DNA of 31,550 nt, from positions 1 to 31,550 of IMG/VR virus record IMGVR_UViG_3300038441_000729, one strand, 5' to 3'. Below, piece after piece: positions 1 to 31,550 of the stretch (positions within the stretch are counted from its first letter, which is position 1; every line of letters begins with the position of its first letter). The notes beneath the pieces are model-generated. The model did not search any database. It saw only the letters and a list, made by a program, of their open reading frames with translations, and was not told the origin of the DNA. The position numbers were made by a program, and so were the translations under genes. Origin of the DNA: a virus.

Positions 1-234
1 GTGAGGCCGAGCAGGGCCCTGAGGGGCGGCAGGTGGCGCGGGCTGGACCGTACCTGGTTCAAGCGGGAACTGGCGCGCAGACACGGCCTGAAGTGCGCGG
101 CCTGCGGGCAGCGCAAGACCCGCAAGGCCCTGGTCATGGACCACATCATCCCCTGGTCCAAGGGCGGCCCCACGACGCTGGAGAACCTTCAGCTGCTGTG
201 CGGCCCGTGCGACGTAGCCAAGGGAGCGTCATGA
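1..234 (+). CDS. Small HNH endonuclease, possibly 5'-truncated by the window edge
   Basis: A 77-aa protein with an HNH nuclease fold signature: a CAAC knuckle (C32, C35), the DHI catalytic segment at 47-49, an asparagine in the ENL segment (N62), and a second CGPC knuckle (C67, C70) that would bind the structural zinc. Such proteins cut or nick DNA using a single metal ion. In HK97-type phages a small HNH protein next to the terminase often assists DNA packaging. Here the terminase begins about 3.1 kb downstream, so that role is only inferred. The frame is open from base 1 with GTG as the first codon, so the true start may lie outside the window. The stop overlaps the next gene's start (ATGA). 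Confidence 0.8.
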   Translation: MRPSRALRGGRWRGLDRTWFKRELARRHGLKCAACGQRKTRKALVMDHIIPWSKGGPTTLENLQLLCGPCDVAKGAS

Positions 235-467
235 GCAAGTACATCGAGTACCCGATCCCCAACCCCCGTCAGCCCACAGCCTGCGCGTACTGCGGGATCA
301 GCCCCCGCAACCACTTCCAGCGCTGGACGTCGGCCGCAGGCTGGCACGAGTGGAGGATGCCGAGCCAGCGAAAGATCCTCATGCGGATGCTGGCCCGCAA
401 GGGCAACCCGAACCGCTGGATTGCCGCGACGGACCGGCGGACCACGTACCGGAAGTGGGGCGCGTGA
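231..467 (+). CDS. Small Cys/His-rich protein, paralogue 1 of a tandem pair
   Basis: A 78-aa protein of unknown function. The start ATG overlaps the previous stop as ATGA and is preceded by AGGGAG at good spacing. A CAYC knuckle (C18, C21) followed by H28 and H39 could form one zinc site. The segment TSAAGWHEW near residues 33-41, then a basic R-x-ILxRM helix and a late RW, recur in the next gene. The two are therefore diverged tandem duplicates. The basic C-terminal half would suit nucleic-acid contact, but nothing proves this. Confidence 0.7.
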   Translation: MSKYIEYPIPNPRQPTACAYCGISPRNHFQRWTSAAGWHEWRMPSQRKILMRMLARKGNPNRWIAATDRRTTYRKWGA

Positions 468-661
468 TGGATCAGTACCACCGTCAGTACCTGTTTGCCC
501 TGGCGCCGTTCGGGTGCCGGAGCTGCGGAGTCCCGCTGCCGCACGGGTGGCAGTACACGAGCTATTTCGGAGTCCACCAATGGGTGCGTCCGACGAACAG
601 GCAGATCCTGAACCGGATGCGTATCCGCCGGGCGAAGCTGGGGGCTTTCCGGTGGAGGTAG
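467..661 (+). CDS. Small Cys/His-rich protein, paralogue 2 of a tandem pair
   Basis: A 64-aa protein that starts in a TGATG overlap with the preceding gene, so translation is probably coupled. It repeats the layout of its neighbour: CRSC (C17, C20), H26, then TSYFGVHQW with H37, then RQILNRM and a terminal RW. The spacing between the two histidines (10 residues) is the same in both proteins. Function unknown; a single-zinc fold is inferred. Its last 82 bases overlap the start of the next gene in another frame. Confidence 0.65.
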   Translation: MDQYHRQYLFALAPFGCRSCGVPLPHGWQYTSYFGVHQWVRPTNRQILNRMRIRRAKLGAFRWR

Positions 662-978
662 AGGAGGAGCCGGAAGGCTCGGGGTGTGCCGGGGCCGCCG
701 TCATTACGGCGGTGGTCCTGGCGTTCCTCGCAGGCTCCTACGCGGTGGCGCCGGAGGTCTTCGTGATCGGCGCCTGGGCGGTGGGGTGGAGCGCCCTGGT
801 CTGGCACGCAAAGCGCGTGCCCCCTGCACCCAACCCCGCTCCCCCACCGGTCCCGGAAGGGGCTGTCGAGGAAGAACCGCAGGTCACAGCGATGCAGGAT
901 GTGAGCCACCCCAATCGGTGGCTGGTCGTCAGGGAGTCGCCCTGGATGACCGTAGAGATCACCAAGGAGGAGTCATGA
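580..978 (+). CDS. Small two-TM membrane protein
   Basis: 132 aa if translated from ATG 580, which has a GGAG about 8 bases upstream. An in-frame GTG at 652 would give a shorter protein without the overlap with the preceding gene. The N-terminus is acidic and proline-rich. Two adjacent hydrophobic segments follow at about 36-56 and 58-76, then KR and a proline-rich, mostly acidic cytoplasmic-type tail. The family is unknown. Location upstream of the lysis genes and the two-helix hairpin topology would fit a holin or a superinfection-type membrane protein, but no motif decides this. Confidence 0.6.
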   Translation: MGASDEQADPEPDAYPPGEAGGFPVEVEEEPEGSGCAGAAVITAVVLAFLAGSYAVAPEVFVIGAWAVGWSALVWHAKRVPPAPNPAPPPVPEGAVEEEPQVTAMQDVSHPNRWLVVRESPWMTVEITKEES

Positions 979-1049
979 GCATCGTGATTGTCTTCATTGC
1001 GGCCGTCACCGTGTGGCTGCTCTTCCGGTCCGGGCAGGCACCCCGGTGA
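975..1049 (+). CDS. 24-aa single-TM microprotein
   Basis: Begins in an ATGA overlap with the preceding gene and has a near-perfect AAGGAGG site just upstream, which is the main reason to call it. The product is one hydrophobic helix (IVIVFIAAVTVWLLF) followed by RSGQAPR, so it would be a membrane microprotein with a basic C-terminus. It may act with the neighbouring two-TM protein. No family recognised. Confidence 0.55.
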   Translation: MSIVIVFIAAVTVWLLFRSGQAPR

Positions 1050-1114
1050 GCGACGGAGACGGGCACACCTACTGCGCGAAGTGCGGCTGGTGGACCAAAG
1101 GCTGCGGACACTGA
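1046..1114 (+). CDS. 22-aa Cys/His microprotein
   Basis: Starts at a GTG that overlaps the previous stop (GTGA). The product is tiny but ordered: cysteines at 10, 13 and 20 and histidine at 22 give C-x2-C-x6-C-x-H, enough ligands for one zinc ion. The ribosome site is poor, so expression would depend on translational coupling. The stop codon ends where the promoter/operator at 1114 begins. It may be real or a chance reading frame. Confidence 0.4.
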   Translation: MSDGDGHTYCAKCGWWTKGCGH

Positions 1115-1151
1115 GTCAGGGGTTGACACCCCTAAGTCTAGCCCTTAGATT
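1114..1151 (+). promoter_or_regulatory. Promoter A with embedded inverted-repeat operator
   Basis: AGTCAGGGGTTGACA at 1114-1128 is one mismatch from the element found three more times on the other strand. Its right half supplies a perfect -35 box (TTGACA, 1123-1128). After exactly 17 bases comes TAGATT (1146-1151), a good actinomycete -10. Transcription should start near 1158, about 40 bases before the ATG at 1199. The region from -10 to 1178 is nearly identical to the leader of promoter D at 31435-31467 on the other strand. Confidence 0.8.
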
Positions 1152-1198
1152 TAAGTCATCGAGAGGGCGCCGGGCCCGACCGGGACAGGAGACAGGTC

Positions 1199-1396
1199 AT
1201 GACGGAGAACAAGACGTTCAAGGCGATGCTGGACCTCGAGCAGATCATCTGGAGCGCCAAGCAGTACAACGGTTCAGCGACGGTCACACGGGTGGCCTGG
1301 GCCACGCTGAACCACTACGTGCAGCAGCTCACGGATGACGAGCTGGCCGAGTACGGCGCGTACCGCCGGGCTGCCCGGGCGGTCGGCACCCCGTAA
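1199..1396 (+). CDS. 65-aa protein expressed from its own promoter
   Basis: A small, probably all-helical soluble protein with no recognised family (sequence begins MTENKTFKAMLDLEQIIW). It is the only gene between promoter A and a very strong terminator at 1411-1445, so it forms an isolated transcription unit inside otherwise operonic DNA. AGGAGACAGGTC lies just before the ATG. The operator-containing promoter suggests expression when the phage repressor is absent (early or on induction). A regulatory or host-modifying role is a guess from this setting. Confidence 0.8.
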   Translation: MTENKTFKAMLDLEQIIWSAKQYNGSATVTRVAWATLNHYVQQLTDDELAEYGAYRRAARAVGTP

Positions 1397-1410
1397 GCAG
1401 CACCAACTCC

Positions 1411-1445
1411 AGCGAGCCCCCTCACAGACAGTGAGGGGGCTCGCT
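1411..1445 (+). terminator. Strong terminator after the 65-aa gene
   Basis: A perfect 15-bp stem (1411-1425 with 1431-1445) closes a 5-base loop (AGACA). There is a short T-containing tail (GCTTATGCT) but no long T-run, as usual in high-GC phages. It would also insulate the lysis genes from promoter A. Confidence 0.85.
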
Positions 1446-1483
1446 GCTTATGCTGGGAGTGACGACGAGACAGGGACGTGATC

Positions 1484-2560
1484 ATGACACGCACTGGCCC
1501 ACAGCTCTACCCCCCGGCCTCCCAGAAGTACCGATACCAAGGGCGCTACCCCGGTAACGCCATGGAATCGAATGTGGGCGTCCTCCACACCACCGAGGGC
1601 ACCACCCTCCCCGACTACGACGGCGGGGCCTCTGCGCCCAACCTGACCGCCGTCCCGGACATGCTCAACCGGCGGCTCGACTGGTACCAGCATTACGACA
1701 TCGACCAGTCCTCCCGGGCCCTGGTCAACGCCCCCGGCGGAGTCGAGACCAACACCGCCAACGCGGTACAGGTCGAACTCGTCGGCACCTGCGACAGCCG
1801 CAAGGCCGTCTCATGGGGCAAGCTGCGCGCAGGGGTCGACTACATCTACTGGCCCGACGCCCCCGACTGGGCCCTCGAGGATCTCGCCGATTTCATCCGG
1901 TGGTGCCGTGACAACCACGGCATCCAGGCCAAATCCACAGTCGAGTGGATCCCCTACCCGTCCGGCCGCGACGTCCACCTGACCGGCGCCGAGTGGAACG
2001 CGTACTACGGGTGGCTGGGCCACCAGCATGTCCCCGAAAACGATCATGGGGATCCGGGAAACATAGACTTCGCCCGGGTGCTGGCATTCGTCAACGGCAC
2101 CGTACCTCCGAGCTCAGGGACCGACATGCCCGACAAGCCCAACCGCTCCGTCCTCTACCGCAGCGAGAACCTGACGCTGCTCGAGAACGCAGCGCAGGCC
2201 ATCTACTGGACCACCGAGTACCCCGACGACGCCAACGGCCACGGCGACGGCGGCAAGACGGTCGGCTCCAACATCACGTACAACGGGCGCCTGACCCTCG
2301 TCCTCACCGGCCTCAAGCGCGAGGAGGTCGTGCACGTCTACGCCGCCGAGGAGTACGCGGACGGCAGCGCCAAGGGCGACAGCCCGGTCAAGGCCGAGAT
2401 CCAGGGCCGCGACCTCGGCCAGATGCCGATCAGCGTCTCGGTGCCCGTCAACGGCACCGTGAGCGACCGGCTGATCTTCAAGGTCGTCTCGCGCCAGGGT
2501 TCCGGCACCGTCACGGTGGAGGAAGCGTGGCTGGAGATGCACTCTTGGCCCATGAGCTGA
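1484..2560 (+). CDS. Endolysin: N-acetylmuramoyl-L-alanine amidase-type
   Basis: 358 aa from ATG 1484, preceded by AGGGA at good spacing; the in-frame GTG at 1478 is too close to that site. The N-terminal ~200 residues look like a PGRP/amidase_2 zinc amidase. LHTTEGT supplies H35, and GHQHVPENDHGDPG supplies H180 and D190, close to the usual second-half zinc motif. It should cut the amide between MurNAc and the stem peptide to release virions. Residues from about 210 form a linker and then a beta-rich domain of about 140 residues that I do not recognise, probably for cell-wall binding. No signal peptide is seen, so export would need a holin. The following gene is membrane-anchored. Confidence 0.85.
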   Translation: MTRTGPQLYPPASQKYRYQGRYPGNAMESNVGVLHTTEGTTLPDYDGGASAPNLTAVPDMLNRRLDWYQHYDIDQSSRALVNAPGGVETNTANAVQVELVGTCDSRKAVSWGKLRAGVDYIYWPDAPDWALEDLADFIRWCRDNHGIQAKSTVEWIPYPSGRDVHLTGAEWNAYYGWLGHQHVPENDHGDPGNIDFARVLAFVNGTVPPSSGTDMPDKPNRSVLYRSENLTLLENAAQAIYWTTEYPDDANGHGDGGKTVGSNITYNGRLTLVLTGLKREEVVHVYAAEEYADGSAKGDSPVKAEIQGRDLGQMPISVSVPVNGTVSDRLIFKVVSRQGSGTVTVEEAWLEMHSWPMS

Positions 2561-2570
2561 CCGGCCCCTG

Positions 2571-2831
2571 ATGGATGAGCCCACGATCGGGGAACTGCTC
2601 CGGGACCTACAGGCGGACGTGTCCCGGATCCTCTCCGAGATGAGCCGCTACGTCACGCAGGAGCAGCACGCGGCCGACCAGAAGGTAGCTGAACTCCAGC
2701 TGGCCGCCGTCGCCAAGGACGTGGCCGAGCAGCGGTCCCGGGCCGAGGCCATGAAGACGTGGGTGTGGACGGCCGTAGTCGCCCCTGTCATCGTGGGCAT
2801 CATCCTGTACCTCGTCCTGGGGAAGTCATGA
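2571..2831 (+). CDS. Membrane-anchored coiled-coil protein, holin-like
   Basis: 86 aa. Residues 1-60 form a charged, coiled-coil type helix ([16 protein letters not shown] and onward). Residues about 62-83 are a single strong transmembrane helix, followed by a short GKS tail. Position between the endolysin and another TM protein suggests a role in lysis (holin or spanin-like helper), but a one-TM tail-anchored coiled coil does not match a classic holin. The lysis assignment comes from context only. Confidence 0.7.
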
Positions 2832-3331
2832 AGGCGCTCCGCTGGTGGCTCGTGGTCGTGGCCCTGTCCGTGGCCGTCGCCTACGCCATCGCCTACGGGC
2901 AGCGGATCGCCGAACGGCTCGACACCGCCGAGAAGGACCGGACCGCGCTCGCGCAGCAGGTCCGCTCCCTCGGCGGTGTCCCCGTCGCCGGACCCAAGGG
3001 CGACAACGGCAGCAACGGCAAGGACGGACGCGATGGGGCTGACGGGAACACGGGCCCTCAAGGCCCTTCTGGGCCGCCTGGACCCTCCGGAGAACCGGGT
3101 GCTGCGGGCACTGACGGCTCCCCGGGGGCCGCTGGTGTACAGGGACCTGCCGGGCCCGCCGGTCCTCAGGGTCCGGCCGGGCCGCAAGGTGACCCCGGTC
3201 CTCAGGGTCCGGCCGGGCCGCAAGGCGACAAGGGCGAACCTGCGGAAGCATGCCCGGCGGGGTACACGGGCGTACTGGTGAAGCTGGAGCAGGACGACAG
3301 CGAATACTTTCTGTGCCGCAAGACTCCCTGA
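2828..3331 (+). CDS. Membrane-anchored collagen-like protein
   Basis: 167 aa, beginning in an ATGA overlap with the previous gene. Residues 5-23 are a transmembrane or signal-anchor helix, residues 24-50 a short coiled-coil type segment, and about 55-139 an almost uninterrupted run of Gly-X-Y triplets rich in GPQ, GPA and GDK. A small C-terminal head with two cysteines (ACPAG and FLCRK) follows. Collagen-like triplets usually form trimeric rods; in phages they are common in tail fibres. Here the helix anchor and the lysis neighbourhood argue for a cell-envelope location instead. Within the triplet region the DNA contains a near-perfect 36-bp period repeat. Confidence 0.85.
3159..3225 (+). repeat. 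Tandem 31-bp repeat with 36-bp period in the collagen-like gene
   Basis: The 31 bases at 3159-3189 recur exactly at 3195-3225. The period of 36 bases equals 12 residues or four Gly-X-Y triplets, so gain or loss of units keeps the frame and only changes rod length. Confidence 0.9.
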
Positions 3332-3343
3332 GAGGGGGACACG

Positions 3344-3820
3344 ATGACGGACTACGTATGGACCAGGCGCGACGACGAGAGCGACCCCGCCTGGCGGGCA
3401 TTCAAGCTCTACCTGGACGCGGGGTCGCAGCGCTCTATCCGCAAGGTGGCCGACCGTGAGAAGAAGTCCCACCAGCTGATCGCGGGCTGGTCCTCGCAGC
3501 ACGAGTGGGTGGAGCGCTGCCGCGCGTTCGACCGCCACCTGCAAGAGGCCCAGACGGACGGCCTGGTCAACCAGATGGCCGAGACCAGGGACAAGAACCT
3601 CGCGCTCATGGACAAGCTGCGCGAGCACCTGTCCCGGCGGCTCGACACGTTCATCCGGCTGGACCAGGACCCGTCCGTGCGCTGGACGCAGGCGCTCATG
3701 GCCATGGCCAAGGTCGAGGCCAACTCCCTCGTGCTCGGCGCGCAGGACAAGACCTCGGACTCCGTGGCCCGTGTCGAGCAGCTGGTGGCCCGCCTCGAAC
3801 AGGAGATGGACGCACCGTGA
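3344..3820 (+). CDS. terS: Terminase small subunit
   Basis: 158 aa, immediately upstream of the large terminase with a GTGA overlap. The N-terminal part has a helix-turn-helix type segment (SIRKVADREKK... to the QHEW region, about 30-60), as expected for the DNA-recognition domain. Long helices follow for oligomer formation, and an acidic C-terminus contacts the large subunit in known systems. It should bind the packaging site and regulate the motor. GAGAGGGGGAC precedes the ATG. Called mainly by position and domain plan. Confidence 0.8.
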   Translation: MTDYVWTRRDDESDPAWRAFKLYLDAGSQRSIRKVADREKKSHQLIAGWSSQHEWVERCRAFDRHLQEAQTDGLVNQMAETRDKNLALMDKLREHLSRRLDTFIRLDQDPSVRWTQALMAMAKVEANSLVLGAQDKTSDSVARVEQLVARLEQEMDAP

Positions 3821-5259
3821 GAATCAGCCGGGCAGAACTGGCCGGGCTCGGCCCCGCCGAGCTCGCCCGGCTCGAGAGCGTCCTTGAGCAGACCGTCCAG
3901 GAGCGCGAAGCGGGCAAGGTACCGTGGCTGTGCGGGCGGCCGGATTGCGACGGACGACCCCACCAGGGACGCATGGGCCCCCACGCCCGTGCGTCCCAGG
4001 TCCCGCCCGACTGGGAGTGGGACGTCTGGATGCTCCTGGCAGGCCGAGGCTTCGGCAAGACCCGCGTGGGCGCCGAGTGGTCCATCCGCCAGGCACGCAC
4101 CCTTGAGCGCGGTGCACTCATCGGCCCGACGGCCGCCGACACCCGCGACATCCTCGTCCAGGGCGAGTCCGGCATCCTTGCGTGCGCCCCCGCCACCTTC
4201 CGGCCGGTCTACAACCCGTCCAAGAGGCAGCTGACCTACCCCAACGGCGCCATCCAGACCCTGTACTCGGCCGACGAGCCAAACCGCCTGCGCGGCCCCC
4301 AGCATCATTACGGCTGGTTCGATGAGATGGCCGCATGGCGCTACCTGCAAGCGGCCTGGGACATGGCGCAGCTCGGCATGCGCCTCGGCGAGCACCCGCA
4401 GATCTGCGTCACCACCACCCCCCGGCCGCTGCCCCTGATCAAGCAGCTGGCCAAGGACCCGATGACCGCCCTGACCAAGGGCACCACGTACGACAACCTG
4501 CACAACCTGGCGCCCACCTTCCAGCGCGCGGTCATCGCGAAGTACGAGGGCACCACCCTCGGACGGCAGGAACTCGATGCAGAAGTACTCGAAGACCTTC
4601 CGGGCGCGCTCGTTGCGCGCAGGCACATTGACGGGGCGCGGGTGGAGAGCGCACCTGCGCTCATCGACATTGTCATTGGCATGGACCCTGCGGGGACTGG
4701 CCAGGGCGATGAGACGGGCCTGGTCGTGGTCGGCCGGGCGGCGGACGGCAAGAGCTATGTCCTCCACGACGGCTCGGAGAAGCTGAGCCCCAACGACGCA
4801 GCCAACCGGGCCTGGGGGCTCATGGAGACCTGGGGCGGGTCCCTGCTCATCGTGGAGGACAACGGCGGCAAGGACTGGATTGAATCCGTCCTGCGGGCCG
4901 TCTACAAGGAGCGCGAGGGTGCGTCCAACGCCGCGCCCCTGCGCCGCGTCAACGCCTCCCAGGGCAAGCGCCTGCGCGCCCAGCCGGTCGCCATGCGCTA
5001 TGAGCAGGGCCGCGTGTGCCACGTGGGCGTCTTCCCCGATCTCGAAGACCAGCTCACCACCTGGATTCCGGAAGAGGACCCCACCGCGTCCCCGGACCGC
5101 CTTGACGCGATGGTGCACGCCGTCGCGCACCTGATGAAGAAGTACGACCGGTCCGAGACCCAGTTCCTCAACCCGCATGCCCTCAAGGGCCGCACGTCTA
5201 CCGGCGAGCACCCGGCCATTGCGGCCCGCCGCCGCGCGGCTGAACGCCGGGCATCATAG
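3817..5259 (+). CDS. terL: Terminase large subunit
   Basis: 480 aa from GTG 3817. The ATPase half has a Walker A motif AGRGFGKT (75-82) and Walker B YGWFDE (165-170), with TTTPRP near 199-204 as the coupling motif. The nuclease half has the three acidic clusters of the RNase-H fold: IGMDPAGTGQGDET (D290), IVEDNGGKDW (E347/D348) and SPDRLDAMVHA (D427/D430). It is the motor and cutter that packages DNA into the prohead. An N-terminal CGRPDC pair (39-44) may bind a metal. Length and motif order are normal. Confidence 0.95.
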   Translation: MRISRAELAGLGPAELARLESVLEQTVQEREAGKVPWLCGRPDCDGRPHQGRMGPHARASQVPPDWEWDVWMLLAGRGFGKTRVGAEWSIRQARTLERGALIGPTAADTRDILVQGESGILACAPATFRPVYNPSKRQLTYPNGAIQTLYSADEPNRLRGPQHHYGWFDEMAAWRYLQAAWDMAQLGMRLGEHPQICVTTTPRPLPLIKQLAKDPMTALTKGTTYDNLHNLAPTFQRAVIAKYEGTTLGRQELDAEVLEDLPGALVARRHIDGARVESAPALIDIVIGMDPAGTGQGDETGLVVVGRAADGKSYVLHDGSEKLSPNDAANRAWGLMETWGGSLLIVEDNGGKDWIESVLRAVYKEREGASNAAPLRRVNASQGKRLRAQPVAMRYEQGRVCHVGVFPDLEDQLTTWIPEEDPTASPDRLDAMVHAVAHLMKKYDRSETQFLNPHALKGRTSTGEHPAIAARRRAAERRAS

Positions 5260-5266
5260 GAGCAAC

Positions 5267-5551
5267 ATGAACGCGATCACCCTGCTCATCGCAGCCTTGG
5301 CCACCGCCCGCATCACCCGCCTCTTCACCCGTGACCGCATCACGCACGCCCTCCGCCGCCGCGTCCTGCTCCGCCTGGATGCAGATGGCCTTCTGGCGTA
5401 CCTGATCGTCTGCGACTGGTGTACGTCGGTGTACGTCTCGGCAGGCGTCGTCGCCCTCGTCATCTGGGGCGGGACCGTCGGCTGGTGGGTCATGGCCGCA
5501 CTCGCGTTCAGCCACGTGGCCGGATGGCTGGCCTCAAAGGAAGGTGAGTGA
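5267..5551 (+). CDS. Small membrane protein, DUF1360-like
   Basis: 94 aa with hydrophobic segments at about 1-15 and 42-90 and an arginine-rich stretch between them. The motif LIVCDWCTSVYVSAGV (two cysteines spaced C-x2-C before a membrane helix) resembles DUF1360-type phage membrane proteins, which are often found beside terminase or portal genes. A clear AGGAG lies 5 bases before the ATG. Role unknown. The stop overlaps the portal start (TGATG). Confidence 0.7.
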   Translation: MNAITLLIAALATARITRLFTRDRITHALRRRVLLRLDADGLLAYLIVCDWCTSVYVSAGVVALVIWGGTVGWWVMAALAFSHVAGWLASKEGE

Positions 5552-7353
5552 TGGGCATCCTGGACAAACTGCGTGGCACCCCTGCACCCGGCGGCACCGA
5601 GCGCAAGCAGCCCGCCAAGTCGATGGTGGCAGCGGCCATGCCGCTCTCGGGGCCCGGTGTGCGCGCCGTCGCCCGGGCGCGCACCGCCTCGACCACCGAC
5701 CAGTGGCAGAAAGAGGCCTGGTACTACTTCGACGTCATCGGGGAGGCGCGCAGCCCCCTGGTGTGGATCGCCAACGCCGTCTCCCAGGCCGACGTCTACG
5801 CCACGGAGCTCGACCCCGACACCGACAAGCCGACGGGTCCCTCCGACGACGCGATGGCCAGCGCAGCAGCACGGCAGGTGCTCGGCGGCCCGCAGCAGCG
5901 CATGGGGCTGCTGCGGCTGATCGCGCTGTGCTGGCAGGTCCCCGGAGAGATGTGGATCATCATCCGGCCGACCGGCGCCGGAAAGCCCGACCAGTGGCAC
6001 GTCCTGTCCGGCTCCCGTCTCGAGGCCAAGGGCGACACCTGGCAGTACACCGATCCGACCACTCTCCAGCGGGTCACCCTCACCTCGCGGGACCGGCTGA
6101 TCCGGGCCTGGTGTCCCCACCCGGACGACCAGACCAAGGCGGACTCCGCCATGCGTCCCGCCCTCCCCGTCTGCCGTGAGATCGAAAAGGCCTCGCAGAA
6201 CATCGCGGCCCGCCTGGACTCCCGCATCGCCACCAACGGCATCGCCATCCTGGCCGACGAGCTGTCCGCCTCGGGTGACGACTTCATGGCCAGCCTGATG
6301 AACGCGGCCGAGCTCGGACTCCAGAACCCCGGGCAGGCCTCCTCCCAGGTCCCGGTGGCGTTCAACGCCCCCGGTGAGCTCATCGCCAACGGCGGTGCGT
6401 TCGCCCACTTCGACCTCAACACCGCCTTTGACGGCAGCGTCGTCGACCTGCGGGACAACGGCCTGGGGCGCCTGGCCAAGGCCCTCGACATGCCCAACGA
6501 CGTCGCCGAGGGCACGCAGGGCGAATCGAACCACTGGACCGCCTGGCAGGTGGAGGAGTCCACTTACAAGATCTACATTGAGCCGCTGCTCAAGACCATC
6601 GGCGACGTCCTGTCCGAGCACTGGTTCCGGCCCGCGCTCATCCTCATGGGCATGGCGCCGGACCGGGCCGCACGCTTCGAGCTCGGCTGGGACACCACCG
6701 CCATCGTCGCCCGCCCCGACGACACGGAGAACCTGCGGGACCTGCACGATCGCATCCTGATCAGCGACGAGTACATGCTGACGGAGAACGGCGTGCCCAT
6801 GGACGCCATGCCGTCCAGTGAGGAGCGCACGCGCCGCTACCTCGAAAAGGTCGTGCTCGGTGCGCCCACGCTGCTCGCCGACCCCAACGTCGCCGACGCG
6901 GTGGGCCTGGACATCGAGGTGCAGCCGGTGGCGGCCGGTGTTGATGCGGAGATCGGGGCGGGCGGTGAGCTTGAGACCCCCGAGCCTGAGCCTGCGCCGG
7001 TCCCGAACGCACTGCCCGGCACGCGCGGCGATGCGCCGGACAACGAGCCTCCTGAGGGCCTGACCGCTGCCGCTGAAGTCCTCGTCATGCAGGCGCTGGA
7101 CCGGGCAGGCGGACGGCTCCTCACCAACCAGAACAGGGGCCGCTTCAAGGACGTGCCCAGGCACGAGCTCTACCGGCAGATCCGGCCTGAGGACGCAGGC
7201 TCGCTGGTCGAGATCAAGTTCGCCGACGAGCTCGCACGCTCGTTCGCCGTGCGCCCCGGTGCGCTGCGCGTGGCACTTGAGATGTACGTGACCAAGCTCC
7301 TGTCCACGGGTGAGGCCTACGACCCGGACGAACTGCGCTGGTACCTCCGGTGA
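5551..7353 (+). CDS. Portal protein
   Basis: 600 aa. Its position between the large terminase and a MuF-like protein, its length and its mixed alpha/beta core (including DQWQKEAWYYFDVIGEARS and the FDGSVVDLRDNGL segment near residue 290) fit the dodecameric portal of siphophages, the ring at the head vertex through which DNA passes. The C-terminal ~150 residues begin with a Pro/Glu-rich linker and then a helical domain. I chose ATG 5551 (TGATG overlap); GTG 5548 would add one residue. Identification rests on context plus general resemblance. Confidence 0.85.
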   Translation: MGILDKLRGTPAPGGTERKQPAKSMVAAAMPLSGPGVRAVARARTASTTDQWQKEAWYYFDVIGEARSPLVWIANAVSQADVYATELDPDTDKPTGPSDDAMASAAARQVLGGPQQRMGLLRLIALCWQVPGEMWIIIRPTGAGKPDQWHVLSGSRLEAKGDTWQYTDPTTLQRVTLTSRDRLIRAWCPHPDDQTKADSAMRPALPVCREIEKASQNIAARLDSRIATNGIAILADELSASGDDFMASLMNAAELGLQNPGQASSQVPVAFNAPGELIANGGAFAHFDLNTAFDGSVVDLRDNGLGRLAKALDMPNDVAEGTQGESNHWTAWQVEESTYKIYIEPLLKTIGDVLSEHWFRPALILMGMAPDRAARFELGWDTTAIVARPDDTENLRDLHDRILISDEYMLTENGVPMDAMPSSEERTRRYLEKVVLGAPTLLADPNVADAVGLDIEVQPVAAGVDAEIGAGGELETPEPEPAPVPNALPGTRGDAPDNEPPEGLTAAAEVLVMQALDRAGGRLLTNQNRGRFKDVPRHELYRQIRPEDAGSLVEIKFADELARSFAVRPGALRVALEMYVTKLLSTGEAYDPDELRWYLR

Positions 7354-8162
7354 CCACGCCCCCGCTCGGCGACGATCCGCACCTGCCGCAGCGGCTGCGC
7401 GCGCAGGGCTTCATCCGGGACGGGGAGGAGCGCATCGCACGCCGCTGGTTCGGAAGCCTGACCCGCTTCCTGGACCAGGTGCGCGGTCCGGTCCTGCGTG
7501 ATGGCGGGGTTGACCCCAGGCGCGTGAGCGACCACACGGGCTTCTGGACGGAGCAGGTGGACACGGAGATCGTGCCGGAGGTGCGGGGCGTTCTTAGCGA
7601 CGCCTGGCGCCGCGTGAGCGCTGCCGGGGACCCGCCGACCGACCCCTACGTCTCGCGCTACCTCAACGAGGTGGGCAACCGCATGAGCAACACGCCCGAC
7701 GAGGTGTACGCGCTCATCGTGCGCGAGGTCGAACGCGGCATCACCGAGGGCCTGGCACTGGAGCGGGTGCGCGACGAGATCCAGACGATCCTGACCTCCT
7801 CCGGCACGCCGTACTGGAAGAACAGGGCCATGACGGTGGCGCGCACCGAGACCATGGGCGCCGTCAACGCGGGCATCTTCCGGGGCGCGCAGCTTGAGGC
7901 CGAGGCCCGGGGCGACGTGGCGCCGTTCAAGCAGTGGCTGGCCACCGAGGACAACCGGACCCGCCCCACGCACCGTGCGGCCGACCAGCAGCGCACACTG
8001 CTCTCAGAACCCTTTGTGGTCGGCGGTGCGCGGCTCCTCTTCCCAGGGGACCCCCGTGGCCCGGCAGGCGAAGTGATCAACTGTCGATGTAGTATGCTTC
8101 CAGTTGTGCTGGGTGAGGTACTCGACTGGACATCCAGGCAGCGAGCAAGGGACGCAACATGA
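7350..8162 (+). CDS. MuF-like minor head protein
   Basis: 270 aa, GTG start overlapping the portal stop. The C-terminal half carries the head-morphogenesis (SPP1 gp7/Mu F) pattern: ARTETMGAVNAG near 165-176, KQWLATEDNRTRPTHR, then FPGDPRGPAGEVINCRCSM with the conserved Cys pair. Such proteins are carried inside the head in small numbers and associate with the portal. The last ~25 codons use less GC-rich codons (for example TGT, CGA, AGT, CTT, GTT) than the rest of the gene, matching the HNH gene that follows. Confidence 0.85.
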   Translation: MTTPPLGDDPHLPQRLRAQGFIRDGEERIARRWFGSLTRFLDQVRGPVLRDGGVDPRRVSDHTGFWTEQVDTEIVPEVRGVLSDAWRRVSAAGDPPTDPYVSRYLNEVGNRMSNTPDEVYALIVREVERGITEGLALERVRDEIQTILTSSGTPYWKNRAMTVARTETMGAVNAGIFRGAQLEAEARGDVAPFKQWLATEDNRTRPTHRAADQQRTLLSEPFVVGGARLLFPGDPRGPAGEVINCRCSMLPVVLGEVLDWTSRQRARDAT

Positions 8163-8650
8163 GCAGAGGCATACCCCGTGACCTGGCGTTCTTTCAGAAG
8201 CGCACGCGTGTGGAGGAGTCCGGATGCTGGGTGTGGACCAAGTTTCGGGCCCAGGCAGGTCACGGCAGGGGTGGTCTGTACGGGCGCACTTCCCGCCAGG
8301 GGGAGCAGCGTCCGGTTGGCGCGCACGTTCTGTCCTATGAGGTATTCAAGGGCCCCGTGCCCCCGGGCATGGAGGTGGACCACACGTGCTGCAACACGCT
8401 GTGCGTAAATCCGGAGCACCTCGAAGCGGTGACCCCTGCCGAGAACAACCGGCGGCGTTGGGCAGCGGGCAACGGTGCGAATCAGCACACCACAAAGGAG
8501 ACGTGTCCGACGCACGGCACCCCCTACGACATGGAGTCAAAGCGCGGGGACGGGCGTACCTTCAGATCATGTCGCGCCTGCTACCGCGACTATCAGCGTG
8601 AGTACCAGCGCGGTGTGCGCGCCCGACGAAAGGCACTTTCCAATGGCTGA
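8159..8650 (+). CDS. HNH endonuclease, probable homing-type insert
   Basis: 163 aa. An HNH_3-type core is visible at about 75-100: VDHTCCNTLCVNPEHLEAVT, with the catalytic H in VDH, the N in VNP and the H in PEHL. A C-terminal zinc-like part (CPTHGTPYDM ... CRACYRDY) resembles those of freestanding phage homing nucleases. Codon use is less GC-biased than in the flanking genes. It sits between two head genes with ATGA and 8-base overlaps. All this suggests a mobile intronless homing endonuclease rather than a virion component. Confidence 0.85.
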   Translation: MSRGIPRDLAFFQKRTRVEESGCWVWTKFRAQAGHGRGGLYGRTSRQGEQRPVGAHVLSYEVFKGPVPPGMEVDHTCCNTLCVNPEHLEAVTPAENNRRRWAAGNGANQHTTKETCPTHGTPYDMESKRGDGRTFRSCRACYRDYQREYQRGVRARRKALSNG

Positions 8651-8810
8651 CCCCACGTGGCTCAACGACTACCGGGTGAACAACGGACTGCCCGTCATCC
8701 CCGAGGACCCCGAGGCGGTGCAGGCGATGATCAACAACGCGGAGCTGCAAGTGGGCCAGGAACTCCAGATGTACCTGACGTACCGGCTCATGGTGGCGGT
8801 GACCCCGTGA
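8643..8810 (+). CDS. 55-aa hypothetical protein in the head region
   Basis: Starts inside the last codons of the HNH gene. It encodes a small helical protein (MADPTWLNDYRVNNG ...) with no recognised family. The next gene starts in a GTGA overlap. Compact translational coupling with head genes suggests a minor structural or assembly role, but this is context only. Confidence 0.65.
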   Translation: MADPTWLNDYRVNNGLPVIPEDPEAVQAMINNAELQVGQELQMYLTYRLMVAVTP

Positions 8811-8986
8811 CCGGGCTGGAGCAGGAGATGCTGCGCACGGTGGCCGCCAAGGCCCTGGAACTCGTGCAGCGCTGGAGCGACGGTGAGGCAGCACGCACCC
8901 ACCAGGTCCAGGAGCTCGCACTCGCGCTGCGCGCACTGGAGTCCGCCGAGGTGGATTCGGGCACATGGGAGGAACTGCATGTCTAG
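8807..8986 (+). CDS. 59-aa helical hypothetical protein
   Basis: GTG start in a GTGA overlap with the preceding gene; ends 8 bases into the protease gene. The product is one or two amphipathic helices (EMLRTVAAKALELVQRW; QELALALRALESAEV). No family recognised. Small helical proteins of this size next to the capsid protease can be assembly helpers, which is only a possibility here. Confidence 0.6.
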   Translation: MTGLEQEMLRTVAAKALELVQRWSDGEAARTHQVQELALALRALESAEVDSGTWEELHV

Positions 8987-10172
8987 GACGTGGAGCGCCG
9001 TTCTGGCGCGTCTGGGCGTCCCCACCGGGGACCGGCGCATCATCGCCCCCGGGGCGCTCACCTCCCGGGACCTGCCGCTGCCGCTCATGTGGCAGCGCGT
9101 GTCCGATTCCGGGCACAGCGGGGCCGTCACGGTGGGCGCGATCACCTCGCTCACCATCGACAACGAGTCGGGCATGGTCACGGCGAGCGGCACGTGGCTT
9201 CCCGTGCGCGGCTCGGACGATGCGCAGCGCCAGGCCGAGGCAGGCGTGACGGGCCCGTCCGTCGACCTGTTCGACGACGTCGACATCATGGAAGTCCAGA
9301 CGCTGGTGGAGGCCGGGGTCGTCGGCCCCAACGTCATGGACAACTTCGACGACATCCAGTACGCCATGGACGATGACGGGATGATCGTCATCACGCAGGC
9401 GCGTATCGCGGGCGCCACGCTGGTCCAGATCCCTGCGTTCGCCGGAGTGTCCATCTCCATGGCGGACGATGCAGAGTCCATGGGGGCTGACTGGCAGCTC
9501 ACGGCCAGTGCTGCGCCCGTGCTGCCGCCCGCCGAGTGGTTCACGCGGCCGGACCTGGACGAGTTGACTCCGATCACGGTGTCGGACACCGGGCGGGTCT
9601 TCGGGCACATCGCGGGCTGGACGCAGTGCCACGTGGGCCTGCCGGGCTGCGTCACGGCCCCGTTCAGCGCCTCGGGATACGCCTACTTCCACGTGGCCGA
9701 ACAGGCGACCCAGGAAGGGGCTGTGCTGCCCGTGGGGACGCTGGTGGCCGGGCCCCGGCATGCTGACCCGCAGCTGGCCTTCCAGGCCGCCCAGCAGCAC
9801 TATGACGACCCCAGCGCGGCTGTGGCGCGGGTGGTGGCCGGTGAGGACGAGTTCGGCATCTGGGTCGCGGGGTGGGTCCTGCCGGGTGCCAGCGAGGCTG
9901 CGAGGCAGGTGTTCATGTCCTCTCCGGTGTCGGGTGACTGGCGCCGGATCGGCGGTTCGCTGGAACTGATCGCAGTCTGTTCGGTCAATACGCCTGGCTT
10001 TCCAGTGCCACGAGCGAAGGTGGCCTTCGGCCTGAACGTGCAGAAAACGCTTATTGCGTCAGGGGTGCAACCCGTGAGCGGCCCTTACACAGAGGCTGAG
10101 CAGCCCGTCATGGGACAGGAAGAGGTGGCCCGCGCCAGGTGGCGGTGGGCCGAAGCTACGGAGGGACGGTAG
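8979..10172 (+). CDS. Probable capsid maturation protease
   Basis: 397 aa with a strong GGGAGG site before the ATG. The N-terminal domain (to about 165) has the plan of phage prohead proteases: RIIAPGALTSRDLPLPLMWQ, then a GHSG turn and alternating beta strands ending in ARIAGATLVQIPAFAGVSIS. The C-terminal ~200 residues form a second domain (HIAGWTQCHVGLPGC, HVAEQATQEGAVLPVG, later RRIGGSLELIAVCSV), as in many actinophage versions. Expected job: trimming capsid delta domains before DNA entry. The catalytic residues were not assigned with certainty. Confidence 0.75.
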   Translation: MSRTWSAVLARLGVPTGDRRIIAPGALTSRDLPLPLMWQRVSDSGHSGAVTVGAITSLTIDNESGMVTASGTWLPVRGSDDAQRQAEAGVTGPSVDLFDDVDIMEVQTLVEAGVVGPNVMDNFDDIQYAMDDDGMIVITQARIAGATLVQIPAFAGVSISMADDAESMGADWQLTASAAPVLPPAEWFTRPDLDELTPITVSDTGRVFGHIAGWTQCHVGLPGCVTAPFSASGYAYFHVAEQATQEGAVLPVGTLVAGPRHADPQLAFQAAQQHYDDPSAAVARVVAGEDEFGIWVAGWVLPGASEAARQVFMSSPVSGDWRRIGGSLELIAVCSVNTPGFPVPRAKVAFGLNVQKTLIASGVQPVSGPYTEAEQPVMGQEEVARARWRWAEATEGR

Positions 10173-10176
10173 TCAC

Positions 10177-10335
10177 ATGGCGTGCGCGTGTGGGGGCAAG
10201 AAGCAGAACGTGGACTACGAGGTGACCTTCAAAGATGGGTCACCGACCGTAGTGGTGGACAGCATGGCCAAGGTGCGCATTGCACTGGCCCAGTCATCAA
10301 GGGGCGGCAGCTTCAAGATCATACAGAAGCCCTGA
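10177..10335 (+). CDS. 52-aa conserved-type small protein (MACACGGKK start)
   Basis: A GGAGGG lies 12 or so bases before the ATG. The product starts MACACGGKKQNVDYEV and continues as a short beta-beta-alpha-beta type domain (VTFKDGSPTVVV, MAKVRIALAQS, GSFKIIQKP). Small proteins with a Cys-x-Cys-Gly-x-Lys-Lys start occur between protease and capsid genes in many actinophages, without known function. Too short for a standard length cut-off but convincing by start site and layout. Confidence 0.7.
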   Translation: MACACGGKKQNVDYEVTFKDGSPTVVVDSMAKVRIALAQSSRGGSFKIIQKP

Positions 10336-10373
10336 TCTAGCGTCTTAACAGCCCTATGTACTACCTATGTCGA

Positions 10374-10445
10374 TGTAGTCAGCACTCCAGGTTAATTCAG
10401 ATGTGACCTCCCGTGTGTAACGGGGATAGGGAAGTGCTGACTACA
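10374..10445. repeat. Nested inverted repeat in a convergent gap
   Basis: TGTAGTCAGCACT (10374-10386) pairs perfectly with 10433-10445, a 13-bp stem enclosing 46 bases. Inside is a second small hairpin, CCCGT-GTGTA-ACGGG. An 11-bp direct repeat ACAGCCCTATG flanks the structure (10348-10358 and 10462-10472). It lies between the ends of converging genes, is less GC-rich than its surroundings, and contains no gene. It may terminate the rightward transcript; a recombination or protein-binding site is an alternative. Confidence 0.6.
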
Positions 10446-10460
10446 TTGGACATCGTATGA

Positions 10461-10482
10461 CACAGCCCTATGAAGGGCTGTG
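10461..10482 (-). terminator. Hairpin over the stop codon of the RHH gene
   Basis: CACAGCCCT-ATGA-AGGGCTGTG, a perfect 9-bp stem with a 4-base loop, overlaps the stop of the leftward regulator gene. It probably ends its transcript, and it could act in both directions. Confidence 0.7.
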
Positions 10483-11028
10483 GATGGCGACCCCCCGGCG
10501 CCGGGGCCCAAGGGCACTCAGGAGCTGGTCAAGCGACGTGCGCGGTACGGCATACCAGCGCCCCTGCGATCCCCCCGGCAGCTCGGCTGCACCCTCCGCT
10601 GCCGCAACCAGATCAGCCACGTCCCAGAAGCCGGGCCCCTGAACCACCCTCACCAGGGCCCATTCGGCCGGGCGCAGCTTCCAGGCTTCGGCGCAGGGCG
10701 CCCCGAGGCATACGGCAGTCATCCGCCGCGCGACTTGCTGAGCCGGACTCAGCGGCTTTCCGTTACGGTCCGTAGGCGGCAGGACGATCGCAGCGCATGC
10801 GTGGCGCTGCTTCTTCGGCCCCGTCTGCTTGAGCATCCACGTGAGCGGAGGGAGCAGCGGGCTGTCGTGCACCGCTGCGGGGGCCTCCATGCCGATCTGC
10901 ACCAAGGAGCGCACTGCTTCGGACGGATTCACTGCGTGGACTTCAGCCCACTGCTCGATGCGCTCCCACAGCCCGTCGGGGATGCGCAGGGCGCGAGGCG
11001 TATTGCGCCCCGATGTCTCTTGGGTCAT
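10468..11028 (-). CDS. Ribbon-helix-helix DNA-binding regulator, candidate phage repressor
   Basis: 186 aa on the strand opposite to all neighbouring structural genes. Residues about 11-48 fit an RHH domain: strand RALRIPD, helix GLWERIEQWAEVHA, turn VNP, helix SEAVRSLVQIGM. RHH proteins bind DNA as paired dimers on short inverted repeats. The remaining ~140 residues form an unrecognised, mostly helical domain. The ATG at 11028 has no Shine-Dalgarno, and a TAGTAT -10 ends 7 bases upstream, so the mRNA is probably leaderless. Its promoter contains TGTCAGGGGTTGACA, which recurs at three other promoters, suggesting autoregulation. A repressor or lysogeny role is inferred. Convergent hairpin at 10461-10482. 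Confidence 0.8.
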   Translation of the reverse strand: MTQETSGRNTPRALRIPDGLWERIEQWAEVHAVNPSEAVRSLVQIGMEAPAAVHDSPLLPPLTWMLKQTGPKKQRHACAAIVLPPTDRNGKPLSPAQQVARRMTAVCLGAPCAEAWKLRPAEWALVRVVQGPGFWDVADLVAAAEGAAELPGGSQGRWYAVPRTSLDQLLSALGPRRRGVAIHSPS

Positions 11029-11032
11029 GTGC

Positions 11033-11070
11033 TACATACTATCACTAAGTCTATATGTCAACCCCTGACA
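11033..11070 (-). promoter_or_regulatory. Promoter B with perfect operator, for the RHH gene
   Basis: On the minus strand TGTCAGGGGTTGACA occupies 11070-11056, with the -35 TTGACA at 11061-11056. Two -10 candidates exist: TAGTAT (11041-11036, 14-base spacer) and TATGTA (11038-11033, 17-base spacer). The first places the transcript start exactly at the ATG. No ribosome site is present, consistent with a leaderless transcript. Confidence 0.75.
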
Positions 11071-11173
11071 AGTTGACGAATGGCGTACCCTGTGATCAGC
11101 CGTGGCAGCTGAGCTGTGAGCCGTGCCGCAGCGACGTGACCTATCCGTCCCTGCCGCACGAAAGGACTCCGCC
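11071..11173 (+). other. Capsid gene 5' region
   Basis: About 100 bases between the operator and the capsid ATG. TTGACG at 11073-11078 could be a weak rightward -35, but no good -10 follows at 16-18 bases. AAAGGA lies 7 bases before the ATG at 11174. No gene is seen here. Confidence 0.35.
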
Positions 11174-12922
11174 ATGGCAGACGACATCACCCCCGAGGCA
11201 CCCCAGGCGTTCGACCCGACCACGCTGGACGACGCGGCCCTCACCGCCGAGTTCGCCCGGGTCCAGGAGCGCGGCCGTGCCCTCGCGGCCCAGGCCGAGT
11301 TCGCCGACGGGGAGGCGGCCGAGTTCTCGGAGCTCGCCGAGCGCCTCCCCCTGCTTCAGGCCGAGACTGCTGCGCGCATCGAGCGCGCCACGGCGCAACA
11401 GGCGCAGCGCGACGCGTTCGCCAGCATCGCGGTGCCGACCATCCCGGCAGTGCAGCCCATCAAGGCCCCGTCCGAGCCCGTGGCGGCCCCTGTGGCGGCC
11501 TCGCAGGCCCCGGTGGTCCCCTCGGTCGCCGAGATGTCCACGCAGGCTCCTGCGGCCCCTCAGAGCGTTTCGCAGCGCAAGGGCGTCACCGCGCACCTCG
11601 CGCCGCACACCGCCGGACTGCTTCAGCGCGGCGTGGGCACCGAGTTCACCGGCCTCACCGAGATCTCCGAGGCCATGCTGCGCTCCGGCCAGATGCTCGG
11701 TGCCCAGGGTGAGGGCCGCTACGGCATCGCGCAGTTCCAGCGCCACCGCGAGGGTGACGCGGTCATCGACCCGCGCGACGGCGGCAACGAGACCATGCGC
11801 AAGATCCGCGCGACCCGCAACGAGTTCAACCTGTCCGGCGGCACCCTGCGCGACACCGTGCAGCGCCACCTCGACAAGGGCGGAAGCCTCACTGCTGCGG
11901 CCGGATGGTGCGCGCCGTCCGAGAACGACTACGACCTCTGCACCAACTGGGCGGCGGGTGTCGGCATCCTGGACCTGCCGACCGTCACGGCCACGCGCGG
12001 CGGCATCAACTACACCGACGAGCCCGACTTCCCGACGATCTACGCGAACGCCATCGCGGCGGGCGGCGGCTCCAACCTCCTCACGGAAGCCCAGGTCATC
12101 GCCGACACGGCCAAGACCTGCTCCGTGATCCCCTGCCCGACGTTCGAGGACCGGCGCCTTGACGTCGCGGCCCTCTGCATCCGGGTCAGCTTCCTTCAGG
12201 CGGCGGGCTACCCCGAGGTCGTCAACGCCTGGACGGACGGTCTTCTCGCTGCGCATGAGCAGGAGATCAACCGCAACATCATCGCGCAGATCCTCACCCG
12301 TGCCGGGGCCGCGACCGTGTTCGCGCACCCCGACCCGGATCCGGCGGGCGGCCCCGGTGACTCGTTCACCAGCTCCGTGCTCGCGGCCGTGGAGCTCGCG
12401 CGCGAGGACCTGATGTACCGGTTCATGCTGCCGCGCAACTCCACCATCGAGGTCGTGCTCCCCTTCTGGGTCCTGGCCCAGATCCGCGCCGACCTCTCCC
12501 GCCGCAACGGCGTCAACCTGCTGAACGTCTCGGACGCCGAGATCTCCAGCATGTTCACGCTGCGCGGTGCGCGCGTCCAGTTCGTGCGCGGATGGCAGGA
12601 CGGTCTCATCACGGGCGGTGCGCTGAGCGCCACGTTCCCCGGCGGCGACGCTGCGACCCCGTTCATGACCGCGCTGCCCCAGACGGTGGACTTCCTCGCG
12701 TGGCCCGCCGGATCGGTCGTCCTGGCCCGTCAGGACGTCGTCACCCTCACCAACGTGTACGACGCGGCCAGCCTGGCTGTGAACCAGTACACGAGCCTGT
12801 TCGCGGAGGAGGGCTACGCGCCGCTCTTCCCGTGCCCGGGTCAGCGTCTCTACACCGTCGCCGGTTGCGTCGGCGGCATCACGGGCTCGAACTCCATCAA
12901 CTGCGTGGACGAGACTCCGTAA
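11174..12922 (+). CDS. Major capsid protein, HK97-type, with N-terminal delta-like domain
   Basis: 582 aa. Residues about 1-100 are charged and helical (LTAEFARVQERGRALAAQAE ...), like the scaffold-acting delta domain that the protease removes, followed by an Ala/Pro/Val linker. The rest fits the HK97 capsid fold, including LNVSDAEISSMFTLRGARVQ and the late AWPAGSVVLARQDVVTL. It would build the icosahedral shell. Start chosen at ATG 11174 because of AAAGGA at 7 bases; an upstream in-frame start at 11123 lacks support. A strong hairpin follows the stop. Its length is above average because of the N-terminal part. Confidence 0.85.
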   Translation: MADDITPEAPQAFDPTTLDDAALTAEFARVQERGRALAAQAEFADGEAAEFSELAERLPLLQAETAARIERATAQQAQRDAFASIAVPTIPAVQPIKAPSEPVAAPVAASQAPVVPSVAEMSTQAPAAPQSVSQRKGVTAHLAPHTAGLLQRGVGTEFTGLTEISEAMLRSGQMLGAQGEGRYGIAQFQRHREGDAVIDPRDGGNETMRKIRATRNEFNLSGGTLRDTVQRHLDKGGSLTAAAGWCAPSENDYDLCTNWAAGVGILDLPTVTATRGGINYTDEPDFPTIYANAIAAGGGSNLLTEAQVIADTAKTCSVIPCPTFEDRRLDVAALCIRVSFLQAAGYPEVVNAWTDGLLAAHEQEINRNIIAQILTRAGAATVFAHPDPDPAGGPGDSFTSSVLAAVELAREDLMYRFMLPRNSTIEVVLPFWVLAQIRADLSRRNGVNLLNVSDAEISSMFTLRGARVQFVRGWQDGLITGGALSATFPGGDAATPFMTALPQTVDFLAWPAGSVVLARQDVVTLTNVYDAASLAVNQYTSLFAEEGYAPLFPCPGQRLYTVAGCVGGITGSNSINCVDETP

Positions 12923-12936
12923 CCCTCCCCTGAACA

Positions 12937-12973
12937 GGCGCCGCCGCTCTGTCGTCCCTGTGGCGGCGGCGCC
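12937..12973 (+). terminator. Strong GC hairpin after the capsid gene
   Basis: An 11-bp perfect stem (GGCGCCGCCGC, 12937-12947, with 12963-12973) encloses a 15-base loop. There is no T-run. It probably acts as a partial terminator or an mRNA 3'-stabilising structure that raises capsid mRNA over downstream genes. Confidence 0.75.
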
Positions 12974-12997
12974 CCTCAGAACTGGAAGGGAGGGACA

Positions 12998-13858
12998 ATG
13001 GGAAAGATCATCACCAACCGGCAGCTGATCGCCGCACCGCCGACTGCACCCCTGCGCTACGGCATCTTCACAGCGGCCAACGTCGTACCGATGGACCGGC
13101 GGATCATCGCGTCCGGTCTTCAGTTCCTCGTGGATCACTGCGACACGGCGGCCGAGTACGACCAGACCTGCGAGGTCTCGCCGACCAAGCCTTTCATTGA
13201 GGGCTCAGACCTCATGGCGGCCGACCCGTACTGGATCGTCGCGCGCAAGCGCTGCGGGACGGTCGGGCGCAGCGCTGAGGAAATGCTGCGCGCTGCACGG
13301 CAGGTGCTCCTCACCTCGGCGCAGACGCGCGTGGAAGCGGTGTTCTGGAACGGCGGTGCGCTGGCCAGCGCCACGCCCACCCTGGACACGTCAGGCGCCA
13401 CCGTGGTCACGCCCCCGGCACCGGGCTTCGGCGCGGCCATCAGCGCCCTGGAACGGGCGTTCTACGCCGTCAACGGGTACATCGGCACCATCCACGTGTC
13501 CACCAGGGCCGAGGGCGCTGCCGCCTACTCCCAGATGATCCAGAAGGGCAGCGCGGGTCAGCTCACCACGCCCATCGGGTCCGTCTGGGACTTCGGCGCC
13601 GGATTCCCGCTCACCGGTCTCGCCGACGCGGCCCCGGCCGCCGGATTCGCCTGGGCGTTCATGACCGGCCCGGTCACCATCTGGCGCTCCGGCATCCTGC
13701 CGCAGCCCGACCCGCGCCAGACCCTCGACCGCACCCTGAACCAGTGGGACACGGTGGCCGAGGAAGTCTTCGCCCATACCTGGGACTGCGACAACGTGTT
13801 CGCCGTGCAGGTGCCCCTGGCTGCGCCCGCCACTGCTGCAACCCCGGCGGTGCCGTAG
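12998..13858 (+). CDS. Virion-region protein downstream of the capsid, function uncertain
   Basis: 286 aa, with AAGGGAGGGAC before the ATG. Mixed alpha/beta with a long helix (AEEMLRAARQVLLTSAQTRVEAVFW region) and repeated loops such as GTIHVSTRAEGAAA and WAFMTGPVTIWRSG. The general style is that of a head protein, and a second capsid-fold or decoration protein is possible given its place directly after the major capsid gene. No diagnostic motif is seen, so it is called only as a probable head component. Confidence 0.6.
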   Translation: MGKIITNRQLIAAPPTAPLRYGIFTAANVVPMDRRIIASGLQFLVDHCDTAAEYDQTCEVSPTKPFIEGSDLMAADPYWIVARKRCGTVGRSAEEMLRAARQVLLTSAQTRVEAVFWNGGALASATPTLDTSGATVVTPPAPGFGAAISALERAFYAVNGYIGTIHVSTRAEGAAAYSQMIQKGSAGQLTTPIGSVWDFGAGFPLTGLADAAPAAGFAWAFMTGPVTIWRSGILPQPDPRQTLDRTLNQWDTVAEEVFAHTWDCDNVFAVQVPLAAPATAATPAVP

Positions 13859-13860
13859 TG

Positions 13861-14073
13861 ATGGACGACTGGACGACCGTGGTCCCGCCTCAGGGCCAGG
13901 TGGCCGAGACCGCCCGTGAGCTGCTCGCGCTCGCGCGTACGCCCGGTGACGTGCGTACCAGCGCGGGCGGCACCGAGTTCCGTATCCCGCCGTACCTGGC
14001 GGACCTGTACACCGCCCCGCAGCCTGCCCCCAAGGCCAGGCGCCGTAGCAGCAGGAAAGAAGGTGACGAGTAA
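13861..14073 (+). CDS. 70-aa hypothetical protein
   Basis: Small soluble protein ending in a very basic tail (KARRRSSRKEGDE). It contains EFRIPPYLADLYTAP. It lies between two virion-type genes and ends in a shared base with the next start (TAATG). No family recognised. In-frame GTG 13858 is an alternative start adding one residue. Confidence 0.65.
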   Translation: MDDWTTVVPPQGQVAETARELLALARTPGDVRTSAGGTEFRIPPYLADLYTAPQPAPKARRRSSRKEGDE

Positions 14074-14774
14074 TGGCAACGACCTGTGTGACCATGGCTC
14101 GCGGCAAGATGCTGCGGCTGACCAAGCTGGACAGCTGTGGCGCCCCGGTGTCCGGTGCCGGTGGCTCCCTGGTGGCAAAGGCGTTCATCTCGGGGACGTT
14201 CACCCCGAACTACGCCGATGCCGAAGAGATCACCCAGCAGGACGCCAACGGGGATCTCTGCATCGACGACCGTTCGCCGGTCGCGCTGCGGTGGGTGGAC
14301 ATCGAGCTCAACGTCTGCACCGAAGACCCCGACATGATCAACCTGATCACGGGTGACCCGATCGTCCTGGACGACGCCGCGACCCCGAACCACATCGGTT
14401 TCCGCCTGGACGCCTCGGTGTCCGGCTCGGCCAGCTTCGGTCTGGAGATCTGGTCCGGCGTCACGGGCCAGGCCTGCACGGCCGGTGGGTTCACGAACTA
14501 CGGCTACTGGCTCTTCCCGTGGGTCAAGGACGCTCAGTGGGGCGAGATCGTGGTGGAGAACGGCGCCCTGACGTTCACCTGGACGGCGCGCGCCGTCTTC
14601 AACAGCCCGTGGGGTACCGGCCCGTACCTGGTCCGGCGCGATGCGACGGTTCCGGCGACGCTGGAGAAGCTCGTCACGCCGATCGGTGCTTCGCAGCCCA
14701 TGCACTTCGAGGTCACGAGCGCTCCGCTCCCGACCCCGGCGTGTGGCTCTGTGACGCTGACTCCGGCGCCGTAA
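14073..14774 (+). CDS. Probable major tail protein
   Basis: 233 aa. The start MATTCVTMARGKMLRLTKLD followed by CGAPVSG, TFTPNYADAEEITQQDANGD and the RWVDIELNVCTEDPDMINLITG stretch matches the style of actinophage major tail proteins, which form the hexameric rings of the tail tube. A GFRLDASVSGSASFGLEIW beta region and a WTARAVFNSPWGTGPY region follow. A very strong terminator-like hairpin follows at once, as expected for a highly expressed gene. It is unusual that the gene lies upstream of the head-tail connector genes rather than just before the tail chaperones. Confidence 0.75.
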   Translation: MATTCVTMARGKMLRLTKLDSCGAPVSGAGGSLVAKAFISGTFTPNYADAEEITQQDANGDLCIDDRSPVALRWVDIELNVCTEDPDMINLITGDPIVLDDAATPNHIGFRLDASVSGSASFGLEIWSGVTGQACTAGGFTNYGYWLFPWVKDAQWGEIVVENGALTFTWTARAVFNSPWGTGPYLVRRDATVPATLEKLVTPIGASQPMHFEVTSAPLPTPACGSVTLTPAP

Positions 14775-14785
14775 GCTGACCGTGG

Positions 14786-14818
14786 AAGGCTGGACGTGCG
14801 TTACGCACGTCCAGCCTT
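14786..14818 (+). terminator. Very strong hairpin after the tail tube gene
   Basis: A perfect 15-bp stem (14786-14800 with 14804-14818) and a TTA loop. No T-run. Likely a (partial) terminator or 3' stabiliser after an abundant transcript, similar in role to the one after the capsid gene. Confidence 0.85.
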
Positions 14819-14857
14819 ACGGGGACGTCATGCACCGCCCTTACTGAAGGAGTGATC

Positions 14858-15037
14858 ATGCCGTCCATCGACTGTGACTGGAAGACCGTCGCTGACTGGG
14901 AGACGCTCACTGCCCAGGATCCCGGGACGTTCGACCACCTGGTTTCGCAGGGCGGGGGCACGTACGTCCGCATCTGCGAGGACGGGACCGTCTGGCTCAA
15001 CGCCACGATGGTGAACACGTTCCTGCAAGTGCCGTAA
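14858..15037 (+). CDS. 59-aa hypothetical protein
   Basis: AAGGAG five bases before ATG 14858 decides the start; the in-frame GTG at 14852 overlaps that site. The product (MPSIDCDWKTVADW ...) has two cysteines and a WLNATMVNTFLQV C-terminus. No family recognised. It opens a short run of fibre-like genes. Confidence 0.7.
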   Translation: MPSIDCDWKTVADWETLTAQDPGTFDHLVSQGGGTYVRICEDGTVWLNATMVNTFLQVP

Positions 15038-15046
15038 GGAGGACCC

Positions 15047-15514
15047 GTGTCCCTGGCGCCCTACACAGAGCCGTACTGGTACCCCTCAGGCGTGCTGGCA
15101 GCGGGAGTGGCGTATCACGTCTTTCCCCGGGCCTCCAACGTCCACGCGGCCCTGTTCCAGGACGCCGGAGGCACGATCCCCCTGGCCAACCCGGGCGTCA
15201 CGGACGGCGCCGGGGTCATCTCGTTCTACGTCGCCACCGGGGACTACTGGCTCTACATCAACGGCCAGAGCTTCGGGCTGATCGTGGACACCGACCCCGA
15301 CCTGACCCACGTCTGGCCTGCGTCGTACCAGCACGTCCAGTCGGCGCCGCTCGCGGTCTGGACGATCACCCATGAGCTGAACGCGCAGCCCGCCGTAACG
15401 GTCCTGGACGCTTCCGGCAACGAGCTCTTCGCCGAGGTGCACTACGTGGACGGCGACACTCTCACCATCACGTTCAGCGGACCCGCCACGGGTACCGCGT
15501 ATCTCCGGAGGTAG
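15047..15514 (+). CDS. Fibre/decoration-like virion protein
   Basis: 155 aa from GTG with AAGGAGG just upstream. The N-terminal half is beta-rich (YHVFPRASNVHAALFQDAGG, VISFYVATGDYWLYING). The C-terminal ~55 residues (WTITHELNAQPAVTVLDASG ... ITFSGPATGTAYLRR) match a small beta domain frequently found in phage fibre and appendage proteins. The next gene repeats a similar ending. Likely an exposed tail or head appendage; the exact location is unknown. Confidence 0.65.
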   Translation: MSLAPYTEPYWYPSGVLAAGVAYHVFPRASNVHAALFQDAGGTIPLANPGVTDGAGVISFYVATGDYWLYINGQSFGLIVDTDPDLTHVWPASYQHVQSAPLAVWTITHELNAQPAVTVLDASGNELFAEVHYVDGDTLTITFSGPATGTAYLRR

Positions 15515-15516
15515 CC

Positions 15517-15861
15517 GTGGCAGGCGTTCAGTTCGGTCAGCAGATTGACATGAACGGCAACAAGATCACCGAGGTGGCGGCGGGGACCAACCCGACCGAC
15601 GCGGTGAATCTGTCGCAGCTCACCGCGTTCGCCGACGGGTACGCCACCACCATCGGGGACGGCGTGGCCACGACGTACACGATCACGCACAACCTGGCGC
15701 TGTCCAACAAGGACGACTACGTGATCCGGGTTTCGGAGATCGCTTCGGGCGCCGAATACCTGGTGGAGAACACCTCCATCGGAGTCAACAGCCTGAGCGT
15801 CACGTTCGCCACCCCGCCCGCCCTGAACACGTACCGCGTCGCGGTGCTCCCGGTGCGATGA
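15517..15861 (+). CDS. Fibre-like protein with a similar C-terminal beta domain
   Basis: 114 aa, GTG start. The N-terminus FGQQIDMNGNKITEVAAG then NPTDAVNLSQL is the typical 'remove redundancy' start of phage fibre proteins that trimerise. The C-terminal part (TYTITHNLALSNKDDYVIRV ... TFATPPALNTYRVAVLPVR) resembles the end of the preceding protein. Probably an appendage subunit working with its neighbours. Confidence 0.65.
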   Translation: MAGVQFGQQIDMNGNKITEVAAGTNPTDAVNLSQLTAFADGYATTIGDGVATTYTITHNLALSNKDDYVIRVSEIASGAEYLVENTSIGVNSLSVTFATPPALNTYRVAVLPVR

Positions 15862-16532
15862 GCGGGCGCCGCTTCGCCTCCCTGGCCAGGCTGGTCGGCC
15901 TGACCTCGGCCCCCTCCTCACCCGGCGCCGGAGACATGTGGTACCGCTCGGACCTGGCGCAGTTCCGTGGCTCGGATGGGGGCGCCGGGGAGCAGCTGAC
16001 CCTGGGCCCCGAGGGCAACCTGCCCGTCATCGCCTCCACGCGGTGGCACAGCCTGCCCGGGTACGGCAACGCGGCCGCCCTGAACATCCCCGACGGCCGC
16101 CTGTTCGCGCTGCCCTTCTGGCCCGGCCGCGCGTGCACGCTGACCGGCTCGGCCCTGAACGTGACCACACTTCTCGCGGGCACGAGCGCGCGCATGGGCG
16201 TGTACCTGTCCGACGGGGTCTACCCCACGACCCTGCTGTCCGACTTCGGGACCGTCACCACCGCCAGCACGGGGATCAGGTCCATTACGGGCCTGAACGT
16301 GGCCATACGGCCCGTTCTGCACTACCTGGTGATCGCCCGGCAGGGGGCGGCGGGCACCCTGGCTGTGTCGTCCCGGTCAACGTGGGAGCCGATCGTCTCG
16401 GACAGCACCCCGACCATTGCGGCGAACACGAACACCTATTACATCGACAGCGTCACCGGGGCGCTCCCGGGGTCGTTCGGGGCGCCCGCCGGAACCGATC
16501 AGGGCCCTTGCCTCACCGTTCAGCTCACCTAA
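15858..16532 (+). CDS. Fibre-like or receptor-facing virion protein
   Basis: 224 aa, ATGA overlap with the previous gene. The segment SAPSSPGAGDMWYRSDLAQFRG is a pattern common in phage fibre or glycan-facing proteins. The rest is a beta-sandwich style domain (GTSARMGVYLSDG, LHYLVIARQGAAGTLAV). It is probably a surface-exposed component of the same appendage as the two genes before it. No catalytic motif seen. Confidence 0.6.
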   Translation: MSGRRFASLARLVGLTSAPSSPGAGDMWYRSDLAQFRGSDGGAGEQLTLGPEGNLPVIASTRWHSLPGYGNAAALNIPDGRLFALPFWPGRACTLTGSALNVTTLLAGTSARMGVYLSDGVYPTTLLSDFGTVTTASTGIRSITGLNVAIRPVLHYLVIARQGAAGTLAVSSRSTWEPIVSDSTPTIAANTNTYYIDSVTGALPGSFGAPAGTDQGPCLTVQLT

Positions 16533-16541
16533 GGTGGTGTC

Positions 16542-17378
16542 ATGCCTGTCATCGAGCCTGCACCGGTCGCCCCGGTAACTCCTTCAGGGCCGTGTGACTG
16601 GCCTCTGGACACCACGTGCTGCGCCGAGTGGTCCACGTTCACCCCCGAAGTCCAGGCCGCAGCCACCGCGTGGGCTACGCAGATCCTGGACGCGCTGACC
16701 GGTCACCGGTTCGCGCAGTGCGCGGTAAACTTCCGGCCCTGCGGGCCCCGCTGCGGTCTGTCGTTCGGCTACCTCACGTGGCCGGTCGGCGCTCCGGCCA
16801 ACGGCGGGGGCATGCCCTGGATGATTCCGTGGATCGATGACGGCATCTGGCGCAACTGCGGCTGTGCTGGCCCGTGCACCTGCCACGCCACATCTGAGGT
16901 CCCCTTCCCTACGCCCGTGGCCTCGGTGGTGGAGGTACGCGTGGACGGGCTGGTACTGGACCCCTCGGCGTACCGCCTGGACTACTTCAGGGGCACCCCG
17001 GTCCTGGTCCGCACCGACGGCGCGCTGTGGCCGGAGTGCCAGGACATGGACGCCGGGCCCGAAGAGGCCGGGGCGTTCACGATCGTCTACCAGCCCGGTG
17101 AGGCGCTGCCCACGGCGGGCCGCATCGCGGCGGGCAAGATGGCCTGCGAGTTCGCCAAGGCCTGCGCCGGGCAGGACTGTGCGCTGCCGCAGCAGCTCCA
17201 GTCGCTGACCCGCAACGGCGTGCAGCTCGAGGTCGTCGACCCCGCGCAGCTGCTCGAGTCGGGCCTGACGGGCATCGCCGATGTGGATCTGTGGATCAGG
17301 GCCGTCAATCCGTTCCGGCGCATCCGCCCGTCCACCGTGTACTCCGCCGACGTACGAGGGCCGAGGTACAACGCATGA
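16542..17378 (+). CDS. Cysteine-rich head-to-tail adaptor
   Basis: 278 aa with 14 cysteines. The N-terminus CDWPLDTTCCAEW, followed by A-T-A-WATQILDALTGHRF and NFRPCGPRCG, fits actinophage head-to-tail connectors that plug onto the portal. A CGCAGPCTCHA cluster at about 107-117 and a later ACAGQDCALPQ follow. The cysteine content suggests metal binding or disulfides in the mature neck. ATGA overlap with the next connector gene. Confidence 0.75.
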   Translation: MPVIEPAPVAPVTPSGPCDWPLDTTCCAEWSTFTPEVQAAATAWATQILDALTGHRFAQCAVNFRPCGPRCGLSFGYLTWPVGAPANGGGMPWMIPWIDDGIWRNCGCAGPCTCHATSEVPFPTPVASVVEVRVDGLVLDPSAYRLDYFRGTPVLVRTDGALWPECQDMDAGPEEAGAFTIVYQPGEALPTAGRIAAGKMACEFAKACAGQDCALPQQLQSLTRNGVQLEVVDPAQLLESGLTGIADVDLWIRAVNPFRRIRPSTVYSADVRGPRYNA

Positions 17379-17884
17379 CCCAAGCAATCGTGCTGGCTCA
17401 GGATCTCCTGGCGTGCCTGGAGACCGCTCTCCTGGCTGGTCCCAACCCGCCGCCGGTCACCAAGATCATGCTGCGCGCAGGCGCCCAGGTCACGCCGCTG
17501 CTCTCCACCGGGACCGACGAATGCTGCACCGGCCTTGGCTGGGTGCGCGTCGCCTCGGTGTCCGGCGTCAGGGAACTCGGGGACCGCGAGAACGTCTCAT
17601 GCTTCAGCCAGGAACGGACGCTGGTCCTTGAGCTCGGGGTCGCGCGCTGCGCGCCCGTGGGAGACCTGGCCACGATCCCGAACGAGGATCAGTGGGCGAC
17701 GGCTGCGCTCCAGCTGGATGCCGACATGGGCGCCATGGAGGCGGCCGTCTGCTGTGCGTTCGGGGACATCGAGGGGTCGGCCGCCGAAGAGGTCTCCGTG
17801 GGGGCCTACGAGCCCTTCGGGGTGGACGGCAACTGCATCGGGGGCACGATGATGGTCAACGTCCGAATGACGAACTGCTGCTAG
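17375..17884 (+). CDS. Head-tail connector/neck protein
   Basis: 169 aa with 10 cysteines, including ECC, VCC and a terminal NCC. The layout (ALLAGPNPPPVTKIMLRAG, then CTGLGWVRVASV, then a beta core ending VRMTNCC) and its place after the adaptor fit a stopper-type neck protein that closes the head after packaging. Assigned mostly by gene order and cysteine-rich style. Confidence 0.6.
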   Translation: MTQAIVLAQDLLACLETALLAGPNPPPVTKIMLRAGAQVTPLLSTGTDECCTGLGWVRVASVSGVRELGDRENVSCFSQERTLVLELGVARCAPVGDLATIPNEDQWATAALQLDADMGAMEAAVCCAFGDIEGSAAEEVSVGAYEPFGVDGNCIGGTMMVNVRMTNCC

Positions 17885-17892
17885 GGGACGAC

Positions 17893-18186
17893 ATGCCGAA
17901 GATTGAGAAGACCGTCAAGCTCCGGATCCGCACCTCGTTCAACGGGATGTACGAGGGCGATGAAGCGGACGTCCTACTTAACGAGAAAGTAGAGGGCTGG
18001 ATCCGGTCCGGCGTAGCGGAGGTGGTCCCGGGTGGCACGGATCAGGCTGGACCGGGCGAACCTGAACCGGACGATGCAGCGCGCGTCCAGGACGGAGCTC
18101 CGCGAGGCGTCAAGGCAGGTCGTCAATCGCGCCAAGGTTTTGGTGGCGGTGCGTACGGGGCGCCTGCGGGGGTCGATAAGGGCTGA
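17893..18186 (+). CDS. Small connector-region protein with a long frame overlap
   Basis: 97 aa. The first ~46 residues (VKLRIRTSFNGMYEGDEADV ... GWIRSGVAEVV) look like a small folded domain common between connector genes in actinophages. The rest is Gly/Pro/Asp-rich and low in order. Its last 155 bases overlap the next gene in another frame. The domain plan suggests that only the first half is functionally constrained. Confidence 0.65.
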   Translation: MPKIEKTVKLRIRTSFNGMYEGDEADVLLNEKVEGWIRSGVAEVVPGGTDQAGPGEPEPDDAARVQDGAPRGVKAGRQSRQGFGGGAYGAPAGVDKG

Positions 18187-18442
18187 ACCGCCCCGGTTCT
18201 TCTCGCTGCGCGGCTCTGTGACGGTGGGCTCTGACCTTGAGTACGCGTCGGCCGTCAACGACGGGGCCCGGCCGCATCAGATCCGGCCGAAGAACGGTCA
18301 GGTGCTGCGCTTCACGGTCGGCGGACGTGTGGTCTACGCGCGGGTGGTCAACCATCCGGGGAACAAGGGCTCGCACTTCCTGGACCGGGCGCTGCGGGAA
18401 GTCGCAGCCCAGCGCGGGTACACGTTCAGGACCCGGAGCTAG
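18032..18442 (+). CDS. HK97 gp10-like neck/tail-completion protein
   Basis: 136 aa, GTG start with GGAGGTGG seven bases upstream, which fixes the start inside the previous gene. The N-terminal helix region ending in VAVRTGRLRGSI and the later LEYASAVNDGARPH and ARVVNHPGNKGSHFL fit the HK97 gp10-type tail-completion family that terminates the tail tube at the neck. Length and position are typical. Confidence 0.75.
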   Translation: MARIRLDRANLNRTMQRASRTELREASRQVVNRAKVLVAVRTGRLRGSIRAEPPRFFSLRGSVTVGSDLEYASAVNDGARPHQIRPKNGQVLRFTVGGRVVYARVVNHPGNKGSHFLDRALREVAAQRGYTFRTRS

Positions 18443-18446
18443 ACTC

Positions 18447-18761
18447 GTGTCCATGGGCGACAGTAAGCAGTACACCATCCAGATCAAGGGCACGGCCTAC
18501 CGGTTCAAGCCGATCCCCGACGATGACATCGTGCGCGTTCAGCTGATCTTCAACATGAACGCCAGCCCGACCAAGACGGTCAAGGCGATCACCCGGATTC
18601 TGAAGGCGTCGGCCGGGGATGAGCAGTGGGACCTGCTCACCGACCGTCTGATCGAAGAAGAGATCAGTCTCCAGGACATGGTGGTGACACCGGTCAAGGA
18701 GCTCGTCAAGCGCCAGACCAAGGACGCGGCGAAGTCGGGGACCACCCCCGATGCGGAATGA
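18447..18761 (+). CDS. Tail assembly chaperone, upstream frame (G-like)
   Basis: 104 aa from GTG 18447, which stands 8 bases after GGAG; ATG 18453 is the alternative. Beta-rich N-terminus (YTIQIKGTAYRFKPIPDDD) then helices. Its place between the neck genes and the tape measure fits the G component of the lambda G/GT chaperone pair. It overlaps the following frame by 11 bases, and the 3' end contains ACC-CCC-GAT, a possible slip site into that frame. Confidence 0.7.
   Translation: MSMGDSKQYTIQIKGTAYRFKPIPDDDIVRVQLIFNMNASPTKTVKAITRILKASAGDEQWDLLTDRLIEEEISLQDMVVTPVKELVKRQTKDAAKSGTTPDAE
18745..18751 (+). promoter_or_regulatory. Candidate +1 programmed frameshift site
   Basis: In the upstream frame the codons are ACC-CCC-GAT, with five Cs at 18745-18749. 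A tRNA-Pro on CCC (18747-18749) could move one base forward to CCG (18748-18750); the next codon is then 18751, the first codon of the downstream frame. The ATG there allows separate initiation instead (weak GGGGA at 18737-18741). Confidence 0.4.
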
Positions 18762-19278
18762 TCCGCGCGTCCTCTCCCACGGGCCCGTACGCGCGCGCGT
18801 AGGCGCCTGCGAGGTCACGATCCCCTACCAGCCTGCCGCCGTCTGGGTGCAGGCTGTACGCGACCTCCCGGGCCTTGTGTCACGTCTGGCCTCCACCGAG
18901 GCCCGGGAGGTCTTGCTCGATCAGATCATGGACCATCCCACCGCCGTGGCCGACATGGAGCGGGAGGCGCACCGGATCCTGTCCGAGGTGTCGGGCTGGA
19001 AGTGGTGGGAGGCGGTCAAGCTCATCAACACTTCGACCGGCCGCGAGGTGCTCGGCCGTCTCGTGCTGGCGGGAGTGGACCCCTGGCAGTGCACCCTCGG
19101 CGAGTGGTGCGCGGCGACCTACGCGCTCTGCGTCAAGGGTGCCGACGCCCAAGCGCGGCTTAAGACCGATTTCTCCCTGTCTCTGCCGCCCCCGGGAGTC
19201 GAGGACGGGTGGGATGATGATGGTGACGATGCCGAGGCCACCATGAGCGCGGTGCAGGCACTGATGGGTCAGGGATAG
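18751..19278 (+). CDS. Tail assembly chaperone, downstream frame (T-like)
   Basis: 175 aa in the +1 frame relative to the upstream chaperone gene. It may be made as the C-terminal part of a fusion by frameshift, or separately from ATG 18751. Helical, with an acidic loop near the end (EDGWDDDGDDAEATM). Genes of this type precede the tape measure gene and coat it during tail assembly. Residues such as WKWWEAVKL and DPWQCTLGEWCAAT are visible but not diagnostic. Confidence 0.65.
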   Translation: MRNDPRVLSHGPVRARVGACEVTIPYQPAAVWVQAVRDLPGLVSRLASTEAREVLLDQIMDHPTAVADMEREAHRILSEVSGWKWWEAVKLINTSTGREVLGRLVLAGVDPWQCTLGEWCAATYALCVKGADAQARLKTDFSLSLPPPGVEDGWDDDGDDAEATMSAVQALMGQG

Positions 19279-19286
19279 GGGGCACC

Positions 19287-22031
19287 GTGGCATCGGAAGC
19301 AGAAGTTGACCTGGTCATCTCCACCGCCAACGCGCTCCCGCAGCTGGAGCGGGACCTGCGGGAGATCATCGACACGGCCGAGGCCGATGCCGACGCGGTG
19401 GAACTTCAGGCGCTGCTCGATGCGGACGAGTCGCTCTCCAACCTGATCAGCGACATGGACGCGGTGCTGCGTGACGCTGAACTGGCAGCGGACCCCATCG
19501 CCATTCAGGCCCGGCTCGAACAGGCCGAGTCCCTGGACCAGCTGCGGGACGACCTGCGCACCCTGATCACCGAGGCGGAGTTCGCCGCGAGTGAGATCGA
19601 ACTCGAAGCGCAGCTGGACCCCGACATCGCCGCGCTGGATGCGGAGATCGCCGCCCTTGTGGCGGAGCTCGAAGCCTCGGCCCCGCCGATCGAACTCGAA
19701 GTGGACGTCGACCGGGACGGCCGGGCAGCAGCGTCCGCCGGGCGTCTGGGCAAGGCCCTGACCGCCATGACGGGGCCCCTCAAGGGCCTCGGCGCCGTGT
19801 TCGGCGGCTTCTCGGCGGCGACCTCCATCCTGCCTATTCTGGCGGGCACCACGGCGGCTCTGAACCAGCTGGCCCCGGCCGCCGCCGTGGCTGTTCCGGC
19901 GCTCACCTCTCTTGTGCTGGTGAGCGGCACCCTGAAGCTGGCCATGCAGGGCGTGGGCGACGCGGTCAAGGGGGCGTTCGACCCCGACACCAAGCCCGAA
20001 GACCTGGCCAAGGCCATGGAAGGCCTGGCGCCGTCCGCCAGGGCGTTCGTCACCGAGCTGGCCGGGATGAAAAGCCAGCTGAAGGAGATTCAGCAGACCG
20101 TTCAGGAGAACTTCTTCAAGGGCCTCGACGGAGCGCTCAAGGTGCTTGGCCAGCGCACTCTGCCGATCGTTGCGGGTGCGCTGAAGGAGACGGCCACCAC
20201 TCTGAACCTCATGGCCCATGAAGCGGCCAGCGCTGCACTGGAACTCGGCAACAGCGGCACCCTGGGCAAGGCGCTGGAAGGCGCGAACGCCGGGCTGTCC
20301 AACCTGATCCCGATCCCGGGCCTGATCGTCACGGCCCTGGGGCAGATTGGTGCTGCCGCTTCCCCGGCATTCGACCGGATCACCACGGGCGCGACCAAGG
20401 CGGCCGAGGCGGTTGCCGACAAGCTGTCCAAGGCGTTCGAGTCGGGCGGTCTCGAGGACGCGATCAATGTCGCGGTGGACAGCTTTGTACAGCTGGGCCG
20501 GATCATCGGCAACGTGTTCGAGGGCCTCGGCAACGTACTGAAGTCGTTCGCGCAGACCGGTGACGGCGTGTTCGCCTCCCTCGAGAAGATCACGCAGGCG
20601 TTCGCCGACGTCACGGCCACCAAGGGGTTCCAGGACGCCCTGTCCGCGCTCTCCACCACGATGAGCACGGTCCTCTCCGCAGTCCTGCCGCTCATCTCCC
20701 AGGCCCTGCAAGCGCTCGGCCCGGTCTTCCAGGCGCTCGCCCCGCCGGTTCAAGAACTGGTAAAGGCGCTGGCAGCGGGCCTGAAACCCGTCATCGCCGC
20801 ACTCGGCCCGGTCCTGGTCTCGCTGGCTGCGGCGGCGGGCAAACTGGTCCCCGCCCTCACCCCGATCATCAACCTGGCCTCGAAGCTTCTCGTGGCTGTC
20901 CTGCCTGCGCTGATCCCCCTGTTCGACGCGCTCGGCATGGCGATCCAGGCCGTCACGCCGTTCATCGAACAGCTCGCGACCAACCTCGCTGCCCAGCTTG
21001 TCCCGCTTTTCACCACTCTGGCTACGCAGGTGCTCCCGCAGCTCCTGCCGCCGCTTGTCCAGCTGACCACGGCGATCTTCCCCGTGCTGACCAAGATCCT
21101 CGTGGCCCTGGCTCCCAGCCTGGTCAAACTGGGCGAAGCCTTCGCCAACATCCTCGTGGCGCTCACCCCCGTGCTGGTTGAGCTGACAAACCTCACGATC
21201 AAGCTGGGCCAGGAGCTGATGCCCCTGCTTGAGCCGCTGATCTCCCTCGTGCTGCGCTTCGTGACCGGCGCGCTCGGCGTGCTGGTGGCACAGCTCAACG
21301 GGATCGTGGTCCCCGCCCTGCGCATCCTGGTCAACCTCCTCAAGGGCGACTTCTCTGCCGCGTTCGAGGGCGCCAAGACGCTGGTGGCCAACGTCTGGGC
21401 CAAGATCACTGAGCTCACGGCCATCATGGTCCGGGCCATCGCCGACAAGCTTCTCTCGCTGGTCGGCCTGACCACCGAACGCGTCGGCCAGATCCGGGAC
21501 CGCGCGGTGGAAGGCTTCCAGCGCATGGTGGACCGCGCGGCGGAAGAGGTCGGCAAGCTGCCCGGCCGCATCACCTCCGCCCTCGGCGACCTCGGCAACC
21601 TCCTGTACAGCAAAGGTGCTGACGTGGTCCGGGGGTTCATCGACGGTCTGTCGTCCCAGCTGGGACGCCTGCGCGACGTCGCCGGACAGATCGCCAGCGC
21701 GGTGACCAACCCGGTCGGGTTCCTGCTCGACATGCACTCGCCCTCGCGCGTGATGCGCGAGATGGGTCAGAACACCATCGAGGGCTTCCGGCTCGGCATC
21801 CGGGACGGCATCAACGACACCGTGGCGCAGATGCGCAGCATCGCCGCCATTGCTCCGGTCATCGCAGGTCAGAGCAACATCGGAAGCCTGGCAGTGCCCC
21901 AGGGCGCCAGCATGGCGCCGACCGTTCAGGTCTTCCTCGGCAACCAGCTCCTTGACCAGCACGTGGACACCCGGATTGCCGCATCGAACCAGGCGCGGGA
22001 CCGGCTCATCATCAACGGGGGTCGTCGCTGA
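19287..22031 (+). CDS. Tape measure protein
   Basis: 914 aa, GTG start after AGGGATAGGGGG. Residues 1-140 are an acidic coiled-coil; about 160-240 is a hydrophobic TM-like region; about 450-690 is a long hydrophobic array with prolines recurring every 7-11 residues (GP, AP, KP, LP, TP turns). The C-terminus has the common tape measure motif HSPSRVMREMGQNTIEGF. It sets tail length and is ejected into the host envelope. At about 0.15 nm per residue it predicts a tail near 137 nm. Confidence 0.9.
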   Translation: MASEAEVDLVISTANALPQLERDLREIIDTAEADADAVELQALLDADESLSNLISDMDAVLRDAELAADPIAIQARLEQAESLDQLRDDLRTLITEAEFAASEIELEAQLDPDIAALDAEIAALVAELEASAPPIELEVDVDRDGRAAASAGRLGKALTAMTGPLKGLGAVFGGFSAATSILPILAGTTAALNQLAPAAAVAVPALTSLVLVSGTLKLAMQGVGDAVKGAFDPDTKPEDLAKAMEGLAPSARAFVTELAGMKSQLKEIQQTVQENFFKGLDGALKVLGQRTLPIVAGALKETATTLNLMAHEAASAALELGNSGTLGKALEGANAGLSNLIPIPGLIVTALGQIGAAASPAFDRITTGATKAAEAVADKLSKAFESGGLEDAINVAVDSFVQLGRIIGNVFEGLGNVLKSFAQTGDGVFASLEKITQAFADVTATKGFQDALSALSTTMSTVLSAVLPLISQALQALGPVFQALAPPVQELVKALAAGLKPVIAALGPVLVSLAAAAGKLVPALTPIINLASKLLVAVLPALIPLFDALGMAIQAVTPFIEQLATNLAAQLVPLFTTLATQVLPQLLPPLVQLTTAIFPVLTKILVALAPSLVKLGEAFANILVALTPVLVELTNLTIKLGQELMPLLEPLISLVLRFVTGALGVLVAQLNGIVVPALRILVNLLKGDFSAAFEGAKTLVANVWAKITELTAIMVRAIADKLLSLVGLTTERVGQIRDRAVEGFQRMVDRAAEEVGKLPGRITSALGDLGNLLYSKGADVVRGFIDGLSSQLGRLRDVAGQIASAVTNPVGFLLDMHSPSRVMREMGQNTIEGFRLGIRDGINDTVAQMRSIAAIAPVIAGQSNIGSLAVPQGASMAPTVQVFLGNQLLDQHVDTRIAASNQARDRLIINGGRR

Positions 22032-22909
22032 TGGCAGACGGAGTCATCTACCTCACCGCCGACTTCACAGCAGCGGTTGGCACGCAGACCACGGCCACCA
22101 TCGCGCGCGGCCTGTCCGCCACCGGCCCCTGGGTCGTCCTGGACACGGTTGCGCTGCTCGGTGAGGTCGGCCAGTACTACGACACCTCGGTGCCGCTCGA
22201 CACGGTGGTCTGGTACCGCTGGACCGGCTCCCCGGGCGGGACCACCATCGTTCAGGGCCCGTACATCGAGCCCTCGGACGGGACCGTCCTCCTGAAGGAC
22301 CCGCTGCGCCCGTGGGCAGACGTCACCCTCGACTTCTGCGACAGCCCGTCCACGGCAGCGGCCCTGCTGTGCAGCCCGACCGGCCCGGAGCTTGTGTGGG
22401 TCGGGTTCGGCAACGAGGTGCGCCGCTCGGACGCGAACCTGTTCGACATCTACCAGTCAGAGACCCCGGCCGACCTCTGGGGTCGCCGCAAGCGCCTGGA
22501 CGGCAGCTTGCAGATCCTGGCCAAGACGCTGGCAGCTTCGGACGCCCTGCACGCCCTGTTCACCGCAGGCGGGCCCATCCAGGTCCAGATGCCCGCCGTC
22601 TACGGGTTCCCCGACGCCTACATCCAGCCTGGCGACGTCACCCGCGCCTACCTGAACGGGCAGCGGGACCAGCGCATGCCGTTCCGGCTCTGGTCGGCGC
22701 CGTTCACGGTGGTGGACCGGCCGGTCGGGCCCAAGCAGGGCACCGACACGGCCAACTGGTGTGCATTGCAGGACGAGTTTGCGACCTACGCGGACCTGGC
22801 TGCGTCAGGCCTGACGTGGGCCCAGGTGGCGTCGGGCGCTGCCGTCAGCCCTGACGACGGTTACGGCCTGGGCCCCTACGGCTCTGGCCCCTACGGCGAC
22901 GGAGGATAA
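22031..22909 (+). CDS. Minor tail protein (distal tail-type)
   Basis: 292 aa, starting in a TGATG overlap with the tape measure gene, the usual place of the distal tail protein. Beta-rich; contains YYDTSVPLDTVVWYRW, FCDSPSTAAALL and RMPFRLWSAPFTVVDRP. The C-terminus is a short glycine/tyrosine repeat (GYGLGPYGSGPYGDGG). Likely joins the tail tube to the tip. Assigned by position and style. Confidence 0.65.
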   Translation: MADGVIYLTADFTAAVGTQTTATIARGLSATGPWVVLDTVALLGEVGQYYDTSVPLDTVVWYRWTGSPGGTTIVQGPYIEPSDGTVLLKDPLRPWADVTLDFCDSPSTAAALLCSPTGPELVWVGFGNEVRRSDANLFDIYQSETPADLWGRRKRLDGSLQILAKTLAASDALHALFTAGGPIQVQMPAVYGFPDAYIQPGDVTRAYLNGQRDQRMPFRLWSAPFTVVDRPVGPKQGTDTANWCALQDEFATYADLAASGLTWAQVASGAAVSPDDGYGLGPYGSGPYGDGG

Positions 22910-22913
22910 CGCC

Positions 22914-23528
22914 ATGGCATACAACATGCCGATCCCGATCGGGACCGACCCGTGGGGCACCCTGCTCAACGACTCCATGTACGAGCTCCACCGCATGCTC
23001 GAGACCAGCGCGGTGGACCACGGGGCCATCGCCTGGACGTTCGACAACGTCTCGGACTCCGGCTCATCGACCATCACCACGGGCACGCCGTTCATGTCCA
23101 AGGTGTGGGTGCGCGAGCCCGCCACCCTGTCCACCCTGTACATCTCCATCACGACGTCAGGCGTCTCTCTGACGGCCGGACAGAACTTCGCAGGGGTCTA
23201 CAACGCGGCGGGCACCCGCCTCGCTGTGACGGCCGACCAGACCACGGCATGGGGCACCACGACCGGACTCCAGACCATGGCGCTCACGGTCCCGGTGGCC
23301 GTGACGCCCGGCGCCTACTACATCACCCTGCTGGCCAACGGCACGACGTCCCCGAACCTCGCGCGCGGCGCGGTCGCGGGATCGGGCGCGAGCACCGTGA
23401 ACTTCGGCCTGACGGCCGCCACCGCGCGGTACTCCACGGGCCCGGCCGCCCAGACGTCGCTGCCCGCGTCCATCACCATGGCGTCCCGGACTCTTTCGGC
23501 GATCTCCATGTGGTCTGCGGTGGCCTAA
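22914..23528 (+). CDS. Tail tip/fibre-like protein
   Basis: 204 aa with GGAGG before the ATG. The N-terminal anchor MAYNMPIPIGTDPWGTLLND resembles those of later genes at 24638, 25937 and 26500. The rest is a beta-sandwich domain rich in Thr, Ser, Gly and Ala (NFAGVYNAAGTRLAV, GAYYITLLANGTTSP), typical of surface-exposed fibre or carbohydrate-facing domains. No catalytic motif. Ends in TAATG overlap. Confidence 0.6.
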   Translation: MAYNMPIPIGTDPWGTLLNDSMYELHRMLETSAVDHGAIAWTFDNVSDSGSSTITTGTPFMSKVWVREPATLSTLYISITTSGVSLTAGQNFAGVYNAAGTRLAVTADQTTAWGTTTGLQTMALTVPVAVTPGAYYITLLANGTTSPNLARGAVAGSGASTVNFGLTAATARYSTGPAAQTSLPASITMASRTLSAISMWSAVA

Positions 23529-24628
23529 TGCTCACATCCACCGCACTGTACAAACAGGCGATCCACGCGCCGAACCAGCAGGGCGTGTTCCGAGTGGACC
23601 TTTACGACGGCCCCGGCGGTCCGGTGCTGGCCCGGGACATCCCCGTGTTCGGCGGGAGCATCACGGCCAACCTGACCCACCGCGTGACGCGCTCCGGCAC
23701 GTTCATGCTCGGGGAGGAGTGGTGGCCCGGGACCGACCCGAACGCCCTGCTGACCCCGTACCGCACGGTGGCGAACATCCGTGCCGGGATCCGGTACGGC
23801 GACGGCACGGAAGAGCTGTTCGACGTGATCACGGGGCGCACCGGGGACGTGCAGCGCAACCCGGACGGCTCGGTGTCGGTGCGCGTGGACGACCTGGCGG
23901 CGGACGTGATCGGGGTGCGGTTCGAGCAGCCGCGCAACTCGGACAACGTGACGATCACGGCGGAGATCCGCAGGCTGATCGCCGAGGCCCTGCCGTCCGC
24001 CACGTTCGGCACCAACGACGTTACCGACGCGGCCACCCCGGTGCTGACGTGGGACGAGGACCGTGGTAAGGCGCTGGACGACCTGGCCAGCGCGCTGGGA
24101 GCCCGCTGGTACGCGCTCGGCAACGGCGATTTTGTGGTCCGGCTGCTCCCCTACGACGTCGGCACCGTCGTGCAGACGGTCTCGGACCAGCGGGGCGGGC
24201 TGCTGGTGACGGGCGCGCCGTCCATCACGCGTGACGGGGCCGCGAACTCCGTCACGGTGATCGTGGAGCGCTTTGACGGGGGCACCCCGTTCAGTGTGAC
24301 GGCCCGGGATGAGTCGCCGACGTCGCCGACCCGGTGGGACGGCCCGTTCGGCAGGGTGACCAAACCGATCAAGGTGCAGACCCCGCTCACGCAGGGACAG
24401 GCCATGACGCTGGCCAGGGCGGAGCTGAACGCGGCGACGGCTCTGTCGTCCAACTGGGCGGTCACGATGGTGCCGGACTACACGCTGGAGCCGGGCGACA
24501 CGGTGCGGCTGATCTCGCGCGGCGACAATGAGGTGCAGCTCATCGACGAAATCACCTACCCGTTGGGACCTGCGACGATGTCTTTGCGCACGCGCGCCTA
24601 CGTGCGCGCGCAGGCCACGCTGAACTGA
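23528..24628 (+). CDS. Minor tail protein, DUF5047-like
   Basis: 366 aa. The plan fits DUF5047-type actinophage minor tail proteins: FRVDLYDGPGGPVLARDIPV at the start, RSGTFMLGEEWWPGTDP, a FDVITGRTGDVQRNPDG region, a helical part (AEIRRLIAEALPS) and a terminal LEPGDTVRLISRGD ... ITYPLG part. Such proteins belong to the tail tip hub. Length normal; starts in a TAATG overlap. Confidence 0.75.
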   Translation: MLTSTALYKQAIHAPNQQGVFRVDLYDGPGGPVLARDIPVFGGSITANLTHRVTRSGTFMLGEEWWPGTDPNALLTPYRTVANIRAGIRYGDGTEELFDVITGRTGDVQRNPDGSVSVRVDDLAADVIGVRFEQPRNSDNVTITAEIRRLIAEALPSATFGTNDVTDAATPVLTWDEDRGKALDDLASALGARWYALGNGDFVVRLLPYDVGTVVQTVSDQRGGLLVTGAPSITRDGAANSVTVIVERFDGGTPFSVTARDESPTSPTRWDGPFGRVTKPIKVQTPLTQGQAMTLARAELNAATALSSNWAVTMVPDYTLEPGDTVRLISRGDNEVQLIDEITYPLGPATMSLRTRAYVRAQATLN

Positions 24629-24637
24629 GGGGACGAC

Positions 24638-25201
24638 ATGGACACAACGGACTGCCTGGGCCTCCCGTACCCGCAGTGCGACCCGCCCCTGACCAAGGAC
24701 GCGTCCGACATCATCCAGTTCAGGGACCTGGCGCTGGCCACGGATGCCGCTGTGCAGGAGCTGGCCGACGAGATCACCGACACCCTGACGGCGCCGGACG
24801 CGGTGTACATGGAGGGCGGGCAGAACGCCGCGGGCAACGACGTCTATCACGACCTCAACGGGTTCGTGAACTTCGACACCGCAGGCATGGCGGACACGGT
24901 CAGCGACCGGATCGTCATCCAGCAGGATGGCTGGTACATGATCGGCGGGTCGGTGTACATGAGCACCACCGCCGGATCGTCCAACGGCCTGCGGGTCGAG
25001 CCCCTGCTCAACGGTGCGCCGTTCACCTCCCGCCAGGGTCCGGGGTGGTCGCTGATCACGGAGTACGTCAACTGGGTCGACGTCGCGTTCTTCCGCCAGG
25101 GCGACCAGCTCAACCTGATGACCCACCATTTCGGCAGCGCCGTCACCGTGTTCACGTACACCGTGGATATGTGGGCCCTTCAGATCCTGACCAATGTCTA
25201 G
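24638..25201 (+). CDS. Fibre-like protein, paralogous set member 1 (C1q-type head)
   Basis: 187 aa. N-terminal anchor LPYPQCDPPLTKDASDIIQF followed by a helix (LATDAAVQELADEIT). The C-terminal ~110 residues have the pattern of a TNF/C1q-like jelly roll: FDTAGMADTVSDRIVIQQDG, WYMIGGSVYMS, then WSLITEYVNWVDVAFFRQGD. Such heads trimerise at tail fibre tips and may bind receptors. Two close relatives follow at 25937 and 26500. Confidence 0.65.
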   Translation: MDTTDCLGLPYPQCDPPLTKDASDIIQFRDLALATDAAVQELADEITDTLTAPDAVYMEGGQNAAGNDVYHDLNGFVNFDTAGMADTVSDRIVIQQDGWYMIGGSVYMSTTAGSSNGLRVEPLLNGAPFTSRQGPGWSLITEYVNWVDVAFFRQGDQLNLMTHHFGSAVTVFTYTVDMWALQILTNV

Positions 25202-25937
25202 CCCGCCGCCGGTCGTCTCGATTCTCGAGGGCCCCTTCACGCAGTCCCGCATCGGGGTCGTGGTGCTGGCCACCCCTAACACCATGTTCGTGGACGTCGG
25301 CGGGACCACGATGGAGGTGGCGTTCCTGCTGCCGTTCACCGCTACGGCGGTCTCGCCCCCGGCGGCCGGGACGGTGGTGCAGCTGATCCGGCAGGACGCC
25401 TCTTGGGTGGCCGTCGGCCGCGTTGTCGGCACCGGCTCCAACGCCATCCTCAACCCGTCGTTCGAGGACTCGCAGCCCGGCTCCCAGCCGGTGGTGTGGC
25501 AGGTGGCGGACATCTCGGGTTCGTCCACAGCCATCACCACAACTGTGGACAGTGCGCCGAACGGCACGCAGGTGGCGCGGGTCTACAGCGCGCAGGCGTC
25601 CGACCACTACCTGTACTCCAACCCCATCGCGGTGAACGCGGGCGACGTCTGGTCCATTGCAGCGTTCGTCGGCGGCGACTACAACGGCGGACCGGAGACG
25701 GCCGATGCCCGCATTGACGCTCTGTGGTTCGCCAACATGACCAACCTGTACCCCACGACGTCCAGCGCCACGATCACCGTGGTGACGTCCAACGACGTGC
25801 CGCAGTTCCCGCCGTTCCGGGTGGTCTCCGGGACCGTGACGGCGCCGGTCTCCGGGTTCATGCGCGTGGCCCTGCGCTCTACCCTGGGGGCAGGCCAGGC
25901 GCTCGTCTGGGACTCCGTGACAGCCAGGAGAGTCTGA
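25194..25937 (+). CDS. Minor tail protein with carbohydrate-binding-like domain
   Basis: 247 aa, overlapping the previous gene by 8 bases. Residues 1-85 form a small beta domain (TQSRIGVVVLATPNTMFVDV, VVQLIRQDASWVAVGRVVG). Then NAILNPSFEDSQPGSQPVVW begins a CBM_4_9-style sandwich (YSNPIAVNAGDVWSIAAFVG, MRVALRSTLGAGQ). This plan suggests a tail tip protein that touches wall or surface sugars. Binding is inferred from fold style. Confidence 0.65.
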   Translation: MSSPPPVVSILEGPFTQSRIGVVVLATPNTMFVDVGGTTMEVAFLLPFTATAVSPPAAGTVVQLIRQDASWVAVGRVVGTGSNAILNPSFEDSQPGSQPVVWQVADISGSSTAITTTVDSAPNGTQVARVYSAQASDHYLYSNPIAVNAGDVWSIAAFVGGDYNGGPETADARIDALWFANMTNLYPTTSSATITVVTSNDVPQFPPFRVVSGTVTAPVSGFMRVALRSTLGAGQALVWDSVTARRV

Positions 25938-26500
25938 TGCCGCAGAACACCCCCAGGGGCTACACCTACCCCCTGTACAGCGACCCCGCGAACCCGCAGG
26001 CACAGATCGAGGACTTCGCCCGGGACGTCGACACCGACGTGGCGGCTCAGGTGGCCCGGATCGCAGGTGCGCTGAACCGTGCATCGGCCGAGTGCCGGGC
26101 CTCGGCCAACCAGGCCATTGCGGCCAACACGAATGTGTTCGCGACGTTCGCGGTGGAGGAGTACGACAACGCCAACATGATCAACCTGGGCGTGAACAAC
26201 GACCGGATCACGTTCACGGAGACCGGCATCTACCTGATCCACGCCGAGGCGAACTTCGCCCCGAACGGCAACGCAACGGTCGGCGGCCGGGAGGGGATCA
26301 TCGTCCCCAACCTGCTGAGCGGCACCGACGCCCGGCAGTCCCTGCGCGGTCACATCACGTTCGACACGGAGCTGTGCGTGCAGCTGCTCTACCAGGTCCA
26401 GACCGTCGGGGACTTTGTCCGCTTCCAGGTCCGGCAGTCTTCCGGCGCCTCCCTCAACATCAGCGCCCGGTCCTTCTCCGCAACCAAGGTGGCTGACTGA
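25937..26500 (+). CDS. Fibre-like protein, paralogous set member 2 (C1q-type head)
   Basis: 187 aa, TGATG overlap at its start. N-terminal anchor GYTYPLYSDPANPQAQIEDF, then a helix (VDTDVAAQVARIAGALNRAS). The head NVFATFAVEEYDNANMINLG ... RITFTETGIYLIHAEANFAP has the C1q/TNF-like strand pattern of the neighbours. It ends in a stretch of short beta strands (VRFQVRQSSGASLNISAR). Probably part of the host-recognition tip. Confidence 0.65.
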   Translation: MPQNTPRGYTYPLYSDPANPQAQIEDFARDVDTDVAAQVARIAGALNRASAECRASANQAIAANTNVFATFAVEEYDNANMINLGVNNDRITFTETGIYLIHAEANFAPNGNATVGGREGIIVPNLLSGTDARQSLRGHITFDTELCVQLLYQVQTVGDFVRFQVRQSSGASLNISARSFSATKVAD

Positions 26501-27162
26501 TGGCCGGAACGACTCCGAACCGCCTGTACCCGTACCCGACGCTCGGCGACCGGCTGCACATCGCTGGCAGTCCGGACGACCCCGGGGACTTGCAGCTCCT
26601 GGCCGAGGCCATCGATGACGACGTCTGCGCCATCTCTGCGGGCCTCACCGGCCGTCCCGTGGCCCGCTTCCGGGGTACGGGTACCTTCGCCTCTCCGTCG
26701 ACCTCTGCGCCCCTCTCCCCGCCGCCCTCGGACACCTTCTACCGGGTGCCGTTCGACACCGAGGACTTCAACACGGCGAACATCACCATGCAGTCGCAGG
26801 AGGTGGGCAACCGGCTCCTCTTCCCCGAGGACCCCGGCTTCTATTTCGCGGTCGCCACGGTGTACGTCCCGGTACTGACGGTGGCGGGCGCGACGGTCAA
26901 CTACATGGGTTTGCAGATCCGTAAGGGGACCATCGCCACCCCGACTGCGCTGGCCGGTCGCGTGTCCGGCTCGAGCCACAACCTGCCCGTGTCGGCAACG
27001 GATGACCGGGGCGTGCGCCTGATGAGCGTGTCGGCGGGCATTTACATGAACGGCACCACGGATGCATTCTGCGTGGAGTGGCGTGCCGACACGACGCCCG
27101 ACGTCGCAGAGTACGTGATCAATGAGCGGACGATCACGATTCTGAAGATGACCCAGTCCTAG
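26500..27162 (+). CDS. Fibre-like protein, paralogous set member 3 (C1q-type head)
   Basis: 220 aa, starting in a TGATG overlap. Anchor NRLYPYPTLGDRLHIAGSP then DPGDLQLLAEAIDDDVCAIS, close in form to members 1 and 2. The head (FDTEDFNTANITMQSQEVGN ... EDPGFYFAVATVYVPV) follows the same strand order with an insert. Last virion gene of the rightward block; probably receptor-facing. Confidence 0.65.
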   Translation: MAGTTPNRLYPYPTLGDRLHIAGSPDDPGDLQLLAEAIDDDVCAISAGLTGRPVARFRGTGTFASPSTSAPLSPPPSDTFYRVPFDTEDFNTANITMQSQEVGNRLLFPEDPGFYFAVATVYVPVLTVAGATVNYMGLQIRKGTIATPTALAGRVSGSSHNLPVSATDDRGVRLMSVSAGIYMNGTTDAFCVEWRADTTPDVAEYVINERTITILKMTQS

Positions 27163-27175
27163 GAAGGGACGACCC

Positions 27176-27391
27176 ATGAAGGATTTCGCCCGGAGACTCG
27201 CGATCAAGGTGGTCGGGGTGTTCCTCACCGCGCTGCTCGCCATGATGGTGGCCGACCAGCCGTTCAACGTCCTGACCTTTCAGTGGACGGCCGCCCTGGC
27301 GGTCGCCGGATCGGCCGCCGTACTGGCCCTCGTAGAAGGTCTCGCCGGACGCTTCACGGGTGACCCGGATCAGCCCGGCATCCTGCGCTGA
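27176..27391 (+). CDS. Small two-TM protein, r1t-type holin-like
   Basis: 71 aa, with AGGAAGGGAC before the ATG. Two hydrophobic helices (about 9-27 and 33-56) are joined by a short turn, with a basic N-terminus and a charged C-terminal tail (RFTGDPDQPGILR). Topology and size fit r1t-type phage holins. A hole-forming role for endolysin release is plausible though the endolysin gene is 25 kb away. The late transcript ends right after it. Confidence 0.7.
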   Translation: MKDFARRLAIKVVGVFLTALLAMMVADQPFNVLTFQWTAALAVAGSAAVLALVEGLAGRFTGDPDQPGILR

Positions 27392-27396
27392 ACGCG

Positions 27397-27439
27397 GCAA
27401 AGCCCGTCTCCGGGGACCACCCAGGGAGACGGGCTTTGC
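27397..27439 (+). terminator. Terminator of the rightward structural block
   Basis: A perfect 15-bp stem (27397-27411 with 27425-27439) around a 13-base loop, followed by GCTCGACCCC. It ends the late rightward transcript before the converging leftward genes. Confidence 0.85.
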
Positions 27440-27490
27440 GCTCGACCCCTACACCGCTTAAGCCGGGGAGCGATGCAGGGGGAGTTTTAC

Positions 27491-27525
27491 GGGAGGCCCG
27501 GGGAGGTCAGTCCCTCGGTCCTCCC
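27491..27525 (-). terminator. Nested hairpin downstream of the SSB-like gene
   Basis: GGGAGG (27491-27496) pairs with CCTCCC (27520-27525); inside, CCGGGGA pairs with TCCCTCGG with one bulge. In the convergent gap after the leftward gene, it is the likely terminator for that strand. The rest of 27440-27577 shows no gene. Confidence 0.5.
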
Positions 27526-27577
27526 TACCTGGCCCCTCAGACCGGTGACTAGCCGGATCCTTCTCCAGGACACTTGG

Positions 27578-28150
27578 CTAGCCGAACGGGGACTCTTCAT
27601 CAGTCCCCATGGCCAGCGTCACGGCCTTCGGGTTCTGCGCGGCGGGAGTCCAGACGGCCGTGTGGCGGTGCGGTGCGGCGTACTTCGCGTTGGTCTTGGG
27701 GCCGTCCGCCTGGCGTTCGATGCGGACGTAGGCGCCAACCTCGAGCTTGCCACGAGCGTTCTTGATGGCCAGCTTGAGCGCGTTCTGAAGGGAGCCCTTG
27801 ACGTAGATGATGCGTGCACCATCGTCGTCGGGAAGCTCTACGCGGTTGTACGCGGTACCTTCCCAGGTCTCGCCGATGGGCTCACCCTGGATCTCCAGGA
27901 GCATCTGCATGACCTCCCGGTTGGGGATCTTGGCGCCCGGGGGAAGCTGCTTGCGGAGGACAGACTCCTTGACGCGGTTCGAACCGTCCCAGTAGAGCGC
28001 CTCACCCGAATCGTAGTCGGTCTGCTGGGCCATCGACCAGCCGGTGATGGTGCCCTCGACTACGTAGCCAACCCTCGGCCACTTGGCGGCGGTGGCGCCT
28101 CCTTCAAGGAAGTCCTGCGCTGCCTTGTCGCTGTATGCGTCGTTGCTCAT
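27578..28150 (-). CDS. Single-stranded DNA-binding-like protein
   Basis: 190 aa from ATG 28150, with AAAGGGAG upstream; the frame is open further 5' but without coding character. DFLEGGATAAKWPRVGYVVE leads into an OB-like barrel: GTITGWSMAQQTDYDSGEAL, YWDGSNRVKES, then ARIIYVKGSLQNALKLAIKN and LEVGAYVRIERQADG. This order matches actinophage SSB-type proteins. It ends in an acidic tail with phenylalanine (EESPFG), as SSBs do when recruiting partners. Likely acts in DNA replication or recombination with the exonuclease next door. Confidence 0.75.
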   Translation of the reverse strand: MSNDAYSDKAAQDFLEGGATAAKWPRVGYVVEGTITGWSMAQQTDYDSGEALYWDGSNRVKESVLRKQLPPGAKIPNREVMQMLLEIQGEPIGETWEGTAYNRVELPDDDGARIIYVKGSLQNALKLAIKNARGKLEVGAYVRIERQADGPKTNAKYAAPHRHTAVWTPAAQNPKAVTLAMGTDEESPFG

Positions 28151-28181
28151 GTGCCTTGCTCCCTTTGTCCTTTGAGTTGGT

Positions 28182-28218
28182 CCCCGCACCGCCCGCGAGA
28201 AAGTCGGGCGGTGCGGGG
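28182..28218 (-). promoter_or_regulatory. Strong hairpin in the SSB leader (possible attenuator)
   Basis: A perfect 14-bp stem (28182-28195 with 28205-28218) around a 9-base loop, about 30 bases upstream of the SSB-like ATG. It has no T-run on the minus strand. It could terminate most transcripts coming from promoter C or protect the 5' end of a processed mRNA. Confidence 0.6.
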
Positions 28219-28360
28219 TTGCCCGTGGTTTAGGTGGGGTGGGCGTTCCCCGCAATGGAACCTTCCGGACAGTTGGCTCTGCGCTTACCGGATCTCTCAA
28301 CGAATCGGGGGCTCGGCCGGTAGGAGCGGCTTGACCCGATATCGCGGTCCGTAGATCCGT

Positions 28361-28445
28361 GCGTGTCCCGGACTCGAACCGGGTCTCTTTCCTAGCCCCA
28401 AGTGCACTCAGGGTTTCGTACTCCGAGCGTTCCACCACCTCACGC
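28361..28445 (-). ncRNA. tRNA-like element with canonical T-arm, degenerate elsewhere
   Basis: On the minus strand CCCGG-TTCGAGT-CCGGG (28383-28367) is an exact T-arm. GCGTG at the 5' end pairs with CACGC at the 3' end, giving an 85-base unit the size of a class II tRNA, with a GGTGGTGGAA stretch as in tRNA-Leu. But no anticodon arm with a 7-base loop and T33 forms; instead CCCTGAG-TGCA-CTTGGGG makes a 7-bp stem with a 4-base loop. It is either a decayed tRNA or a tRNA-like structure. It lies in the 302-base gene-free leader between 28151 and 28452. Confidence 0.35.
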
Positions 28446-28591
28446 GCCACGTTTAACGCCCGTCGGCAGGAGTCTCTAGTCCGGCCTGCATGCTGCCGAT
28501 CATCGTTTGACTCCTGTGCGCATCCGGGCCGCGAACCCGGTGTTGGCCAGGGCCCTTGTAGGGAGGGCCGTCCATCTGCGCGCCACGTTTA
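28443..28591. repeat. 13-bp direct repeat flanking the 55-aa gene
   Basis: CGCGCCACGTTTA occurs at 28443-28455 and again at 28579-28591, 136 bases apart. The left copy covers the stop of the 55-aa gene and the edge of the tRNA-like unit; the right copy is inside the gene. Confidence 0.7.
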
Positions 28592-28620
28592 GCCTCCGCC
28601 GAGGTCTTGCGCCCCATCAT
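28453..28620 (-). CDS. 55-aa basic protein under promoter C
   Basis: Starts at ATG 28620 (the second ATG follows at once), with AGAGGG a few bases upstream and promoter C just before that. The product is basic and low in hydrophobic residues (GRKTSAEAKRGAQMDGPPYK ...). No family recognised. It is the first gene after an operator-containing promoter and precedes the SSB-like gene, separated by a structured leader. Confidence 0.6.
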   Translation of the reverse strand: MMGRKTSAEAKRGAQMDGPPYKGPGQHRVRGPDAHRSQTMIGSMQAGLETPADGR

Positions 28621-28646
28621 CGTGCCCTCTTGGCCCGACAAGAGGA

Positions 28647-28685
28647 AGACTACCCGGTCCGGAGACCGGGTGTCAACCCCTGACA
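28647..28685 (-). promoter_or_regulatory. Promoter C with perfect operator
   Basis: TGTCAGGGGTTGACA on the minus strand at 28685-28671, with the -35 TTGACA at 28676-28671. TAGTCT at 28652-28647 is a -10 candidate with an 18-base spacer. Transcript start near 28640, about 20 bases before the ATG at 28620. It should serve the 55-aa gene and, by read-through, the SSB-like gene. Confidence 0.75.
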
Positions 28686-28715
28686 CTCAGTAGCGGTACT
28701 TCGCCCGGTCGATTG

Positions 28716-30338
28716 TCAGGAGCCGGACTCCAGAGAACGCCGCGCGATGGCGATGAGCTCGTTCAGGCGCACGCCCGTGATGCCAGCTGCCTTAGCCTCA
28801 CGCCACCGCTTGGTTGCTTCCAGCTGGTCCGTCACGTCCGCGAACAGGGCCTCCCAGTCAGGCCCGGCAGGCGGTACCAGCGGTGCCGGACCATCGCCCC
28901 AGGCCTTCATGCGGCCGTTCGGCCGCGCCCGCACAGCCGCGCAGACCTCGGCGTGCGCGGCCCCGGACTCCAGGTCCGCCCACAAGAGCTCTACGGTGCC
29001 CTCCTTGGGCCCCTGGACGGGCATGTGGATGACTACCCCGACCTTCTCGGAGACTTCGATGAAGCGGTCGTAGTCAGGACCCCCGAGGTTCCCCGCAGGC
29101 TCCCACGTCTGCGTGTTCCAGTCGTAGACCCCGTTCTGGTTCACGCCGTGTGCGTAGGTCCACAGCTGGCACTCAATCTCGTTCTTGCCGTAGTCCATGG
29201 TCTTGCCGGTCTTCAGGTCCCCGATCACGTACTGGCCGGATGGCCGGTGGAAGAAGATCCGGTCGAACGTCCCGCAGACCCACCCGTACTCCCGGATGAT
29301 CGTGGTCCGTTCGATCAGGGACCGGATCGGCTCGAGGCCCGCATCAGCCAGTGCGTTCTGATAGTGGTACAGCGAGCCCTGGAACTCTAGAGGCGCGTCT
29401 GTGAACGTCTTCAGGCCCGCGTCCATGTACTCCGTGAAGTCGTGCAGGTACGTACCAAGGTCTGAGCCGACCTTGGACCCCGCCGTCTCCTCAAGCTGGA
29501 CCACCAGCGCGTTGAGCCTGTCCTTGTCGTCCTCGTGCGTCAGGCCCGTCGCCTGCAACACCAGGTCCCGGCGCCGGGAGGCACCGATCAGGACGTTGCG
29601 CTTGCCCCAGTCGTTGATGTTCTTTTTGTCGGTCGCCGACTTGTTGAACGTCGTGGCCCGCGTCCGGCCGACGGGCTTCCCGGAGCTCTTGTACAGTTCC
29701 AGCTCGCTCTCACCCGGCAGGACCACGGCGTACCGTCCGAGGTGGTCGCGCAGCACCTCCTTGGGCTGGCCGGAGACGCTCATGACGGGCTTGGGCTCTG
29801 TCGCGGTGTCCGGGTCCAGGAACTCTTCGGCGGTGGGGAGCGGCATGGCAGGGATCCGCAACTCGTCCACGTACGCCGGTCCGGCCAGGGGCCCACGCTG
29901 CGCCTGCCAGTCGCGCTCGGCGCGCTGCGCCGGGCTCCAGCTGGCGTCGTCCCCGCAGTCCTCGCACTCGTACCCGCCGTACCCGTCCGCACGGATCCGG
30001 TCGCCCTCGTAGATCTGGCATTCGCTGACCGAGCACCGGCCGTCGTACATGGCCCCGAACCACGGACCCTTGTCGGGCCCGTACGTCACCCTGCGCTCGT
30101 AATCGATCTGCTCCTGTACCTCGTCCACGTCGTCCCCTCCGCACACGCAGTCAGCGTCGTCGCACCGCGACTCGGCCACGTCGTCCCCTTGCACCGTCGT
30201 CTCCTCCACCGTAGGCGCAGGCTCTGACACCGGCTGAGGCTGGCACCACTCACCTGCCGGGCTTTTGTGGCGCCGGGGCCGGTTGGCGCTGCTGTACCCG
30301 ACCGTCTTACCGCATGCCGTACATGGCTTCACTGCCAT
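28716..30338 (-). CDS. Cas4/RecB-type PD-(D/E)XK exonuclease with N-terminal Cys clusters
   Basis: 540 aa. The nuclease core has GTYLHDFTEY (H299), CGTFDRIFF (D359), YVIGDLKTGK (D374, K376) and ECQLWTYA (Q391, Y395), the full RecB/Cas4 motif order. It would resect DNA ends, probably with the SSB-like protein in recombination. Residues 1-135 hold several Cys groups: CTACGK with H24 and C32, CDDADCVC, then CSVSEC and CEDC, likely two or more zinc sites. Residues 155-260 are a linker region with no clear motif. The four-cysteine cluster typical of Cas4 near the nuclease C-terminus is not seen. AGGAGAG precedes ATG 30338. Confidence 0.85.
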   Translation of the reverse strand: MAVKPCTACGKTVGYSSANRPRRHKSPAGEWCQPQPVSEPAPTVEETTVQGDDVAESRCDDADCVCGGDDVDEVQEQIDYERRVTYGPDKGPWFGAMYDGRCSVSECQIYEGDRIRADGYGGYECEDCGDDASWSPAQRAERDWQAQRGPLAGPAYVDELRIPAMPLPTAEEFLDPDTATEPKPVMSVSGQPKEVLRDHLGRYAVVLPGESELELYKSSGKPVGRTRATTFNKSATDKKNINDWGKRNVLIGASRRRDLVLQATGLTHEDDKDRLNALVVQLEETAGSKVGSDLGTYLHDFTEYMDAGLKTFTDAPLEFQGSLYHYQNALADAGLEPIRSLIERTTIIREYGWVCGTFDRIFFHRPSGQYVIGDLKTGKTMDYGKNEIECQLWTYAHGVNQNGVYDWNTQTWEPAGNLGGPDYDRFIEVSEKVGVVIHMPVQGPKEGTVELLWADLESGAAHAEVCAAVRARPNGRMKAWGDGPAPLVPPAGPDWEALFADVTDQLEATKRWREAKAAGITGVRLNELIAIARRSLESGS

Positions 30339-30361
30339 TGATCTCTCCTCTACACTGATCG

Positions 30362-30400
30362 GAGAGGGCCGCCCCCGCTTGACTCGGGGACGGCCCTCTC
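30362..30400 (-). terminator. Hairpin between the small-gene block and the exonuclease
   Basis: GAGAGGGCCG pairs with CGGCCCTCTC (10 bp), then one C/A mismatch, then CCCCG with CGGGG, 7-base loop. It lies 22 bases upstream of the exonuclease start, so it could reduce read-through from promoter D into that gene. Confidence 0.7.
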
Positions 30401-30406
30401 GCCGCC

Positions 30407-30568
30407 CTACTTGCGCAGATCACGTACCGCTTGCAGGTACCCGTCCACGGTGGCCGGGGCGTTGATGGTCCGGCCGGTCGCTTCATCGTGGACGTTGACG
30501 GTTCCGGGCGGGGCCCCGGTGTCGGTCACCAGGACCACGGGGTAGCGGGGAGCTCCGGTGTCGGCCAT
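30407..30568 (-). CDS. 53-aa hypothetical protein
   Basis: Starts at ATG 30568 in an ATGA overlap with the preceding leftward gene. The sequence (MADTGAPRYPVVLVTDTGAP ... VDGYLQAVRDLRK) suggests a small beta-then-alpha protein. Unknown function. Supported by tight coupling and good codon style; the terminator-like hairpin follows its stop. Confidence 0.6.
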   Translation of the reverse strand: MADTGAPRYPVVLVTDTGAPPGTVNVHDEATGRTINAPATVDGYLQAVRDLRK

Positions 30569-30720
30569 CAGTGGTTCCACGCGCCGGGCGGAATGGATAC
30601 CCCGCTCTGGTCCAGTGCCGCCTGCGCGTCCCTCAGGGCCTGCGCCGCGCGGGCCTCTTCGGCCTGCCTCGCTGCTTCGCGCTGCTGCCTCTCGGCCTCG
30701 AGCTGTGCTTCGAGATCCAT
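30568..30720 (-). CDS. 50-aa coiled-coil protein
   Basis: Starts at ATG 30720 sharing a base with the previous stop (TGATG). Residues 1-38 are a continuous Gln/Glu/Ala/Arg helix (LEAQLEAERQQREAARQAEE ...), a clear coiled coil. The tail SIPPGAWNH is non-helical. Likely an oligomerising partner of an unknown protein. Confidence 0.6.
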   Translation of the reverse strand: MDLEAQLEAERQQREAARQAEEARAAQALRDAQAALDQSGVSIPPGAWNH

Positions 30721-30914
30721 CATTCCTCCTGGTTACAGGGCTCGTTGTAGTCGTTGACGTGCTTGGTAAGCGTTCCGTCAGGCTTGACCCGGTAATCCAG
30801 GGAGCAGCCGGGGGCCGGACAGATACGCCTGACCTCTTCGGGGGCGCAGGCGCCCGGGTGTCGGCGGGACCGGGCGCAGGGCGCGCCCGTCGCCGTCGTC
30901 TTGGTGCAGATCAC
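30720..30914 (-). CDS. 64-aa Cys-rich small protein
   Basis: GTG start at 30914 overlapping the previous stop (GTGA), with GGGAGC upstream. An earlier in-frame ATG at 30986 would add 24 residues without a ribosome site. Cysteines at CTKT, APCARS, GACAP, ICPAPGCS and PCNQ, plus histidines, suggest one or two zinc sites. No family recognised. Confidence 0.6.
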   Translation of the reverse strand: MICTKTTATGAPCARSRRHPGACAPEEVRRICPAPGCSLDYRVKPDGTLTKHVNDYNEPCNQEE

Positions 30915-31417
30915 TTGGAGCTCCCGTGCTGGCAAGAGCCACGGTGGCTCCCCGCCGGGGCCCAGCTGTCCTCGTAGCAGCTGCACTTACCGGCCGGAGC
31001 CTCCACGCGGTGGGCGTACAGCGGGGTCTGGGCGAGCGCCTGGCCCATCCGGCGGTGCCACTCGTCGGATCCGACCTGGACGTACGCACTGTCGCCGTAC
31101 TCGGCCGGGTTGCCCGGGCACCCGTTCCAGTGGCGGCCCCGGGGGGCCACGCCCCCACCGGTAGAGCGGCAGGTGCACTTACTGACCGGCGCCTCAGGGC
31201 ATTCGATGTAGTGGTTGTCCGTACCGCTGCGTTCCCGCTCGATGGCCGGGCAGGTGCAGTTGCTGTCGACGCCGTAGCCGGTGACCTCGTCGATAGCCGC
31301 GAAGATCCCGGCGTTGTCGAGGGTGTTGACGGCGTCCTCGACGTCGCCACCCCAGGCGATCTTGCGCAGCGTCCGCAGTGCCTCGATGACCTCGGGGGTG
31401 ATGTTCGGCTTGTTCAT
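30911..31417 (-). CDS. Protein with three tandem CxC-H-x3-C knuckles
   Basis: 168 aa, first gene after promoter D, with GGAAAGGGAATC before the ATG. Residues 1-50 are helical (TPEVIEALRTLRKIAW ...). Then the motif C-x-C-x(10-12)-H-x3-C occurs three times: NCTC ... HYIEC, KCTC ... HWNGC, KCSC ... HRGSC. Each has four ligands for one zinc. Between knuckles 2 and 3 is a helix region (SDEWHRRMGQALAQTPLYAH). I do not recognise the family. DNA, RNA or protein contact are all possible. Confidence 0.75.
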   Translation of the reverse strand: MNKPNITPEVIEALRTLRKIAWGGDVEDAVNTLDNAGIFAAIDEVTGYGVDSNCTCPAIERERSGTDNHYIECPEAPVSKCTCRSTGGGVAPRGRHWNGCPGNPAEYGDSAYVQVGSDEWHRRMGQALAQTPLYAHRVEAPAGKCSCYEDSWAPAGSHRGSCQHGSSK

Positions 31418-31461
31418 GATTCCCTTTCCTCGTCCGGGCCCGGCGCCCTTCCGATGACTTA

Positions 31462-31499
31462 AATCTACGCCGGACCCTGGGGGCTGTCAACCCCTGACA
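31462..31499 (-). promoter_or_regulatory. Promoter D with perfect operator
   Basis: On the minus strand TGTCAGGGGTTGACA at 31499-31485, -35 at 31490-31485, exactly 17 bases, then -10 TAGATT at 31467-31462. Start near 31455, leader about 38 bases to ATG 31417. The -10 and the following 27 bases match promoter A except for two positions. It should drive the small-gene block and partly the exonuclease. 31500-31550 shows no gene. Confidence 0.8.
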
Positions 31500-31550
31500 T
31501 TCACTTGCACTCTGACCAGCGGAAAGCGGGTGCCGAGACGTCGCAGAGGA

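Follow-up and report, generated by a model that had tools for sequence, protein, structure and literature searches.

Genes and homologues at the locus

The DNA under study (31,550 nucleotides, referred to as the window) comes from a siphophage of a Streptomyces-type lineage, as a linear IMG/VR fragment of 31.5 kb. In bacterial genomes, relatives of its capsid protein were found in Streptomyces (n = 3) and Streptosporangium (n = 1). As stated in a preliminary description of this DNA, a leftward gene for a 186-amino-acid RHH protein lies between the protease and capsid genes. It occupies positions 10468-11028 on the minus strand, starts with ATG, and is flanked by a protease-fusion gene plus a small ORF (to 10335) on one side and by the major capsid gene (11174-12922) on the other. 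Judged by its homologues, two of which (L022 and L078) differ with a dN of 0.061 and a dS of 0.426 (ratio approximately 0.14, purifying selection), this 186-codon ORF is a protein-coding gene. Its GC content hardly differs from that of the genome (69.3 versus 68.0%), and its codon score was the lowest among the genes called.

Relatives of the gene and of the locus were gathered via capsid, protease and profile searches. Homologues were present at the same locus in L022/L073-L076 and in L078; the copy in L080 is located downstream of the protease gene. No relatives were retrieved when phages, plasmids and IMG/VR were searched with the single protein. The phage and plasmid collections held no full-length relative, an RHH-family scan of genome contigs gave no match, and 393 Streptomyces genomes yielded marginal RHH-domain matches only. 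In L067 a full-length relative (4977-5522) was found 6 bp upstream of a gene for a 1356-aa fusion of primase and DNA polymerase A (5529-9599), which by our reading is an early-type place. A small HTH gene lies just ahead of this RHH relative.

Domain architecture of the RHH protein

The N-terminus (residues approximately 11-48; 10885-10998, minus strand) was delimited with PHROG, a structure model and Foldseek. Its assignment as an RHH domain is supported by the following: (i) a weak PHROG match to 'Arc-like repressor' over residues 7-42 (E = 0.004); (ii) a comparison of the family profile with the PDB, in which the top two matches, both weak, were the RHH proteins VapB26 (E = 0.24) and AmrZ (E = 0.79); (iii) the structure model, in which helices 18-30 and 35-48 fall within the first 50 or so residues, the ribbon strand being invisible in a monomer model. 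In Foldseek the model fitted an annotated RHH protein of a Gordonia phage with 0.9 Å over 37 columns, in support of the postulated RHH fold. The Pfam RHH models did not match the 186-aa protein, nor did any other Pfam or PADLOC entry. Relative L022 matched PF01402 with an E value of 6.6e-4, under the cut-off, and NCBIfam gave weak matches in one relative.

The RHH domain is followed by an insertion of the form H-x-C ... C ... C (H76, C78, C107 and C112; 10693-10803, minus strand), recognized in the family alignment and missing in L022/L078, in which the four residues might form a metal site. The additional C-terminal region that the preliminary description had left without a recognized fold is present, and structure prediction placed in it a domain at residues approximately 123-183 (10480-10662, minus strand), delimited by the model, by structure matches and by L091. 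This domain is predicted to adopt a ferredoxin-like β-α-β-β-α-β fold, with a pLDDT of about 80 in the domain; the mean pLDDT of the model, which was built from five sequences, was 70. Structure matches of the domain were to common folds only (Z of 6 or less). At the same locus L091 encodes an 87-aa protein which corresponds to the C-terminal domain alone.

Promoter and candidate operator of the RHH gene

The RHH gene has its own promoter, the elements of which are spread across 11033-11070 on the minus strand. A 15-bp box, TGTCAGGGGTTGACA (11056-11070), includes the -35 hexamer TTGACA (11056-11061), and two overlapping -10 candidates, TAGTAT (11036-11041) and TATGTA (11033-11038), are found at 11033-11041. 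TAGTAT ends 7 nt from the ATG; TATGTA is separated from TTGACA by 17 nt and ends 4 nt ahead of the ATG. A comparable geometry was seen in relatives, i.e. TGGACA-17-TATGCT-7-ATG in L022, TATGCT-7-ATG in L078, TATGCT-6-ATG in L080 and TTGACC-17-TACGTT-7-ATG in L067. Just one other among the 43 gene starts in the window is preceded by TANNNT at a distance of 5-8 nt. A strong or convincing Shine-Dalgarno sequence was not detected before the ATG, the longest match being GTGA. In S. coelicolor, 264 mRNAs have leaders shorter than 10 nt (PMC4681348). Because a good ribosome site is missing, the -10 spacing recurs in relatives and leaderless mRNAs are common in Streptomyces, the RHH mRNA is likely to be leaderless or nearly so, and both claims made earlier in this respect, namely a missing ribosome site and a -10 element that sets the start at the ATG (here also possibly slightly ahead of it), appear to hold.

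Autoregulation had been proposed via a perfect operator in this promoter. The box does contain the dyad TGTCA-N5-TGACA (11056-11070), yet its role as an RHH operator is unsupported, as boxes occur in relatives without the RHH gene (see below). DNA elements linked to the RHH gene itself are found nearer to the start codon. The first is TGATAGTATG (11035-11044, minus strand), the local copy of a GA..GTATG element, which has a single match in the window and is aligned with the promoters of relatives; around it the window promoter keeps CTTAGTGATAGTATG, alignable with CTAGTGACCGTATG. In L022, L078 and L080 a 14-bp tandem repeat extends over the -10 region (11/14, 12/14 and 10/13 matches at period 14, compared with at most 3 at period 13 or 15). 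This repeat is missing from the window promoter (4/14). Finally, the 14-mer TTGGACATCGTATG (10446-10459, plus strand) lies just past the RHH stop codon. The window has a single copy, and an identical one is present in the RHH promoters of L022/G013 and of L078; even with up to two mismatches allowed, no further copy was detected among the related sequences searched, so that in these the 14-mer is confined to RHH cassettes. Chance matches of a 14-mer to the whole window were obtained with 38 of 5,000 random promoters. Unlike the promoter copies of the relatives, the window copy is downstream of the RHH gene and on the other strand. These elements suggest that the RHH protein represses its own promoter only, near the -10 region and start codon. 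Autoregulation is thus plausible, with the RHH-linked DNA as a better candidate than the box, and TGATAGTATG near the -10 region is a candidate operator in the window.

An accessory cassette between conserved elements

In relatives without the RHH gene, the gap between the protease and capsid genes is mostly about 300-630 bp, as opposed to 1005 bp in this phage; a few of them have a gap of about 810-880 bp with other content. The L077 protease is 94% identical to that of L022. L077 has neither RHH gene nor box at the site, and its close relative L076 has both. In these two the site is flanked by the inverted repeat described below and, at the opposite end, by the start of the capsid gene. After the repeat, L077 has about 40 bp and then the capsid promoter element, and L076 has the RHH gene and the box. 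The presence or absence of the gene between adjoining genes, as seen in L076/L077 and in the gap lengths, fits an accessory insertion, and the gene has its own promoter. By these comparisons the RHH gene represents a moron-like cassette that a few relatives have and close ones lack. As in phage morons, defined in PMC4378225, one gene, equipped with a promoter and a hairpin of its own, is placed between genes that are adjacent in relatives. The cassette differs from morons in that it uses the early box of the lineage itself, is apparently leaderless, and has a putative terminator without a T-run.

A position far from any integrase had been noted, and indeed neither a tyrosine nor a serine integrase is encoded in the window; since the record is a linear fragment, this says little. 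Among 13 records searched, all of them fragments or of uncertain completeness, 12 had no integrase and one had one. On this distribution, and with only a few relatives carrying the gene, an immunity function is unsupported, with nothing beyond RHH homology pointing to it.

A long inverted repeat (10373-10446; arms 10373-10386 and 10433-10446) lies on the far side of the RHH gene and is a feature of the lineage, likely a bidirectional terminator or processing hairpin. Many relatives (L002, L004, L006, L010, L021, L076, L077, L078, L091, L099 and L103) have it in the gap from the small ORF to the capsid gene, whether or not they carry the RHH gene, and with arms mostly of 18-33 bp, typically CTAGACGGGTTAGACAGC. 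In the window (10371-10448) its sequence has diverged and the pairing is still strong. An exact 11-bp direct repeat, ACAGCCCTATG (10348-10358 and 10462-10472), flanks it. As the inverted repeat occurs without the RHH gene, it was rejected as part of that gene, and so was its reading, with the 11-bp direct repeats on either side, as a small transposable element. A second hairpin, CACAGCCCT-ATGA-AGGGCTGTG (10461-10482), spans the RHH stop codon and possibly marks the end of the RHH transcript. Neither structure is accompanied by a T-run. Together they may terminate transcription from the RHH promoter and so keep it from continuing, in antisense, through the protease gene.

On the other side, a promoter-like element of the capsid gene, TTGACGAATGGCGTACCCTGTGATCA (11073-11098, plus strand), diverges from the RHH promoter. 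It is kept in several relatives without the RHH gene. The element conserved in the window, L002, L021, L077 and L078 is TTGACSNNTGGCGTACYCTGTGATCA, with only 7 nt between the hexamer-like parts.

Distribution of the shared promoter box

The box of the RHH promoter is present at four promoters in the window, compared with 0.00 expected in shuffled sequences. TGTCAGGGGTTGACA occurs exactly at 11056, at 28671-28685 (minus strand; -10 TAGTCT), upstream of an apparently non-coding stretch, and at 31485-31499 (minus strand; -10 TAGATT), upstream of 30911-31417. The fourth copy, AGTCAGGGGTTGACA (1114-1128, plus strand; -10 TAGATT), has one mismatch. All four hold the -35 sequence TTGACA, and the 5-bp dyad is perfect in three of them. 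In other viral contigs, exact matches to the 15-mer were seen once per stretch, and a 51-nt query did not detect the box in known phages.

In the lineage, the box takes the form NGNCARGGGTTGACA and makes up the -35 region of presumably early promoters. It was found in two to six copies in each of nine contigs longer than 23 kb (G001, G002, G004, G006, G008, G009, G010, G013 and G024), in one copy in the shorter G003, and was absent from others. For a tally that started from TTGAC[AG] preceded by GGG, 41 TTGACA sites were collected from 11 lineage contigs. These GGGTTGACA sites gave the consensus NGNCA(G/A)GGGTTGACA, the conserved places of which are occupied by G (40/41), C (39/41), A (38/41) and G or A (39/41). 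Positions -7 (T in 20, A in 12, C in 4 and G in 5 sites) and -9 (T in 22, C in 13, A in 5 and G in 1) are variable, and the perfect dyad TGTCA...TGACA is limited to the three copies of this window; the dyad symmetry is hence unconserved. Most box sites share a -10/downstream sequence, TTTAMTTRAGWCATC or TAGATTTAAGTCATC, which the RHH promoters lack.

The box is mostly found in phages without an RHH gene at the capsid locus, and the box-rich contigs G001, G004, G008 and G010 lack the RHH family; the RHH_1 match in G010 is unrelated. G006 encodes, elsewhere in the contig, a 73-aa RHH protein of marginal similarity only. Next to the box lies the gene of a different candidate regulator. In all eight contigs that hold the early region, a divergent HTH gene of 70-75 codons (MDTENARVTRKEAAELAGV...) has one box directly upstream of it and is located at approximately 4417 in G001, 2518 in G004, 11466 in G006, 36454 in G008, 24032 in G010, 7945 in G013, 15300 in G024 and 4150 in G009. 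It is mostly leaderless in form (-10 TACCCT, 7 nt, ATG). Both the box and the HTH gene are missing from G007 and G018. The most fitting interpretation of the box is a lineage-wide early-promoter element, 'early' referring to the kind of genes that follow the boxes. Given the box contigs without RHH gene, the co-occurrence of HTH gene and box, and the boxless RHH promoter of L067, it would be watched by the divergent HTH protein, which on these patterns is likelier than the RHH protein to bind it and to regulate early promoters; the RHH protein might target the box in addition.

Possible role of the RHH protein

We favour, with reasonable confidence, the following overall picture. A moron-like cassette would have been inserted backwards in this Streptomyces-type siphophage lineage, with the conserved inverted repeat at one end and the promoter of the capsid gene at the other. 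As its promoter carries the early box of the lineage, the RHH gene is probably transcribed early, giving a leaderless or nearly leaderless transcript from which a protein composed of an RHH and a C-terminal, ferredoxin-like domain would be made. By binding RHH-linked DNA at the -10 region and start codon, this protein would repress just its own promoter, so that a burst of expression is followed by shut-off. The shared box would not be its operator, the small divergent HTH protein being the likelier binder; the accessory gene would simply borrow it. The C-terminal domain may be the working part, since it stands alone in L091, and it is probably the payload, directed at the host or at a defence system. 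From the architecture, and by analogy with the archaeal viruses mentioned below, our preferred guess is counter-defence or host takeover. The gene, its RHH homology, the presence or absence of the cassette, the spread of the box, its co-occurrence with the HTH gene and the purifying selection are visible in the sequences, whereas early timing, a leaderless start, autorepression, the operator and the role of the C-terminal domain are inferred from them.

Several known systems resemble parts of this arrangement. NikR consists of an RHH domain and an ACT-type C-terminal domain. The order of an RHH and a (here predicted) β-α-β-β-α-β domain is the same, but a sequence match to NikR was not detectable, the C-terminal domain has about 60 residues, the Cys/His insert is lacking in some relatives, and NikR was absent among the structure matches listed. 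With phage repressors of the Arc/Mnt/CopG type the protein has in common the RHH DNA-binding domain, a short regulator gene and likely autoregulation. It differs from them in its far greater length (186 aa), which includes the insertion and the ferredoxin-like domain, and in its location in an accessory cassette beside the capsid gene rather than in an immunity region. The stoperators of cluster A mycobacteriophages are short, asymmetric motifs with a TTGACA-like core at dispersed sites. The box has these properties as well, but its sequence differs, it is always at the -35 position of a promoter, and its upstream part is conserved.

One refinement of the favoured explanation is a bifunctional protein, autorepressor and counter-defence effector in one, comparable to AcrIIA1 or an Acr-Aca fusion. 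We regard it as tentative and rather unlikely. AcrIIA1 is a bifunctional anti-CRISPR autorepressor based on an HTH domain. In archaeal viruses, counter-defence is the predicted, and in part proven, role of dispersed genes under a shared early promoter, some of which have RHH domains (PMC11065993). Dispersed genes under a common early promoter, and a DNA-binding domain joined to a small variable, effector-like domain, are likewise seen here, in an accessory cassette that lies in the head region and has a promoter of the early type, and L091 encodes the C-terminal domain alone at the same locus. The scaffold is RHH instead of HTH, the PADLOC search with the protein gave no match, and the likeness is one of architecture. 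A more specific version, in which one chain on an RHH scaffold combines both activities and the slot under the lineage early box swaps full-length and effector-only forms, is slightly less probable still. If the C-terminal domain were a counter-defence effector, the box could be used to locate further genes of this kind in Streptomyces phages.

That the RHH protein instead serves as a switch in the timing of head-gene expression, delaying capsid transcription until late, is quite unlikely. Made early, the protein would bind between the back-to-back promoters, and the -35 hexamer of the RHH gene (11056-11061) and the capsid element (11073-11098) are indeed divergent and 11 bp apart. Several close relatives retain the capsid element without an RHH gene, so the lineage needs no RHH protein for this promoter, and the RHH-linked elements are on the gene side, not on the capsid side.

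The preliminary description went further in taking the box common to the four promoters as the RHH operator. The protein would then bind TGTCAGGGGTTGACA and silence all four promoters as an immunity or master repressor, which we consider very unlikely. The idea is attractive, given the perfect dyad in three of the four copies, the overlap of the box with every -35 element, and its presence in the RHH promoter in all of the carriers window, L022/G013 and L078; a late-arriving repressor could also target a pre-existing box. It conflicts with the boxes in many relatives without the RHH family, with a perfect dyad in only three of 41 sites, all of them in the window, -7 being T in 20 of them, and with L067, which shares the ribbon RTVRIP with L022 and has an RHH promoter without a box. 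Beside the box at early promoters it is the HTH gene that is found (8/8 contigs). The master-repressor idea is hence replaced by that of a lineage early box with the co-occurring HTH protein as its likely regulator. A stray antitoxin-like RHH gene of the VapB/ParD type, or a toxin-antitoxin remnant, is highly improbable: RHH antitoxins autoregulate and the profile matched VapB26 weakly, but neither the window nor L022/L078 has a toxin gene beside the RHH gene, and the C-terminal domain, which the model predicts to be folded, is conserved and stands alone in L091.

The stretch downstream of the promoter at 28685

The apparently non-coding stretch after the box promoter at 28685 is possibly an array of tRNA-like RNAs. 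Neither ARAGORN nor Rfam recognized anything in it, leaving the reading as tRNA unconfirmed. Such stretches follow one class of box promoters, located at 28685 (minus strand) in the window, 12203 in G001, 38295 in G004, 18850 in G006, 1985 in G008, 31316 in G010, 254 in G013 and 7466 in G024, and contain GGCGG..TAA.CGTGGCG and the T-arm-like motif GGTTCGAATCC.
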